The notes under the pieces are model-generated. The model ran no database searches and had not been told where the DNA came from. It worked only from the letters and a program-made list of their open reading frames with translations. From the NCBI RefSeq assembly GCF_028752835.1, contig NZ_CP087952.1, positions 849,041 through 913,040 of the forward strand: a DNA stretch of 64,000 bases. Reading direction: 5' to 3'. Within the stretch, counting starts at the first letter, position 1; each line of letters starts with the position of its first letter. Source of the stretch: Desulfosarcina sp. BuS5 (GTDB lineage Bacteria; Desulfobacterota; Desulfobacteria; Desulfobacterales; BuS5). Positions 1-64,000 of this stretch are shown here, piece after piece. The position numbers and the translations under genes are program-made.

Positions 1-309
1 TTTTGATATTTGATAGAGTGGTTCAAAGAAACCATTAAACCCTCCTCGTTTTGCAGCCATGTGATGCTCAAGCGTGAGTGTTTTTATCTCTTGATTATCT
101 CCCGACCACTTGTCGTCAGATGTGATTTCAGCCATCTTCTTGACGATTTCTGCTTCGACAGTTGTCTTGTTGATACCATCATTTTGAATAAGAAATAGTC
201 GCACAAATCCCTCTGGTGCATCATCTACTGGTTCCTGGATGTGGTCATCTGCACCCGATCTAATGTTGTTGATGAACTTTACGATACGTTTCGGGCATCT
301 ATAATTTAT
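1..309 (-). pseudogene. UvrD/Rep-like superfamily I helicase, internal fragment
   Basis: Translating the minus strand from 309 down to 1 gives an uninterrupted frame. It opens with INYRCPKRIVKFIN, a pattern typical of the post-motif-III region of UvrD/Rep (SF1) helicases, and later contains TLTLEHHMAAKRGGF, also typical of these helicases. The reading continues off the window, so the C-terminus is unseen. The N-terminal half, with the Walker A motif, is missing because IS4 copy I1 abuts at 310, and the matching N-terminal part is not on the far side of that IS. Family assignment is from motif resemblance only. As it stands the gene is broken. Confidence 0.6.
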
Positions 310-1617
310 CAGTAGTGTCCGGTTAAGTTTTTGCATATAGCATTTGCTCTTTGATAATCAGATTATTAGACCATACGTTTTTTTCGTCAGTACGTAATTC
401 GTTCTGGATGGTATTTCTAAGCTGACGAATCCTCTTTATTGATACAGGTTCATTAAACTGTTCATGGCAGTATATGGCCATAAGCAGGTAGGTTATTAAC
501 CCCGCAAGGATTTGAACCATCAGGCCATATCTACTGTGAGCAATCAAGTGGTACACTTTTAAATGTTTCTTCCACCATTTGAAAAAAGTTTCGATATCCC
601 ATCTAAGCTTATAAACGGTTGCAACCTGCTCGGCTGTAAGATCATAACGATCAGTTGCCACAAAATATTTGACACCGGCAATTTTATAACCAACCAGTCG
701 AACCGGCTTTCTGGTCTGGTTTACCCCAGGAGTGCCAAGAAGAACCACAGCATCATAAAAAATATAGCTGTCGGGATCAACAGGCTGCTCTTTGATAATA
801 GTTCTTGTTGTTTTCGCTTTGATGCGGCAAACAAAATGTTTTTTTTCATCCTGAAGAAGATCAAAATCCTTATGTGATTGATACCCCCGATCCATGATTC
901 CTGTTTGGCCTTTTGTAAGGATAGACCTGACAAAGGGGCGTTCAGCGCCATTTCCATTTGTCAGATGAATTTTTATAGGAATCTTGCGATTGACATCAAA
1001 GCCGAAATGGCCTTTTGCTTTTTTAGCGCCTTTTCTGTAATCAGCCCAGTACATGGACAGAACTGCATCAATTAAAGATCCATCAATGGAAACGAGTTCA
1101 CCGAGATCTGAATAATTTGATGGTAAAGCATTTTGTGCCTGGCTGCAAAGAGCTTGAAAAACATATTCAAGCTGTTCAAGCCCTCGAGAATTGATAATTT
1201 CGGAAAAACTGCTACGACTGATCCCTCCATCTGGAGCGACACATTCTTTGGCAAAATCGTCTTCTTTAAGGTGTTGAATAAGATCACGAGCTGATTCATG
1301 TTCTTGTAGATGGAAAAATATCAGTGCGTGAAGCTGATCTTCAAAAGTCATTTTCAATGGCCTGTGACCTCGGGATTTAAGCTGTGGCGTGTCAGGAAAA
1401 ATCTTTTGCAAAGGTTTGAGAAATCGAGCATGAGATTGGGGATTAAAATTCTTTTTTGGGATATTGAATATGTCCATTTTTGTCTTAACTCCTTGTTATA
1501 ATTATATTTTATAACAAAACGATAAAAAATTTTTATTTGGTTTGTCAAGTAAAAAATGAACATTTTTCTAATTTTTTTATCCCATATAACATGCAAAAAC
1601 CTAACCGGACACTACTG
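310..1617 (-). mobile_element. IS4-family insertion sequence, copy I1
   Basis: A 1308-bp element bounded by inverted repeats starting CAGTAGTGTCCGGTTA at 310 and ending with the complement at 1617. It carries one transposase gene on the minus strand. Other copies are at 26649-27957, 40717-42024 and 59955-61263. Unlike those three, this copy has no 9-bp target duplication: the left flank ATAATTTAT and right flank AGGGAAAAT are unrelated. It therefore marks a rearrangement junction between a helicase fragment and a Tn3 tnpA fragment. Confidence 0.92.
323..1477 (-). CDS. IS4-family DDE transposase (I1)
   Basis: A 384-residue transposase. Catalytic acidic residues are in VSIDGSLIDAV (about residue 130) and TGIMDRGYQS (about 195). 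The IS4 signature YKLRWDIETFFKWWKKHLK (about 290-310) gives the Y-(2)-R-(3)-E-(6)-K pattern with the third catalytic residue. The ATG is preceded by AAGGAGTTAAGAC on the minus strand, a good ribosome-binding site. The gene fills the element and is intact in I1, I2 and I3 but frameshifted in I4. It would cut and paste its own element in the cytoplasm. Confidence 0.93.
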   Translation of the reverse strand: MDIFNIPKKNFNPQSHARFLKPLQKIFPDTPQLKSRGHRPLKMTFEDQLHALIFFHLQEHESARDLIQHLKEDDFAKECVAPDGGISRSSFSEIINSRGLEQLEYVFQALCSQAQNALPSNYSDLGELVSIDGSLIDAVLSMYWADYRKGAKKAKGHFGFDVNRKIPIKIHLTNGNGAERPFVRSILTKGQTGIMDRGYQSHKDFDLLQDEKKHFVCRIKAKTTRTIIKEQPVDPDSYIFYDAVVLLGTPGVNQTRKPVRLVGYKIAGVKYFVATDRYDLTAEQVATVYKLRWDIETFFKWWKKHLKVYHLIAHSRYGLMVQILAGLITYLLMAIYCHEQFNEPVSIKRIRQLRNTIQNELRTDEKNVWSNNLIIKEQMLYAKT

Positions 1618-3855
1618 AGGGAAAATAGAAAATATTTATTGTTAATCGCCTTTGTCGCTTACCAGTATTACCGACTAAATGACGTTCTGATCGAAGTGTT
1701 GATGAAATCTGTCCAGAATAAATTCAATACAATAGAAAGGGAACATAAGGAAAATTTTTATAAACAACGCCAGAAGAGGCAGCAAATTCTAAATACTTTC
1801 TCCCAAAAGGTGACCAATTATTTGAGCACCATTAAAGATGCCAAAACAATTCTGCACAATCAATCCTTATCAGCGGATGAGAAGATAAATAGTCTCACGG
1901 CCTTATTCTCTGAAAATTTTGATAAAAGTTCGTCAGCAATAGAAAGTCAGTTAAATCAGATCGGTCAAGAATCTAAGCGGATTACCAAGAATACTGATTA
2001 CTATGATCTTCTTGAGGCTAATTCAATCAAGCTGCAAAATCGCGCTTCGGACATAGTCAAAAATATCCAATTCAACCCCGACACTTCCAATAATGGCCTC
2101 ATTCAAGCCACTGAATATTACCGCAAAAAAGATGGCAACTTGGCCAATAATACTCCGACTGTTTTCCTAGAAACCGATGAACAAGAATTAGTGCTTGATG
2201 ATGACGGGAAACTCAAAATTTCACTTTATAAAGTTCTGTTTTTTTCGAAGGTAGCGGATGGGATTCGCTCCGGAGCGTTGAATCTCAAATATTCCTACAA
2301 ATACAGAGCCTTCGATGATTATCTGATTGCGCCGAAAGTCTGGGAAGCCAACAAAGAAGAACTGCTTGTTAAAGCCGGGTTGCTTGAGATGAAAAATTTC
2401 TCAAAACTGGAAGCTCAATGCAGAGAAACATTGCAGGATCAATTTAGGATCACCAATGAGAATATCAACCAGGGGGTAAACAAATACGTTACGTTTGGCA
2501 AAGACGGTAAGTTAAAAGTCAAAACGCCAAAGCGAGAGAAGGAATTACCGGAAACAGAAATTGATATTTTTCCTAAAGATAAATTTATTTCTCTTTTTGA
2601 AGTTCTAACCACCGTCAACCGAACTTGCCGGTTCACCGACTGTTTTGTGCACTGGCAGGTGAAACACAACCGTGATAAACCAGCCAACAAGACCTTTTTT
2701 GCCGGAACGATTGGTTATGGTTGTAACCTGGGAATTCGGAAGACTGCCAAGATTTCCCGAAATATCAACCTGCACGAACTAGAAAATACGATCAATTGGT
2801 ATTTTAGTCATGATAACATTATTCGTGCTAACGACAAGATCCTGGATTTTTTGGATCAACTACAGCCTTTCCGGTTATTCAAACGGAACCAGAGCATTAC
2901 TCACACCAGCAGTGATGGGCAAAAATTTAGTATCGGCGTAGAGTCCATGAATGCCAATTACTCCTACAAATATTTCGGCAAAGGCCAAGGGATCAGCGTT
3001 TATAGCTTTATTGATGAAAGCCATCGACTATTTTATTCCACTGTAATAAATCCAGCGGAAAGAGAGGCTGCTTACGTGATTGATGGCCTCATGCATAACG
3101 ATGTGGTGCAAAGTGATATTCATTCTACCGATACCCATGGTTACAGTGAGATGATTTTTGCCGTCACACATTTACTTGGTATCTCCTTTGCCCCCAGAAT
3201 CAAGAAGTTTAAGGATCAGCAGTTGTACAGCTTTGAAAGTCCATCGGCATTTAACGCTTTGGGTTATAAGGTTTTGCCAAAAAAGAGAATTAATACCAAA
3301 ATCATCCAAGAACAATGGGATAATATCCTTTGGTTTATCACAACCATAAAACTCAAAGAAACAACCGCCTCGCAATTGTTTAAGCGATTAAGCTCTTATT
3401 CTCGTCAACACCCGCTTTATCGCGCCTTAAAACAATTTGGGCGCATTATCAAAACTATTTTTCTACTAAAATATATTAACGATGTGGAACTCCGGCAAAT
3501 GATAGAAAAACAACTCAACAAACTGGAGAGCTCGAACAAATTCGGGAAAGCCGTCTTCCATGGTAACAATCAGGAGTTTCAATATTCGACAAAAGAAGAA
3601 CAATTGATTGCCGATGGCTGCAAAAGGCTGATTGAAAATGCGATTATCTGCTGGAATTATATGTATCTTTCACAAAAGGTGCATGATGCCAGTTCAGAGA
3701 AAGAAAGGACGAATTTAATTCGCACTATTAAAAACGGTTCCGTAGTTGCTTGGCAACACATAAACCTGCAAGGGGAGTATGATTTCTCAGAGGAGGTCTT
3801 GAATGATTCGATAGAATTTAATGTTCCCGAATTATTGGAATTACAGGTGGTTTAA
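1618..3855 (+). pseudogene. tnpA: Tn3-family transposase tnpA, 5'-truncated (Tn3-A)
   Basis: The open frame continues from the IS4 end at 1618 and gives about 745 residues of a Tn3-family transposase; full members are near 1000. The part upstream of 1618 is IS-derived and not part of the gene. Visible core motifs are HTSSDGQKFS (first catalytic Asp), HSTDTHGYSE (second Asp), a late helix with IENAIICWN that should supply the Glu, and the C-terminal GSVVAWQHINLQGEYDFS typical of the family. The N-terminal DNA-binding region (DUF4158) is lost to I1. No 38-bp terminal repeat or resolvase could be identified beside it, so the transposon ends are unknown. Confidence 0.85.
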
Positions 3856-3939
3856 AATGGGAAGTGGAATATTGCAAGTAAGTCTTGCTGTACCTGAAAT
3901 TAGATAAAATCCTATGACAGATTTCATCCAAATGTTTAA
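3856..3939. other. Short gap between tnpA and DUF262 gene
   Basis: This should contain the right end of Tn3-A, because the DUF262 gene downstream is cut short here. I could not pick out a convincing terminal inverted repeat. Confidence 0.3.
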
Positions 3940-4356
3940 TTACACCCAGCTTTCGTCGTCTGTTTCGTTTTCACTTTGGACTGTTAAATCAACATAAATA
4001 GTCGGGTCAAACCCAGGCTTATTTTCTATCCTGCCTCCATACAATGAAGTGAGCAAGGAAGTAGTTCGTTGTTGACCATCGAGAATATATTGATATTCTG
4101 TTCTGGCAAAATTTGTTTCTGTAATCTCATGCCCGCCAATATGCCTATGGTTTTGGAGTTTTAAGTCGGTTTTCCAAATCAGAATACTCCCTAGCGGATA
4201 AAATTTGTAAATACTGTCCCAAAGCTTCTTTACATTCCCTTTTTCCCATACAACTTCTCTTTGGAAAGTAGGGATCTGGTAGTTCTTATTTAACAGCTCA
4301 TCAAGATAGGTTGTCAGACCTTTGTTTGTTGGGAATATTCTGTCTGTGTAGCCCAT
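3940..4356 (-). pseudogene. DUF262 (GmrSD-N/ParB-like) protein, 3'-truncated cassette gene
   Basis: 138 residues matching the N-terminal DUF262 fold found in GmrS-type and other nuclease-associated proteins: QIPTFQREVVWEKGNVKKLWDSI at about 30-55, and ILDGQQRTTSLLTSLYGG at about 90-107, where DGQQR is the conserved nucleotide-binding or hydrolysing motif. DUF262 proteins are normally several hundred residues long, so the abrupt stop after DDESWV indicates truncation, probably by insertion of Tn3-A. The ATG has an upstream GAAAGGAAA on the minus strand. The gene follows an attC-like site (4379-4509), as expected of an integron cassette on the minus strand. Related full-length proteins act in defence against modified phage DNA; a function for this remnant is unlikely. 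Confidence 0.75.
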
Positions 4357-4378
4357 GTTTTATTTTCCTTTCTTTCTG

Positions 4379-4509
4379 CTAACGTAAAGCTGAGTGGCTG
4401 GGCAACGATAACCGCAAAACTTTGATAAAGGTAAAAACTACCGGTCAAATGCTGCCTTTCAAAAACGGCACGGCTTTGCCCAGTCCATCTCCAGCGCCTT
4501 GTTACATGC
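4379..4509 (-). other. attC-like integron recombination site 1
   Basis: Read on the minus strand the site begins TAACAAGGCGCTGGAG and ends CAGCTTTACGTTAG. The arms are imperfectly complementary over about 28 bases, including a CTGGGCAA/TTGCCCAG core, around a variable central segment. This is the layout of integron attC sites (R''-L'' ... L'-R'). It lies directly after the stop of one cassette gene (4512) and before the start of the next (4356), the normal cassette spacing. Confidence 0.75.
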
Positions 4510-4511
4510 TT

Positions 4512-4985
4512 TTACGCTGATTTAACAGCCTTTTTTAATCGAGACCCTAAATGTTTCTTCAGTTTAAGAAGTTTATCAATATGCCAGTTTTTCACTGTTT
4601 CTAACTCAGCATCCGAATCATTGATATTTCCATTGATATAAAGTGCAAGCCTTGAGGCTCTCTTATCATTGAGACGTTCCCAGGCTACGTTATGTCCAAG
4701 TTCGTTTTCAATCAAGGTCGCTTCCTGTTGAAGTAAATCAAAAACTTGCTTATTTTTATCTTGGTCACCAAGGTCAATATAAACTTCTGTTCTCGCTTTT
4801 CCTCCCTGGCTAAAATTAGCGCCATAGGTAATGCCAGATATTCCTGACGAGAACGAGTACCAATTTTGCGGCTGCCCAGCTTTGGCTCCTGTAAAATGAT
4901 GTTTTTCTCTAAGCTCATCAATCAACAATTGAAAATAATTTCGATACTTTTCGCCTTTTGTAGATATTGATGCCCTTGGTGTTCT
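4512..4985 (-). pseudogene. DUF4268 protein, C-terminal part, 5'-truncated cassette gene
   Basis: About 158 residues remain after removing the residues encoded by the IS66 end. The run KAGQPQNWYSFSSGISGITYG is the DUF4268 signature, followed by TEVYIDLGDQDKNK and WERLNDKRASRLALYING. DUF4268 forms the C-terminal half of many predicted PD-(D/E)xK nuclease or restriction-like proteins. The N-terminal nuclease half has been cut off at 4986 by IS66-1, and its remainder is not on the other side of that IS. An attC-like site follows immediately, so this was an integron cassette gene. Confidence 0.7.
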
Positions 4986-6341
4986 GTGTCCTTTCGGCAA
5001 GCGTGCATAGCGCAAAAAAAAATTTAGCGTAGGTAAGCAGTCAGCAGTTAGGTGCCTGTTTTTTTGCAGGCACCCGGCTGATTAATCAGGATGGAAATAT
5101 TAAAAAGTGATTTTATGCTTCAGGATTGTCCGGTTCAATCAGTGCGGATTTATAATTCCACGGCATCCATTTGTCTGGGGATTCTGACAACTCAGAGGCA
5201 TGTTCCAGCAGTGCTGTCAGGTAATCAAAAGGATTGGTACCGGATAAATTACAGGTATGAATCAGACTCATGAACAGATCACCTACCATGGCACCATGCT
5301 CAGTTTTATAAAACAGAGCATTCTTGCGATGCAGAACGACCTTTTTCAAAGCCTGTTCGCAAATATTGTTGTCCAAAGGTACACCTGGTTCCCTGAGAAA
5401 AAGGGTCAACGCCTCCCAATGTTTGAGCATGTAGCCAATAGCCTGGCCCAGCCCGCTGTTGGGCTCCACCAAATGTTGGTCTATTTGTTTGTGAAACCAG
5501 GTGTTGAGCTTTTTCATCAGCGGACCGCTGTTGTCCTGATGAAACCGTAGCCGTTCTTCAGCTTCCATGTTCTGTTCTTTGGTAATCTTATCATTTTTAT
5601 ATACCTCTGCGAGGATTTCGAGTACATAACTGCACTCTTCCGGGAAGCTTTGCAGTACGTCAACAAACTGTCTTCGTCCATGTGTAAGACAATTTGCCAG
5701 CAGAGTTTCGAATTCTTTGGGAACATTTCTGGACAGAGCATCACACATCTGAATGGGTGGGCTCAGACCAATACGACGCTTAAGTAAATCCATCAAGTTT
5801 TCTCCGGCATGCTGACGGCCGGTAAAAAACAGTGCAATTTTATGATCATCGGTTTTTGACAGTATACCCGTGGTAAATATACCTTTACGTTCCGGGTTAT
5901 TTTCTTTGTTTTCCTTCATCAGGGACAAAACCTTCATAGTGGTGTCATCATTATGAATGATATCGCCCTGAGCGCCCTGACGGATAAATTCCTGATAAAT
6001 CGGAGTAAGTTCCATTGCCATTTGATCGACAATCTCGAACTGTGTCGATGCAGGCAATGGTATGCCAAGACTTTGCTGAAGATCTTTAAGTCTGTTAAAT
6101 GGCATACCGGTACCATATTTCAAAAGAGCAATCATGGCCTTGGCTTTTGCATCATATTTGTCTTCACCCACATTTTCAGGTGTCGATGCGGTGAAAATTG
6201 CTCCACAGAGATTACAGCGTAAACGCTGCATTTCATAGACAGTTCCACTTAATGGAGCGTTTCCGGTGATGCGTATGATTCGCTGCGGCTCCTTTAATTC
6301 ATATACCTTGCCCTTTAAACATTCAGGGCAGTTGTCTCCAG

Positions 6342-6350
6342 GTTTAAGAG
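6342..6350. repeat. 9-bp target duplication of D1 (left)
   Basis: GTTTAAGAG occurs immediately left of D1 (6342-6350) and immediately right of it (8657-8665). The undisturbed sequence in IS66-2 has it once. Confidence 0.95.
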
Positions 6351-6419
6351 TGGGGTGTCCAAAAACTCAGTTTTGTGGCTACTTTTTTTGCTCAACTTTT
6401 GGCCCTATCATGAGTGCGA

Positions 6420-6725
6420 TTAATATCTTGGCACATTGTTGGGGTCATGAAATGCAGCATTAAAATTATCTTCCCCAACCAAATCCCGGCATTCTTTGCA
6501 CTCCTGCCATATCCCTGAATGGCTGTTATTGTAATGAAAATGGCAGAGACCCTCGTGCTCGTGATGATATTGGCAATAATCTCCACCTTTTATAGATGCA
6601 AAAGAAGTGTCACAGCAAATCCATTGGTCACAACATTTTGTTTTTATTAAAGGAACAGAATCGTTTCCACAAAAGCTACAATGTTTGCCAGGGATTATTT
6701 TTGCTTGCAATCTATCATATGTCAT
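6420..6725 (-). CDS. Small Cys/His-rich (zinc-binding?) protein of element D
   Basis: 101 residues with closely spaced metal-ligand candidates: HCSFCGND (CxxC), KTKCCDQWICCDT, a His-rich stretch HHEHEGLCHFHYNNSHSG, and WQECKECRDL (CxxC). Two or three zinc sites are plausible. Similar small Cys/His-rich proteins occur in many bacterial genomes as hypotheticals; I know no established function. It is carried divergently from the transposase inside the element's left end, and is kept whole even in the truncated copies D3 and D4. It may be an accessory or regulatory factor of transposition (inference). Confidence 0.7.
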   Translation of the reverse strand: MTYDRLQAKIIPGKHCSFCGNDSVPLIKTKCCDQWICCDTSFASIKGGDYCQYHHEHEGLCHFHYNNSHSGIWQECKECRDLVGEDNFNAAFHDPNNVPRY

Positions 6726-6849
6726 TCAGGCACCTTCAATATTTTCAGTAAAATTTGCGTAGACCATAACAAAATGCCGTCAATAATTCAAAATTGCTGA
6801 TTGAAAAAAATTATTATTCCCTATATATTCAAATATTTTAACCAAAAAG

Positions 6850-8501
6850 ATGGTTATTGCTATGAGTAAAGTTTCAAAATTAAAAAAAGTAGAACTGCCT
6901 GGAAAGACAAAGCAGTTGATCGTACTCGTATAATTAAGTATCAGAAAGCTGAGCTGAAACGTACTAAAAATGAACGAAATAAATACAAGTCTGAACTCCG
7001 GAAAAATAGACAAGAATTAGAACAAGAACGTAAAAAGAACACATTGTCGGTTAATAGTAAGGAGGAATTGATTTTTATTTCTTTACGCCTATTTTTGGTC
7101 GGACACGTTGGATTCAGAGCAATATCAAGAATGTTTGGCATTTTACAAGCATACCTTGGGATAACCAAAATACCGTGCCCTCAAACGATCATTAACTGGG
7201 TCACCAGATATTCACTATCAAAAATCTGGAACTATAAAGGGCTTTCTTCTGTTTCTTTTGATATGGATAAGATTGTAAATGGTGCTATTTGGATGATAGA
7301 TACCTCAATAGCATTGGGAGCTGGTAAAATTCTTGCTATTTTGGAGCTTAGAACTGATCATTTTAAAAATCATGAAGGTGCTCCAACTCTTGAAAACATC
7401 AATTGTGTAGCAATTTCAGTGGCGAAATCATGGACTGGAGAATCCATTGCAAATTTTTTACAAAAGGTGATTCTCATCACCGGAAAACCTGCTGCATATT
7501 TGAAAGACGGAGGAATGGACCTCATGAAAGGTGTCAGACTCCTAAATGAAAGAGGATTTTCAAGTTTCTCCATTGATGATATTTCTCATGTTGTTGCCAA
7601 TCTATTAAAAAAAGAATATACAAAACATCCTTCGTATGACTGTTTTATCTCTGCTTGCGGACAAGCCTCAAAAAAATTTAAGCAAACAGTACTTGCATTT
7701 TTTGCACCCCCAAAGGTTTCGACAAAAGCTCGATTCATGAATATTCATCGAATGGTGAAATGGGCTGAAATGGTTCTTAAGCACTCACCACGGGGGCGAG
7801 TTTCAAAGGACTCTGTAGTTTCAAAACTTAGGAATTATCTTGGTAAACTTCCTGAATATAAACAGTTTATCAAGCGATTTCTTCGTGATGCATCTCCTCT
7901 TTTAAAAAGCCAGGAAATTCTTAAAGCTCAAGGCTTGAATATGAAAACCTACAAAGAGTGCAAAGAACTTTTAAAAAATATCCCTCAAAGCTCTCAAGTA
8001 CGTATCGGTTTTATTACCTGGATGGAAAAACAATTAATAGTCGCTGAATCATTGGGCATGGGCAATACTGGAATGCCTATTTGTTCTGATAATATTGAAT
8101 CCCTGTTTGGACTTGGTAAAACACATGGTACAGGAGAAGTAAAAGATGCAAACCGAATTGCACTTCGTTTACCGGCTTTTTGCGGATCTGTGAATAGAGA
8201 ATCCGTTCGGATGGCAATGGGCGTTACAGTAAAGGAACAACAGGAAGTTGAAAATAAGTTGTTGTCTTTAACTCGGCAGCGCCGAAAAATTTTACCAACC
8301 CCCGGAAGCCTTACAGATAGTTTGTCAACTGAGTTTGACTGTGGTTTAACTCTTCTACCGGTGCCAAAAAATGATGAAAAATCAAAAGATGTAACTGATA
8401 TTACAGCAAATTTTGAACAATTAGGTGGGCCCGTAAATAAGTTTACAAAACAACCTTATGCGCCCAATAATGCTGAATATAATAACCGTGCCGCAGCTTA
8501 A
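6850..8501 (+). CDS. Element D transposase, predicted -1 frameshift product
   Basis: A short frame starts at ATG 6850 (MVIAMSKVSKLKK...) and stops at 6933. The long frame, -1 relative to it, is open from 6870 to 8501. Between them lies an A7 run (6882-6888) that forms the heptamer A_AAA_AAA in the zero frame. A -1 slip there yields ...KLKK-SRTAWKDKAVDRTRI..., running into a coiled coil (KYQKAELKRTKNERNKYKSE) and then the RNase-H-like core: GAIWMIDTSIALGAGKI (Asp), AAYLKDGGMDLMKG (Asp), and PICSDNIESLFGLGKTHG (Glu). Without the slip the long frame could start only at TTG 7044, with no ribosome-binding site. All copies containing this region keep the A7 run. Family unknown to me. Confidence 0.75.
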
Positions 8502-8656
8502 TAAGCATTTGTTTGACCACATTCAAATATAAATAATGGGTATTATCAACATGTTAATGCTTTGTTTATAAATGGAGCAAATTGACATACATAACTTATA
8601 TTCTGAAGGGGGGGCCAAATCCTGAGCAAGCTAATTATGGGGATTTAGACACCCCA

Positions 8657-8665
8657 GTTTAAGAG
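8657..8665. repeat. 9-bp target duplication of D1 (right)
   Basis: Second copy of GTTTAAGAG, pairing with 6342-6350. Confidence 0.95.
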
Positions 8666-8983
8666 TATCATGGAAGACTCTGACTTTTTTTGCCCCGGTA
8701 TAATCTTTAGCAGGTTTGCGGCCATGACCTTTTTTAGCTTTAACAGAATTCTTCTTTTTTGGGTGAGCCTTTGTTTTTCCAGTTTTTTCGGTAGTTGCAC
8801 CAAACAGCATGCGCAACAGCCGTCGTATGGAGGCGGCTTTATTGTTCACGCTCTGACTTAAAAGGTAAATAGGGTCAGCCATAGCCTTGATGAGTTCATA
8901 GTCCTCAGGTGGCAACAGTTCTTTAACACGCTTTAAAAGAGCATTTAACTGCTTGACGTCCAGGTCTATACGTTCCGGGGTCT

Positions 8984-9862
8984 TCACTGTGTGTCCCCCC
9001 GTAAAAGGCTGCGAAAATTTTTGGCTAATGGATATTCCCAAACAGCCTTTATAGATCGGTTCGGTTTAAATGTATGATCATTTTTACCCCTGCCGGTGGT
9101 GTCTCCAAGATACTTCCAGTTCGCAGCCTTGTAACAGGTACCGGCAAAACGGGTTTTGTCCACAAAAGTTTCAAGGTACCAGATGGGATGATTGTAGATT
9201 TTACGCCAATCCAGGGCTAAAATTTTTATCATGTGACCAAGAAGATGAGAGGCCAGATGTGGTACGCGTACCCATGGTAGAATTAAAAATCGTGTGTTAT
9301 ACGCCAAAAGGTGCAGATTTTTTTTACGCGTCTTCGCATCCCAGCCGATAAACCTGTTCCTGCAGCCTATATGCCTCGCTGCAGAAGACCAGGCAAAACA
9401 TGCTATTGGCCGCCCATCAGTATAAACGATGTATTTCATCTGTTCGCCCACTGGATGGCAGTAACCCAGATAATGGTAATACTCGATCAGGCTGTTGAAC
9501 ATTTTTTCATGCGGGCTTCTGCGTACCTGGCAAAATTCAAGCGGCCGTATTTTGGCTAATTTTGTTTCCAGTAAAGTTTGATTGATCTGAATTTTTTTAG
9601 GTTTTCTACGTTCTACAAATGGATTATGGGGATTACATTTTTTGTCCGGCAGACGTATGAATCCTGCACGGTGCAGTTCTAACATCATACCCCGACAGAC
9701 CATATCACGCAATGCCCCATTGGCCTGGACCCAATTCCAGGCTATGCACAGTTTTCTGGAAAGCGCCCGGCGGCTGGCATCCGGATTTTGAGCAATAAGC
9801 TCCTTGATAAAAATAATATCTTTGTCAGTAACGACTCTGCCTCTATACGTAAACATGGGCAT
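8984..9862 (-). CDS. DUF4338 (DruA-like) protein carried by IS66-1
   Basis: About 292 residues in the IS66 operon between tnpB and tnpC. The N-terminus contains a helix-turn-helix-like segment (NPDASRRALSRKLCIAWNWVQANGALRD, written here in two pieces: NPDASRRALSRKLC and IAWNWVQANGALRD). It then shows the DUF4338 core: YYHYLGYCHPVGEQMKYIVY, PIACFAWSSAARHIG, IGWD, NTRFLILPWVRVPHLASHLL, and FVDKTRFAGTCYKAANWKYLG. DUF4338 also defines DruA of the Druantia anti-phage system. In IS66-type elements homologous genes occur as passengers of unknown role. The gene starts at ATG 9862 and its TGA overlaps the GTG of tnpC. Activity is not inferable here. Confidence 0.78.
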   Translation of the reverse strand: MPMFTYRGRVVTDKDIIFIKELIAQNPDASRRALSRKLCIAWNWVQANGALRDMVCRGMMLELHRAGFIRLPDKKCNPHNPFVERRKPKKIQINQTLLETKLAKIRPLEFCQVRRSPHEKMFNSLIEYYHYLGYCHPVGEQMKYIVYTDGRPIACFAWSSAARHIGCRNRFIGWDAKTRKKNLHLLAYNTRFLILPWVRVPHLASHLLGHMIKILALDWRKIYNHPIWYLETFVDKTRFAGTCYKAANWKYLGDTTGRGKNDHTFKPNRSIKAVWEYPLAKNFRSLLRGDTQ

Positions 9863-9909
9863 CAAATATCACATTTTTTACTGGAACGCAAGTCATTAAA
9901 TATTTTTTT

Positions 9910-10272
9910 CTATTTTTTTACAGGAATTGGCCGCCACAATGGTGCAACATGAGCCTTTACAGGATTACCGTTCCAGATCAGAAGCTGCAGTTCATGAACG
10001 GCCAGAGGCCTGACCGCCTCACCGGATTTGTTTGGCCACCAGTTGAAACGTCCCTTAGACAGCCTTTTCTGACACATCCAGAATCCTTGGCCATCATACA
10101 TAATGATCTTTATGGCAGTTGCCTTTTTATTACGAAAAATAAAAACATACCCTGAAAATGGATCGGAGCGCAGCACCTGCCGACAAACAGCATTTAGACC
10201 GTCGATACCTTTTCTGAAATCCACCGGGTCTATGGCCAGCAGGATACGCATTTGCGGAGTTATCTGAATCAT
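9910..10272 (-). CDS. tnpB: IS66 accessory protein TnpB (IS66-1)
   Basis: 120 residues of the IS66 Orf2 family. Conserved features are ILLAIDPVDFRKGIDGL at the N-terminus, DPFSGYVFIFRNKKATAIKI, and YDGQGFWMCQKRLSKGRFNWWP. Members are required for transposition in characterised IS66 elements, but the biochemistry is unresolved. The ATG overlaps the tnpA stop (ATGA). Confidence 0.93.
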   Translation of the reverse strand: MIQITPQMRILLAIDPVDFRKGIDGLNAVCRQVLRSDPFSGYVFIFRNKKATAIKIIMYDGQGFWMCQKRLSKGRFNWWPNKSGEAVRPLAVHELQLLIWNGNPVKAHVAPLWRPIPVKK

Positions 10273-10655
10273 GGCTGACTCCAAAACTGTTGGGTTATAT
10301 TGATCAAGTCAGAACTGTCCGCAATTTGCATTGTCATCCTGGCACCGTTCTGATGTTGCATCTCGATAATGCCCTTGAAAGGCAAAGGGGCTTGGGCTAC
10401 ATCAAGTTCGATGAAAGATGCCGTCGGCACGGACGGATTTGGTGATATATTCTGGACGTAATGCTTTAGCTTGGTATGGTTGAGGCTCAAGGCTTTTGAT
10501 ATACGGTGCAGAGAATAGGCAGGGTATAACGAGGCAGCGGCTTCCCATAATGCTTCCGGAATGGCTTTACCTCTATCCCGGCTGTTACGCCATTGTTTAA
10601 ATTTTTCCCGTACTTCATCCAGACTGTACTCGCCTGAAGGCTGCATAAGATTCAT
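10269..10655 (-). CDS. tnpA: IS66 accessory protein TnpA (IS66-1)
   Basis: 128 residues; the first gene of the IS66 operon. An N-terminal segment EVREKFKQWRNSRDRGKAIPEALWEAA is followed by a helix-turn-helix-like part (YSLHRISKALSLNHTKLKHYV). These features fit the small IS66 OrfA protein, a predicted DNA-binding accessory. AAGGAGGATGACCG precedes the ATG on the minus strand, an excellent ribosome-binding site. Confidence 0.85.
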   Translation of the reverse strand: MNLMQPSGEYSLDEVREKFKQWRNSRDRGKAIPEALWEAAASLYPAYSLHRISKALSLNHTKLKHYVQNISPNPSVPTASFIELDVAQAPLPFKGIIEMQHQNGARMTMQIADSSDLINITQQFWSQP

Positions 10656-12809
10656 CGGTCATCCTCCTTATATAATATTACGTGATTTGAATGACCGATA
10701 CTACCTTATTTGAATTTGTTTTTCATGCACGCTTGCCGAAAGGACACGACAAAGATTTTCAAAATGTTTTCCCACTCTTCCTTGATGAGCTTGGCGTTAA
10801 TTTTACGAATGGGTTTGAGCAGATAATCTCCGTACTGCTTTGGATTCTTAAAGCCATATATCATTTTGGACCTACTACCGAGTTTGGCGTAACGTGGTGC
10901 GAACATATGCCCGAAAACATGGAGAAGGATAAAATTTACTTGATTCGTACCATGGGTATCTGTTGAATGCCGGTCGGAAATGATTTCTGATGAGTTATTG
11001 AAGAGTAGATCAAAAACGTAATGGCTTTCGTGTTCGTTGGCCCCAATAATTTTGGCATTCACGGGAATATGATTTGCTACCATAGTGTAAGCTGATATTC
11101 CTTTCTTCAGGCCAAAGTATTTGGGGGAGTACCGGGAGTTGATGGTGTTAAATTGAGTTTCATATTTTTGTCCATCACTGCTGGAATGAATGGTTTCTTC
11201 TCTGATATTGAAATATTTAAAAACTGGCAACGTGGCCATAACATTACTAATTTTGTCATTGGCCTTTTTAAGAGTTTCGAGCCTTATGAAGTTGTTAGCA
11301 GTGGGCACAATCTCTTGATAGTTCATATCAGAAATTTCAGCCATTTTGGAAAGACCAATATTGGTACCAAAGGCGACAATGCCGGCAATAATCCTGTGAT
11401 CTTCGATCTCATTTTTAACATATCTGTCCAAGATATGAGTGAAAGAAGATATAAAGTCGCAGTGCTCATCAACAAAATAAAGCAAATCGTTAACTCCTAT
11501 TTGGCGAAATTGCTCATAGATAAGATTGTTTACGGACTCTTCTTCCTTTTTGTACGGAAGGCTCCACTTGATATTATCCCCCTTCCCGGTGATCTTGATG
11601 TCCTTATTTTTCCCTTCCTTTATTCGTACGTTGACGGCTTCCAGGGAGCTCTCAAGTTCTTCTTCAAAAGAAGCCAATATGTCATCAATCGACATCTGCA
11701 AAAAGGGAATATCGAGATCCTTAATCAATTGTTCCTTGTTCTTCTCCCAGTATTCATTATCAACGAGATCATCCTCAAAACTCTTAAAATTCAGACTGTT
11801 CCTTATGAATATCTCTCCTGCATCAAGACGATTTTTTAAGAGGCGATAAACCAAAAACTCATACTTGTCGCCATTTATCGCTTTTATCTTACGTTTCTTT
11901 CCTTTTCTTTTAACTTCCCGTGATTCGAAGATGTAGCGTTTTATTTTTTTGGGGATAAACTCCTGTGGAAAATTTTGCTTTTTGATCTGGCTTAAACTTT
12001 TCTTCTTAAGAAATGAATCTTTGAGAAAAGTTGCAGCTTCAAGAAGTGGATCTTCTTCGATCTGGCTCTTAAATTCAAGATTTAGAAAGAGTGGTCTAAT
12101 ATTCTTCTTAAATTTCGAAGATTCGGCCACATAATGATTCCATTCATAGTCGGCGACATCAATCTTTGTTTTGGAGATGAATTTGGAAAGAAAAGGTATT
12201 TTGTCTTTTTCCAGAATGGAGAAGGCTATTTCCTGTATGTCTTCAAATGTCGTATCCTTCGGGATATTATCATTTATGTATAATTCTATGAGCCGCCCTG
12301 CCTCTTTGACATATTTGTTCCCCTCAACTGTGTATTCATATACTTTTTTTTTGGCGATCTGCTTTGCGTTGGCAAGAAATTGGCTCACGTAATAGAGGAA
12401 GGTTTTGGTCAAATTGTCATTAATTTTCTGGTACCGGATAAATATGAAGCAGAGCAGATATAAGTAAGCCGTCTCCCTGTTGATTCGCTTCATCTTTTGA
12501 ACGGTATAATACTCTACCAATGAGGCATAATATTTGATGTTTTCGTTTGAGATCCTGACATTAGGCAAAAACTCTTCTGCTAGATTATAGACAGACTTGA
12601 GGACTTCTAATTTCTTGATTTCTTGAGATATTTCTTTATAGCTGAAGTCCTTCGGCTCTTTTTTCAATAGAGTAAGTTCATAAAGCCCACCTTCCTCAGC
12701 ACTTAGAATTTTTTCAAAGGCTTCGTAATTCTCTTCAGAAATATATTGAGAAATCGCCGTTACAAGGCGGGTCATTTCGGTCGTAAGCGCTTTCCCAACA
12801 ATATTCTGC

Positions 12810-15078
12810 TCGTGCCAAGATAAATCCGAATCGTTGGGATAAGACACAAGGTCTTTGAAACTCGATATTGTTACCAAGTGGGTGCTCGGGAAACGGTTTG
12901 TTTCCTTCATCTCTGCAGGGCTTGCTCTGGCATTGATGTTAAGATAGTCCCACCTGACTAAAGACTAACCAGCAGGTCAGTAGCGAAGTCCACAGGTAAA
13001 CCCGGTAACGGGAGTCTGGAGCTGGACGGAGCAAGATTGCAGGCTCTGTATTGAGCCCCGAAAAATGTATGGTTGTGGTCATTGTGATAATCCTGCTTGC
13101 AGGAAAAAGCCGACGCTTTGGAGACAGCGGAAGGCAGCAGTCCTGAATATGCTAAGGCAAGTATTCAGGACACCACCGGGGTCTTAGACCAGGGCATGTA
13201 CTCAAAGGGGTAGCTCGGGAACTTGGGAGACCCGGATGTTTCCTTGGGTAAAAAGAACGGTAACAGGAAATCCAGCGCAAGCGAAATCCCGGCGTTGCAT
13301 AGGAATGTCCCGCCTTGCAACGAGTCTGCCATTGGCAGAAACACAAACATTAAAAGATGGGCGATACAAGGTATCAGGGGAGGATAGCGAAGAGCGAACG
13401 AACCTGAGATAAACATTCGGAAGTCTTAGCAGATCATAGTACCGATGATTAAGAATTGAACTATCTTGATCGGAAAGGTGGGGAAGTGATGCCCAAGCGA
13501 CCCACTGCAGGGAAGGTGAAGCAGGGTATAACGTTTTTTTGGCAGGAATTATGGGAGATACACAGATGTCACAAACCATATCAACAAAAAGCCGAGAAAT
13601 TGCAAGAACGGTCGCTTGCAATTCCAGACCGATAGAATGGGGACAACCACCGGTGTTAACAGGTGGGTCATCCCTTATCAAAATCGAGCTGCTTGCTCAA
13701 AGTAATCCTGAACTGGTATTTACATCAGTAGTCCATCGGATAGACTTTGATTTACTGAAACAATCCTTTCGTAAAATTCGGAAAAGCAAATCTGCAGGAG
13801 TGGACAAGGTTACGGCAAAGGAGTATGCCGAAAATCTTGATCAAAACCTCTATAATCTGTATGAACGACTGCGGAGAGGACAGTACGTTGCGTCTCCTGT
13901 AAAGCGTATCTGGATAGACAAGGAAGGAGGGAAAAAGCGTCCAATTGGCATACCTGTACTTGAGGATAAAATTGTCCAGAAAGCAGCAGCAGCCATATTG
14001 AATGTCATATTTGACAGGAATTTTTACAATTTTTCCCATGCATTCAGAAAAGGTCGGAGCCAACACATGGCAATCAAAGATTTACGTGAGCAATGCTTGA
14101 AGCAGAATATCAGCTGGATAGTAAGCGCAGATATTACAGGACTATTTGACAATATTAATCACGAGTTACTTAAAGACATGATACGTCGGAGAGTAAGTGA
14201 CGGCGGAATGATTCGCCTGATAGGGAAGTGGTTGAATGCAGGCGTAATGGAGGAAGGCAACCTGACGTACTCTGAAACGGGCACTCCACAGGGAGGAGTA
14301 ATTTCCCCTGTGCTCAGTAATATCTTTCTTCATTATGTTTTAGATGACTGGTACGTGAAAGAAGTGATCCCCCGGATGAAAGGGAGATGCTCCATCATAC
14401 GCTGGGCGGATGATTTCATCCTCGGGTTCGAGTATGAAAAAGACGCATTGCGTGTCATGGATGTATTACCCAGGCGGTTCGAACAGTTCGAGCTGTCACT
14501 TCACCCGGAAAAGACAAAACTGATTCGATTTTCCAAACGCATTAGCGGAAAGGGAAACGGGACGTTTGATTTTTTAGGGTTTACATTTTACTGGTCAAAA
14601 TCATTAAAAGGGTACATGGTAATAAAGAAAAAGACGGCAAGAAAGCGTTCAAGCCGTTTTATGAAGAGAATATGGATATGGTGCAAGGATAACCGTCATA
14701 AGCCAATGGCCGAGCAGTATGAGATTCTTTGCAGTAAACTGCGAGGTTTTTACCAGTACTTTGGAGTAATAAGTAACTACAAAGTGCTGGAAGTTGTGTT
14801 TGAATATACTGAGAAAGCATGGCGTCGATGGTTAAGCCGAAGAAGTCACAAGGGCGAAGTAATGTTCGAGGACTTGCGCACAACATACCCACTGCCATTA
14901 CCCAGAATAGTCCATAATATTTGATGCCGTAAGGGCTGCAAAGTTATACGCCAAACGGGGTGTCGCCTGTTTGGTTGATAATCCGGTAAAAAGGATTTGA
15001 ACCGAGGAACCGTATGAGGGAAATCTTCACGTACGGGTCTGTAGGGGGGGCGTCGGGTAACCGATGCTCCTACCTGGA
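12810..15078 (+). mobile_element. Group II intron G1, complete
   Basis: 2269 bp. The 3' end shows a domain V-like hairpin (AACCGTATGAGGG...TTCACGTACGGGT, about 15008-15040), then a domain VI-like stem ending CTACCTGGA. Ends were fixed by comparing the joined tnpA flanks with the Tn3 family and by copy G4, where the empty IS66 site is available. Both give an insert starting TCGTGCC, two bases before the GTGCC that resembles the usual GUGYG intron start. The 5' ribozyme part (12810-13550) precedes the maturase gene. Other copies: 45684-47422, 50974-51331, 53250-55515 and 57722-62327. Confidence 0.85.
13551..14924 (+). CDS. ltrA: Group II intron reverse transcriptase/maturase (G1)
   Basis: About 457 residues from the ATG at 13551; an alternative TTG is 12 bases upstream. 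RT domain: SAGVDKVTAKEYAENL, RPIGIPVLEDKIVQKA, WIVSADITGLFDNINHELL, ETGTPQGGVISPVLSNIFLHYVLD (written in pieces: ETGTPQGGVISP, LSNIFLHYVLD), and the active site IIRWADDFILGF (YADD variant WADD). The maturase X domain lies at about 380-430 (KPMAEQYEILCSKLRGFYQYFG). The protein stops at PLPLPRIVHNI with no HNH endonuclease. It should bind and help splice the intron RNA and reverse transcribe it during retrohoming. Lack of the endonuclease suggests use of replication forks or single-stranded targets (known for such introns; inferred here). Confidence 0.92.
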   Translation: MGDTQMSQTISTKSREIARTVACNSRPIEWGQPPVLTGGSSLIKIELLAQSNPELVFTSVVHRIDFDLLKQSFRKIRKSKSAGVDKVTAKEYAENLDQNLYNLYERLRRGQYVASPVKRIWIDKEGGKKRPIGIPVLEDKIVQKAAAAILNVIFDRNFYNFSHAFRKGRSQHMAIKDLREQCLKQNISWIVSADITGLFDNINHELLKDMIRRRVSDGGMIRLIGKWLNAGVMEEGNLTYSETGTPQGGVISPVLSNIFLHYVLDDWYVKEVIPRMKGRCSIIRWADDFILGFEYEKDALRVMDVLPRRFEQFELSLHPEKTKLIRFSKRISGKGNGTFDFLGFTFYWSKSLKGYMVIKKKTARKRSSRFMKRIWIWCKDNRHKPMAEQYEILCSKLRGFYQYFGVISNYKVLEVVFEYTEKAWRRWLSRRSHKGEVMFEDLRTTYPLPLPRIVHNI

Positions 15079-15581
15079 ATAACACTGTAGCCGGGAATGA
15101 CGACACGATGAGTTTCCAAGTAACTAAGCAATTCACGAAAAATATAGATAGGTTTAGAGTGAATGGACACAAAAAAATTGGCTTTCTCCTCCAATTTCTC
15201 TCTGGTCTCTTCTGTCGCAACACGATATCTATGCAGTTCTAAAATTTGCCTCTGTTGACTCAAGCGAGTGGGCTTTGACACTTCGATGTCCCTTAACTCA
15301 TGACCATGGCGATAGAAATATTTGTGCGGGATATACTCAATGTCCTCTTCAACCTCACGGTAAGAGAAAACAAAAAACATTTTCTTTGCCTTGAAATACC
15401 CTAACTGCAATATGAAGTAAATTTTTGACCGGATTGATCGTAGAGAACTTAATACATTTTCTTCTGCCCGACTGAGTGCAAAATACTTTGCCCTTTCCTC
15501 AACATTAAATTCGGGTAGGCCATACAACTCTTTAATCTCACTATCGGTGAGTATTTTTAGCCTTTTCCCGGGATCAGCCAT

Positions 15582-15741
15582 AGGTGGTCCTGTTTTCTTA
15601 AAAACGGTCGTTTTTGATAAAAGATTTATCTTTGGCCAAGAACACCTTCAAAATGTCCATTTTTATTCTCAAAAAGGTTTCTTGAAATATATTTCTCAAT
15701 TTACTATAATAAAAACGAGTTTTGAGAAAGGATAAAATTCC
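15582..15741. promoter_or_regulatory. Intergenic region between divergent tnpA and tnpR; probable res site
   Basis: 160 AT-rich bases between tnpA (minus) and tnpR (plus) of Tn3-B. By analogy with Tn3-family elements this should hold the res subsites and both promoters. Runs such as TTTTGAGAAAGG and TTCTCAAAAAGG suggest repeated resolvase half-sites, but I could not define subsites I-III. Confidence 0.45.
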
Positions 15742-15955
15742 ATGTTGATAGGTTATGCCCGTGTCTCTTCAGAAGATCAAAATCTGGATTTGCAATTTGA
15801 TGCCTTAAAGAAAGCAGGCTGTTCGAGAATGTTTTCAGACAAATTATCGGGTATACACAAAATGAGACCCGGGCTAGACGATGCGCTTTCCCATCTGCGA
15901 TCAAGCGATACGTTTGTGATCTGGAAGCTTGATCGATTGGGGCGCAATTTAAAGG

Positions 15956-15964
15956 GACTAATAG
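15956..15964. repeat. 9-bp target duplication of D2 (left)
   Basis: GACTAATAG at 15956-15964 is repeated at 18271-18279, directly flanking D2. Confidence 0.95.
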
Positions 15965-16033
15965 TGGGGTGTCCAAAAACTCAGTTTTGTGGCTACTTTT
16001 TTTGCTCAACTTTTGGCCCTATCATGAGTGCGA

Positions 16034-16339
16034 TTAATATCTTGGCACATTGTTGGGGTCATGAAATGCAGCATTAAAATTATCTTCCCCAACCAAATCC
16101 CGGCATTCTTTGCACTCCTGCCATATCCCTGAATGGCTGTTATTGTAATGAAAATGGCAGAGACCCTCGTGCTCGTGATGATATTGGCAATAATCTCCAC
16201 CTTTTATAGATGCAAAAGAAGTGTCACAGCAAATCCATTGGTCACAACATTTTGTTTTTATTAAAGGAACAGAATCGTTTCCACAAAAGCTACAATGTTT
16301 GCCAGGGATTATTTTTGCTTGCAATCTATCATATGTCAT
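16034..16339 (-). CDS. Cys/His-rich protein of element D (D2)
   Basis: Identical in sequence to the 101-residue protein in D1 (CxxC, CC...CC, HHEHEGLCHFHY and CKEC motifs). Intact. Confidence 0.7.
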   Translation of the reverse strand: MTYDRLQAKIIPGKHCSFCGNDSVPLIKTKCCDQWICCDTSFASIKGGDYCQYHHEHEGLCHFHYNNSHSGIWQECKECRDLVGEDNFNAAFHDPNNVPRY

Positions 16340-16463
16340 TCAGGCACCTTCAATATTTTCAGTAAAATTTGCGTAGACCATAACAAAATGCCGTCAATAA
16401 TTCAAAATTGCTGATTGAAAAAAATTATTATTCCCTATATATTCAAATATTTTAACCAAAAAG

Positions 16464-18115
16464 ATGGTTATTGCTATGAGTAAAGTTTCAAAATTAAAAA
16501 AAGTAGAACTGCCTGGAAAGACAAAGCAGTTGATCGTACTCGTATAATTAAGTATCAGAAAGCTGAGCTGAAACGTACTAAAAATGAACGAAATAAATAC
16601 AAGTCTGAACTCCGGAAAAATAGACAAGAATTAGAACAAGAACGTAAAAAGAACACATTGTCGGTTAATAGTAAGGAGGAATTGATTTTTATTTCTTTAC
16701 GCCTATTTTTGGTCGGACACGTTGGATTCAGAGCAATATCAAGAATGTTTGGCATTTTACAAGCATACCTTGGGATAACCAAAATACCGTGCCCTCAAAC
16801 GATCATTAACTGGGTCACCAGATATTCACTATCAAAAATCTGGAACTATAAAGGGCTTTCTTCTGTTTCTTTTGATATGGATAAGATTGTAAATGGTGCT
16901 ATTTGGATGATAGATACCTCAATAGCATTGGGAGCTGGTAAAATTCTTGCTATTTTGGAGCTTAGAACTGATCATTTTAAAAATCATGAAGGTGCTCCAA
17001 CTCTTGAAAACATCAATTGTGTAGCAATTTCAGTGGCGAAATCATGGACTGGAGAATCCATTGCAAATTTTTTACAAAAGGTGATTCTCATCACCGGAAA
17101 ACCTGCTGCATATTTGAAAGACGGAGGAATGGACCTCATGAAAGGTGTCAGACTCCTAAATGAAAGAGGATTTTCAAGTTTCTCCATTGATGATATTTCT
17201 CATGTTGTTGCCAATCTATTAAAAAAAGAATATACAAAACATCCTTCGTATGACTGTTTTATCTCTGCTTGCGGACAAGCCTCAAAAAAATTTAAGCAAA
17301 CAGTACTTGCATTTTTTGCACCCCCAAAGGTTTCGACAAAAGCTCGATTCATGAATATTCATCGAATGGTGAAATGGGCTGAAATGGTTCTTAAGCACTC
17401 ACCACGGGGGCGAGTTTCAAAGGACTCTGTAGTTTCAAAACTTAGGAATTATCTTGGTAAACTTCCTGAATATAAACAGTTTATCAAGCGATTTCTTCGT
17501 GATGCATCTCCTCTTTTAAAAAGCCAGGAAATTCTTAAAGCTCAAGGCTTGAATATGAAAACCTACAAAGAGTGCAAAGAACTTTTAAAAAATATCCCTC
17601 AAAGCTCTCAAGTACGTATCGGTTTTATTACCTGGATGGAAAAACAATTAATAGTCGCTGAATCATTGGGCATGGGCAATACTGGAATGCCTATTTGTTC
17701 TGATAATATTGAATCCCTGTTTGGACTTGGTAAAACACATGGTACAGGAGAAGTAAAAGATGCAAACCGAATTGCACTTCGTTTACCGGCTTTTTGCGGA
17801 TCTGTGAATAGAGAATCCGTTCGGATGGCAATGGGCGTTACAGTAAAGGAACAACAGGAAGTTGAAAATAAGTTGTTGTCTTTAACTCGGCAGCGCCGAA
17901 AAATTTTACCAACCCCCGGAAGCCTTACAGATAGTTTGTCAACTGAGTTTGACTGTGGTTTAACTCTTCTACCGGTGCCAAAAAATGATGAAAAATCAAA
18001 AGATGTAACTGATATTACAGCAAATTTTGAACAATTAGGTGGGCCCGTAAATAAGTTTACAAAACAACCTTACGCGCTCAATAATGCCGAATATAATAAC
18101 CGTGCCGCAGCTTAA
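16464..18115 (+). CDS. Element D transposase, predicted -1 frameshift product (D2)
   Basis: Same organisation as in D1: short start frame from ATG 16464, A7 slippery run, long -1 frame to 18115. The protein differs from D1 by one residue (Ala-Leu for Ala-Pro) near the C-terminus. Intact DDE residues. Confidence 0.75.
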
Positions 18116-18675
18116 TAAGCATTTGTTTAACCACATTCAAATATAAATAATGGGTATTATCAACATGTTAATGCTTTGTTTATAAATGGAGCAAATTGAC
18201 ATACATAACTTATATTCTGAAGGGGGGGCCAAATCCTGAGCAAGCTAATTATGGGGATTTAGACACCCCAGACTAATAGACTTGGTGGGAAAGCTTGAGG
18301 AGGGCGGTATTCACTTTCAGAGCATTACCGATGGAATTGATACCACCTCGCCAGCGGGCAGGTTTTTTTTTCACGTAATGGCCTCCCTTGCTCAGATGGA
18401 GCGGGAGCTGCTAATAGAGCGGACCAAAGCAGGGTTAATGGCTGCAAAGAAACGAGGCCGGGTGGGGGGACGCCGACGCACAATGACTCCAAGTAAAGTC
18501 GAAGCGGCTAAAAAGCTTTTGGCTGAAAGAATGCCACCTCGGGAGGTTGCACAAAATTTAGGGGTATCAATTCCCACCCTTTACCGGTGGTGTCCAGCTT
18601 CAGAAAGAGCTTAGCTGGATTATAGTGCCAGTCATATGACCGGAACGATAGCAAGGACTTACCAACTATCAATTA

Positions 18676-18734
18676 GGGAATTTTGACCATAAATTCCTTA
18701 TTTTACCTTTTTGCGGCGTTGGTCAAAAATTCCC
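18676..18734. terminator. Inverted repeat after tnpR, possible terminator or element end
   Basis: GGGAATTTTGACC at 18676-18688 is complementary (one bulge) to GGTCAAAAATTCCC at 18721-18734. It follows tnpR of Tn3-B and precedes the TA cassette promoter. It could end tnpR transcription or mark a lost boundary; no T-run follows, so terminator function is uncertain. Confidence 0.4.
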
Positions 18735-18760
18735 ATTATGCCACCATCAATACAATCCGC

Positions 18761-18789
18761 TTGACATATTACCTTCTCCGTAATAGTAG
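18761..18789 (+). promoter_or_regulatory. Promoter of HigBA cassette 1, apparently leaderless
   Basis: TTGACA at 18761-18766, 17-base spacer, TAGTAG at 18784-18789. The toxin ATG is at 18796, only six bases after the -10, and no ribosome-binding site is present, so transcription should start at or next to the ATG. Confidence 0.6.
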
Positions 18790-18795
18790 TTGTTC

Positions 18796-19074
18796 ATGAT
18801 TAAATCATTTTCCTGCCGAGATACTGAAAAGCTATTTAATGACAAACGAGTGAGACGTTTCCAATCTTTTGAACGGCAGGCAAGAAAGCGGTTAATGGTT
18901 TTGCATGCTGCTCCAAGCCTGGATGCCTTAAAGCTAAATCCAGGGAACAAATTCCATGCCTTGGGAGGAAACAGAAAAGGACAATATGCTATCAGTATTA
19001 ACAAACAATGGCGTGTTTGTTTCAAGTGGCATGACAATAATGCTTATCACGCTAAAATTGTGGATTATCATTGA
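18796..19074 (+). CDS. higB: HigB/RelE-type toxin
   Basis: 92 residues from ATG 18796 (MIKSFSCRDTEKLFNDKRVRRF). HigB hallmarks: ARKRLMVLHAAPSLDALKLNPGNKFHAL, GQYAISINKQWRVCFKW, AYHAKIVDYH. HigB toxins are ribosome-dependent mRNA interferases held inactive by HigA. Toxin-first order is typical of higBA. The gene is followed 9 bases later by higA. Start chosen from the promoter position and family N-terminus; a TTG two codons upstream is unlikely. Confidence 0.9.
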   Translation: MIKSFSCRDTEKLFNDKRVRRFQSFERQARKRLMVLHAAPSLDALKLNPGNKFHALGGNRKGQYAISINKQWRVCFKWHDNNAYHAKIVDYH

Positions 19075-19083
19075 GGTGTAAAG

Positions 19084-19443
19084 ATGAGTACAAAGAAATT
19101 TCTTGATCCTATTACCCCAGGTGAAATTTTGCGAGAAGATTTTATGGAACCGATGGGTCTTAGTATAAATAGACTTGCACGAGATCTTGTTGTTCCGCCC
19201 AATAGGATAAGCGGAATCGTCAATGGCAAACGTGCCATTACAGCGGATACCGCCTTGAGATTGCAACTCTACTTTAAAATTGAGGCGCAATTTTGGCTGA
19301 ATCTCCAGTCTGAACATGACTTAAGAATGATTAAACGCAAAATTTGGTCTGATATTGAACGTCGCATCTTACCAGCGCAAGATATACAGGTAATAAAAGC
19401 GCATGAATCTATGGCATATAGGGATAGGACTCCCCATCATTGA
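19084..19443 (+). CDS. higA: HigA antitoxin, C-terminus altered by ORF-less intron
   Basis: 119 residues as read; starts after GAGGTGTAAAG. XRE helix-turn-helix: GEILREDFMEPMGLSINRLARDL, RISGIVNGKRAITADTALRL, then YFKIEAQFWLNLQSEHDLR. The natural end appears to be ...KAHESMAF-stop: joining the sequence left of about 19417 to the TTTTAAG right of about 20100 recreates it. As it stands the last residues (YRDRTPHH) come from the group II intron inserted antisense here. Only the extreme C-terminus changes, so the antitoxin may still work. Confidence 0.85.
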   Translation: MSTKKFLDPITPGEILREDFMEPMGLSINRLARDLVVPPNRISGIVNGKRAITADTALRLQLYFKIEAQFWLNLQSEHDLRMIKRKIWSDIERRILPAQDIQVIKAHESMAYRDRTPHH

Positions 19444-20099
19444 GGAGCCCTCCCACAGCACCGTACATACGGATCGCGTATACGGCGGTTCGGCTGGTAA
19501 AGATAAAATCGGGTGTGAGAAATCCCACCGATTTTACCGGGTTTTCAGAATTCGTACGCTATTGGCATTTCAGCTCCTGCTGCAGTATGCAAATAAGTAA
19601 CTCATCCATACTCACCACAACCATTTACCCGTACCATTCGGTGCGGGCACCGTTCAGGCCTTCGCCGGGGTGAGTCCTTCGTGGTATCCACGGCTCGTTT
19701 CTCCTACGGCTACTATGCCCTCTGCTGACTTCTCCCATGCGGTCAGAGCAGGTTGCCCTGTTCTCAGCCAAAATTCCGTCGCACGCGACTTCTCAAAAGG
19801 CATATGGAAGACCTCCCGGGGTAAACACATGTCTTTCAATACGTGGGCGCCGAGTATACGGACAGAGCTTATAATGGATAGAGGACTTTGCCTTGTGTTG
19901 CAGGCTCGTCCCACTCATGCACGCCTGACTCGATTTCTGTTCGTCACCCCGTACTTTCGCGGTACCCTGCCTCAGCAGGGCTACTGCCTTCCGAAGCACC
20001 GTCACCGATACCCCGTTGTAATACCGCTACACCCTTCGCCTCCATCCGGCTGGGTCTAAGACTTGTCAAACGATTTACTGCATGATACGTTTGACTCAC
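19417..20099 (-). mobile_element. ORF-less group II intron (different lineage from G copies)
   Basis: On the minus strand the segment starts GTGAGTC (about 20099), a GUGYG-like 5' end. It is rich in stem structures throughout and has a domain V-like hairpin (GAACCGCCGTATACG ... CCGTATGTACGGTG, about 19455-19490) followed by a domain VI-like stem ending CCCTAT. No reverse transcriptase frame exists, so splicing or mobility would need a maturase in trans. It lies antisense within the end of higA. Boundaries are estimated to within a few bases from the restored higA reading. Confidence 0.65.
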
Positions 20100-20124
20100 T
20101 TTTAAGAACATGTGCCGTGCCCGG

Positions 20125-20190
20125 CACACAACAAGGCTTTTGCAGCGGAGCGCAAAACGCGCGCGCCCGCTGAAAAGAAGCGATTATGGC
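20125..20190 (+). other. attC-like site 2
   Basis: Left arm ACAACAAGGCTTTTGCAGCGG pairs imperfectly with right arm CCGCTGAAAAGAAGCGATTAT around a GC-rich loop. It lies between the higBA cassette and the next TA cassette, both on the plus strand, exactly where a cassette attC is expected. The terminal core GATTATG departs from the usual GTTRRRY. Confidence 0.65.
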
Positions 20191-20212
20191 AGAAAGAAAG
20201 TGAGGTGAAATT

Positions 20213-20413
20213 ATGATGTTGGTTCAACAAATAAAAAAAGAAATAGCTGAATTACCTGAAGTGCAACTTAAAGAATTTCGATCATGGTTTGAAAAGTTTG
20301 ATGCATCAGAATGGGACAGGCAATTTGAGAAAGATGTGGCTTCAGGGGAACTTGACGGCATTGCCAACAAAGCCGTGTCGGATTTCATGAAAGGGAATTT
20401 TAAAAAGCTATGA
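20213..20413 (+). CDS. Antitoxin of ParE/RelE-type module
   Basis: 66 residues: LPEVQLKEFRSWFEKFDASEWDRQFEKD, then SGELDGIANKAVSDFMKGNFKKL. This is the typical small antitoxin paired with RelE/ParE toxins (EFRxWFxxFD...WDxQ pattern). It has a GAGGTG ribosome-binding site and overlaps the toxin gene by 4 bases. An internal ATG at 20216 is an equally good start. Located between two attC-type features, so probably an integron cassette. Confidence 0.8.
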   Translation: MMLVQQIKKEIAELPEVQLKEFRSWFEKFDASEWDRQFEKDVASGELDGIANKAVSDFMKGNFKKL

Positions 20414-20664
20414 ATCATTTCAGCTCCCCTTCTTTTTGGAAAGAATACGAAAAGCTCCCAAAACATATCAAAGAATTAGCAGATAAAAGTTTTGAGATTC
20501 TCAAAGAAAACTCGATGCATCCATCATTACATTTTAAAAAAGTTGGAAATTACAGATCAGTGCGAGTAGGGAAAAAGCATCGTGCCGTTGCCATCGAAAT
20601 GGAAGAGGGGTTGTTATGGTTCTGGATTGGGACTCACGCTGGATATGATAAGTTGCTGAAATAA
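20410..20664 (+). CDS. RelE/ParE-family toxin
   Basis: 84 residues: FWKEYEKLPKHIKELADKSFEILKENSMHPSLHFKKVGNYRSVRVGKKHRAVAIE, ending FWIGTHAGYDKLLK. The fold and the RSVRVGKKHRAV strand match the RelE/ParE superfamily. Translationally coupled to the antitoxin by ATGA overlap. Whether it targets mRNA or gyrase cannot be told from sequence alone. Confidence 0.85.
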   Translation: MNHFSSPSFWKEYEKLPKHIKELADKSFEILKENSMHPSLHFKKVGNYRSVRVGKKHRAVAIEMEEGLLWFWIGTHAGYDKLLK

Positions 20665-20686
20665 ACTACAAAAACGGAATCGTCCT

Positions 20687-21283
20687 TCAAATCTCATTCA
20701 TTAAAACCTCATTAACCTCATCACTCGTCAACCCCAGATACCGCATAGTAACAGCCGGGCTGGTATGATTAAACCGTTTGGCCAAAATCTCAAACCCCAC
20801 CCCGAACTCTGTCCTCTGGATATACCCAAATGTTTTCCGCAAGGTATGTGCACCGTAATTACCGGAAAGATTAATTTCCCTGGCCCATTTTTTTACCAGG
20901 GCATTGACCGACTGAATCGTAAGCGGCTTTTTTGTCTTCCGGCTGGCAAAAAGATATTCCCCGTTATCTATCCCGGCATCCTCCAAAAATATCTGCAAGG
21001 CTTTGTAAACAGTTTTGTTAATCATCAGGATATTATTCTTCCCTGTTTTGCTCTCCCGGATCACAATCGACTGGCCCGGCCTTAAATTTTTAACATCCCT
21101 AACCTTCAGTTTGAGAAGATCCCCTGCCCTGAGCCCGTTATTAATTCCCAAAACAAAAAGAAGATGATTCCTCGGATTATCCATTATTAATTTTTTAATG
21201 GATTTGATATCCGCCAGCCTCCTGATCGGCTCAACAGTGATCCGGCTTCCTTTTGCCGGATGATTGGGGTTTTTTATGTTCAA
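20687..21283 (-). CDS. Short tyrosine recombinase
   Basis: 198 residues comprising only the catalytic domain. Arg in LGINNGLRAGDLLKLK, Lys region in IRESKTGKNN, HTLRKTFGY (HxxR), and the nucleophile region FNHTSPAVTMRYLG with Tyr. It lacks the N-terminal core-binding (SAM-like) domain of usual integrases (about 300-400 residues). No integron-integrase-specific insertion is visible, so it is not evidently IntI. It follows a WGR-like gene by 9 bases on the same strand, suggesting an operon. Possibly a resolvase or integrase of a plasmid or conjugative element. Confidence 0.85.
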   Translation of the reverse strand: MNIKNPNHPAKGSRITVEPIRRLADIKSIKKLIMDNPRNHLLFVLGINNGLRAGDLLKLKVRDVKNLRPGQSIVIRESKTGKNNILMINKTVYKALQIFLEDAGIDNGEYLFASRKTKKPLTIQSVNALVKKWAREINLSGNYGAHTLRKTFGYIQRTEFGVGFEILAKRFNHTSPAVTMRYLGLTSDEVNEVLMNEI

Positions 21284-21292
21284 CGCTCTTCC

Positions 21293-21568
21293 TTACTTTT
21301 TTGCAAAATTATATTTGCGTTTCGATTTCCGGTTTGGATTGGTTTTCTCCTTTACTTTCCTGATATAAAATTTTTCAGCCTGCACAAAATCGTCAAACTT
21401 CCAAATCCGTTTATCCAGGGTATGTTTTTTTGTCCCGCTTTCTTTTCTTACCAAATATTTTCCCATCAGCGACTCCAGCCACACCTTATAATATGCCTGC
21501 CTCGGAGTATCGGCCACAAGATGATCAAATTTAATGATGCTTGGTTCAAAAAGATTCAATTGAATCAT
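21293..21568 (-). CDS. WGR-like domain protein
   Basis: About 91 residues from ATG 21568 (MIQLNLFEPSIIKF); an upstream ATG at 21622 would add 18 mostly hydrophobic residues and is less likely. The region YYKVWLESLMGKYLVRKESGTKKHTLDKRIW, followed by FDDFVQAEKFYIRKVKEKTN, resembles WGR domains (nucleic-acid-binding modules first seen in PARPs) and the basic tail KSKRKYNFAKK. Function unknown. Copies of the TTAACTTT motif surround the start, see 21687-21720. Confidence 0.55.
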   Translation of the reverse strand: MIQLNLFEPSIIKFDHLVADTPRQAYYKVWLESLMGKYLVRKESGTKKHTLDKRIWKFDDFVQAEKFYIRKVKEKTNPNRKSKRKYNFAKK

Positions 21569-21686
21569 AATCTTAACTATATAGCATAAAAATGATATAA
21601 AGTTAAGATATTTTTTTAACAAATTTTTCCGTAAATGAAAAAATAGAGGTTAAATTATCGAAATCATTAAAGATGCAGGTTTTCCC

Positions 21687-21720
21687 CCAATCTTAACTTT
21701 TACCCAAAAGTTAAGATTGG
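21687..21720. promoter_or_regulatory. Perfect 15-bp inverted repeat upstream of WGR-like gene
   Basis: CCAATCTTAACTTTT and its exact complement AAAAGTTAAGATTGG separated by four bases. The same half-motif recurs near the gene start as AATCTTAACT (about 21568-21577) and AAGTTAAGATA (about 21600-21610). It is upstream of the WGR-integrase pair on the minus strand, so repeated operator sites are more likely than a terminator. Confidence 0.5.
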
Positions 21721-21755
21721 TAAATCTTTGAATATGCTGAAAATTGCAATGGATT

Positions 21756-21896
21756 TTATGAAAATACAAAATTGCCTGATTTGATTGGAGAGGGTGAAAC
21801 CAACTTTACAAAACAGGAAAAAAGGAGCTTTGAGAATGAAAGATCTGAAAAAGGGAACTTGACGAGTACTACCGAACTTTCTGAAGGTGAGACCAT
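21756..21896 (-). pseudogene. MazF/PemK-like toxin, N-terminal fragment
   Basis: On the minus strand ATG 21896 opens a 46-residue frame with VVLVKFPFSDLSFSKLLF, the start of MazF/PemK-family endoribonucleases (normally ...VKFPFSDLSxxKxRPALVL). After about 26 residues the similarity ends and a stop follows at 21756. It overlaps the end of the antitoxin gene upstream, the usual arrangement. A decayed toxin, so the antitoxin gene is orphaned. Confidence 0.6.
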
Positions 21897-22087
21897 GCTT
21901 TCTCCTCCTCTGGACGATTCCAGTCTTCAGAAAGAACTGCCTCGCTTAGGAGAGCTGTTTTACTGATGACGTCCGATTTTTCATCAAGAATCGTAACTAT
22001 CGCTCGACAAGGTGAATTCAGGCGGATAGGTTTCTGCAGGCGAACTTTCCCATTTTTTTCGATAATTGCTTCTACGGCTATGAGCAT
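21869..22087 (-). CDS. AbrB/VapB-like antitoxin, orphaned
   Basis: 72 residues: MLIAVEAIIEKNGKVRLQKPIRLNSPCRAIVTIL, then ALLSEAVLSEDWNRPEEEKAWSHLQK. The first part is a swapped-hairpin-like DNA-binding region; the WNRPEEExAW tail is common in antitoxins partnered with MazF-like toxins. AAGGAGGAAAAAC precedes the ATG on the minus strand. Its partner (21756-21896) is truncated. Confidence 0.7.
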   Translation of the reverse strand: MLIAVEAIIEKNGKVRLQKPIRLNSPCRAIVTILDEKSDVISKTALLSEAVLSEDWNRPEEEKAWSHLQKVR

Positions 22088-22275
22088 AGTTTTTCCTCCT
22101 TATGATTAATCCAAATTTTACCATCCAAAAAAAACAGATCCAAGTCTCGATCAGCCATAAAATTTTCCAGAATATCGAGGGTTTCCATCAACTCAAAAAA
22201 ATCATCCCAAGATCCCGGTTTACGCGAGAGAATAACATCGCCCGTAACAAGATTTTTAGGATAAAAACTTCCATG
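22078..22275 (-). pseudogene. VapB/VagC-like antitoxin, C-terminal fragment
   Basis: A minus-strand frame of about 60 residues without a start codon: GDVILSRKPGSWDDFFELMETLDILENFMADRD, the C-terminal pattern of VapB/VagC-type antitoxins, followed by an abnormal tail. The upstream DNA-binding half is missing beyond the inverted-repeat element at 22273. Another decayed TA gene in this cluster. Confidence 0.5.
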
Positions 22276-22408
22276 CCTATCCGGTTAGCACAGGCTCGTC
22301 TGATTTTGTAGGATCGTATGTGCCCACGCTCTTTAGAGTCCGGGGGGGTAATCTGACACACGCCGGATCATACCCCAAAATGTCAACCTGTGCCAATCGG
22401 ATAGGCAT
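22273..22408. repeat. 136-bp inverted-repeat-bounded segment (MITE-like)
   Basis: ATGCCTATCCGGTTAGCACAGG at 22273 (22 bases; positions 12 and 14 are the mismatches) faces its near-complement ending ATAGGCAT at 22408. The interior is non-coding with weaker nested symmetry around GGATCGTATG and GGATCATACC. No clear target duplication. It abuts the antitoxin fragment and could be a non-autonomous element or a long attC-like structure. Confidence 0.45.
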
Positions 22409-22435
22409 ACAATAGTCATAGATACCCCCCCCTGT

Positions 22436-23368
22436 TTATCTAAAAATTCGTTCCAATCTTTTTCGATAAATCTCAAGAAACCTGTCCTTCAAGCACTCAT
22501 TCAGAAAGCTTTCTTCTATCATTTTTTCAATAGCAGGCGTAATATTATGCAAACGTACCAGGGAGTTGGCGGACTGTTTGTTGGTAAGTCCAAAATGCTC
22601 CGCCAGTTTTATGAAGTTTTTTCTTGAAAACCGGTTTTTTTTCCCCTGTAAACTAAGGCACATTTCCTCACGTTCTTCCGGCAGTACAAGCCTTGAGTTG
22701 ACAAGGTCATATACAGGTGAGAGGTGATAACCGATGCTTTCCTCTTTAATGAGGGAAAAATTCTTTAAATGCGCGTCACCGTTACCCAATACATAATTCA
22801 GAAGCGCCCTTTCAAAAAGCTCAAGCAGGTCGAGACCGGGAACGTTTGAGTATTTTCTGATGACGTTCGCAATTTTTTCGTATGATCCATCATATTTATC
22901 ATTGGTTTGAAGGAGCTGCTGAAAATCCTCCTGTTGAAGTTTTGTTCCGTCTTCTAACCGGTCAAATCGTTTCACGAGATAGGCAAGTTTGCCGTCTGAA
23001 AGCGGAATAAGAGCATGTGATGGAACCGCAATACCGTATGCGGATGCGCTGCACATACAAAGATTCTCATTTTCGGGAAGCGACTCAAATCGTTCTGTTT
23101 GAGGTTTTAGTATGTAAGACCCTCCTCTTTCAATCACAGTCAGTTGATGACTTTTACGTTTATGGATAAGGGAAAGTTTCGGTTGGATACCGGAAATAGA
23201 CATTCTGCCGACCATCTTTTGTGCCTCACCTGCAATATCAGGGGTGCTGAAAGGCACTTTCGGGGATCTTGCCGTTCCAAAGAGTTTTCGGGAGCATCGA
23301 GGATGATAGTCACCAGTTAGTTTCAGGTCGGTCTCAATCTTTTGGCAGGATAAGCATTGATCGTTCAT
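22436..23368 (-). CDS. hipT: HipT-type serine/threonine kinase toxin
   Basis: 310 residues. N-terminus CLSCQKIETDLKLTGDYHPRCSRKLFG, then the Gly-rich loop GRMSISGIQPKLSL with the SIS phospho-site of HipT. Kinase motifs: SYILKPQTERFESLPENE (Lys), VKRFDR, NYVLGNGDAHLKNFSLI (catalytic Asp and Asn), and SPVYDLVNS (metal-binding DL). Length and lack of the N-terminal subdomain fit HipT of three-gene HipBST modules, where HipS supplies that subdomain and inhibits. Known HipT phosphorylates tryptophanyl-tRNA synthetase; the target here is inferred. IS1634-like F1 now separates it from hipS, so its promoter must be local or IS-borne. Confidence 0.88.
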   Translation of the reverse strand: MNDQCLSCQKIETDLKLTGDYHPRCSRKLFGTARSPKVPFSTPDIAGEAQKMVGRMSISGIQPKLSLIHKRKSHQLTVIERGGSYILKPQTERFESLPENENLCMCSASAYGIAVPSHALIPLSDGKLAYLVKRFDRLEDGTKLQQEDFQQLLQTNDKYDGSYEKIANVIRKYSNVPGLDLLELFERALLNYVLGNGDAHLKNFSLIKEESIGYHLSPVYDLVNSRLVLPEEREEMCLSLQGKKNRFSRKNFIKLAEHFGLTNKQSANSLVRLHNITPAIEKMIEESFLNECLKDRFLEIYRKRLERIFR

Positions 23369-23391
23369 AAATTATTTTCCTCATCTATAGT

Positions 23392-23434
23392 CTATAGACC
23401 GTCAGATAATTACCCGATTTTAAAATTTGGTACA
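23392..23434. repeat. 43-bp imperfect direct repeat, copy 1 (upstream of hipT)
   Basis: Matches 26392-26434 with five mismatches; shared core GATTTTAAAATTTGG. Exactly 3000 bp apart, each upstream of a minus-strand gene start (hipT, hipB). May carry promoter or operator sequence. Confidence 0.6.
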
Positions 23435-23458
23435 AAAAATAGAATGAGACGATAATAC

Positions 23459-25559
23459 TAACCCATCTTTTTGAATAGAAAAAACAAACACTATAATTAC
23501 AGTAGGTTACTTTTTTAAAATCTTAGTTATGGCACTACTTTTATTTTTTTTGATAGTTGTTTTGATCGTTCTGCCAGGGAGAGGGCATAACCCTAAAGCA
23601 GAATATATTTTCTGTTGTCGTAATTCCGGGCGTGTGCTTTTTCTTACATGCATAACATTATCATTTCGGCACTGCATGGAAGCTGTTACTCGACTTTGGC
23701 CTGCCAGTTGCTTTCTCAAGTCAGACCAGCTACTGTTTATCCCCGTCTTTTTCAATCGGTAACGGATACTATGTATCAAATGGTAAGCTATGACACTGAT
23801 AAAAATATGACCTGTCACCCGTTTTGTGATTTGGTGAAAAACCGGCCGCATCCCAAGCTCGGATTTCAGTGAACGAAAAACAGCCTCCAGATCCGTTAAC
23901 ATTGTATATGTATGCCATAGAGTAGCTTCATCAAATTCCATATGGGTTGTTCTGAGACAATATACTCCCGGCAAACTATCTTTTGTGTCCGCAAGCGTTT
24001 GACGTGTCCAAAGGATCTTAACAGCATTGCCATTTTTTTCGTTTTTAGATACTTCTATTTTATAATGCTTTGCAGCCTTGGAATATTGCTGTTTCAGACG
24101 ACCTATTTTTTCCAGGACTTTATCGTATTTTTTTAGACATCCTTTTTTATGCAAGCCTGACTCAAGTTTGCTGACAGCCTTTTCAAAGCGAATGGTAAAG
24201 CGATCATTAATAGCCTGTTCTTTTTTTTCCCGCTTTGTAGAGTGACAATACAACAAAACCTCATCATTTTCTGAGTCAATAATTTTTTGCACTTTTACTG
24301 TGCAGTCATTGTCTTGTTTTACCACAACTGCTTCATCTTCATTAAATTCGCGATGATGTTTTCGGCTAACTACAATATATGGATAACTGTTTTCCCTGAG
24401 CCATTTAATATTATCTTCAGTGGCAATTCCGGCATCCATTACTATAGTCGCTTTTGAGGGCTTAAACAGCTCTTGGGATAAATTCTTTCTTTCCAAACCA
24501 ACAATCATTTTTTTTAATGTTGACGGTTCACTTACATTACCCTCAAATACTTTGCTGCGCTTGGGAAAGCCACTGCTGTCCAGCACCAAAGCCAAAGTTA
24601 CCAGTGGACAATCAGAACGTTTCTCTTTGGAATGTCCGCGTTTCCCCAGCTTGTTTGCTTTACTGCTGCCTTCAAAATAAGTGTTGGTAAGATCATAAAG
24701 GGTTATTGTCTCTTGAAATTCAAATAAATTCTTTTCTTGTAAGTATAGATGATTTTCTATGGCTTCCTTATTATTGAGAAGCTGATCAGAGATTTTATAC
24801 ATTTTGTATAGATTAATTTTGTTGAAATCATAATCAATTAATTCACCCAAGCCTGAAACATTCTGGAGCCAGTAATGAGTTGCCAGTTCACTACCTGGTT
24901 GACACATACGACCTATTATTGTACCGGTTGCTGCTGCGAGCTGAGGGCCATTGAATCCCAGGGCTTTTAGTTCTTCACCAAGTTTTAAAAAAACAAACGC
25001 TTCCAGCGCCACATGTTCACAGCTTACACTGCGTGGCCTGAACATTTCCAGGCTGTCTACATCTACCTCGCGATAATCCGGCTTATTATTTTCAGCTTTA
25101 TTTTTGTGTTGCGCGTGAATAATCCGGGCTGCATAATTTTGAGCAAGCTCCTCTATTTCTTCAGAAATTTTGAAAAAACTCTGCTGGCCACTGATAATCT
25201 CCTGAATGCGTGAAGATAATTCTGGCCATTGATCCCGTGGCAGAGAAAAAGCCGTACCGAGATTAATTAATGTGTGCTGGCTGACTCCCTTTGCAGTTCG
25301 TTCGGATTGAACCAATCTATAGGTGTAATATTGTTTGCCATCTTTTCGACTTTTTATTGTGGTTCTTCTAATATACATGTTGCCCAATATAGGCGGATGT
25401 CAATAAAAAGTCAAGATATTTTTTATTTTATGGCACTACATTGGTAAAGCCAGAGCAAATTATTTTTAACCTATTAAAATCATTCAAATTAAATTTTTGA
25501 AAATTCTAAAATAAGGCTTATTTTGAGCATTTGCCCATATAACTCAAAAAGATGGGCTA
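23459..25559 (-). mobile_element. IS1634-like element F1
   Basis: 2101 bp with ends TAACCCATCTTTTTGA and complement ending AAAGATGGGCTA. One large transposase gene on the minus strand. A 5'-truncated copy F2 lies at 30150-31667. It sits between hipS and hipT; no target duplication is evident (ATAATAC left, ATCGTAT right). Confidence 0.85.
23507..25378 (-). CDS. IS1634-family transposase (F1)
   Basis: About 623 residues from ATG 25378 (MYIRRTTIKSRKDGKQYYTY). DDE core of the IS4/IS1634 group: TITLYDLTNTYFEGSS (Asp), ATIVMDAGIATEDN (Asp), a long beta-rich insertion with SRKHHREF, and YTMLTDLEAVFRSLKSELGMRPVFH containing the Glu with the family E-x-x-F-R spacing. Intact and near the usual family length of about 550-620 residues. 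Confidence 0.9.
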   Translation of the reverse strand: MYIRRTTIKSRKDGKQYYTYRLVQSERTAKGVSQHTLINLGTAFSLPRDQWPELSSRIQEIISGQQSFFKISEEIEELAQNYAARIIHAQHKNKAENNKPDYREVDVDSLEMFRPRSVSCEHVALEAFVFLKLGEELKALGFNGPQLAAATGTIIGRMCQPGSELATHYWLQNVSGLGELIDYDFNKINLYKMYKISDQLLNNKEAIENHLYLQEKNLFEFQETITLYDLTNTYFEGSSKANKLGKRGHSKEKRSDCPLVTLALVLDSSGFPKRSKVFEGNVSEPSTLKKMIVGLERKNLSQELFKPSKATIVMDAGIATEDNIKWLRENSYPYIVVSRKHHREFNEDEAVVVKQDNDCTVKVQKIIDSENDEVLLYCHSTKREKKEQAINDRFTIRFEKAVSKLESGLHKKGCLKKYDKVLEKIGRLKQQYSKAAKHYKIEVSKNEKNGNAVKILWTRQTLADTKDSLPGVYCLRTTHMEFDEATLWHTYTMLTDLEAVFRSLKSELGMRPVFHQITKRVTGHIFISVIAYHLIHSIRYRLKKTGINSSWSDLRKQLAGQSRVTASMQCRNDNVMHVRKSTRPELRQQKIYSALGLCPLPGRTIKTTIKKNKSSAITKILKK

Positions 25560-25607
25560 ATCGTATATCTTCGACCGATAACGCAATGGAATTATTAATA
25601 TGACGGT

Positions 25608-25934
25608 CTATAGCGGAATTATCTTTACCGCCCCTATGCAGTCTCCGCAAGTGGCAAGAAGAATATCAAAGACGTTTTCCGGGTCTATTTTCAGAGTACG
25701 GCTTGTAATATCCAGCAGCCAGCCTTCCGGGATGAGGCCAAGGAAAAAGGGGAAAAGAGACTCACTTTCATACGGCTTATCTGCCAAAGGAAGAGTAAGG
25801 CTCACAGGTTGAGCATCTGGCAAAGAAAGATAGTCTTCGTGGTAACTGAAGCGATACCCCCTGTTGTTTTTTTCCAGCAGGGCAGCTTTTGTATCCCTTA
25901 GATATACGTCTGCGCTGTTTCTTTTATTTTTCAT
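25608..25934 (-). CDS. hipS: HipS-like small HipA-N1 antitoxin
   Basis: 108 residues equal to the N-subdomain 1 of HipA: VYLRDTKAALLEKNNRGYRFSYHEDYL, then LTLPLADKPYESESLFPFFLGLIPEGWLLD. In HipBST modules this small protein (HipS) neutralises HipT. It overlaps hipB by 11 bases and ends at its own stop, before F1 begins. Together with hipB upstream and hipT beyond the IS this identifies a HipBST operon. Confidence 0.82.
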   Translation of the reverse strand: MKNKRNSADVYLRDTKAALLEKNNRGYRFSYHEDYLSLPDAQPVSLTLPLADKPYESESLFPFFLGLIPEGWLLDITSRTLKIDPENVFDILLATCGDCIGAVKIIPL

Positions 25935-26151
25935 TCGGTGCGTTTACTTCAGATTTCGGTCGCAGATCAACAGGGCCAAGCGTTTTTCCAAACAATTGAA
26001 GCACCTGATTCACCTTGTCTATTCTTAATGTCGATTTATCCTGTTCCAGCTCCCTTATAAATCTCAACCCTACTCCGGCCTTACTGGCCAGATCGGCTTG
26101 GGTCAACCGGTGGATCTTACGCTGCTTTTTTACAAAATCACGCAATGTCAT
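25924..26151 (-). CDS. hipB: HipB-like XRE antitoxin/repressor
   Basis: 75 residues. Helix-turn-helix MTLRDFVKKQRKIHRLTQADLASKAGVGLRFIRELEQDKSTLRIDKVNQVLQLFG (quoted as MTLRDFVKKQRKIHRLTQAD and continuing RELEQ...). The short acidic-polar tail follows LGPVDLRPK. First gene of the hipB-hipS-hipT operon; expected to repress it through the palindromes at 26202-26302. Confidence 0.85.
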   Translation of the reverse strand: MTLRDFVKKQRKIHRLTQADLASKAGVGLRFIRELEQDKSTLRIDKVNQVLQLFGKTLGPVDLRPKSEVNAPNEK

Positions 26152-26162
26152 TATTTATACCA

Positions 26163-26302
26163 TACCCGACAGAAAACATGCTTCCGTTATTGTCTGTTTG
26201 TTATACCCTTTCGGGTACTTTGCTAAAAATATAGCGATTTATTATACCCCTATGGGTATATTTTTAATTTCTTAACAAGAAAATAATACCTATAGGGTAT
26301 AA
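26163..26302 (-). promoter_or_regulatory. Phased HipB operator array
   Basis: Palindromic sites of the form TATACCC-N4-GGGTATA: TTATACCCTTTCGGGTAC at 26202-26219, TATACCCCTATGGGTATA at 26243-26260, and ATAATACCTATAGGGTATAA around 26285-26302. GGGTA half-sites start at 26213, 26254 and 26295, each 41 bp apart. A lone left half-site TACCC at 26163 continues the same 41-bp phase. They sit 12-150 bp upstream of the hipB start, consistent with co-operative repressor binding on one DNA face. Confidence 0.75.
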
Positions 26303-26391
26303 TGTCAAGTGTAAAATAGGGTTTGGATATTGTATATAGGGTATTTTGGCACAACGTCCAATTGTTGAACAAATGTGCTTTTATAGATTGT

Positions 26392-26434
26392 CAGATAATA
26401 ACCTGATTTTAAAATTTGGCACAAGGCCAGAGGG
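26392..26434. repeat. 43-bp imperfect direct repeat, copy 2 (upstream of hipB)
   Basis: Pairs with 23392-23434 (38 of 43 identical). The TTTGGCACAA at its end recurs at about 26345-26354 and inverted near 26604-26613. Confidence 0.6.
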
Positions 26435-26648
26435 AGGAAGGCGTATTGTAATACTCCGAAGATGCTTTTTTCACATCCAATAAATCTAAAAGCTATTTCA
26501 GCTTTTCTATTCTTCCAACAGACACAATTTCCTCTACCTCGTTAATTTGGTGCCACAATAAAATATATATTTTATGACATCATAATGACATGTCGTTGAT
26601 TTTGTGCCAAATCTAATCCGCTAAAAAAAAACACAAAACATCCAGAAT
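26435..26648. other. Non-coding gap before IS4 copy I2
   Basis: AT-rich, no convincing frame. Contains another TTTGGTGCCACAA and a TTGTGCCAAA, inverted relatives of the motif above; otherwise nothing recognised. The last nine bases (26640-26648, ATCCAGAAT) are the left target duplication of I2. Confidence 0.5.
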
Positions 26649-27957
26649 CAGTAGTGTCCGGTTAAGTTTTGGCATATAGCATTTGCTCTTTGATAATCAG
26701 ATTATTAGACCATACGTTTTTTTCGTCAGTACGTAATTCGTTCTGGATGGTATTTCTAAGCTGACGAATCCTCTTTATTGATACAGGTTCATTAAACTGT
26801 TCATGGCAGTATATGGCCATAAGCAGGTAGGTTATTAACCCCGCAAGGATTTGAACCATCAGGCCATATCTACTGTGAGCAATCAAGTGGTACACTTTTA
26901 AATGTTTCTTCCACCATTTGAAAAAAGTTTCGATATCCCATCTAAGCTTATAAACGGTTGCAACCTGCTCGGCTGTAAGGTCATAACGATCAGTTGCCAC
27001 AAAATATTTGACACCGGCAATTTTATAACCAACCAGTCGAACCGGCTTTCTGGTCTGGTTTACCCCAGGAGTGCCAAGAAGAACCACAGCATCATAAAAA
27101 ATATAGCTGTCGGGATCAACAGGCTGCTCTTTGATAATAGTTCTTGTTGTTTTCGCTTTGATGCGGCAAACAAAATGTTTTTTTTCATCCTGAAGAAGAT
27201 CAAAATCCTTATGTGATTGATACCCCCGATCCATGATTCCTGTTTGGCCTTTTGTAAGGATAGACCTGACAAAGGGGCGTTCAGCGCCATTTCCATTTGT
27301 CAGATGAATTTTTATAGGAATCTTGCGATTGACATCAAAGCCGAAATGGCCTTTTGCTTTTTTAGCGCCTTTTCTGTAATCAGCCCAGTACATGGACAGA
27401 ACTGCATCAATTAAAGATCCATCAATGGAAACGAGTTCACCGAGATCTGAATAATTTGATGGTAAAGCATTTTGTGCCTGGCTGCAAAGAGCTTGAAAAA
27501 CATATTCAAGCTGTTCAAGCCCTCGAGAATTGATAATTTCGGAAAAACTGCTACGACTGATCCCTCCATCTGGAGCGACACATTCTTTGGCAAAATCGTC
27601 TTCTTTAAGGTGTTGAATAAGATCACGAGCTGATTCATGTTCTTGTAGATGGAAAAATATCAGTGCGTGAAGCTGATCTTCAAAAGTCATTTTCAATGGC
27701 CTGTGACCTCGGGATTTAAGCTGTGGCGTGTCAGGAAAAATCTTTTGCAAAGGTTTGAGAAATCGAGCATGAGATTGGGGATTAAAATTCTTTTTTGGGA
27801 TATTGAATATGTCCATTTTTGTCTTAACTCCTTGTTATAATTATAATTTTATAACAAAACGATAAAAAATTTTTATTTGGTTTGTCAAGTAAAAAATGAA
27901 CATTTTTCTAATTTTTTTATCCCATATAACATGCAAAAACCTAACCGGACACTACTG
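26649..27957 (-). mobile_element. IS4-family element, copy I2
   Basis: 1309 bp, same ends as I1. Perfect 9-bp target duplication ATCCAGAAT at 26640-26648 and 27958-27966, so this is a clean insertion. One extra base relative to I1 lies upstream of the transposase. Confidence 0.95.
26662..27816 (-). CDS. IS4-family DDE transposase (I2)
   Basis: 384 residues, identical in translation to the I1 transposase; all catalytic motifs intact. Confidence 0.93.
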   Translation of the reverse strand: MDIFNIPKKNFNPQSHARFLKPLQKIFPDTPQLKSRGHRPLKMTFEDQLHALIFFHLQEHESARDLIQHLKEDDFAKECVAPDGGISRSSFSEIINSRGLEQLEYVFQALCSQAQNALPSNYSDLGELVSIDGSLIDAVLSMYWADYRKGAKKAKGHFGFDVNRKIPIKIHLTNGNGAERPFVRSILTKGQTGIMDRGYQSHKDFDLLQDEKKHFVCRIKAKTTRTIIKEQPVDPDSYIFYDAVVLLGTPGVNQTRKPVRLVGYKIAGVKYFVATDRYDLTAEQVATVYKLRWDIETFFKWWKKHLKVYHLIAHSRYGLMVQILAGLITYLLMAIYCHEQFNEPVSIKRIRQLRNTIQNELRTDEKNVWSNNLIIKEQMLYAKT

Positions 27958-28089
27958 ATCCAGAATAAAACTTCATATCCCACAAACCAAAAACTTTTCG
28001 ATTTTACGACCTGAAGGCAGACCATAAAATTTGACGGCCATTCTATTATATAAGGTAGAGGGAAACTTTTTTTAAGCGAGAATTTTTTT

Positions 28090-28746
28090 ATGATCATAAA
28101 TTTTATTCGATATCTAAAACGCAAACACAAAAAAACAGAGATCAGCCTGGATCAACTTTCGAACCTCTGGACGAATGCAGATCAAAAAAAAGCTAAAATC
28201 GCCCAAGAGGACTCCGAAGATACCGTGGCTGACTTATGGACTAATCCCAAGCTAAAAATTTTTTATAAAATTTATATTCAGCCATATAAAAATAATCTGG
28301 GGGATGCGCTTGAATCTATCCTGAAAATTATGACCCTCCTGGATAAAGCAGGAGATTATCCTTCGGTTGCAGAAAATGATCCGACCGAAACCACGGACTT
28401 AAAGTTTTTAGAGATCACCCTGGTGGAGCATACTCTGAATGTTGCCGGAAAGGTACTGGATACCATTAAGGGCAAAATCAGAGATCATGAATTGCTCGCC
28501 GGAGAAATGCTGATCGTCTCCCTGGCTCACAATTTAGGCAAACTACCCGGCCAGGATATGCCGGTCGATTTGCCTTCTAAAAGCGCAATAGTGGCCGAGC
28601 ATTTTCTCAAGAACCTGCCTTTGAAAAAAACGGCCATGCAGACGATCAAAACCTATAAAAATTCACCCAGGCTGAAGCAGGCCAAAATATTGAGCATGGC
28701 CGATCATGCCGCCCGGAAAATGGAGGAAGCAATCATTGAAAACTGA
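28090..28746 (+). CDS. HD-like protein at start of conjugation operon
   Basis: 218 residues. The C-terminal half resembles an HD-fold domain: ITLVEHTLNVAGKVL (His), EMLIVSLAHNLGKLPGQD (the HD position reads His-Asn), SAIVAEHFLKNLP (His), and ILSMADHAARKM (Asp). In conjugative elements of the SXT type the relaxase TraI carries a comparable HD domain; this short protein could be a split or stand-alone version. The His-Asn change at the metal-binding doublet may abolish hydrolase activity. Its end overlaps the next gene by 11 bases. Confidence 0.55.
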   Translation: MIINFIRYLKRKHKKTEISLDQLSNLWTNADQKKAKIAQEDSEDTVADLWTNPKLKIFYKIYIQPYKNNLGDALESILKIMTLLDKAGDYPSVAENDPTETTDLKFLEITLVEHTLNVAGKVLDTIKGKIRDHELLAGEMLIVSLAHNLGKLPGQDMPVDLPSKSAIVAEHFLKNLPLKKTAMQTIKTYKNSPRLKQAKILSMADHAARKMEEAIIEN

Positions 28747-29413
28747 ATTGATATTTTCTGCAGCTCTGCTGATTTTTTTATCAGCCTGCGCTTCTGCGCC
28801 GCCGACAACAAAAACACCATCCCCTGCTGTCCGTCTTGTCCTTAACACCGGCGGCAAGCCGGCCCGGATAAGAGCGGCAAATATTACACAAAACTATAAA
28901 CCGGCTGATGCCATCCCGACAGGGATGTTCGTCATTACCGACCTGTCTTCCGGATCAGTGCCCCCTTTAAAAACTGATAAAGCAGGCAGGTCGGTATTCT
29001 CATCAAAAATCCTCAAGGGGAAAATTAAAGCAGCCTTGCAGGAAAAAATAAAAAATAAACCTGTTGTTAAACAGGAAGCCGTCTCAACAAAAAAACAAAA
29101 ATCGGAAACATTGACCATCTATTTTGATTTTGATTCATACGCAATTCAGCAAAAAGAGACGGTGAAGCTTAACAAATTTATCAAAAAGTTTAACCGGCAG
29201 CCGATCCGGATTGACGGCTATGCCAGTCCGCCCGGATCAACAGCCCATAACAGGCAGCTTTCTTTGAAACGTGCCATGGCTGTTGAAAAGTATCTGATCA
29301 ATCAAGGCGTTCAGGTCACAACGGTCATCGGCCGGGGAGAAATTGAAGCGCCTCAATCAAAACTAAGCCGCAAGGCGGTTGTTTCTATCAAAAGAAAGGG
29401 GGGATGCCTATAA
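28736..29413 (+). CDS. OmpA-family lipoprotein
   Basis: About 225 residues. I prefer TTG 28736, preceded by GGAGGA, over the upstream ATG at 28706. It gives a proper lipoprotein signal: MKTELIFSAALLIFLSACAS with the lipobox LSAC. The C-terminal OmpA/peptidoglycan-binding domain is TIYFDFDSYAIQQKETVKLNKFIKKF, IRIDGYASPPGSTAHNRQLSLKRAMAVEKYL and VIGRGE. It should anchor the outer membrane to the cell wall; in this context it probably belongs to the conjugation apparatus. Overlaps the HD-like gene. Confidence 0.8.
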   Translation: MKTELIFSAALLIFLSACASAPPTTKTPSPAVRLVLNTGGKPARIRAANITQNYKPADAIPTGMFVITDLSSGSVPPLKTDKAGRSVFSSKILKGKIKAALQEKIKNKPVVKQEAVSTKKQKSETLTIYFDFDSYAIQQKETVKLNKFIKKFNRQPIRIDGYASPPGSTAHNRQLSLKRAMAVEKYLINQGVQVTTVIGRGEIEAPQSKLSRKAVVSIKRKGGCL

Positions 29414-29432
29414 CTTGAAAAAATTAAGTTCC

Positions 29433-29477
29433 TGCCACAATTTATCCCGATATTTCAATGCCGGGATAAATTGTGGC
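29433..29477. terminator. Strong intergenic hairpin
   Basis: Perfect 17-bp stem TGCCACAATTTATCCCG and complement, loop of 11 bases. It lies between the lipoprotein gene and the pilin-like gene. There is no T-run, so it may be an attenuator or mRNA-stabilising structure before the highly expressed pilin gene rather than a terminator. Confidence 0.5.
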
Positions 29478-29520
29478 ACCAAACGTAAGTCTCAATCATC
29501 AAATAAAGGAGAAAATAATA

Positions 29521-29891
29521 TGATCCAACAGATAAAGGAGAAAATAATTAAATTAAAAACCAAACTATCAAAAATTTTCAGTGACCCCGACAAATCACGC
29601 AAGTTTGGCCTGGGTATCGTCGCTGCCGGCGCAACGCTCCTGATAGCAGGGACAGCTGCTGCGTTTATACCGGTACCGGCCGCAGGTTCTTTTGCTTTTG
29701 ATGTCTACGATGTAGCAGTAAATCAGCTCTTAAATGGTCCAATAGGTTTTACAGCCGGCGTTGGAGCTATGGTGTTTGGCGGCGCAATGGCTATTCAGCA
29801 AAAAATTAGCCTGGCGATCCCCTGTATTTTAGGTGGCGCATTAATAATGACTGCCGATACCATGACACAAACCCTTGGAGCAATTTTTTAA
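29521..29891 (+). CDS. TraA/VirB2-like conjugative pilin
   Basis: 123 residues from ATG 29521, preceded by AAAGGAGAAAATAAT. An N-terminal charged segment is followed by a hydrophobic signal-like stretch KFGLGIVAAGATLLIAGTAAAFIPVPAAGSFA, a putative cleavage region, and two more hydrophobic segments (GPIGFTAGVGAMVFGGAMAI and LAIPCILGGALIMTA). Size, three hydrophobic stretches and position immediately before a TraL-like gene match the traA-traL order of F-type systems. Pilin subunits sit in the inner membrane before assembly. Confidence 0.7.
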
Positions 29892-29915
29892 CTTTTTTTC
29901 AAATAATATTCTCCC

Positions 29916-29943
29916 GGCGTCCTGCTAAAACATGCAGGACGCC
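29916..29943. terminator. Hairpin after pilin gene
   Basis: GGCGTCCTGC and exact complement GCAGGACGCC around an 8-base loop. It lies between traA-like and traL-like genes, without a T-run; may act like the hairpins that protect abundant pilin mRNA. Confidence 0.5.
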
Positions 29944-30033
29944 AAACAAATCCTGGCTGAAAGAGCAATCTTTTTTTCCTGTTGCCGAAATCTTTTGCCA
30001 GGCGGTTAACAGGAAAAGAAAGGAAAAATTATA

Positions 30034-30149
30034 TTGGAAACCAAATTCCCACGCATTCCTCAATATTTATCAGCGCCTTTGCAGGTTTTGTGGTTTGAGC
30101 CTGACGATCTGGCGGTCTGCATAATCAGTTTTATGATTGCATCTATTTT
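30034..30149 (+). pseudogene. traL: TraL-like protein, N-terminal fragment
   Basis: TTG 30034 after AAGAAAGGAAAAATT opens METKFPRIPQYLSAPLQVLWFEPDDLAV, followed by a membrane segment CIISFMIASIF. This is the N-terminus of TraL of F-type type IV secretion systems. The gene is cut at 30150 by IS1634-like F2 and the rest of the tra operon is absent from the window. Confidence 0.65.
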
Positions 30150-31667
30150 TAACCCATCTTTTTGAATAGAAAAAACAAACACTATAATTACAGTAGGTTA
30201 CTTTTTTAAAATCTTAGTTATGGCACTACTTTTATTTTTTTTGATAGTTGTTTTGATCGTTCTGCCAGGGAGAGGGCATAACCCTAAAGCAGAATATATT
30301 TTCTGTTGTCGTAATTCCGGGCGTGTGCTTTTTCTTACATGCATAACATTATCATTTCGGCACTGCATGGAAGCTGTTACTCGACTTTGGCCTGCCAGTT
30401 GCTTTCTCAAGTCAGACCAGCTACTGTTTATCCCCGTCTTTTTCAATCGGTAACGGATACTATGTATCAAATGGTAAGCTATGACACTGATAAAAATATG
30501 ACCTGTCACCCGTTTTGTGATTTGGTGAAAAACCGGCCGCATCCCAAGCTCGGATTTCAGTGAACGAAAAACAGCCTCCAGATCCGTTAACATTGTATAT
30601 GTATGCCATAGAGTAGCTTCATCAAATTCCATATGGGTTGTTCTGAGACAATATACTCCCGGCAAACTATCTTTTGTGTCCGCAAGCGTTTGACGTGTCC
30701 AAAGGATCTTAACAGCATTGCCATTTTTTTCGTTTTTAGATACTTCTATTTTATAATGCTTTGCAGCCTTGGAATATTGCTGTTTCAGACGACCTATTTT
30801 TTCCAGGACTTTATCGTATTTTTTTAGACATCCTTTTTTATGCAAGCCTGACTCAAGTTTGCTGACAGCCTTTTCAAAGCGAATGGTAAAGCGATCATTA
30901 ATAGCCTGTTCTTTTTTTTCCCGCTTTGTAGAGTGACAATACAACAAAACCTCATCATTTTCTGAGTCAATAATTTTTTGCACTTTTACTGTGCAGTCAT
31001 TGTCTTGTTTTACCACAACTGCTTCATCTTCATTAAATTCGCGATGATGTTTTCGGCTAACTACAATATATGGATAACTGTTTTCCCTGAGCCATTTAAT
31101 ATTATCTTCAGTGGCAATTCCGGCATCCATTACTATAGTCGCTTTTGAGGGCTTAAACAGCTCTTGGGATAAATTCTTTCTTTCCAAACCAACAATCATT
31201 TTTTTTAATGTTGACGGTTCACTTACATTACCCTCAAATACTTTGCTGCGCTTGGGAAAGCCACTGCTGTCCAGCACCAAAGCCAAAGTTACCAGTGGAC
31301 AATCAGAACGTTTCTCTTTGGAATGTCCGCGTTTCCCCAGCTTGTTTGCTTTACTGCTGCCTTCAAAATAAGTGTTGGTAAGATCATAAAGGGTTATTGT
31401 CTCTTGAAATTCAAATAAATTCTTTTCTTGTAAGTATAGATGATTTTCTATGGCTTCCTTATTATTGAGAAGCTGATCAGAGATTTTATACATTTTGTAT
31501 AGATTAATCTTGTTGAAATCATAATCAATTAATTCACCCAAGCCTGAAACATTCTGGAGCCAGTAATGAGTTGCCAGTTCACTACCTGGTTGACACATAC
31601 GACCTATTATTGTACCGGTTGCTGCTGCGAGCTGAGGGCCATTGAATCCCAGGGCTTTTAGTTCTTC
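30150..31667 (-). mobile_element. IS1634-like element F2, 5'-truncated
   Basis: Identical to the left 1518 bp of F1 apart from rare substitutions; the part encoding the transposase N-terminus is replaced at 31668 by the end of an IS66 element. Confidence 0.88.
30198..31667 (-). pseudogene. IS1634-family transposase, N-terminally truncated (F2)
   Basis: Carries the F1 protein from EELKALGFNGPQLAAATG onward, including all three catalytic residues, but lacks the first roughly 135 residues. The frame runs on into IS66 terminal DNA, which would add about 30 unrelated residues (MISRVPAKNRHL...) if translated. Inactive remnant. Confidence 0.85.
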
Positions 31668-31892
31668 GTGTCCTTTCGGCAAGCGTGCATAGCGCAAAAA
31701 AAAATTTGGCGTAGGTAAGCAGTCAGCGGTTAGGTGCCTGTTTTTTGCAGGCACCCGGCTGATCAATCAGGATGGAAATATTAAAAAGTGATTTTATGCT
31801 TCAGGATTGTCCGGTTCAATCAGTGCGGATTTATAATTCCACGGCATCCATTTATCTGGGGATTCTGACAACTCAGAGGCATGTTCCAGCAG
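31668..31892 (-). mobile_element. IS66 3'-end fragment (IS66-3)
   Basis: About 225 bp matching the left end of IS66-1 (4986-5210): the terminal repeat GTGTCCTTTCGGCAAGCG and the last tnpC codons. Cut at 31893 by IS3-family E1. Confidence 0.9.
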
Positions 31893-31971
31893 TATAATAC
31901 TCCCCAAAAACTGGACAGTTGTTTAAGGTGTAAAATGAGTATATCCTGATCAACAAAAAGGAGGCTCATTA

Positions 31972-32262
31972 ATGGGTAAAATTCGAAAAAATTACAGTGC
32001 ATCATTCAAAGCTAAAGTAGCGCTTGAAACGGTTAAAAAGGAAAAGACGATTTCTCAACTATCTAGTGAATATGGAGTTCATTCAAATCAAATAAATCAA
32101 TGGCGAAAGCGTCTATTAGAAGAATTGCCCGATATATTTTCAAAAAAGCGTCAAAAAAAAGAAAAAGACGCTGAAGAATTCCAGGCGGAGCTTTACCAAC
32201 AAATCGGCCAATTAAAGGTCGAATTGGACTGGCTAAAAAAAAAATCTAACCTTCTCAATTGA
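31972..32262 (+). CDS. IS3-family OrfA (E1)
   Basis: 96 residues: helix-turn-helix YSASFKAKVALETVKKEKTISQLSSEYGVHSNQINQWRKRLLE, then a coiled coil FQAELYQQIGQLKVELDWLKKK (quoted in parts: SQLSSEYGVHSNQINQWRK; LYQQIGQLKVELDWLKKK). AAAAGGAGGCTCATTA precedes the ATG. Near its end an A10 run (CTA AAA AAA AAA TCT) allows the -1 slip that fuses OrfA to OrfB. Confidence 0.92.
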   Translation: MGKIRKNYSASFKAKVALETVKKEKTISQLSSEYGVHSNQINQWRKRLLEELPDIFSKKRQKKEKDAEEFQAELYQQIGQLKVELDWLKKKSNLLN

Positions 32263-32296
32263 TATAAAGCGTCAATACATTGAGCCGAATCATTCT

Positions 32297-33091
32297 TTGA
32301 TACCGGTAATGCGCCAGTGTGATCTTTTGGGAATAAACAGATCAACCTATTACTATCAATCCTGCAAAGATGAGAGCTATAACCTGGCTCTCATGCGATT
32401 GATAGACGAAGAATATACCCGATATCCGTTCTACGGTGTTGAAAAAATGACGGCCGTATTAAAGCGACAAGGGCACACTGTTAATCCTAAACGAATAAGA
32501 CGTTTGATGCGGCTTATGGGACTTGAAGCTATATATCCAAAACCAAATTTGAGCAAAGCATCAAAAGAGCATAAAATTTATCCATACTTGCTGCGAGGCG
32601 TTTCCATTGAGCAAGTTGACCAGGTGTGGTCAACGGATATTACCTATATCCGTTTGAATTCAGGTTTTATCTATCTTGTAGCAGTGATAGACTGGTTTAG
32701 TCGGTATGTCCTGAGCTACGAATTTTCAACCACATTGGATAAGGATTTTTGTATAAAAGCCTTACAGGGTGCCTTAAAAATTGCAAAACCTAAGATTTTT
32801 AACACGGATCAAGGCAGTCAGTTTACCAGTGATGCCTTTACCGGCGTTTTAAAAAAAGCCGATGTGAAGATCAGCATGGACGGCCGGGGCCGTGCTCTGG
32901 ATAACATTTTCGTAGAGCGCCTTTGGCGTACCGTGAAATATGAACGTGTTTATCTTCACAATTATGAGACCGTCAGGGAGGCTATTCAAAACATTGGAGA
33001 ATATTTTGGCTTTTACAATAATGAACGACTCCATCAATCTTTGGATTACCAGACCCCGGCAGAGATATATTTTAAAACTTTTCCAGGGTAA
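32297..33091 (+). CDS. IS3-family OrfB transposase (E1)
   Basis: 264 residues from TTG 32297. The -1 frame is open further upstream (LTFSIDIKRQYIEPNHS), so the natural product is an OrfAB fusion through the slippery A run. N-terminal HTH_21 region LIDEEYTRYPFYGVEKMTAVL; rve integrase core QVWSTDITYIRL (D), FNTDQGSQFTS (D), MDGRGRALDNIFVERLWRTVKYE (E); C-term FYNNERLHQSLDYQTPAEIY. Intact. Confidence 0.95.
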   Translation: MIPVMRQCDLLGINRSTYYYQSCKDESYNLALMRLIDEEYTRYPFYGVEKMTAVLKRQGHTVNPKRIRRLMRLMGLEAIYPKPNLSKASKEHKIYPYLLRGVSIEQVDQVWSTDITYIRLNSGFIYLVAVIDWFSRYVLSYEFSTTLDKDFCIKALQGALKIAKPKIFNTDQGSQFTSDAFTGVLKKADVKISMDGRGRALDNIFVERLWRTVKYERVYLHNYETVREAIQNIGEYFGFYNNERLHQSLDYQTPAEIYFKTFPG

Positions 33092-33231
33092 TTTCAGAAC
33101 CACTTTGTATAATTAATTAGAATACCATTAAGTCGTATTGATATTATAAAAAATGTTTCCTGCTGCAAACAAGATAAAAGCGTACTATCCAACACATAAT
33201 CAGTTGGTAGTAGAGTTTGTTTGAATATTGC

Positions 33232-33284
33232 ATAACGCTAATCAAATATATAGCGTATTTTTAGGATGATTTTTTGAATAGCGT
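33232..33284 (+). promoter_or_regulatory. Possible operator upstream of the RHH gene
   Basis: ACGCTA (33235) and TAGCGT (33251) form an inverted pair, and a third TAGCGT begins at 33279. The sites lie 40-90 bp before the RHH start and recur in the other E copies, consistent with autoregulation by the RHH protein (inference). Confidence 0.45.
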
Positions 33285-33325
33285 TGCACTTAATTCAACA
33301 TACTATATGTTTTGGAGGTAAAAAA

Positions 33326-33523
33326 ATGAGAGGAGGAAAACGTGCAGGGGCTGGTCGAAAAAAGAAACCAGACCATTTGAAACGAGAGCTTGTGACAATT
33401 AGATTACCACAGTGGATGATTTCACAGCTCAAGAGGAATGGTCAAATTGGTTATTTAATTGAGAGTCAATTGGCGAAAAAAGATTTTTTGAATTTGCCGG
33501 ATGATTACGAAATTGATAGTTAA
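33326..33523 (+). CDS. Ribbon-helix-helix passenger protein of E1
   Basis: 65 residues from ATG 33326, with TTGGAGGT seven bases upstream. Basic N-terminus MRGGKRAGAGRKKKPDHLKR, then a beta strand ELVTIRLPQWMISQL and helices NGQIGYLIESQL: the pattern of small RHH DNA-binding proteins. An extra gene in an IS3-family element is unusual; it may regulate transposition or be an antitoxin-like passenger. Confidence 0.7.
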   Translation: MRGGKRAGAGRKKKPDHLKRELVTIRLPQWMISQLKRNGQIGYLIESQLAKKDFLNLPDDYEIDS

Positions 33524-33634
33524 GATCGGACAAATTAAAGGAAGTAACAGGCAAGATTTATCAGCAATGGTGATCAATGTGAGGTTGTAAAAATAATATA
33601 TTTTGGTGAATGCCCTATTCAACGTGCGGCATAA

Positions 33635-33780
33635 GTTATAAACATATTAATATTGAATTTTAACAGTATGTTAATGAGATACAAAAAAGTTATAAACATT
33701 TTATCAATAAGTTATGAACATTTTAGAATGGTATTATTATTTATTAAATCAATTAGTTAAGTTGTTTATGAACATTTTTA
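33635..33780. repeat. Four direct repeats in the E1 tail
   Basis: GTTATAAACATATTA (33635), GTTATAAACATTTTA (33689), GTTATGAACATTTTA (33711) and a GTTTATGAACATTTTTA variant (33764). They lie in the otherwise non-coding last 375 bp of E and are present in all copies with this end. Possible binding sites for the RHH protein or transposase. Confidence 0.6.
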
Positions 33781-33901
33781 TGATAAACAGAAACATATTT
33801 TTTTTATTTACTATTATTTTTTTAATTTTCAGGATTATTTATAGCTCAAAAGCGCACCTTAAAAAACCTTGTTTTTTGTCTTGACAATGGGGAGTACCTT
33901 A

Positions 33902-34235
33902 ATATTTTATTAATAGTTTTTGTGAAATCTTTATATCCTTCTCCAATGCTTCTACCATCACCACTTATTAACGCTTCTATGATCGTGCTTTTGCCTGCAT
34001 TTGTTTCCCCAAAAAATGAAATATTCAGTTTATCCCACTCAGCAACTTTAGATAGTAGTTCAAGATGAAATTTGATACTTGAAACACCTTTAAATATGGC
34101 TCCTCTAATGTTTTCAAAAGATTCAGTCAACTGCTCATCTGTGACATTATCCAATGATAGGTCTTCAATACTATTCAACGATTCCATTAAACCAGAAACA
34201 GTATTTGTAATATCTTGTTTGTACTTAGATTCCAT
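33902..34235 (-). pseudogene. P-loop (dynamin/GTPase-like) cassette gene, 3'-truncated
   Basis: About 111 host-encoded residues: a helical N-terminus (TNTVSGLMESLNSIEDL), then a long helix SSIKFHLELLSKVAEW and a P-loop NISFFGETNAGKSTIIEALISGDGRSIG. The GxTNxGKST form suits GTPases of the dynamin-like/Era group. Downstream motifs are lost where E1 joins at 33902; the last residues of the frame come from E1. AAGGAATATATG gives a good start. It follows attC-like site 34255-34310. Confidence 0.65.
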
Positions 34236-34254
34236 ATATTCCTTACTTAAGGGG

Positions 34255-34310
34255 CTAACGAATTAATCAGTGGCGCGGCTTTTTGCGTCCGCTGAATTTA
34301 CTGGTTATGT
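34255..34310 (-). other. attC-like site 3
   Basis: Minus strand: ATAACCAGTAAATTCAGCGGACGC, short loop, CGCGCCACTGATTAATTCGTTAG. The arms pair imperfectly with extruded bases, ending in TAAC/GTTA cores; 56 bp, the length of compact attC sites. It begins 7 bases after the restriction endonuclease stop codon. Confidence 0.75.
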
Positions 34311-34316
34311 ATTTTA

Positions 34317-35372
34317 TCATATTAACTTTCTAAGTTGTAAATATCTATCATGATTATAGTTTCCTTTAGCATCAAAAGCATGCTTATTGTAAACTCTCGT
34401 TAAAAATCTATCTCTATTCATTTTTTTGCGGATAATATCATTATTTTTTTCCAATTCAACCTCTGAAAATAAATTCCATGCATTCAAAAGATCCAAATAC
34501 TTTTGACAATTTCGGTTCTTATTATTGTTTAAATACTGAAATTTTGTCAAAAATTCTGTTGTAGAAATAAAATTTATAACATCCAGAATTTGCTCCATTG
34601 TATTATTTTGTTGTGATAACAAATCCCATAATTCATCGGCGATTAAAGTTTCATTTGATGCAAAATATTTATTCATATTTATGATTGATCCTAAAAATTT
34701 TGTTTTGTTGTGACTAATTGTGGATTCTATTTCTGGATTGATTGTTGGGTCAAAAGGAAATCCTATGTAGAACTCAATTCGTTTATTGGGGAATTCTCTA
34801 AATAATGCAGCCTTACCTTCCAATATCTTTAACTTTTCACCTTTCATTTCTCCAGAATTAGGTTTCACTGATTTCAACTCGATAGCAGTTATTGTCTTTG
34901 CATCTTCAATAAATACATCGGTAGAAAAATCATTTGCATTGATCAAAGGAGTATCAAAGTTGGAAAATATTTTTTTATTCTCATACTCGAGATCAGGAAT
35001 TTTCGTAGAGGTGCTTAGATCTGCAATTATTTGAGCTATGTTATCTCTTTGAGATTGTGTAATAAAAAGATTGCCCAATCTTTTTGATGTATACTCCCTT
35101 TTTTCCCCTTGGCTTAAATGATGAGCTACATTTTCAAAAAAAGTTTGTCCAAGAGTTGTATTCAACCCATGCAGCCAACTGCTTAAACTTATAAAAAATG
35201 GAATATCCGAAACTTTTCCTTCCAACTTATCAGAGAAAGCATTTAAAAATGCTTCGTGAAATGGAGCATTACGATTATTGGAAGCATCCTCTGGAAAATT
35301 TTCAAATCGAGTAACTAATGTTTTTATTACTTCTATCGAAATTTTCTCTTTTATTTTATTAGTTAATGCCAT
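34317..35372 (-). CDS. TdeIII-family type II restriction endonuclease
   Basis: 351 residues. PD-(D/E)xK core: NANDFSTDVFIEDAKTITAIELKSVKPNSGEMKGEKLKILEGKAAL (key pieces DVFIED, AIELKSVKPN, GEMKGEK), with the ELK catalytic motif near residue 167. The run KPNSGEMKGEK is the hallmark I associate with TdeIII-like enzymes, which recognise GGNCC; specificity here is inferred. It follows its methyltransferase directly (one base between stop and start), forming a two-gene R-M cassette bounded by attC-like sites. Protein appears full length. Confidence 0.75.
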   Translation of the reverse strand: MALTNKIKEKISIEVIKTLVTRFENFPEDASNNRNAPFHEAFLNAFSDKLEGKVSDIPFFISLSSWLHGLNTTLGQTFFENVAHHLSQGEKREYTSKRLGNLFITQSQRDNIAQIIADLSTSTKIPDLEYENKKIFSNFDTPLINANDFSTDVFIEDAKTITAIELKSVKPNSGEMKGEKLKILEGKAALFREFPNKRIEFYIGFPFDPTINPEIESTISHNKTKFLGSIINMNKYFASNETLIADELWDLLSQQNNTMEQILDVINFISTTEFLTKFQYLNNNKNRNCQKYLDLLNAWNLFSEVELEKNNDIIRKKMNRDRFLTRVYNKHAFDAKGNYNHDRYLQLRKLI

Positions 35373-35373
35373 T

Positions 35374-36951
35374 TTACTTTTCCTTCAGGTGAAATATTAT
35401 TTCTGCATAAGCAGACCTGTCTTTTTCAACACGATTCAAAACCGGTCTTTTATATTCATTAACAATTTTCATGTTAGATAGTTCAACAATTTGCGGGTAT
35501 AGACCATATTTATCATTGGCTACCAAAAACACATCATAATCTTGTTTCAAAAACTGTTTACAGTTATTCAAAACATCAGAAATACCTTTAATATAAGACT
35601 TTCGCGCTTCTATTCCCTGGCCTTTAGATAAAGGCCCTATTTCCAAGTCTTCCTTTTTTTCAAAACCAAACAAGTCATAAGCATAAGCATGTTGTTCATG
35701 ATAGTTTATTAAACCAACATATGGCGGACTTGAAAAGATTCCATCTATCTTGTTGTCATTAATTAATTTGCCAAATTTAGGATATTTCTCCTCTAACTCT
35801 TGTATTATATTAATTGTTCTACTATCTCCCACTAAACATTTCTGGAAAGTATCTGTCCTAAGTTTATTAAATTGAATAATTCGTTTAACTGTATCTTGTG
35901 TATATCTTTGCCACCAGCTTAATATTGAAAATAATGGCTTACATATCTTGCCGTGTTTTTTACAATAATACGTCGTGGTTACAGGCTCTTTTAGTGTTGC
36001 CAAGTCAGCATGAGTTGTTGCACGGCACGAACGGACAGTACGACTCAAAACTAAAGCAAGAATTTTTTTGGTTTCCAGGTTTTTAATGGATTTTATTTGT
36101 TTAAAGACAAAATCAATTTCATCTCTAACAACTTGCAGAAACCATTTGTCCAAAAATGAGTCATTTTTTTTCTGTTTCAATGAAATTTTGTAATTATCTA
36201 TAAGCGTATGGTATATTTTTAAAAATTCATCGGATTTTTGCTTGCCATATAATTTTTCATTTATTTTTTTTTGTCTGACTTTATACTTAAACTCTGGTGA
36301 TGGAAAAAAATTGCTATTAAATTTTTTTAATTCATTTAATAATCTATTCTCAAAATTCACATTGTTTCTTTCTTTCTGAAAACTTTTTAGGCTTTGCGTA
36401 ATTATATCAGCTGTGTTTTTGACATCATTAATGTCATATTTCCCAACTTTAACGTTACTTATAAAGGCATTAAATGCAGAAACATCAATTCCAATCGAAT
36501 GTAAATTTAATTCACTTGCCTGCACAAGAGTTGTACCACTGCCACAAAAAGGGTCTAAAATAATATCACCTGCATTAAAAAATGATTTATTTTTAAAATC
36601 GTCAGTATGCTGATCCAAAAAGTATTCAACGAGCTGCGGAATAAATTTTCCTTTATATGAATGCAATCTATGAACATGTTTTGTTGTTTCAGATTCTTTA
36701 TATTCAGAAAAGGACAAATTCCAGTTTAAATCATTCCCCAACTGTTTTTTCCATCGGTTTTCTTTTGTCTCATAATGTGAATTGTAATATTTTTCTAAAT
36801 CATACCTATTGACAAAAGCATTTCCATTGTCTCCGTTTCTATGTATTCTTCCATATTGGATTAAATATGATATATTTGATGGAGTAACATTTTTACTTAT
36901 GTATTTAGATGCCCAAATACTTGCTTCTTTTATTGTCATAAAATCTTGCAT
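35374..36951 (-). CDS. DNA methyltransferase of the TdeIII-like R-M pair
   Basis: 525 residues. N-terminal excisionase-type helix-turn-helix (MTIKEASIWASKYISKN, NAFVNRYDLEKYYNSH), then SAM-binding motif ILDPFCGSGTTLVQASELNL at about 135-155, and catalytic motif FSSPPYVGLINYHEQHAYAYD at about 415-435. SPPY points to an amino-methyltransferase (N4-cytosine or N6-adenine type). It should protect host DNA from the adjacent endonuclease. Order methyltransferase then endonuclease helps modification to be established first. Confidence 0.85.
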   Translation of the reverse strand: MQDFMTIKEASIWASKYISKNVTPSNISYLIQYGRIHRNGDNGNAFVNRYDLEKYYNSHYETKENRWKKQLGNDLNWNLSFSEYKESETTKHVHRLHSYKGKFIPQLVEYFLDQHTDDFKNKSFFNAGDIILDPFCGSGTTLVQASELNLHSIGIDVSAFNAFISNVKVGKYDINDVKNTADIITQSLKSFQKERNNVNFENRLLNELKKFNSNFFPSPEFKYKVRQKKINEKLYGKQKSDEFLKIYHTLIDNYKISLKQKKNDSFLDKWFLQVVRDEIDFVFKQIKSIKNLETKKILALVLSRTVRSCRATTHADLATLKEPVTTTYYCKKHGKICKPLFSILSWWQRYTQDTVKRIIQFNKLRTDTFQKCLVGDSRTINIIQELEEKYPKFGKLINDNKIDGIFSSPPYVGLINYHEQHAYAYDLFGFEKKEDLEIGPLSKGQGIEARKSYIKGISDVLNNCKQFLKQDYDVFLVANDKYGLYPQIVELSNMKIVNEYKRPVLNRVEKDRSAYAEIIFHLKEK

Positions 36952-36996
36952 CTTTGATTTTTCCTCAATTGTGAGATTCTATTTCTGTTTTTATAA

Positions 36997-37170
36997 ATAA
37001 CGGCCTACTCAACAGCAGGCCGACAGGATGGGGCGCGGAGCTGTCCATCCTGTCGCCAAGAACACTGGCTGCATGGGTTTCCAATAAACTTGTTCGTGGT
37101 AATAAAACTTGTTAAATTAAAACTTTTCAAAGCGACTCAGCCCCCTGCAATCCAGTAAATCGTGTTATGT
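36997..37170 (-). other. attC-like site 4 (long)
   Basis: Minus strand starts ATAACACGATTTACTGGATTGCAGG and ends CCTGCTGTTGAGTAGGCCGTTAT; the arms pair with mismatches (TACTNNANNGCAGG). A large central structure includes GACAGGATGG...CCATCCTGTC. The first arm overlaps the stop codon of the ATPase gene, as is common for cassette genes. Confidence 0.75.
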
Positions 37171-37817
37171 GTTAATATTTTCCGTAATAAATGTTCTCAT
37201 CTCACCAATAGATTCTTGCAGTTTGTCATTTGTAAATCTTGAATTTTGAGTATTTTCAGGATGATGAATTTGATGACGAATATACTCACTCTGTATTATT
37301 TGAGTTTCAGAAGTTTTTCCCCTAAATTCCTTTTTATAAAGAATAGGTGTTTTTCCTGATTTATAATCATTCAGTAGCTGTTTACTTTCAATATAACCAT
37401 ATAATTCATTGTGATATTCTTCATTAGACTCGTCAAAAGCCAAGTAATTAACTTCATTCAAAGATGGATAGGGTAAATTTGCTTGTTCAACGTTTACTAT
37501 TTTTAAACCATCATCATCTTTAATTAGTTTTATATATTCAAATTTTAATAGTTTTACAATAGAAGGACTGTGTGTTGTTAATATTATTTGAGTATTATCT
37601 GTTTTTGATAATTCAAAAAAGGCTTCAATCATTTTTCTTTGATGACTTGGATGTTGTGATGTTTCAGGCTCTTCAATTGCATAAATTATATCTGGAACAT
37701 TTTTGTCTTGTTGTCTTCGCTCTGCTTCTGCTCTGAAAAAATTCAAAAGTATTAGTCTTTTAACGCCACTTTCCCTTTTGTTGATTGGAATATCCTCATC
37801 TCCTGTTATTGAAATAC
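37165..37817 (-). pseudogene. OLD/AAA_21-type ATPase, 5'-truncated cassette gene
   Basis: About 217 host residues: SISITGDEDIPINKRESGVKRLILLNFFRAEAE (signature-like), Walker B NVPDIIYAIEEPETSQHPSHQ, and the H-switch IILTTHSPSIVKLL. The C-terminal part NEVNYLAFDESNEEYHNELYGYIESK recalls AAA-family ATPases of abortive infection or defence pairs; I cannot name the system. The N-terminus with Walker A is lost where E2 joins at 37818. Confidence 0.7.
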
Positions 37818-37896
37818 TATAATACTCCCCAAAAACTGGACAGTTGTTTAAGGTGTAAAATGAGTATATCCTGATCAACAAAAAGGAGGCTCATCA

Positions 37897-38187
37897 ATGG
37901 GTAAAATTCGAAAAAATTACAGTGCATCATTCAAAGCTAAAGTAGCGCTTGAAACGGTTAAAAAGGAAAAGACGATTTCTCAACTATCTAGTGAATATGG
38001 AGTTCATTCAAATCAAATAAATCAATGGCGAAAGCGTCTATTAGAAGAATTGCCCGATATATTTTCAAAAAAGCGTCAAAAAAAAGAAAAAGACGCTGAA
38101 GAATTCCAGGCGGAGCTTTACCAGCAAATCGGCCAATTAAAGGTCGAATTGGACTGGCTAAAAAAAAAATCTAACCTTCTCAATTGA
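37897..38187 (+). CDS. IS3-family OrfA (E2)
   Basis: Identical in translation to OrfA of E1; slippery A10 run conserved. Confidence 0.92.
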   Translation: MGKIRKNYSASFKAKVALETVKKEKTISQLSSEYGVHSNQINQWRKRLLEELPDIFSKKRQKKEKDAEEFQAELYQQIGQLKVELDWLKKKSNLLN

Positions 38188-38221
38188 TATAAAGCGTCAA
38201 TACATTGAGCCGAATCATTCT

Positions 38222-39016
38222 TTGATACCGGTAATGCGCCAGTGTGATCTTTTGGGAATAAACAGATCAACCTATTACTATCAATCCTGCAAAGATGAGA
38301 GCTATAACCTGGCTCTCATGCGATTGATAGACGAAGAATATACCCGATATCCGTTCTACGGTGTTGAAAAAATGACGGCCGTATTAAAGCGACAAGGGCA
38401 CACTGTTAATCCTAAACGAATAAGACGTTTGATGCGGCTTATGGGACTTGAAGCTATATATCCAAAACCAAATTTGAGCAAAGCATCAAAAGAGCATAAA
38501 ATTTATCCATACTTGCTGCGAGGCGTTTCCATTGAGCAAGTTGACCAGGTGTGGTCAACGGATATTACCTATATCCGTTTGAATTCAGGTTTTATCTATC
38601 TTGTAGCAGTGATAGACTGGTTTAGTCGGTATGTCCTGAGCTACGAATTTTCAACCACATTGGATAAGGATTTTTGTATAAAAGCCTTACAGGGTGCCTT
38701 AAAAATTGCAAAACCTAAGATTTTTAACACGGATCAAGGCAGTCAGTTTACCAGTGATGCCTTTACCGGCGTTTTAAAAAAAGCCGATGTGAAGATCAGC
38801 ATGGACGGCCGGGGCCGTGCTCTGGATAACATTTTCGTAGAGCGCCTTTGGCGTACCGTGAAATATGAACGTGTTTATCTTCACAATTATGAGACCGTCA
38901 GGGAGGCTATTCAAAACATTGGAGAATATTTTGGCTTTTACAATAATGAACGACTCCATCAATCTTTGGATTACCAGACCCCGGCAGAGATATATTTTAA
39001 AACTTTTCCAGGGTAA
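38222..39016 (+). CDS. IS3-family OrfB transposase (E2)
   Basis: Identical in translation to OrfB of E1; DDE motifs intact. Confidence 0.95.
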   Translation: MIPVMRQCDLLGINRSTYYYQSCKDESYNLALMRLIDEEYTRYPFYGVEKMTAVLKRQGHTVNPKRIRRLMRLMGLEAIYPKPNLSKASKEHKIYPYLLRGVSIEQVDQVWSTDITYIRLNSGFIYLVAVIDWFSRYVLSYEFSTTLDKDFCIKALQGALKIAKPKIFNTDQGSQFTSDAFTGVLKKADVKISMDGRGRALDNIFVERLWRTVKYERVYLHNYETVREAIQNIGEYFGFYNNERLHQSLDYQTPAEIYFKTFPG

Positions 39017-39250
39017 TTTCAGAACCACTTTGTATAATTAATTAGAATACCATTAAGTCGTATTGATATTATAAAAAATGTTTCCTGCTGCAAACAAGAT
39101 AAAAGCGTACTATCCAACACATAATCAGTTGGTAGTAGAGTTTATTTGAATATTGCATAACGCTAATCAAATATATAGCGTATTTTTAGGATGATTTTTT
39201 GAATAGCGTTACACTTAATTCAACATGCTATATGTTTTGGAGGTAAAAAA

Positions 39251-39448
39251 ATGAGAGGAGGAAAACGTGCAGGGGCTGGTCGAAAAAAGAAACCAGACCA
39301 TTTGAAACGAGAGCTTGTGACAATTAGATTACCACAGTGGATGATTTCACAGCTCAAGAGGAATGGTCAAATTGGTTATTTAATTGAGAGTCAATTGGCG
39401 AAAAAAGATTTTTTGAATTTGCCGGATGATTACGAAATTGATAGTTAA
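39251..39448 (+). CDS. RHH passenger protein (E2)
   Basis: Same 65-residue protein as in E1, intact, same GGAGG ribosome-binding site. Confidence 0.7.
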   Translation: MRGGKRAGAGRKKKPDHLKRELVTIRLPQWMISQLKRNGQIGYLIESQLAKKDFLNLPDDYEIDS

Positions 39449-39826
39449 GATCGGACAAATTAAAGGAAGTAACAGGCAAGATTTATCAGCAATGGTGATC
39501 AATGTGAGGTTGTAAAAATAATATATTTTGGTGAATGCCCTATTCAACGTGCGGCATAAGTTATAAACATATTAATATTGAATTTTAACAGTATGTTAAT
39601 GAGATACAAAAAAGTTATAAACATTTTATCAATAAGTTATGAACATTTTAGAATGGTATTATTATTTATTAAATCAATTAGTTAAGTTGTTTATGAACAT
39701 TTTTATGATAAACAGAAACATATTTTTTTTATTTACTATTATTTTTTTAATTTTCAGGATTATTTATAGCTCAAAAGCGCACCTTAAAAAACCTTGTTTT
39801 TTGTCTTGACAATGGGGAGTACCTTA

Positions 39827-40490
39827 CTTGTCTATTTTTCCGGAGTTCAGACTTGTATTTATTTCGTTCATTTTTAGTACGTTTCAGCTCAGCTTTCTGA
39901 TACTTAATTATACGAGTACGATCAACTGCTTTGTCTTTCCAGGCAGTTCTACTTTTTTTAATTTTGAAACTTTACTCATAGCAATAACCATCTTTTTGGT
40001 TAAAATATTTGAATATATAGGGAATAATAATTTTTTTCAATCAGCAATTTTGAATTATTGACGGCATTTTGTTATGGTCTACGCAAATTTTACTGAAAAT
40101 ATTGAAGGTGCCTGAATGACATATGATAGATTGCAAGCAAAAATAATCCCTGGCAAACATTGTAGCTTTTGTGGAAACGATTCTGTTCCTTTAATAAAAA
40201 CAAAATGTTGTGACCAATGGATTTGCTGTGACACTTCTTTTGCATCTATAAAAGGTGGAGATTATTGCCAATATCATCACGAGCACGAGGGTCTCTGCCA
40301 TTTTCATTACAATAACAGCCATTCAGGGATATGGCAGGAGTGCAAAGAATGCCGGGATTTGGTTGGGGAAGATAATTTTAATGCTGCATTTCATGACCCC
40401 AACAATGTGCCAAGATATTAATCGCACTCATGATAGGGCCAAAAGTTGAGCAAAAAAAGTAGCCACAAAACTGAGTTTTTGGACACCCCA
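39827..40490 (-). mobile_element. Element D fragment D3 (left 664 bp, inverted)
   Basis: Matches the left part of D from within the transposase leader to its TGGGGTGTC end, inverted. Cut by the right end of E2. Keeps the Cys/His-rich gene whole but only the first part of the transposase. Confidence 0.92.
40116..40421 (+). CDS. Cys/His-rich protein of element D (D3)
   Basis: Same 101-residue sequence as in D1; intact despite loss of the transposase. Confidence 0.68.
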   Translation: MTYDRLQAKIIPGKHCSFCGNDSVPLIKTKCCDQWICCDTSFASIKGGDYCQYHHEHEGLCHFHYNNSHSGIWQECKECRDLVGEDNFNAAFHDPNNVPRY

Positions 40491-40674
40491 ATTTTAAACA
40501 GGGTTTAATAAATGAGGAATCTCAATTACTATTAAACGATGAGTATCAATATGCTAAAAAAAATAATAGAATTTTAGTAGTTGTAAGTGATAGTAAATAT
40601 CAAACAATTAAGTCTTTTATTCTTGATAAGAAATCTCAGCAAAATTATATGCCTAAATTAAAAACAATTTTTTA
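40491..40674 (+). pseudogene. C-terminal fragment of an unknown protein
   Basis: A frame open from the D3 end to TAA 40674: KQGLINEESQLLLNDEYQYAKKNNRILVVVSDSKYQTIKSFILDKKSQQNY (quoted loosely; key part NNRILVVVSDSKYQTIK). No start in host DNA, so the 5' part is lost at the D3 junction. The alternating hydrophobic ILVVV strand suggests an alpha/beta fold; family not recognised. Confidence 0.45.
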
Positions 40675-40716
40675 AGGATCAAAAGCCCACACTTTTTAGA
40701 TTTTGGTAGTAGGAAT

Positions 40717-42024
40717 CAGTAGTGTCCGGTTAGGTTTTTGCATGTTATATGGGATAAAAAAATTAGAAAAATGTTCATTTTTTACTTGACAAACCAAATA
40801 AAAATTTTTTATCGTTTTGTTATAAAATATAATTATAACAAGGAGTTAAGACAAAAATGGACATATTCAATATCCCAAAAAAGAATTTTAATCCCCAATC
40901 TCATGCTCGATTTCTCAAACCTTTGCAAAAGATTTTTCCTGACACGCCACAGCTTAAATCCCGAGGTCACAGGCCATTGAAAATGACTTTTGAAGATCAG
41001 CTTCACGCACTGATATTTTTCCATCTACAAGAACATGAATCAGCTCGTGATCTTATTCAACACCTTAAAGAAGACGATTTTGCCAAAGAATGTGTCGCTC
41101 CAGATGGAGGGATCAGTCGTAGCAGTTTTTCCGAAATTATCAATTCTCGAGGGCTTGAACAGCTTGAATATGTTTTTCAAGCTCTTTGCAGCCAGGCACA
41201 AAATGCTTTACCATCAAATTATTCAGATCTCGGTGAACTCGTTTCCATTGATGGATCTTTAATTGATGCAGTTCTGTCCATGTACTGGGCTGATTACAGA
41301 AAAGGCGCTAAAAAAGCAAAAGGCCATTTCGGCTTTGATGTCAATCGCAAGATTCCTATAAAAATTCATCTGACAAATGGAAATGGCGCTGAACGCCCCT
41401 TTGTCAGGTCTATCCTTACAAAAGGCCAAACAGGAATCATGGATCGGGGGTATCAATCACATAAGGATTTTGATCTTCTTCAGGATGAAAAAAAACATTT
41501 TGTTTGCCGCATCAAAGCGAAAACAACAAGAACTATTATCAAAGAGCAGCCTGTTGATCCCGACAGCTATATTTTTTATGATGCTGTGGTTCTTCTTGGC
41601 ACTCCTGGGGTAAACCAGACCAGAAAGCCGGTTCGACTGGTTGGTTATAAAATTGCCGGTGTCAAATATTTTGTGGCAACTGATCGTTATGATCTTACAG
41701 CCGAGCAGGTTGCAACCGTTTATAAGCTTAGATGGGATATCGAAACTTTTTTCAAATGGTGGAAGAAACATTTAAAAGTGTACCACTTGATTGCTCACAG
41801 TAGATATGGCCTGATGGTTCAAATCCTTGCGGGGTTAATAACCTACCTGCTTATGGCCATATACTGCCATGAACAGTTTAATGAACCTGTATCAATAAAG
41901 AGGATTCGTCAGCTTAGAAATACCATCCAGAACGAATTACGTACTGACGAAAAAAACGTATGGTCTAATAATCTGATTATCAAAGAGCAAATGCTATATG
42001 CAAAAACTTAACCGGACACTACTG
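40717..42024 (+). mobile_element. IS4-family element, copy I3
   Basis: 1308 bp, opposite orientation to I1 and I2. Perfect 9-bp duplication AGTAGGAAT at 40708-40716 and 42025-42033. Confidence 0.95.
40857..42011 (+). CDS. IS4-family DDE transposase (I3)
   Basis: 384 residues, identical in translation to I1; intact. Confidence 0.93.
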   Translation: MDIFNIPKKNFNPQSHARFLKPLQKIFPDTPQLKSRGHRPLKMTFEDQLHALIFFHLQEHESARDLIQHLKEDDFAKECVAPDGGISRSSFSEIINSRGLEQLEYVFQALCSQAQNALPSNYSDLGELVSIDGSLIDAVLSMYWADYRKGAKKAKGHFGFDVNRKIPIKIHLTNGNGAERPFVRSILTKGQTGIMDRGYQSHKDFDLLQDEKKHFVCRIKAKTTRTIIKEQPVDPDSYIFYDAVVLLGTPGVNQTRKPVRLVGYKIAGVKYFVATDRYDLTAEQVATVYKLRWDIETFFKWWKKHLKVYHLIAHSRYGLMVQILAGLITYLLMAIYCHEQFNEPVSIKRIRQLRNTIQNELRTDEKNVWSNNLIIKEQMLYAKT

Positions 42025-42033
42025 AGTAGGAAT

Positions 42034-42223
42034 TGTATTTTCACTAGAAAAAGTTGATTGAAAATTAATACGCTGACAAGGGTGTCAAGCATATGTGGGT
42101 TTATGCTACTTTTATAAAACTTATTAGATCTTTGAAAGGTTGTTCATTGTTACTAATAATTTTTTTCCTTGATCCGGCAGTAGTGGATGTAGGAAATAAA
42201 AAAATGAGCTGTAAATTTAAAAA
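42034..42223 (+). other. Possible small cassette gene region
   Basis: An ATG at 42093 opens a 60-codon frame with one hydrophobic stretch (CSLLLIIFFLDPAVV) that runs into the attC-like site. There is no ribosome-binding site and no family resemblance. It may be a real small membrane-protein cassette or non-coding. Confidence 0.25.
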
Positions 42224-42302
42224 CCATAACAATTGTGTCAACCAGACGCTTTACCCTACGCTTTGCTACGGGTAAAGCGCAGGTTACACCAAGTCGTTAT
42301 GT
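42224..42302 (+). other. attC-like site 5
   Basis: ATAACAATTGTGTCAACCAG and GGTTACACCAAGTCGTTAT form imperfect arms; the inner stem GCTTTACCC...GGGTAAAGC is perfect. Total 79 bp with TAAC/GTTAT cores. Copy E3 starts two bases later. Confidence 0.7.
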
Positions 42303-42681
42303 GTAAGGTACTCCCCATTGTCAAGACAAAAAACAAGGTTTTTTAAGGTGCGCTTTTGAGCTATAAATAATCCTGAAAATTAAAAAAATAATAGTAAATA
42401 AAAAAAATATGTTTCTGTTTATCATAAAAATGTTCATAAACAACTTAACTAATTGATTTAATAAATAATAATACCATTCTAAAATGTTCATAACTTATTG
42501 ATAAAATGTTTATAACTTTTTTGTATCTCATTAACATACTGTTAAAATTCAATATTAATATGTTTATAACTTATGCCGCACGTTGAATAGGGCATTCACC
42601 AAAATATATTATTTTTACAACCTCACATTGATCACCATTGCTGATAAATCTTGCCTGTTACTTCCTTTAATTTGTCCGATC

Positions 42682-42879
42682 TTAACTATCAATTTCGTAA
42701 TCATCCGGCAAATTCAAAAAATCTTTTTTCGCCAATTGACTCTCAATTAAATAACCAATTTGACCATTCCTCTTGAGCTGTGAAATCATCCACTGTGGTA
42801 ATCTAATTGTCACAAGCTCTCGTTTCAAATGGTCTGGTTTCTTTTTTCGACCAGCCCCTGCACGTTTTCCTCCTCTCAT
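42682..42879 (-). CDS. RHH passenger protein (E3)
   Basis: Intact 65-residue copy within an otherwise truncated element. Confidence 0.68.
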   Translation of the reverse strand: MRGGKRAGAGRKKKPDHLKRELVTIRLPQWMISQLKRNGQIGYLIESQLAKKDFLNLPDDYEIDS

Positions 42880-43113
42880 TTTTTTACCTCCAAAACATAT
42901 AGTATGTTGAATTAAGTGCAACGCTATTCAAAAAATCATCCTAAAAATACGCTATATATTTGATTAGCGTTATGCAATATTCAAACAAACTCTACTACCA
43001 ACTGATTATGTGTTGGATAGTACGCTTTTATCTTGTTTGCAGCAGGAAACATTTTTTATAATATCAATACGACTTAATGGTATTCTAATTAATTATACAA
43101 AGTGGTTCTGAAA

Positions 43114-43674
43114 TTACCCTGGAAAAGTTTTAAAATATATCTCTGCCGGGGTCTGGTAATCCAAAGATTGATGGAGTCGTTCATTATTGTAAAAGCCAAA
43201 ATATTCTCCAATGTTTTGAATAGCCTCCCTGACGGTCTCATAATTGTGAAGATAAACACGTTCATATTTCACGGTACGCCAAAGGCGCTCTACGAAAATG
43301 TTATCCAGAGCACGGCCCCGGCCGTCCATGCTGATCTTCACATCGGCTTTTTTTAAAACGCCGGTAAAGGCATCACTGGTAAACTGACTGCCTTGATCCG
43401 TGTTAAAAATCTTAGGTTTTGCAATTTTTAAGGCACCCTGTAAGGCTTTTATACAAAAATCCTTATCCAATGTGGTTGAAAATTCGTAGCTCAGGACATA
43501 CCGACTAAACCAGTCTATCACTGCTACAAGATAGATAAAACCTGAATTCAAACGGATATAGGTAATATCCGTTGACCACACCTGGTCAACTTGCTCAATG
43601 GAAACGCCTCGCAGCAAGTATGGATAAATTTTATGCTCTTTTGATGCTTTGCTCAAATTTGGTTTTGGATATAT
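43114..43674 (-). pseudogene. IS3-family OrfB, N-terminally truncated (E3)
   Basis: About 185 residues with all three rve catalytic residues but no N-terminal region; the apparent start upstream (MFFVLTMGSTL) is encoded by the end of E4. Confidence 0.9.
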
Positions 43675-44052
43675 TAAGGTACTCCCCATTGTCAAGACAA
43701 AAAACAAGGTTTTTTAAGGTGCGCTTTTGAGCTATAAATAATCCTGAAAATTAAAAAAATAATAGTAAATAAAAAAAATATGTTTCTGTTTATCATAAAA
43801 ATGTTCATAAACAACTTAACTAATTGATTTAATAAATAATAATACCATTCTAAAATGTTCATAACTTATTGATAAAATGTTTATAACTTTTTTGTATCTC
43901 ATTAACATACTGTTAAAATTCAATATTAATATGTTTATAACTTATGCCGCACGTTGAATAGGGCATTCACCAAAATATATTATTTTTACAACCTCACATT
44001 GATCACCATTGCTGATAAATCTTGCCTGTTACTTCCTTTAATTTGTCCGATC

Positions 44053-44250
44053 TTAACTATCAATTTCGTAATCATCCGGCAAATTCAAAAAATCTTTTTT
44101 CGCCAATTGACTCTCAATTAAATAACCAATTTGACCATTCCTCTTGAGCTGTGAAATCATCCACTGTGGTAATCTAATTGTCACAAGCTCTCGTTTCAAA
44201 TGGTCTGGTTTCTTTTTTCGACCAGCCCCTGCACGTTTTCCTCCTCTCAT
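44053..44250 (-). CDS. RHH passenger protein (E4)
   Basis: Intact copy of the 65-residue RHH protein. Confidence 0.7.
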   Translation of the reverse strand: MRGGKRAGAGRKKKPDHLKRELVTIRLPQWMISQLKRNGQIGYLIESQLAKKDFLNLPDDYEIDS

Positions 44251-44484
44251 TTTTTTACCTCCAAAACATATAGTATGTTGAATTAAGTGCAACGCTATTC
44301 AAAAAATCATCCTAAAAATACGCTATATATTTGATTAGCGTTATGCAATATTCAAACAAACTCTACTACCAACTGATTATGTGTTGGATAGTACGCTTTT
44401 ATCTTGTTTGCAGCAGGAAACATTTTTTATAATATCAATACGACTTAATGGTATTCTAATTAATTATACAAAGTGGTTCTGAAA

Positions 44485-45279
44485 TTACCCTGGAAAAGTT
44501 TTAAAATATATCTCTGCCGGGGTCTGGTAATCCAAAGATTGATGGAGTCGTTCATTATTGTAAAAGCCAAAATATTCTCCAATGTTTTGAATAGCCTCCC
44601 TGACGGTCTCATAATTGTGAAGATAAACACGTTCATATTTCACGGTACGCCAAAGGCGCTCTACGAAAATGTTATCCAGAGCACGGCCCCGGCCGTCCAT
44701 GCTGATCTTCACATCGGCTTTTTTTAAAACGCCGGTAAAGGCATCACTGGTAAACTGACTGCCTTGATCCGTGTTAAAAATCTTAGGTTTTGCAATTTTT
44801 AAGGCACCCTGTAAGGCTTTTATACAAAAATCCTTATCCAATGTGGTTGAAAATTCGTAGCTCAGGACATACCGACTAAACCAGTCTATCACTGCTACAA
44901 GATAGATAAAACCTGAATTCAAACGGATATAGGTAATATCCGTTGACCACACCTGGTCAACTTGCTCAATGGAAACGCCTCGCAGCAAGTATGGATAAAT
45001 TTTATGCTCTTTTGATGCTTTGCTCAAATTTGGTTTTGGATATATAGCTTCAAGTCCCATAAGCCGCATCAAACGTCTTATTCGTTTAGGATTAACAGTG
45101 TGCCCTTGTCGCTTTAATACGGCCGTCATTTTTTCAACACCGTAGAACGGATATCGGGTATATTCTTCGTCTATCAATCGCATGAGAGCCAGGTTATAGC
45201 TCTCATCTTTGCAGGATTGATAGTAATAGGTTGATCTGTTTATTCCCAAAAGATCACACTGGCGCATTACCGGTATCAA
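44485..45279 (-). CDS. IS3-family OrfB transposase (E4)
   Basis: 264 residues, identical to E1; intact. Confidence 0.95.
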   Translation of the reverse strand: MIPVMRQCDLLGINRSTYYYQSCKDESYNLALMRLIDEEYTRYPFYGVEKMTAVLKRQGHTVNPKRIRRLMRLMGLEAIYPKPNLSKASKEHKIYPYLLRGVSIEQVDQVWSTDITYIRLNSGFIYLVAVIDWFSRYVLSYEFSTTLDKDFCIKALQGALKIAKPKIFNTDQGSQFTSDAFTGVLKKADVKISMDGRGRALDNIFVERLWRTVKYERVYLHNYETVREAIQNIGEYFGFYNNERLHQSLDYQTPAEIYFKTFPG

Positions 45280-45313
45280 AGAATGATTCGGCTCAATGTA
45301 TTGACGCTTTATA

Positions 45314-45604
45314 TCAATTGAGAAGGTTAGATTTTTTTTTTAGCCAGTCCAATTCGACCTTTAATTGGCCGATTTGTTGGTAAAGCTCCGCCTGGAATTC
45401 TTCAGCGTCTTTTTCTTTTTTTTGACGCTTTTTTGAAAATATATCGGGCAATTCTTCTAATAGACGCTTTCGCCATTGATTTATTTGATTTGAATGAACT
45501 CCATATTCACTAGATAGTTGAGAAATCGTCTTTTCCTTTTTAACCGTTTCAAGCGCTACTTTAGCTTTGAATGATGCACTGTAATTTTTTCGAATTTTAC
45601 CCAT
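45314..45604 (-). CDS. IS3-family OrfA (E4)
   Basis: 96 residues, identical to E1; slippery A run conserved. Confidence 0.92.
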   Translation of the reverse strand: MGKIRKNYSASFKAKVALETVKKEKTISQLSSEYGVHSNQINQWRKRLLEELPDIFSKKRQKKEKDAEEFQAELYQQIGQLKVELDWLKKKSNLLN

Positions 45605-45683
45605 TAATGAGCCTCCTTTTTGTTGATCAGGATATACTCATTTTACACCTTAAACAACTGTCCAGTTTTTGGGGAGTATTATA

Positions 45684-47422
45684 AACACAAACATTAAAAG
45701 ATGGGCGATACAAGGTATCAGGGGAGGATAGCGAAGAGCGAACGAACCTGAGATAAACATTCGGAAGTCTTAGCAGATCATAGTACCGATGATTAAGAAT
45801 TGAACTATCTTGATCGGAAAGGTGGGGAAGTGATGCCCAAGCGACCCACTGCAGGGAAGGTGAAGCAGGGTATAACGTTTTTTTGGCAGGAATTATGGGA
45901 GATACACAGATGTCACAAACCATATCAACAAAAAGCCGAGAAATTGCAAGAACGGTCGCTTGCAATTCCAGACCGATAGAATGGGGACAACCACCGGTGT
46001 TAACAGGTGGGTCATCCCTTATCAAAATCGAGCTGCTTGCTCAAAGTAATCCTGAACTGGTATTTACATCAGTAGTCCATCGGATAGACTTTGATTTACT
46101 GAAACAATCCTTTCGTAAAATTCGGAAAAGCAAATCTGCAGGAGTGGACAAGGTTACGGCAAAGGAGTATGCCGAAAATCTTGATCAAAACCTCTATAAT
46201 CTGTATGAACGACTGCGGAGAGGACAGTACGTTGCGTCTCCTGTAAAGCGTATCTGGATAGACAAGGAAGGAGGGAAAAAGCGTCCAATTGGCATACCTG
46301 TACTTGAGGATAAAATTGTCCAGAAAGCAGCAGCAGCCATATTGAATGTCATATTTGACAGGAATTTTTACAATTTTTCCCATGCATTCAGAAAAGGTCG
46401 GAGCCAACACATGGCAATCAAAGATTTACGTGAGCAATGCTTGAAGCAGAATATCAGCTGGATAGTAAGCGCAGATATTACAGGACTATTTGACAATATT
46501 AATCACGAGTTACTTAAAGACATGATACGTCGGAGAGTAAGTGACGGCGGAATGATTCGCCTGATAGGGAAGTGGTTGAATGCAGGCGTAATGGAGGAAG
46601 GCAACCTGACGTACTCTGAAACGGGCACTCCACAGGGAGGAGTAATTTCCCCTGTGCTCAGTAATATCTTTCTTCATTATGTTTTAGATGACTGGTACGT
46701 GAAAGAAGTGATCCCCCGGATGAAAGGGAGATGCTCCATCATACGCTGGGCGGATGATTTCATCCTCGGGTTCGAGTATGAAAAAGACGCATTGCGTGTC
46801 ATGGATGTATTACCCAGGCGGTTCGAACAGTTCGAGCTGTCACTTCACCCGGAAAAGACAAAACTGATTCGATTTTCCAAACGCATTAGCGGAAAGGGAA
46901 ACGGGACGTTTGATTTTTTAGGGTTTACATTTTACTGGTCAAAATCATTAAAAGGGTACATGGTAATAAAGAAAAAGACGGCAAGAAAGCGTTCAAGCCG
47001 TTTTATGAAGAGAATATGGATATGGTGCAAGGATAACCGTCATAAGCCAATGGCCGAGCAGTATGAGATTCTTTGCAGTAAACTGCGAGGTTTTTACCAG
47101 TACTTTGGAGTAATAAGTAACTACAAAGTGCTGGAAGTTGTGTTTGAATATACTGAGAAAGCATGGCGTCGATGGTTAAGCCGAAGAAGTCACAAGGGCG
47201 AAGTAATGTTCGAGGACTTGCGCACAACATACCCACTGCCATTACCCAGAATAGTCCATAATATTTGATGCCGTAAGGGCTGCAAAGTTATACGCCAAAC
47301 GGGGTGTCGCCTGTTTGGTTGATAATCCGGTAAAAAGGATTTGAACCGAGGAACCGTATGAGGGAAATCTTCACGTACGGGTCTGTAGGGGGGGCGTCGG
47401 GTAACCGATGCTCCTACCTGGA
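45684..47422 (+). mobile_element. Group II intron G2, 5'-truncated
   Basis: Matches G1 from about 13340 to its 3' end; the first roughly 530 bases of the ribozyme are missing at the E4 junction. Domains V and VI are intact. The 3' flank is the palindrome-rich block (47423-47734). It cannot self-splice without domain I, but could supply maturase in trans. Confidence 0.9.
45895..47268 (+). CDS. ltrA: Group II intron reverse transcriptase/maturase (G2)
   Basis: Same protein as in G1, intact; RT active site WADD and maturase domain present, no endonuclease. Confidence 0.92.
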   Translation: MGDTQMSQTISTKSREIARTVACNSRPIEWGQPPVLTGGSSLIKIELLAQSNPELVFTSVVHRIDFDLLKQSFRKIRKSKSAGVDKVTAKEYAENLDQNLYNLYERLRRGQYVASPVKRIWIDKEGGKKRPIGIPVLEDKIVQKAAAAILNVIFDRNFYNFSHAFRKGRSQHMAIKDLREQCLKQNISWIVSADITGLFDNINHELLKDMIRRRVSDGGMIRLIGKWLNAGVMEEGNLTYSETGTPQGGVISPVLSNIFLHYVLDDWYVKEVIPRMKGRCSIIRWADDFILGFEYEKDALRVMDVLPRRFEQFELSLHPEKTKLIRFSKRISGKGNGTFDFLGFTFYWSKSLKGYMVIKKKTARKRSSRFMKRIWIWCKDNRHKPMAEQYEILCSKLRGFYQYFGVISNYKVLEVVFEYTEKAWRRWLSRRSHKGEVMFEDLRTTYPLPLPRIVHNI

Positions 47423-47734
47423 ACCCGACCGTCAACAGCGGTGCTTTTTTTTGAAATGTTGTCTTCCGCATAAATGTTGTCGTTTGCGGAAGGTCTTGCC
47501 CCGCATGTTGGCGGCCGGTGAGTTCATCGATAAGTGGACCGTGAGCTCCGCTGCGCTACGCACACGGTCCACTTATCGCGGCTGTCGAGTTCCTCCAACG
47601 TCCTTGATAGGTTCCCGCTCACGCTCCACCTATCAAGGACGTTGGAGCCGACTGCGATTCTCAGCACTGGCTGAAAAAAAATTGCCTTTTTCAGCCAGTG
47701 CTTGCGATTCTCGCGGCTCAACAGCCGCGTTATG
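47423..47734 (+). repeat. Palindrome-rich block, copy 1, ending in attC-like core
   Basis: Five stems in 310 bp: CTTCCGCA/TGCGGAAG (47463-47492), a perfect 16-bp stem starting CGATAAGTGGACCGTG (47528-47578), a perfect 19-bp stem CTCCAACGTCCTTGATAGG (47593-47647), a 14-bp stem CACTGGCTGAAAAA (47665-47700), and GCGGCT/AGCCGC (47713-47728). CGCGGCTGT (47577) can also pair with ACAGCCGCG (47721), enclosing two of the stems as a cloverleaf. It ends GCGTTATGC, an attC-type core, followed by a TA cassette. Copy 2 is at 62328-62635. Confidence 0.75.
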
Positions 47735-47751
47735 CAAGATGCAATGAATTA

Positions 47752-47780
47752 TTGACTTGTACATGGAAAAGATGTACATT
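47752..47780 (+). promoter_or_regulatory. Promoter of BrnT-like cassette, with palindromic operator, leaderless
   Basis: TTGACT at 47752-47757, 17-base spacer, TACATT at 47775-47780; the ATG follows exactly six bases later with no ribosome-binding site. The spacer holds GTACAT and ATGTAC seven bases apart, a palindrome suited to antitoxin repression. Confidence 0.6.
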
Positions 47781-47786
47781 ACAAAT

Positions 47787-48071
47787 ATGAAATACGATTG
47801 GAACCCAGAAAAAAATGAATGGTTAAAAAAAGAAAGACAACTATCTTTTGAACAGGTAATTTTCCATTTGTCCCAAGGTGATGTATGGAAAGTTGCGGAT
47901 CATCCAGACCAACAAAAATATCCCGGTCAAAAGATATATTTTGTAATCATTGAAGATTATATCTATATGATTCCGCATATTATCCAAAAAGAATACATAT
48001 TTTTAAAAACAATTATCCCGAGCAGAAAAGCCACAAAGGCTTATCAAAAAGAACAGGGAGAGGAAAAATGA
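47787..48071 (+). CDS. BrnT-like toxin
   Basis: 94 residues from ATG 47787 (MKYDWNPEKNEWLKKERQLSFEQV); upstream ATGs belong to the promoter. The FxWxxxKN...LSFEQ opening and the C-terminal IIPSRKATKAYQKE match the BrnT/RelE-like toxin superfamily. The middle (DVWKVADHPDQQKYPGQKIYFVI) is divergent. The toxin gene precedes and overlaps (ATGA) its antitoxin. Expected to act on mRNA. Located between two attC-type sites. Confidence 0.7.
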   Translation: MKYDWNPEKNEWLKKERQLSFEQVIFHLSQGDVWKVADHPDQQKYPGQKIYFVIIEDYIYMIPHIIQKEYIFLKTIIPSRKATKAYQKEQGEEK

Positions 48072-48340
48072 AATATGATGAAGAAGAAAAAAATATCATA
48101 GATGCTTATGAAAGTGGAAAAATGAAACTTTCTACACCATCGAAAAAAAAATTAGAAAATATTAAAGTTATAGCTAAAAATACTTTTAAAAAAGATAAAA
48201 GAATTACAATAAGACTTTACGCTCACGATTACAAAGGAATCCAAAAAAAAGCATTGGAAATGGGTATTCCCTATCAAACTCTTATTTCCGGCTTAATTCA
48301 CAGATACGTTGAAGGGGAATTGACCTCAGAGAATGGATAA
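48068..48340 (+). CDS. CopG/RHH antitoxin of BrnT-like module
   Basis: 90 residues: an acidic N-terminus (YDEEEKNIIDAYESGKMKL), then DKRITIRLYAHDYKGIQKKALEMGIPYQTLISGLIHRYVEGEL (key part RITIRLYAHDY, IPYQTLISGLIHRY), typical of CopG-like antitoxins. GGGAGAGGAAAA precedes the ATG. Its TAA overlaps attC-like site 6. Confidence 0.8.
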   Translation: MKYDEEEKNIIDAYESGKMKLSTPSKKKLENIKVIAKNTFKKDKRITIRLYAHDYKGIQKKALEMGIPYQTLISGLIHRYVEGELTSENG

Positions 48341-48465
48341 CCAATCGTTTCAAGGGACAAGCGGACAGCGTGTTTTTTTGAAATTCAGTCTTACTGGCCA
48401 AATCTCAGGTTACTCAAAATTCATAGCTGTAAATCCCGCTTGCCCCTGAACTCAACCGTTGTAAA
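48337..48465 (+). other. attC-like site 6
   Basis: ATAACCAATCGTTTCAAGGG and CCGCTTGCCCCTGAACTCAA form arms sharing the CAAGCGG/CCGCTTG core; ends ACCGTTGTAA. Same orientation as the preceding TA genes, whose stop codon it overlaps. Confidence 0.78.
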
Positions 48466-49121
48466 CCTTCTCTCAGGCTTAATTTTGAGGCTTATTTCCC
48501 ATCGCCTGTTTTGCTAACAGCCGTTGCCGATATTTGCCGGTTATCGCTTTTGCCGGTGTTTCTTGTTGCTTTTTTGAACGTCAGCTTCGGCAAGCATTTT
48601 ATAAGTTTCACTGTTTCAGCACTCGGCGACATCTCGCCTTGCTTTTTGTGGTTTTTGGGTAAAGTCAGCATCGCATCAACAATCATTGTTGCAGAATGCC
48701 GCAAACAGCGATTTACGCTTTGGCAACCGTTGTTTTTTATTTTTAAGGTACTCCCCATTGTCAAGACAAAAAACAAGGTTTTTTAAGGTGCGCTTTTGAG
48801 CTATAAATAATCCTGAAAATTAAAAAAATAATAGTAAATAAAAAAAATATGTTTCTGTTTATCATAAAAATGTTCATAAACAACTTAACTAATTGATTTA
48901 ATAAATAATAATACCATTCTAAAATGTTCATAACTTATTGATAAAATGTTTATAACTTTTTTGTATCTCATTAACATACTGTTAAAATTCAATATTAATA
49001 TGTTTATAACTTATGCCGCACGTTGAATAGGGCATTCACCAAAATATATTATTTTTACAACCTCACATTGATCACCATTGCTGATAAATCTTGCCTGTTA
49101 CTTCCTTTAATTTGTCCGATC

Positions 49122-49318
49122 TTAACTATCAATTTCGTAATCATCCGGCAAATTCAAAAATCTTTTTCGCCAATTGACTCTCAATTAAATAACCAATTTG
49201 ACCATTCCTCTTGAGCTGTGAAATCATCCACTGTGGTAATCTAATTGTCACAAGCTCTCGTTTCAAATGGTCTGGTTTCTTTTTTTCGACCAGCCCCTGC
49301 ACGTTTTCCTCCTCTCAT
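49122..49318 (-). pseudogene. RHH gene of E5, frameshifted
   Basis: Two compensating-type indels (extra T near 49285, missing T near 49160) disrupt the reading between GRKK and SQLAKK. Confidence 0.75.
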
Positions 49319-49552
49319 TTTTTTACCTCCAAAACATATAGTATGTTGAATTAAGTGCAACGCTATTCAAAAAATCATCCTAAAAATACGCTATATATTT
49401 GATTAGCGTTATGCAATATTCAAACAAACTCTACTACCAACTGATTATGTGTTGGATAGTACGCTTTTATCTTGTTTGCAGCAGGAAACATTTTTTATAA
49501 TATCAATACGACTTAATGGTATTCTAATTAATTATACAAAGTGGTTCTGAAA

Positions 49553-50346
49553 TTACCCTGGAAAAGTTTTAAAATATATCTCTGCCGGGGTCTGGTAATC
49601 CAAAGATTGATGGAGTCGTTCATTATTGTAAAAGCCAAAATATTCTCCAATGTTTTGAATAGCCTCCCTGACGGTCTCATAATTGTGAAGATAAACACGT
49701 TCATATTTCACGGTACGCCAAAGGCGCTCTACGAAAATGTTATCCAGAGCACGGCCCCGGCCGTCCATGCTGATCTTCACATCGGCTTTTTTAAAACGCC
49801 GGTAAAGGCATCACTGGTAAACTGACTGCCTTGATCCGTGTTAAAAATCTTAGGTTTTGCAATTTTTAAGGCACCCTGTAAGGCTTTTATACAAAAATCC
49901 TTATCCAATGTGGTTGAAAATTCGTAGCTCAGGACATACCGACTAAACCAGTCTATCACTGCTACAAGATAGATAAAACCTGAATTCAAACGGATATAGG
50001 TAATATCCGTTGACCACACCTGGTCAACTTGCTCAATGGAAACGCCTCGCAGCAAGTATGGATAAATTTTATGCTCTTTTGATGCTTTGCTCAAATTTGG
50101 TTTTGGATATATAGCTTCAAGTCCCATAAGCCGCATCAAACGTCTTATTCGTTTAGGATTAACAGTGTGCCCTTGTCGCTTTAATACGGCCGTCATTTTT
50201 TCAACACCGTAGAACGGATATCGGGTATATTCTTCGTCTATCAATCGCATGAGAGCCAGGTTATAGCTCTCATCTTTGCAGGATTGATAGTAATAGGTTG
50301 ATCTGTTTATTCCCAAAAGATCACACTGGCGCATTACCGGTATCAA
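49553..50346 (-). pseudogene. IS3-family OrfB, frameshifted (E5)
   Basis: One A missing in the LKKADVK codons (near 49785) splits the protein after FTGVLKK; the catalytic Glu part is in another frame. The same deletion is found in E6. Confidence 0.9.
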
Positions 50347-50393
50347 AGAATGATTCGGCTCAATGTATTGACGCTTTATATCAATTGAGAAGG

Positions 50394-50672
50394 TTAGATT
50401 TTTTTTTTTAGCCAGTCCAATTCGACCTTTAATTGGCCGATTTGTTGGTAAAGCTCCGCCTGGAATTCTTCAGCGTCTTTTTTTTTTTTTTTGACGCTTT
50501 TTGAAAATATATCGGGCAATTCTTCTAATAGACGCTTTCGCCATTGATTTATTTGATTTGAATGAACTCCATATTCACTAGATAGTTGAGAAATCGTCTT
50601 TTCCTTTTTAACCGTTTCAAGCGCTACTTTAGCTTTGAATGATGCACTGTAATTTTTTCGAATTTTACCCAT
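50394..50672 (-). pseudogene. IS3-family OrfA, altered (E5)
   Basis: 92 residues: indels change KKRQKKEK to KSVKKKKK, and an 11-base A run ends the frame early (DWLKKKI). The extra A places orfB in the zero frame instead of -1. Confidence 0.75.
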
Positions 50673-50973
50673 TAATGAGCCTCCTTTTTGTTGATCAGGA
50701 TATACTCATTTTACACCTTAAACAACTGTCCAGTTTTTGGGGAGTATTATATTTCATTATTCCAGCATCCGGCTGCATCTCGTCTCGTTTTCTGTGACTA
50801 TTTCTCAAGGCGTTGCTTATTGTTTTAACTGGTTCTGTTGCAAGCGCCACCAAACAACGGTGAGTTTGCCAACTTTGTATTATTTGCAAACGTTTAATTA
50901 CGCTTTCGCAAATCCGGCAGCCTTACAAAAAGCAGGTCGTCGTATCCGGTAGGGGTTTACAACAAAACACTAC

Positions 50974-51331
50974 TCGTGCCAAGATAAATCCGAATCGTTG
51001 GGATAAGACACAAGGTCTTTGAAACTCGATATTGTTACCAAGTGGGTGCTCGGGAAACGGTTTGTTTCCTTCATCTCTGCAGGGCTTGCTCTGGCATTGA
51101 TGTTAAGATAGTCCCACCTGACTAAAGACTAACCAGCAGGTCAGTAGCGAAGTCCACAGGTAAACCCGGTAACGGGAGTCTGGAGCTGGACGGAGCAAGA
51201 TTGCAGGCTCTGTATTGAGCCCCGAAAAATGTATGGTTGTGGTCATTGTGATAATCCTGCTTGCAGGAAAAAGCCGACGCTTTGGAGACAGCGGAAGGCA
51301 GCAGTCCTGAATATGCTAAGGCAAGTATTCA
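50974..51331 (+). mobile_element. Group II intron G3, 5' fragment
   Basis: First 358 bases of the intron from TCGTGCC, cut by IS66-2. The 5' flank ends ACAACAAAACACTAC, which could be the missing left arm of the attC-like structure seen after G2 and G5. Confidence 0.88.
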
Positions 51332-51423
51332 GTGTCCTTTCGGCAAGCGTGCATGAAAAACAAATTCAAATAAGGTAGTATCGGTCATTCAAATCACGTA
51401 ATATTATATAAGGAGGATGACCG

Positions 51424-51810
51424 ATGAATCTTATGCAGCCTTCAGGCGAGTACAGTCTGGATGAAGTACGGGAAAAATTTAAACAATGGCGTAACAGCCG
51501 GGATAGAGGTAAAGCCATTCCGGAAGCATTATGGGAAGCCGCTGCCTCGTTATACCCTGCCTATTCTCTGCACCGTATATCAAAAGCCTTGAGCCTCAAC
51601 CATACCAAGCTAAAGCATTACGTCCAGAATATATCACCAAATCCGTCCGTGCCGACGGCATCTTTCATCGAACTTGATGTAGCCCAAGCCCCTTTGCCTT
51701 TCAAGGGCATTATCGAGATGCAACATCAGAACGGTGCCAGGATGACAATGCAAATTGCGGACAGTTCTGACTTGATCAATATAACCCAACAGTTTTGGAG
51801 TCAGCCATGA
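51424..51810 (+). CDS. tnpA: IS66 TnpA (IS66-2)
   Basis: 128 residues, identical to IS66-1; preceded by AAGGAGGATGACCG. Confidence 0.85.
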   Translation: MNLMQPSGEYSLDEVREKFKQWRNSRDRGKAIPEALWEAAASLYPAYSLHRISKALSLNHTKLKHYVQNISPNPSVPTASFIELDVAQAPLPFKGIIEMQHQNGARMTMQIADSSDLINITQQFWSQP

Positions 51811-52169
51811 TTCAGATAACTCCGCAAATGCGTATCCTGCTGGCCATAGACCCGGTGGATTTCAGAAAAGGTATCGACGGTCTAAATGCTGTTTGTCGGC
51901 AGGTGCTGCGCTCCGATCCATTTTCAGGGTATGTTTTTATTTTTCGTAATAAAAAGGCAACTGCCATAAAGATCATTATGTATGATGGCCAAGGATTCTG
52001 GATGTGTCAGAAAAGGCTGTCTAAGGGACGTTTCAACTGGTGGCCAAACAAATCCGGTGAGGCGGTCAGGCCTCTGGCCGTTCATGAACTGCAGCTTCTG
52101 ATCTGGAACGGTAATCCTGTAAAGGCTCATGTTGCACCATTGTGGCGGCCAATTCCTGTAAAAAAATAG
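51807..52169 (+). CDS. tnpB: IS66 TnpB (IS66-2)
   Basis: 120 residues, identical to IS66-1; ATGA overlap with tnpA. Confidence 0.93.
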   Translation: MIQITPQMRILLAIDPVDFRKGIDGLNAVCRQVLRSDPFSGYVFIFRNKKATAIKIIMYDGQGFWMCQKRLSKGRFNWWPNKSGEAVRPLAVHELQLLIWNGNPVKAHVAPLWRPIPVKK

Positions 52170-52216
52170 AAAAAAATATTTAATGACTTGCGTTCCAGTA
52201 AAAAATGTGATATTTG

Positions 52217-53155
52217 ATGCCCATGTTTACGTATAGAGGCAGAGTCGTTACTGACAAAGATATTATTTTTATCAAGGAGCTTATTGCTCAAAATCCGGAT
52301 GCCAGCCGCCGGGCGCTTTCCAGAAAACTGTGCATAGCCTGGAATTGGGTCCAGGCCAATGGGGCATTGCGTGATATGGTCTGTCGGGGTATGATGTTAG
52401 AACTGCACCGTGCAGGATTCATACGTCTGCCGGACAAAAAATGTAATCCCCATAATCCATTTGTAGAACGTAGAAAACCTAAAAAAATTCAGATCAATCA
52501 AACTTTACTGGAAACAAAATTAGCCAAAATACGGCCGCTTGAATTTTGCCAGGTACGCAGAAGCCCGCATGAAAAAATGTTCAACAGCCTGATCGAGTAT
52601 TACCATTATCTGGGTTACTGCCATTCAGTGGGCGAACAGCTGAAATACATCGTTTATACTGATGGGCGGCCAATAGCATGTTTTGCCTGGTCTTCTGCAG
52701 CGAGGCATATAGGCTACAGGGACAGGTTTATCGGCTGGGATGCGAAGACGCGTAAAAAAAATCTGCACCTTTTGGCGTATAATACACGATTTTTAATTCT
52801 ACCATGGGTGCGCGTACCACATCTGGCCTCCCATCTTCTTGGTCACATGATAAAAATCTTGGCCCTGGATTGGCGTAAAATCTACAATCATCCCATCTGG
52901 TACCTTGAAACTTTTGTGGACAAAACCCGTTTTGCCGGTACCTGTTACAAGGCTGCGAACTGGAAGTATCTTGGAGACACCACCGGCAGGGGTAAAAATG
53001 ATCAAACATTTAAACCGAACCGATCTATAAAGGCTGTTTGGGGATATCCATTAGCCAAAAATTTTCGCAGCCTTTTACGGGGGACACACAGTGAAGACCC
53101 CGGAACGTATAGACCTGGACGTCAAGCAGTTAGATGCTCTTTTAAAGCGTGTTAA
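52217..53155 (+). CDS. DUF4338 (DruA-like) protein, altered C-terminus (IS66-2)
   Basis: About 312 residues. Differs from the IS66-1 copy by several substitutions (for example HSVGEQLK, YRDRFIG). A missing G in the G-run near 53080 replaces the terminal RGDTQ with a 23-residue out-of-frame tail and removes the neat overlap with tnpC. The conserved core is complete, so activity may persist. Confidence 0.72.
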   Translation: MPMFTYRGRVVTDKDIIFIKELIAQNPDASRRALSRKLCIAWNWVQANGALRDMVCRGMMLELHRAGFIRLPDKKCNPHNPFVERRKPKKIQINQTLLETKLAKIRPLEFCQVRRSPHEKMFNSLIEYYHYLGYCHSVGEQLKYIVYTDGRPIACFAWSSAARHIGYRDRFIGWDAKTRKKNLHLLAYNTRFLILPWVRVPHLASHLLGHMIKILALDWRKIYNHPIWYLETFVDKTRFAGTCYKAANWKYLGDTTGRGKNDQTFKPNRSIKAVWGYPLAKNFRSLLRGTHSEDPGTYRPGRQAVRCSFKAC

Positions 53156-53249
53156 AGAACTGTTGCCACCTGAGGACTATGAACTCATCAAGGCTATGGC
53201 TGACACTATCTACCTTTTAAGTCAGTGTGTGGACAATAAAGCCGCCTCC

Positions 53250-55515
53250 TCGTGCCAAGATAAATCCGAATCGTTGGGATAAGACACAAGGTCTTTGAAA
53301 CTCGATATTGTTACCAAGTGGGTGCTCGGGAAACGGTTTGTTTCCTTCATCTCTGCAGGGCTTGCTCTGGCATTGATGTTAAGATAGTCCCACCTGACTA
53401 AAGACTAACCAGCAGGTCAGTAGCGAAGTCCACAGGTAAACCCGGTAACGGGAGTCTGGAGCTGGACGGAGCAAGATTGCAGGCTCTGTATTGAGCCCCG
53501 AAAAATGTATGGTTGTGGTCATTGTGATAATCCTGCTTGCAGGAAAAAGCCGACGCTTTGGAGACAGCGGAAGGCAGCAGTCCTGAATATGCTAAGGCAA
53601 GTATTCAGGACACCACCGGGGTCTTAGACCAGGGCATGTACTCAAAGGGGTAGCTCGGGAACTTGGGAGACCCGGATGTTTCCTTGGGTAAAAAGAACGG
53701 TAACAGGAAATCCAGCGCAAGCGAAATCCCGGCGTTGCATAGGAATGTCCCGCCTTGCAACGAGTCTGCCATTGGCAGAAACACAAACATTAAAAGATGG
53801 GCGATACAAGGTATCAGGGGAGGATAGCGAAGAGCGAACGAACCTGAGATAAACATTCGGAAGTCTTAGCAGATCATAGTACCGATGATTAAGAATTGAA
53901 CTATCTTGATCGGAAAGGTGGGGAAGTGATGCCCAAGCGACCCACTGCAGGGAAGGTGAAGCAGGGTATAACGTTTTTTTGGCAGGAATTATGGGAGATA
54001 CACAGATGTCACAAACCATATCAACAAAAAGCCGAGAAATTGCAAGAACGGTCGCTTGCAATTCCAGACCGATAGAATGGGGACAACCACCGGTGTTAAC
54101 AGGTGGGTCATCCCTTATCAAAATCGAGCTGCTTGCTCAAAGTAATCCTGAACTGGTATTTACATCAGTAGTCCATCGGATAGACTTTGATTTACTGAAA
54201 CAATCCTTTCGTAAAATTCGGAAAAGCAAATCTGCAGGAGTGGACAAGGTTACGGCAAAGGAGTATGCCGAAAATCTTGATCAAAACCTCTATAATCTGT
54301 ATGAACGACTGCGGAGAGGACAGTACGTTGCGTCTCCTGTAAAGCGTATCTGGATAGACAAGGAAGGAGGGAAAAAGCGTCCAATTGGCATACCTGTACT
54401 TGAGGATAAAATTGTCCAGAAAGCAGCAGCAGCCATATTGAATGTCATATTTGACAGGAATTTTTACAATTTTTCCCATGCATTCAGAAAAGGTCGGAGC
54501 CAACACATGGCAATCAAAGATTTACGTGAGCAATGCTTGAAGCAGAATATCAGCTGGATAGTAAGCGCAGATATTACAGGACTATTTGACAATATTAATC
54601 ACGAGTTACTTAAAGACATGATACGTCGGAGAGTAAGTGACGGCGGAATGATTCGCCTGATAGGGAAGTGGTTGAATGCAGGCGTAATGGAGGAAGGCAA
54701 CCTGACGTACTCTGAAACGGGCACTCCACAGGGAGGAGTAATTTCCCCTGTGCTCAGTAATATCTTTCTTCATTATGTTTTAGATGACTGGTACGTGAAA
54801 GAAGTGATCCCCCGGATGAAAGGGAGATGCTCCATCATACGCTGGGCGGATGATTTCATCCTCGGGTTCGAGTATGAAAAAGACGCATTGCGTGTCATGG
54901 ATGTATTACCCAGGCGGTTCGAACAGTTCGAGCTGTCACTTCACCCGGAAAAGACAAAACTGATTCGATTTTCCAAACGCATTAGCGGAAAGGGAAACGG
55001 GACGTTTGATTTTTAGGGTTTACATTTTACTGGTCAAAATCATTAAAAGGGTACATGGTAATAAAGAAAAAGACGGCAAGAAAGCGTTCAAGCCGTTTTA
55101 TGAAGAGAATATGGATATGGTGCAAGGATAACCGTCATAAGCCAATGGCCGAGCAGTATGAGATTCTTTGCAGTAAACTGCGAGGTTTTTACCAGTACTT
55201 TGGAGTAATAAGTAACTACAAAGTGCTGGAAGTTGTGTTTGAATATACTGAGAAAGCATGGCGTCGATGGTTAAGCCGAAGAAGTCACAAGGGCGAAGTA
55301 ATGTTCGAGGACTTGCGCACAACATACCCACTGCCATTACCCAGAATAGTCCATAATATTTGATGCCGTAAGGGCTGCAAAGTTATACGCCAAACGGGGT
55401 GTCGCCTGTTTGGTTGATAATCCGGTAAAAAGGATTTGAACCGAGGAACCGTATGAGGGAAATCTTCACGTACGGGTCTGTAGGGGGCGTCGGGTAACCG
55501 ATGCTCCTACCTGGA
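53250..55515 (+). mobile_element. Group II intron G4 within tnpC, complete but with RT frameshift
   Basis: 2266 bp. The empty site is known from IS66-1 (GCCGCCTCC|ATACGACGG), fixing both ends unambiguously. It lacks three bases relative to G1: one T in the RT gene (TTTGATTTTTAGGG) and two G in domain VI. It lies in the sense orientation of tnpC. Confidence 0.92.
53991..55363 (+). pseudogene. ltrA: Intron reverse transcriptase, frameshifted (G4)
   Basis: Same as G1 RT to GNGTFDF, then a stop caused by a missing T; the remaining 102 residues with the maturase domain follow in another frame (55055-55363). The same deletion occurs in G5. Confidence 0.9.
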
Positions 55516-57042
55516 ATACGACGGCTGTTGCGCATGCTGTTTGGTGCAACTACCGAAAAACTGGAAAAACAAAGGCTCACCCCAAAAAAGAAGAATTCTG
55601 TTAAAGCTAAAAAAGGTCATGGCCGCAAACCTGCTAAAGATTATACCGGGGCAAAAAAAGTCAGAGTCTTCCATGATACTCTTAAACCTGGAGACAACTG
55701 CCCTGAATGTTTAAAGGGCAAGGTATATGAATTAAAGGAGCCGCAGCGAATCATACGCATCACCGGAAACGCTCCATTAAGTGGAACTGTCTATGAAATG
55801 CATCGTTTACGCTGTAATCTCTGTGGAGCAATTTTCACCGCATCGACACCTGAAAATGTGGGTGAAGACAAATATGATGCAAAAGCCAAGGCCATGATTG
55901 CTCTTTTGAAATATGGTACCGGTATGCCATTTAACAGACTTAAAGATCTTCAGCAAAGTCTTGGCATACCATTGCCTGCATCGACACAGTTCGAGATTGT
56001 CGATCAAATGGCAATGGAACTTACTCCGATTTATCAGGAATTTATCCGTCAGGGCGCTCAGGGCGATATCATTCATAATGATGACACCACTATGAAGGTT
56101 TTGTCCCTGATGAAGGAAAACAAAGAAAATAACCCGGAACGTAAAGGTATATTTACCACGGGTATACTGTCAAAAACCGATGATCATAAAATTGCACTGT
56201 TTTTTACCGGCCGTCAGCATGCCGGAGAAAACTTGATGGATTTACTTAAGCGTCGTATTGGTCTGAGCCCACCCATTCAGATGTGTGATGCTCTGTCCAG
56301 AAATGTTCCCAAAGAATTCGAAACTCTGCTGGCAAATTGTCTTACACATGGACGAAGACAGTTTGTTGACGTACTGCAAAGCTTCCCGGAAGAGTGCAGT
56401 TATGTACTGAAATCCTCGCAGAGGTATATAAAAATGATAAGATTACCAAAGAACAGAACATGGAAGCTGAAGAACGGCTACGGTTTCATCAGGACAACAG
56501 CGGTCCGCTGATGAAAAAGCTCAACACCTGGTTTCACAAACAAATAGACCAACATTTGGTGGAGCCCAACAGCGGGCTGGGCCAGGCTATTGGCTACATG
56601 CTCAAACATTGGGAGGCGTTGACCCTTTTTCTCAGGGAACCAGGTGTACCTTTGGACAACAATATTTGCGAACAGGCTTTGAAAAAGGTCGTTCTGCATC
56701 GCAAGAATGCTCTGTTTTATAAAACTGAGCATGGTGCCATGGTAGGTGATCTGTTCATGAGTCTGATTCATACCTGTAATTTATCCGGTACCAATCCTTT
56801 TGATTACCTGACAGCACTGCTGGAACATGCCTCTGAGTTGTCAGAATCCCCAGACAAATGGATGCCGTGGAATTATAAATCCGCACTGATTGAACCGGAC
56901 AATCCTGAAGCATAAAATCACTTTTTAATATTTCCATCCTGATTAATCAGCCGGGTGCCTGCAAAAAAACAGGCACCTAACTGCTGACTGCTTACCTACG
57001 CTAAATTTTTTTTTGCGCTATGCACGCTTGCCGAAAGGACAC

Positions 57043-57721
57043 GTTCTTGTTCTAATTCTTGTCTATTTTTCCGGAGTTCAGACTTGTATTTATTTCGTTC
57101 ATTTTTAGTACGTTTCAGCTCAGCTTTCTGATACTTAATTATACGAGTACGATCAACTGCTTTGTCTTTCCAGGCAGTTCTACTTTTTTTAATTTTGAAA
57201 CTTTACTCATAGCAATAACCATCTTTTTGGTTAAAATATTTGAATATATAGGGAATAATAATTTTTTTCAATCAGCAATTTTGAATTATTGACGGCATTT
57301 TGTTATGGTCTACGCAAATTTTACTGAAAATATTGAAGGTGCCTGAATGACATATGATAGATTGCAAGCAAAAATAATCCCTGGCAAACATTGTAGCTTT
57401 TGTGGAAACGATTCTGTTCCTTTAATAAAAACAAAATGTTGTGACCAATGGATTTGCTGTGACACTTCTTTTGCATCTATAAAAGGTGGAGATTATTGCC
57501 AATATCATCACGAGCACGAGGGTCTCTGCCATTTTCATTACAATAACAGCCATTCAGGGATATGGCAGGAGTGCAAAGAATGCCGGGATTTGGTTGGGGA
57601 AGATAATTTTAATGCTGCATTTCATGACCCCAACAATGTGCCAAGATATTAATCGCACTCATGATAGGGCCAAAAGTTGAGCAAAAAAAGTAGCCACAAA
57701 ACTGAGTTTTTGGACACCCCA
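57043..57721 (-). mobile_element. Element D fragment D4 (left 679 bp, inverted)
   Basis: Same part of D as D3 but 15 bp longer at the cut side; bounded by the IS66-2 end and by intron G5. D end TTTTTGGACACCCCA at 57721. Confidence 0.92.
57347..57652 (+). CDS. Cys/His-rich protein of element D (D4)
   Basis: Intact, same 101-residue sequence as in D1. Confidence 0.68.
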   Translation: MTYDRLQAKIIPGKHCSFCGNDSVPLIKTKCCDQWICCDTSFASIKGGDYCQYHHEHEGLCHFHYNNSHSGIWQECKECRDLVGEDNFNAAFHDPNNVPRY

Positions 57722-58273
57722 GAATTGAACTATCTTGATCGGAAAGGTGGGGAAGTGATGCCCAAGCGACCCACTGCAGGGAAGGTGAAGCAGGGTATAA
57801 CGTTTTTTTGGCAGGAATTATGGGAGATACACAGATGTCACAAACCATATCAACAAAAAGCCGAGAAATTGCAAGAACGGTCGCTTGCAATTCCAGACCG
57901 ATAGAATGGGGACAACCACCGGTGTTAACAGGTGGGTCATCCCTTATCAAAATCGAGCTGCTTGCTCAAAGTAATCCTGAACTGGTATTTACATCAGTAG
58001 TCCATCGGATAGACTTTGATTTACTGAAACAATCCTTTCGTAAAATTCGGAAAAGCAAATCTGCAGGAGTGGACAAGGTTACGGCAAAGGAGTATGCCGA
58101 AAATCTTGATCAAAACCTCTATAATCTGTATGAACGACTGCGGAGAGGACAGTACGTTGCGTCTCCTGTAAAGCGTATCTGGATAGACAAGGAATATAAT
58201 ACTCCCCAAAAACTGGACAGTTGTTTAAGGTGTAAAATGAGTATATCCTGATCAACAAAAAGGAGGCTCATTA

Positions 58274-58564
58274 ATGGGTAAAATTCGAAAAAATTACAGT
58301 GCATCATTCAAAGCTAAAGTAGCGCTTGAAACGGTTAAAAAGGAAAAGACGATTTCTCAACTATCTAGTGAATATGGAGTTCATTCAAATCAAATAAATC
58401 AATGGCGAAAGCGTCTATTAGAAGAATTGCCCGATATATTTTCAAAAAAGCGTCAAAAAAAAGAAAAAGACGCTGAAGAATTCCAGGCGGAGCTTTACCA
58501 ACAAATCGGCCAATTAAAGGTCGAATTGGACTGGCTAAAAAAAAAATCTAACCTTCTCAATTGA
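58274..58564 (+). CDS. IS3-family OrfA (E6)
   Basis: 96 residues, identical to E1. Confidence 0.9.
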   Translation: MGKIRKNYSASFKAKVALETVKKEKTISQLSSEYGVHSNQINQWRKRLLEELPDIFSKKRQKKEKDAEEFQAELYQQIGQLKVELDWLKKKSNLLN

Positions 58565-58598
58565 TATAAAGCGTCAATACATTGAGCCGAATCATTCT

Positions 58599-59392
58599 TT
58601 GATACCGGTAATGCGCCAGTGTGATCTTTTGGGAATAAACAGATCAACCTATTACTATCAATCCTGCAAAGATGAGAGCTATAACCTGGCTCTCATGCGA
58701 TTGATAGACGAAGAATATACCCGATATCCGTTCTACGGTGTTGAAAAAATGACGGCCGTATTAAAGCGACAAGGGCACACTGTTAATCCTAAACGAATAA
58801 GACGTTTGATGCGGCTTATGGGACTTGAAGCTATATATCCAAAACCAAATTTGAGCAAAGCATCAAAAGAGCATAAAATTTATCCATACTTGCTGCGAGG
58901 CGTTTCCATTGAGCAAGTTGACCAGGTGTGGTCAACGGATATTACCTATATCCGTTTGAATTCAGGTTTTATCTATCTTGTAGCAGTGATAGACTGGTTT
59001 AGTCGGTATGTCCTGAGCTACGAATTTTCAACCACATTGGATAAGGATTTTTGTATAAAAGCCTTACAGGGTGCCTTAAAAATTGCAAAACCTAAGATTT
59101 TTAACACGGATCAAGGCAGTCAGTTTACCAGTGATGCCTTTACCGGCGTTTTAAAAAAGCCGATGTGAAGATCAGCATGGACGGCCGGGGCCGTGCTCTG
59201 GATAACATTTTCGTAGAGCGCCTTTGGCGTACCGTGAAATATGAACGTGTTTATCTTCACAATTATGAGACCGTCAGGGAGGCTATTCAAAACATTGGAG
59301 AATATTTTGGCTTTTACAATAATGAACGACTCCATCAATCTTTGGATTACCAGACCCCGGCAGAGATATATTTTAAAACTTTTCCAGGGTAA
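58599..59392 (+). pseudogene. IS3-family OrfB, frameshifted (E6)
   Basis: One A missing in the LKKADVK codons (near 59155), as in E5; splits the protein before the catalytic Glu. Confidence 0.9.
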
Positions 59393-59626
59393 TTTCAGAA
59401 CCACTTTGTATAATTAATTAGAATACCATTAAGTCGTATTGATATTATAAAAAATGTTTCCTGCTGCAAACAAGATAAAAGCGTACTATCCAACACATAA
59501 TCAGTTGGTAGTAGAGTTTGTTTGAATATTGCATAACGCTAATCAAATATATAGCGTATTTTTAGGATGATTTTTTGAATAGCGTTGCACTTAATTCAAC
59601 ATACTATATGTTTTGGAGGTAAAAAA

Positions 59627-59823
59627 ATGAGAGGAGGAAAACGTGCAGGGGCTGGTCGAAAAAGAAACCAGACCATTTGAAACGAGAGCTTGTGACAATT
59701 AGATTACCACAGTGGATGATTTCACAGCTCAAGAGGAATGGTCAAATTGGTTATTTAATTGAGAGTCAATTGGCGAAAAAAGATTTTTTGAATTTGCCGG
59801 ATGATTACGAAATTGATAGTTAA
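59627..59823 (+). pseudogene. RHH gene, frameshifted (E6)
   Basis: One A missing after GAGRK (near 59665) ends the frame within a few codons. Confidence 0.8.
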
Positions 59824-59954
59824 GATCGGACAAATTAAAGGAAGTAACAGGCAAGATTTATCAGCAATGGTGATCAATGTGAGGTTGTAAAAATAATATA
59901 TTTTGGTGAATGCCCTATTCAACGTGCGGCATAAGTTATAAACATATTAATATT

Positions 59955-61263
59955 CAGTAGTGTCCGGTTAGGTTTTTGCATGTTATATGGGATAAAAAAA
60001 TTAGAAAAATGTTCATTTTTTACTTGACAAACCAAATAAAAATTTTTTATCGTTTTGTTATAAAATATAATTATAACAAGGAGTTAAGACAAAAATGGAC
60101 ATATTCAATATCCCAAAAAAGAATTTTAATCCCCAATCTCATGCTCGATTTCTCAAACCTTTGCAAAAGATTTTTCCTGACACGCCACAGCTTAAATCCC
60201 GAGGTCACAGGCCATTGAAAATGACTTTTGAAGATCAGCTTCACGCACTGATATTTTTCCATCTACAAGAACATGAATCAGCTCGTGATCTTATTCAACA
60301 CCTTAAAGAAGACGATTTTGCCAAAGAATGTGTCGCTCCAGATGGAGGGATCAGTCGTAGCAGTTTTTCCGAAATTATCAATTCTCGAGGGCTTGAACAG
60401 CTTGAATATGTTTTTCAAGCTCTTTGCAGCCAGGCACAAAATGCTTTACCATCAAATTATTCAGATCTCGGTGAACTCGTTTCCATTGATGGATCTTTAA
60501 TTGATGCAGTTCTGTCCATGTACTGGGCTGATTACAGAAAAGGCGCTAAAAAAGCAAAAGGCCATTTCGGCTTTGATGTCAATCGCAAGATTCCTATAAA
60601 AATTCATCTGACAAATGGAAATGGCGCTGAACGCCCCTTTGTCAGGTCTATCCTTACAAAAGGCCAAACAGGAATCATGGATCGGGGGTATCAATCACAT
60701 AAGGATTTTGATCTTCTTCAGGATGAAAAAAAACATTTTGTTTGCCGCATCAAAGCGAAAACAACAAGAACTATTATCAAAGAGCAGCCTGTTGATCCCG
60801 ACAGCTATATTTTTTATGATGCTGTGGTTCTTCTTGGCACTCCTGGGGTAAACCAGACCAGAAAGCCGGTTCGACTGGTTGGTTATAAAATTGCCGGTGT
60901 CAAATATTTTGTGGCAACTGATCGTTATGATCTTACAGCCGAGCAGGTTGCAACCGTTTATAAGCTTAGATGGGATATCGAAACTTTTTTTCAAATGGTG
61001 GAAGAAACATTTAAAAGTGTACCACTTGATTGCTCACAGTAGATATGGCCTGATGGTTCAAATCCTTGCGGGGTTAATAACCTACCTGCTTATGGCCATA
61101 TACTGCCATGAACAGTTTAATGAACCTGTATCAATAAAGAGGATTCGTCAGCTTAGAAATACCATCCAGAACGAATTACGTACTGACGAAAAAAACGTAT
61201 GGTCTAATAATCTGATTATCAAAGAGCAAATGCTATATGCAAAAACTTAACCGGACACTACTG
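59955..61263 (+). mobile_element. IS4-family element, copy I4
   Basis: 1309 bp with perfect 9-bp duplication ATTAATATT at 59946-59954 and 61264-61272, inside the E6 tail. Confidence 0.95.
60095..61250 (+). pseudogene. IS4-family transposase, frameshifted (I4)
   Basis: An extra T in the T-run near 60987 shifts the frame inside the YREK signature (DIETFF then QMVEE); the C-terminal 80 or so residues follow in another frame. Confidence 0.92.
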
Positions 61264-62327
61264 ATTAATATTGAATTTTAACAGTATGTTAATGAGATAC
61301 AAAAAAGTTATAAACATTTTATCAATAAGTTATGAACATTTTAGAATGGTATTATTATTTATTAAATCAATTAGTTAAGTTGTTTATGAACATTTTTATG
61401 ATAAACAGAAACATATTTTTTTTATTTACTATTATTTTTTTAATTTTCAGGATTATTTATAGCTCAAAAGCGCACCTTAAAAAACCTTGTTTTTTGTCTT
61501 GACAATGGGGAGTACCTTACTCTGAAACGGGCACTCCACAGGGAGGAGTAATTTCCCCTGTGCTCAGTAATATCTTTCTTCATTATGTTTTAGATGACTG
61601 GTACGTGAAAGAAGTGATCCCCCGGATGAAAGGGAGATGCTCCATCATACGCTGGGCGGATGATTTCATCCTCGGGTTCGAGTATGAAAAAGACGCATTG
61701 CGTGTCATGGATGTATTACCCAGGCGGTTCGAACAGTTCGAGCTGTCACTTCACCCGGAAAAGACAAAACTGATTCGATTTTCCAAACGCATTAGCGGAA
61801 AGGGAAACGGGACGTTTGATTTTTAGGGTTTACATTTTACTGGTCAAAATCATTAAAAGGGTACATGGTAATAAAGAAAAAGACGGCAAGAAAGCGTTCA
61901 AGCCGTTTTATGAAGAGAATATGGATATGGTGCAAGGATAACCGTCATAAGCCAATGGCCGAGCAGTATGAGATTCTTTGCAGTAAACTGCGAGGTTTTT
62001 ACCAGTACTTTGGAGTAATAAGTAACTACAAAGTGCTGGAAGTTGTGTTTGAATATACTGAGAAAGCATGGCGTCGATGGTTAAGCCGAAGAAGTCACAA
62101 GGGCGAAGTAATGTTCGAGGACTTGCGCACAACATACCCACTGCCATTACCCAGAATAGTCCATAATATTTGATGCCGTAAGGGCTGCAAAGTTATACGC
62201 CAAACGGGGTGTCGCCTGTTTGGTTGATAATCCGGTAAAAAGGATTTGAACCGAGGAACCGTATGAGGGAAATCTTCACGTACGGGTCTGTAGGGGGGGC
62301 GTCGGGTAACCGATGCTCCTACCTGGA

Positions 62328-62635
62328 ACCCGACCGCCAACAGCGGTGCTTTTTTGAAACGCTCTCTTCCGCATAAATGTTGTCGTTTGCGGAAGGTCTT
62401 GCCCCGCATGTTGGCGGCCGGTGAGTTCATCGATAAGTGGACCGTGAGCTCCGCTGCGCTACGCACACGGTCCACTTATCGCGGCTGTCGAGTTCCTCCA
62501 ACGTCCTTGATAGGTTCCCGCTCACGCTCCACCTATCAAGGACGTTGGAGCCGACTGCGATTCTCAGCACTGGCTGAAAAAAAAATGCCTTTTTCAGCCA
62601 GTGCCTGCGATTCTCGCGGCTCAACAGCCGCGTTC
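62328..62635 (+). repeat. Palindrome-rich block, copy 2
   Basis: About 96 percent like copy 1 (47423-47734), with all five stems conserved; differences cluster in loops and in the T-run near 62350. It again follows the intron 3' end directly and precedes a TA cassette. It ends GCGTTCTG instead of GCGTTATG. Confidence 0.75.
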
Positions 62636-62682
62636 TGTACTTGCTACAAAATTTTGATAACAGAGAATTAATAAAAACAGCA

Positions 62683-62710
62683 TTGCGTATTGCGCACCAT
62701 GCTGTATAAT
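62683..62710 (+). promoter_or_regulatory. Promoter of HigBA cassette 2, apparently leaderless
   Basis: TTGCGT at 62683-62688, 16-base spacer, TATAAT at 62705-62710, then six bases to the ATG at 62717; no ribosome-binding site. Confidence 0.6.
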
Positions 62711-62716
62711 ATATCT

Positions 62717-62995
62717 ATGATAAAAACTTTCAAGCACAAAGGACTGCGGAAATTCTTTGAAAATGGTAATTTGGCTGGCATTAAGCCCGGGCACCGGCAA
62801 AAACTTAGACTTCGACTTATAGCTCTTGACACTGCTACCTGTATTGAAGATATGAATATTCCAGGATGGCGGCTTCACAGTTTGAAAGGTGATCACAAAG
62901 GATTATGGGCGATTGATGTCAATCGAAACTGGCGTATCGTTTTTAAATTTAAAGATGGTAATGCCTATATTGTAGACTATGAGGATTATCACTAA
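62717..62995 (+). CDS. higB: HigB/RelE-type toxin
   Basis: 92 residues: MIKTFKHKGLRKFFENGNLAGIKPGHRQKLRLRL, RLHSLKGDHKGLWAIDVNRNWRIVFKF, AYIVDYEDYH (family hallmarks GLRKFFE and W.I.VN.NWRI.F). Start chosen as ATG 62717; the upstream ATG at 62699 overlaps the promoter. Divergent in sequence from the HigB at 18796. Its last base overlaps the higA start. Confidence 0.92.
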   Translation: MIKTFKHKGLRKFFENGNLAGIKPGHRQKLRLRLIALDTATCIEDMNIPGWRLHSLKGDHKGLWAIDVNRNWRIVFKFKDGNAYIVDYEDYH

Positions 62996-63285
62996 TGGCT
63001 ATGTATAACCCACCCCATCCAGGGGAATTTATCAAAGATGTATATTTGGAGCCGTTGGGAGTGACCCCAAGAGGTGTTGCATTACGGCTTAAAGTTGCAC
63101 CTTCGACTTTTTCCAGACTTATAAAAGGACAGAGTTCAATTAGCCCTGGCATGGCTCTGCGCCTATCCAAATGTTTGGGTCGCAGCCCGGAAAGCTGGCT
63201 TCTTATGCAGGATAGTTATGATTTATGGAAAGCTAAACAAAATGTTGATCTCTCAGACATAGAACCTTTGGCAATCCCAGCTTAG
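62995..63285 (+). CDS. higA: HigA antitoxin
   Basis: 96 residues: MYNPPHPGEFIKDVYLEPLGVTPRGVALRL, helix-turn-helix KVAPSTFSRLIKGQSSISPGMALRLSKCL, then SPESWLLMQDSYDLWKAK. A complete XRE-type antitoxin with normal C-terminus; would neutralise HigB and repress the operon. Confidence 0.92.
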   Translation: MAMYNPPHPGEFIKDVYLEPLGVTPRGVALRLKVAPSTFSRLIKGQSSISPGMALRLSKCLGRSPESWLLMQDSYDLWKAKQNVDLSDIEPLAIPA

Positions 63286-63302
63286 CCTCCAATTTAAAAT
63301 TG

Positions 63303-63434
63303 CACAGAACAAAACGCTGGAAGGGACTGGACAGGAGCTCGGCATTCCGGAAAAGCAATTTTTAACGGGATTTTACAATTTAATCAGCGCTGTTGGGTCG
63401 GCTCTGCCCAGCCCCTCAGCTCGGTCGTTATGTG
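63303..63434 (+). other. attC-like site 7
   Basis: Left arm AGAACAAAACGCTGGAAGGG and right arm CCCAGCCCCTCAGCTCGGTC pair imperfectly; it ends TCGTTATGTG. Same orientation as the higBA genes before it. Confidence 0.78.
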
Positions 63435-63473
63435 CCGAAACCATGACGCAACAATACAAAAAAGAAATTTATC

Positions 63474-63574
63474 ATGGATATTTCACCAATAATTAACCAG
63501 ATGTTCCATGTTTTCTGGTATTTAATTCCGCTGATAATTATAGGTGGAATCATTAAATCACCATGGTTTAAAGG
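63474..63574 (+). pseudogene. N-terminal fragment of membrane-anchored nuclease-like cassette gene
   Basis: MDISPIINQMFHVFWYLIPLIIIGGIIKSPWFKG: one membrane segment followed by the KSPWFKG motif that I associate with the N-terminus of NERD or restriction-endonuclease-like domain proteins common in integron cassettes. Truncated after 33 codons by D5. Confidence 0.5.
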
Positions 63575-64000
63575 TGGGGTGTCTAAATCCCCATAATTAG
63601 CTTGCTCAGGATTTGGCCCCCCCCCTTCAGAATATAAGTTATGTATGTCAATTTGCTCCATTTATAAACAAAGCATTAACATGTTGATAATACCCATTAT
63701 TTATATTTGAATGTGGTTAAACAAATGCTTATTAAGCTGCGGCACGGTTATTATATTCGGCATTATTGGGCGCATAAGGTTGTTTTGTAAACTTATTTAC
63801 GGGCCCACCTAATTGTTCAAAATTTGCTGTAATATCAGTTACATCTTTTGATTTTCATCATTTTTTGGCACCGGTAGAAGAGTTAAACCACAGTCAAACT
63901 CAGTTGACAAACTATCTGTAAGGCTTCCGGGGTTGGTAAAATTTTTCGGCGCTGCCGAGTTAAAGACAACAACTTATTTTCAACTTCCTGTTGTTCCTTT
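63575..64000 (-). mobile_element. Element D copy D5, entering from right end (runs off window)
   Basis: Begins with the D right end TGGGGTGTCTAAATCCCC and reads back into the transposase C-terminus on the minus strand. A missing A near 63858 frameshifts the transposase relative to D1 and D2. Left flank GTTTAAAGG would be the duplication if the copy is complete. Confidence 0.9.

Follow-up and report, generated by a model that had tools for sequence, protein, structure and literature searches.

Why do palindromes upstream of a hipB gene in Desulfosarcina sp. BuS5 recur at an interval of 41 bp? HipB-family regulators control kinase toxins tied to antibiotic persistence, and the layout of their operators sets how tightly the toxin is repressed. 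To address this question, we analyzed the locus within a 64-kb stretch of DNA (the window) and compared it with the upstream regions of other hipB genes. An earlier note had read the repeats as HipB operators phased at exactly 41 bp.

The BuS5 hipBST locus and its candidate operators

The features of the locus are listed below in window coordinates.

22436..23368, minus strand: hipT, predicted HipA_C kinase toxin (Pfam HipA_C, 3e-49) with an SIS motif (MSISGIQPKL)
23388..25607 (approximate boundaries), minus strand: IS1634-like element of ~2.2 kb between hipS and hipT; transposase at 23507-25387
25608..25934, minus strand: hipS, HipA N-terminal-domain antitoxin subunit (Pfam Couple_hipA, 1.5e-26), its 3' end changed by the insertion sequence
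25924..26151, minus strand: hipB, 75-aa Cro/434-type HTH regulator (Pfam HTH_19 and HTH_3), recognition helix region GVGLRFIRELEQDK
26161..26178, minus strand: operator 4, degenerate; the start-proximal half alone is kept (TACCC at 26163-26167 on the plus strand), in the 41-bp register
26202..26219, minus strand: operator 3, AGTACCCGAAAGGGTATA, center 26210.5
26243..26260, minus strand: operator 2, TATACCCATAGGGGTATA, perfect arms, center 26251.5
26285..26301, minus strand: operator 1 (promoter operator), TATACCCTATAGGTATT, 17 bp, center 26293
26280..26308, minus strand: predicted hipB promoter from a consensus scan (TTGACA, 17-bp spacer, TATTTT), absent from the earlier note; its spacer contains the distal operator

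The genes follow the order hipB-hipS-hipT and place the HTH, HipA-N, and HipA-C domains on three different proteins, with the insertion sequence between hipS and hipT. The closest solved relative of HipT is HipT(Lp) (187 bits; 97 bits for E. coli O127 HipT), and that of HipB is HipB(Lp) (8ezt); HipT of Legionella is described as an injected effector. By gene order and by HipT and HipB similarity, the locus is classed as a predicted HipBST tripartite toxin-antitoxin system of the HipBST-Lp subfamily. HipB is 46 to 84% identical to 21 aligned homologues and hipS is 87 to 90% identical to the closest loci, its nearest relatives being from Desulfobacterales and other deltaproteobacterial MAGs. In the homologous loci L002-L006, the hipB-hipS-hipT order is uninterrupted. 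In the window, the IS1634-like insertion changes the last hipS codons and parts an apparently intact hipT from the hipB promoter; since the element lies between the array and hipT, the toxin may have lost its autoregulation in this locus. The window also contains a second, partial copy of the IS1634-like element at 30150-31667 (99.9% over 1.5 kb) and, ~350 bp upstream of the distal operator, a second transposase gene (DDE_Tnp_1, 26662-27816, minus strand). Two other Desulfobacterales loci with close hipS relatives, L007 and L008, have no recognizable hipB upstream, and hipT of L008 is apparently truncated. A search of viral contigs with HipS and a search of phages with HipB gave no match; seven distant HipB relatives were found in viral contigs.

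The repeats form a four-member array upstream of hipB, made up of two 18-bp palindromes, one 17-bp palindrome, and one half-site, centered at -142.0, -100.5, -59.5, and about -18 relative to the hipB start on its own strand. Both middle sites are TATACCC-N4-GGGTATA palindromes, while the distal one has the shortened form TATACCC-N3-GGTATT. On recheck, the half-site positions and 41-bp intervals given by the earlier note proved exact, with GGGTA starting at 26213, 26254, and 26295 and TACCC at 26163, 26204, and 26245. The distal palindrome is 17 bp long, so that its other half-site lies at 26287, versus 26286 under strict 41-bp spacing. The half-site of operator 4 is also seen in L003, L004, and L005, at -18 to -19. 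An additional GGGTA at 26339-26343 is 44 bp from the distal operator and off register, so we did not count it as a member of the array; in L005, this position is occupied by a complete fifth site that keeps the register.

Conservation of the sites and of the 40-42-bp step

We took upstream regions from loci of HipB relatives in Desulfobacterota, Nitrospirota, Bacteroidota, Bacillota, and Bdellovibrionota, and the family set was composed of 79 nonredundant loci with a HipB-profile score of 95 bits or more. TATACCC-N4-GGGTATA sites were present upstream of hipB in at least two copies in 75 of the 79 loci and in at least three copies in 54, and 132 of 139 adjacent steps measured 40 to 42 bp. Dinucleotide-shuffled upstream regions yielded 0.17 loci per round with at least two sites, compared with the 75 real ones. 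A motif-free search for three similar palindromes at equal distances placed 67 of the 79 loci above all 20 shuffles, with a mean step of 39.5 to 41.5 bp in 66 of these. Steps outside the rule within this family were mostly 51 to 52 bp, one turn longer. Chance is excluded as the origin of the array, because matches to TATACCCNNNNGGGTATA at up to three mismatches are confined to it (three in the 64-kb window, all of them array sites), the perfect TATACC-N6-GGTATA occurs once in the 4.18-Mb genome, as the central site, and the shuffles are near zero.

The earlier note had named the lack of the palindromes upstream of close homologues as evidence against its reading; the array was found upstream of nearly all close homologues and many distant ones, at 40 to 42 bp. 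With both the motif and the motif-free search, it was absent upstream of distant HipB types, and no convincing array was detected, at the search sensitivity used, in L006, L162, L167, L044, or L016-L022.

The motif itself changes with the protein. In a sister group of HipB (L130, L157-L161, L163, and L166), in which ALTVIRKIEQGK replaces GLRFVRELEQGK in the recognition-helix region, the palindrome is TATATGTA-N2-TACATATA at a step of ~40 bp, a pattern that reads as a natural specificity switch. L156 has TATATCA-N4-TGATATA at a 40-bp step. Conservation upstream of hipB homologues and a motif that tracks the recognition helix thus support the identification of the 41-bp repeats as a candidate HipB operator array, as the earlier note had supposed. 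Repeats of the TCGATCGA type occur near the hipB start in L116, L120, and L122, and the helix reads SFSFVNQVE in L116 and L122.

A longer step characterizes one fused-HipA family, in which all 12 of 12 arrays are spaced at 49 to 51 bp, about one turn more. These HipBA-type loci (L028-L032, L034, L038, L043, L046, L050, L066, and L067) likewise have three equidistant palindromes upstream of hipB, in most of them with a TTCCC/TTACC-N4-GGGAA/GGTAA core; their HipB proteins are more distant, and their fused HipA is from a different family. We considered whether a split versus a fused toxin determines the spacing and rejected this, because the fused HipT-like toxins of Bdellovibrionota (L114, L115, and L117-L119) keep 40-bp arrays, so that being fused does not in itself fix the step. 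Whether a locus has 40 or 50 bp goes instead with the family of the toxin (and of HipB) (Fisher p ~4e-9, for groups that are clades and hence not independent events). Protein family and spacing are inherited together, and either HipB or the toxin may set the step. Tentatively, and with more doubt than confidence, we suggest that spacing in the HipB superfamily could be a conserved, turn-quantized property arising from HipB-toxin geometry, with ~40 to 41 bp (four turns) where the toxin is of the HipT family, whether split or fused, and 49 to 51 bp (five turns) for the other HipA family.

Promoter position, helical phase, and alternative explanations

The predicted TTGACA/TATTTT promoter is directed toward hipB, and its 17-bp spacer, the classical position of a repressor operator, is fully taken by the distal palindrome; the palindromic sites thus overlap the promoter, and in the window the remaining ones lie in the leader. 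The same operator-in-spacer layout is seen in L002-L005 and L009, and among the homologous loci, there are 26 cases of a TTGA[CT] hexamer directly adjoining a site on its left. Which site bears the promoter varies: it is the distal one in the window and in L002-L004, the second of five in L005, and the start-proximal one in L009 and L014. A TAnnTTTG element is found 11 bp upstream of the center of the start-proximal site in eight loci. Since the promoter shifts relative to the array while the step stays constant, the step appears to serve protein-protein geometry on the DNA, which argues that spacing follows the protein array rather than the promoter.

The linkers between sites are 0.36 to 0.40 identical across loci, a small excess over the 0.32 to 0.36 of shuffled linkers. 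Because they are alike little beyond base composition, the spacing is not merely inherited sequence and was probably itself selected so that the repressor can assemble in an ordered way on the DNA. The AT content of the linkers rises and falls every ~10 bp, in register with the site centers; with the four site-flanking bases excluded, it peaks at 0.86 in mid-linker versus 0.70, a difference of 0.156, where permutation reached at most 0.056. Such a pattern would be expected of DNA that curves to one side. The proposal that 41 bp is about four turns, placing the dimers on one face, stands as an approximation. At the B-DNA helical repeat of 10.5 bp/turn, 40 to 41 bp corresponds to 3.8 to 3.9 turns (3.9 for 41 bp), leaving a residual rotation of about -70 to -35 degrees per step. 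Exact stacking on the same face would need a local repeat of 10.0 to 10.25 (~10.2 for the 41-bp step), at which the step is exactly four turns. Not every member of the superfamily shows helical phasing, as the 28/39/28-bp steps of E. coli hipBA are not whole turns.

Could the operators act independently, with the regular step reflecting a minimal footprint or an ancestral duplication and no cooperative or phased complex? HipB of Legionella shifts 50-bp fragments that carry a single operator, the apparent affinities being similar, and cooperativity was not claimed (PMC10653801), as this explanation would have it. However, independent sites would tolerate drift in length, and the step is held at 40 to 42 bp across five phyla while linker identity is near that of shuffled sequence; the clustering of the exceptional steps at 51 to 52 bp and the in-register modulation of linker AT content also speak against it. 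We regard independent operators as unlikely.

The remaining explanations concern what the repeats are. That they are sites for a different regulator, or leftovers of the neighboring insertion sequences, is suggested by the mobile elements flanking hipBS on both sides, but 75 of the 79 loci have the array ahead of hipB regardless of insertion sequences, it is missing from distant HipB types, and its core changes with HipB, making either reading very improbable. A role for the repeats in the leader RNA of hipB, as hairpins or as an attenuator, would fit the location of three of the four window sites downstream of the predicted promoter and the resemblance of one site to a terminator stem on the plus strand. 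The terminator-like tail, however, is on the strand opposite hipB, the motif follows the HipB recognition helix, and the -35-like hexamer that abuts the start-proximal site in L009 and L014 puts the other sites upstream of the transcription start. On these grounds we rejected RNA hairpins, to which we give next to no credence.

Relation to known systems and a proposed mechanism

Operator arrays upstream of hipB are known in kind. The hipBST operon of Legionella pneumophila has three evenly spaced 18-nt inverted-repeat operators, O1-O3, of which O1 overlaps the promoter; HipB binds each of them in EMSA, and HipS and HipT were tested on the HipB-operator complex (PMC10653801). The inter-operator gaps are 53 bp in nearly all Legionella species, and the six-nucleotide repeats are described as conserved within the genus, two of the three sites being asymmetric; detecting no difference in affinity among the sites, the authors suggest intermediate occupancy rather than cooperativity (PMC10653801). 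The BuS5 locus shares with it the evenly spaced operators of the 18-bp class upstream of hipBST, the HipT subfamily, and a promoter-overlapping site, but by the published description differs in its gaps, which are 22 to 24 bp here (40 to 42 bp center to center) versus 53 bp. In E. coli, HipB represses hipBST, and leaky expression of hipBST or hipBT is already enough for repression (PMC10627512). In E. coli K-12 hipBA, there are likewise several 18-bp palindromic HipB operators in the promoter, namely four TATCC-N8-GGATA sites, O1-O4, at steps of 28, 39, and 28 bp; HipB of E. coli is reported to bind its operators cooperatively and to bend the DNA by 70 degrees (PMC3376134, PMC3920265). The BuS5 array differs from it in half-site (TATACCC versus TATCC) and in step (41 versus 28/39/28 bp), and hipBA consists of two genes with a fused HipA. 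In the literature searched, with most subscription papers beyond reach, we found no report of the TATACCC motif, the 40-42-bp rule, its phylum range, or the 49-51-bp sister rule; the motif, the spacing rule, and its breadth thus appear undescribed.

Direct observation gives the sites and their spacing, conservation in five phyla with dissimilar linkers, a change of motif at constant spacing, and a promoter embedded in the array. We think it likely that the repeats are an autoregulatory phased HipB operator array of the HipBST operon, on which a cooperative complex would form. Binding, bending, and wrapping by HipB at the array are inferred from these patterns. One HipB dimer would bind each palindrome, and the operator within the -35/-10 spacer, judging by its position, would block RNA polymerase directly. 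The other operators, spaced about four turns apart, would bring neighboring HipB-(HipS-HipT) complexes onto nearly one face and into contact, and this contact could in turn make binding cooperative and curve or wrap the promoter.

The array also provides a sequence signature, at least three TATACCC-N4-GGGTATA sites at 40 to 42 bp, by which such operons can be found and annotated, as well as a lead toward the reason for the ~50-bp step in some fused-HipA operons. If spacing is indeed turn-quantized, the arrays would serve as a framework on which antitoxin and toxin assemble in order and wrap the DNA. An invariant step over five phyla, with changing motif and linkers, points to a conserved higher-order repressor complex.
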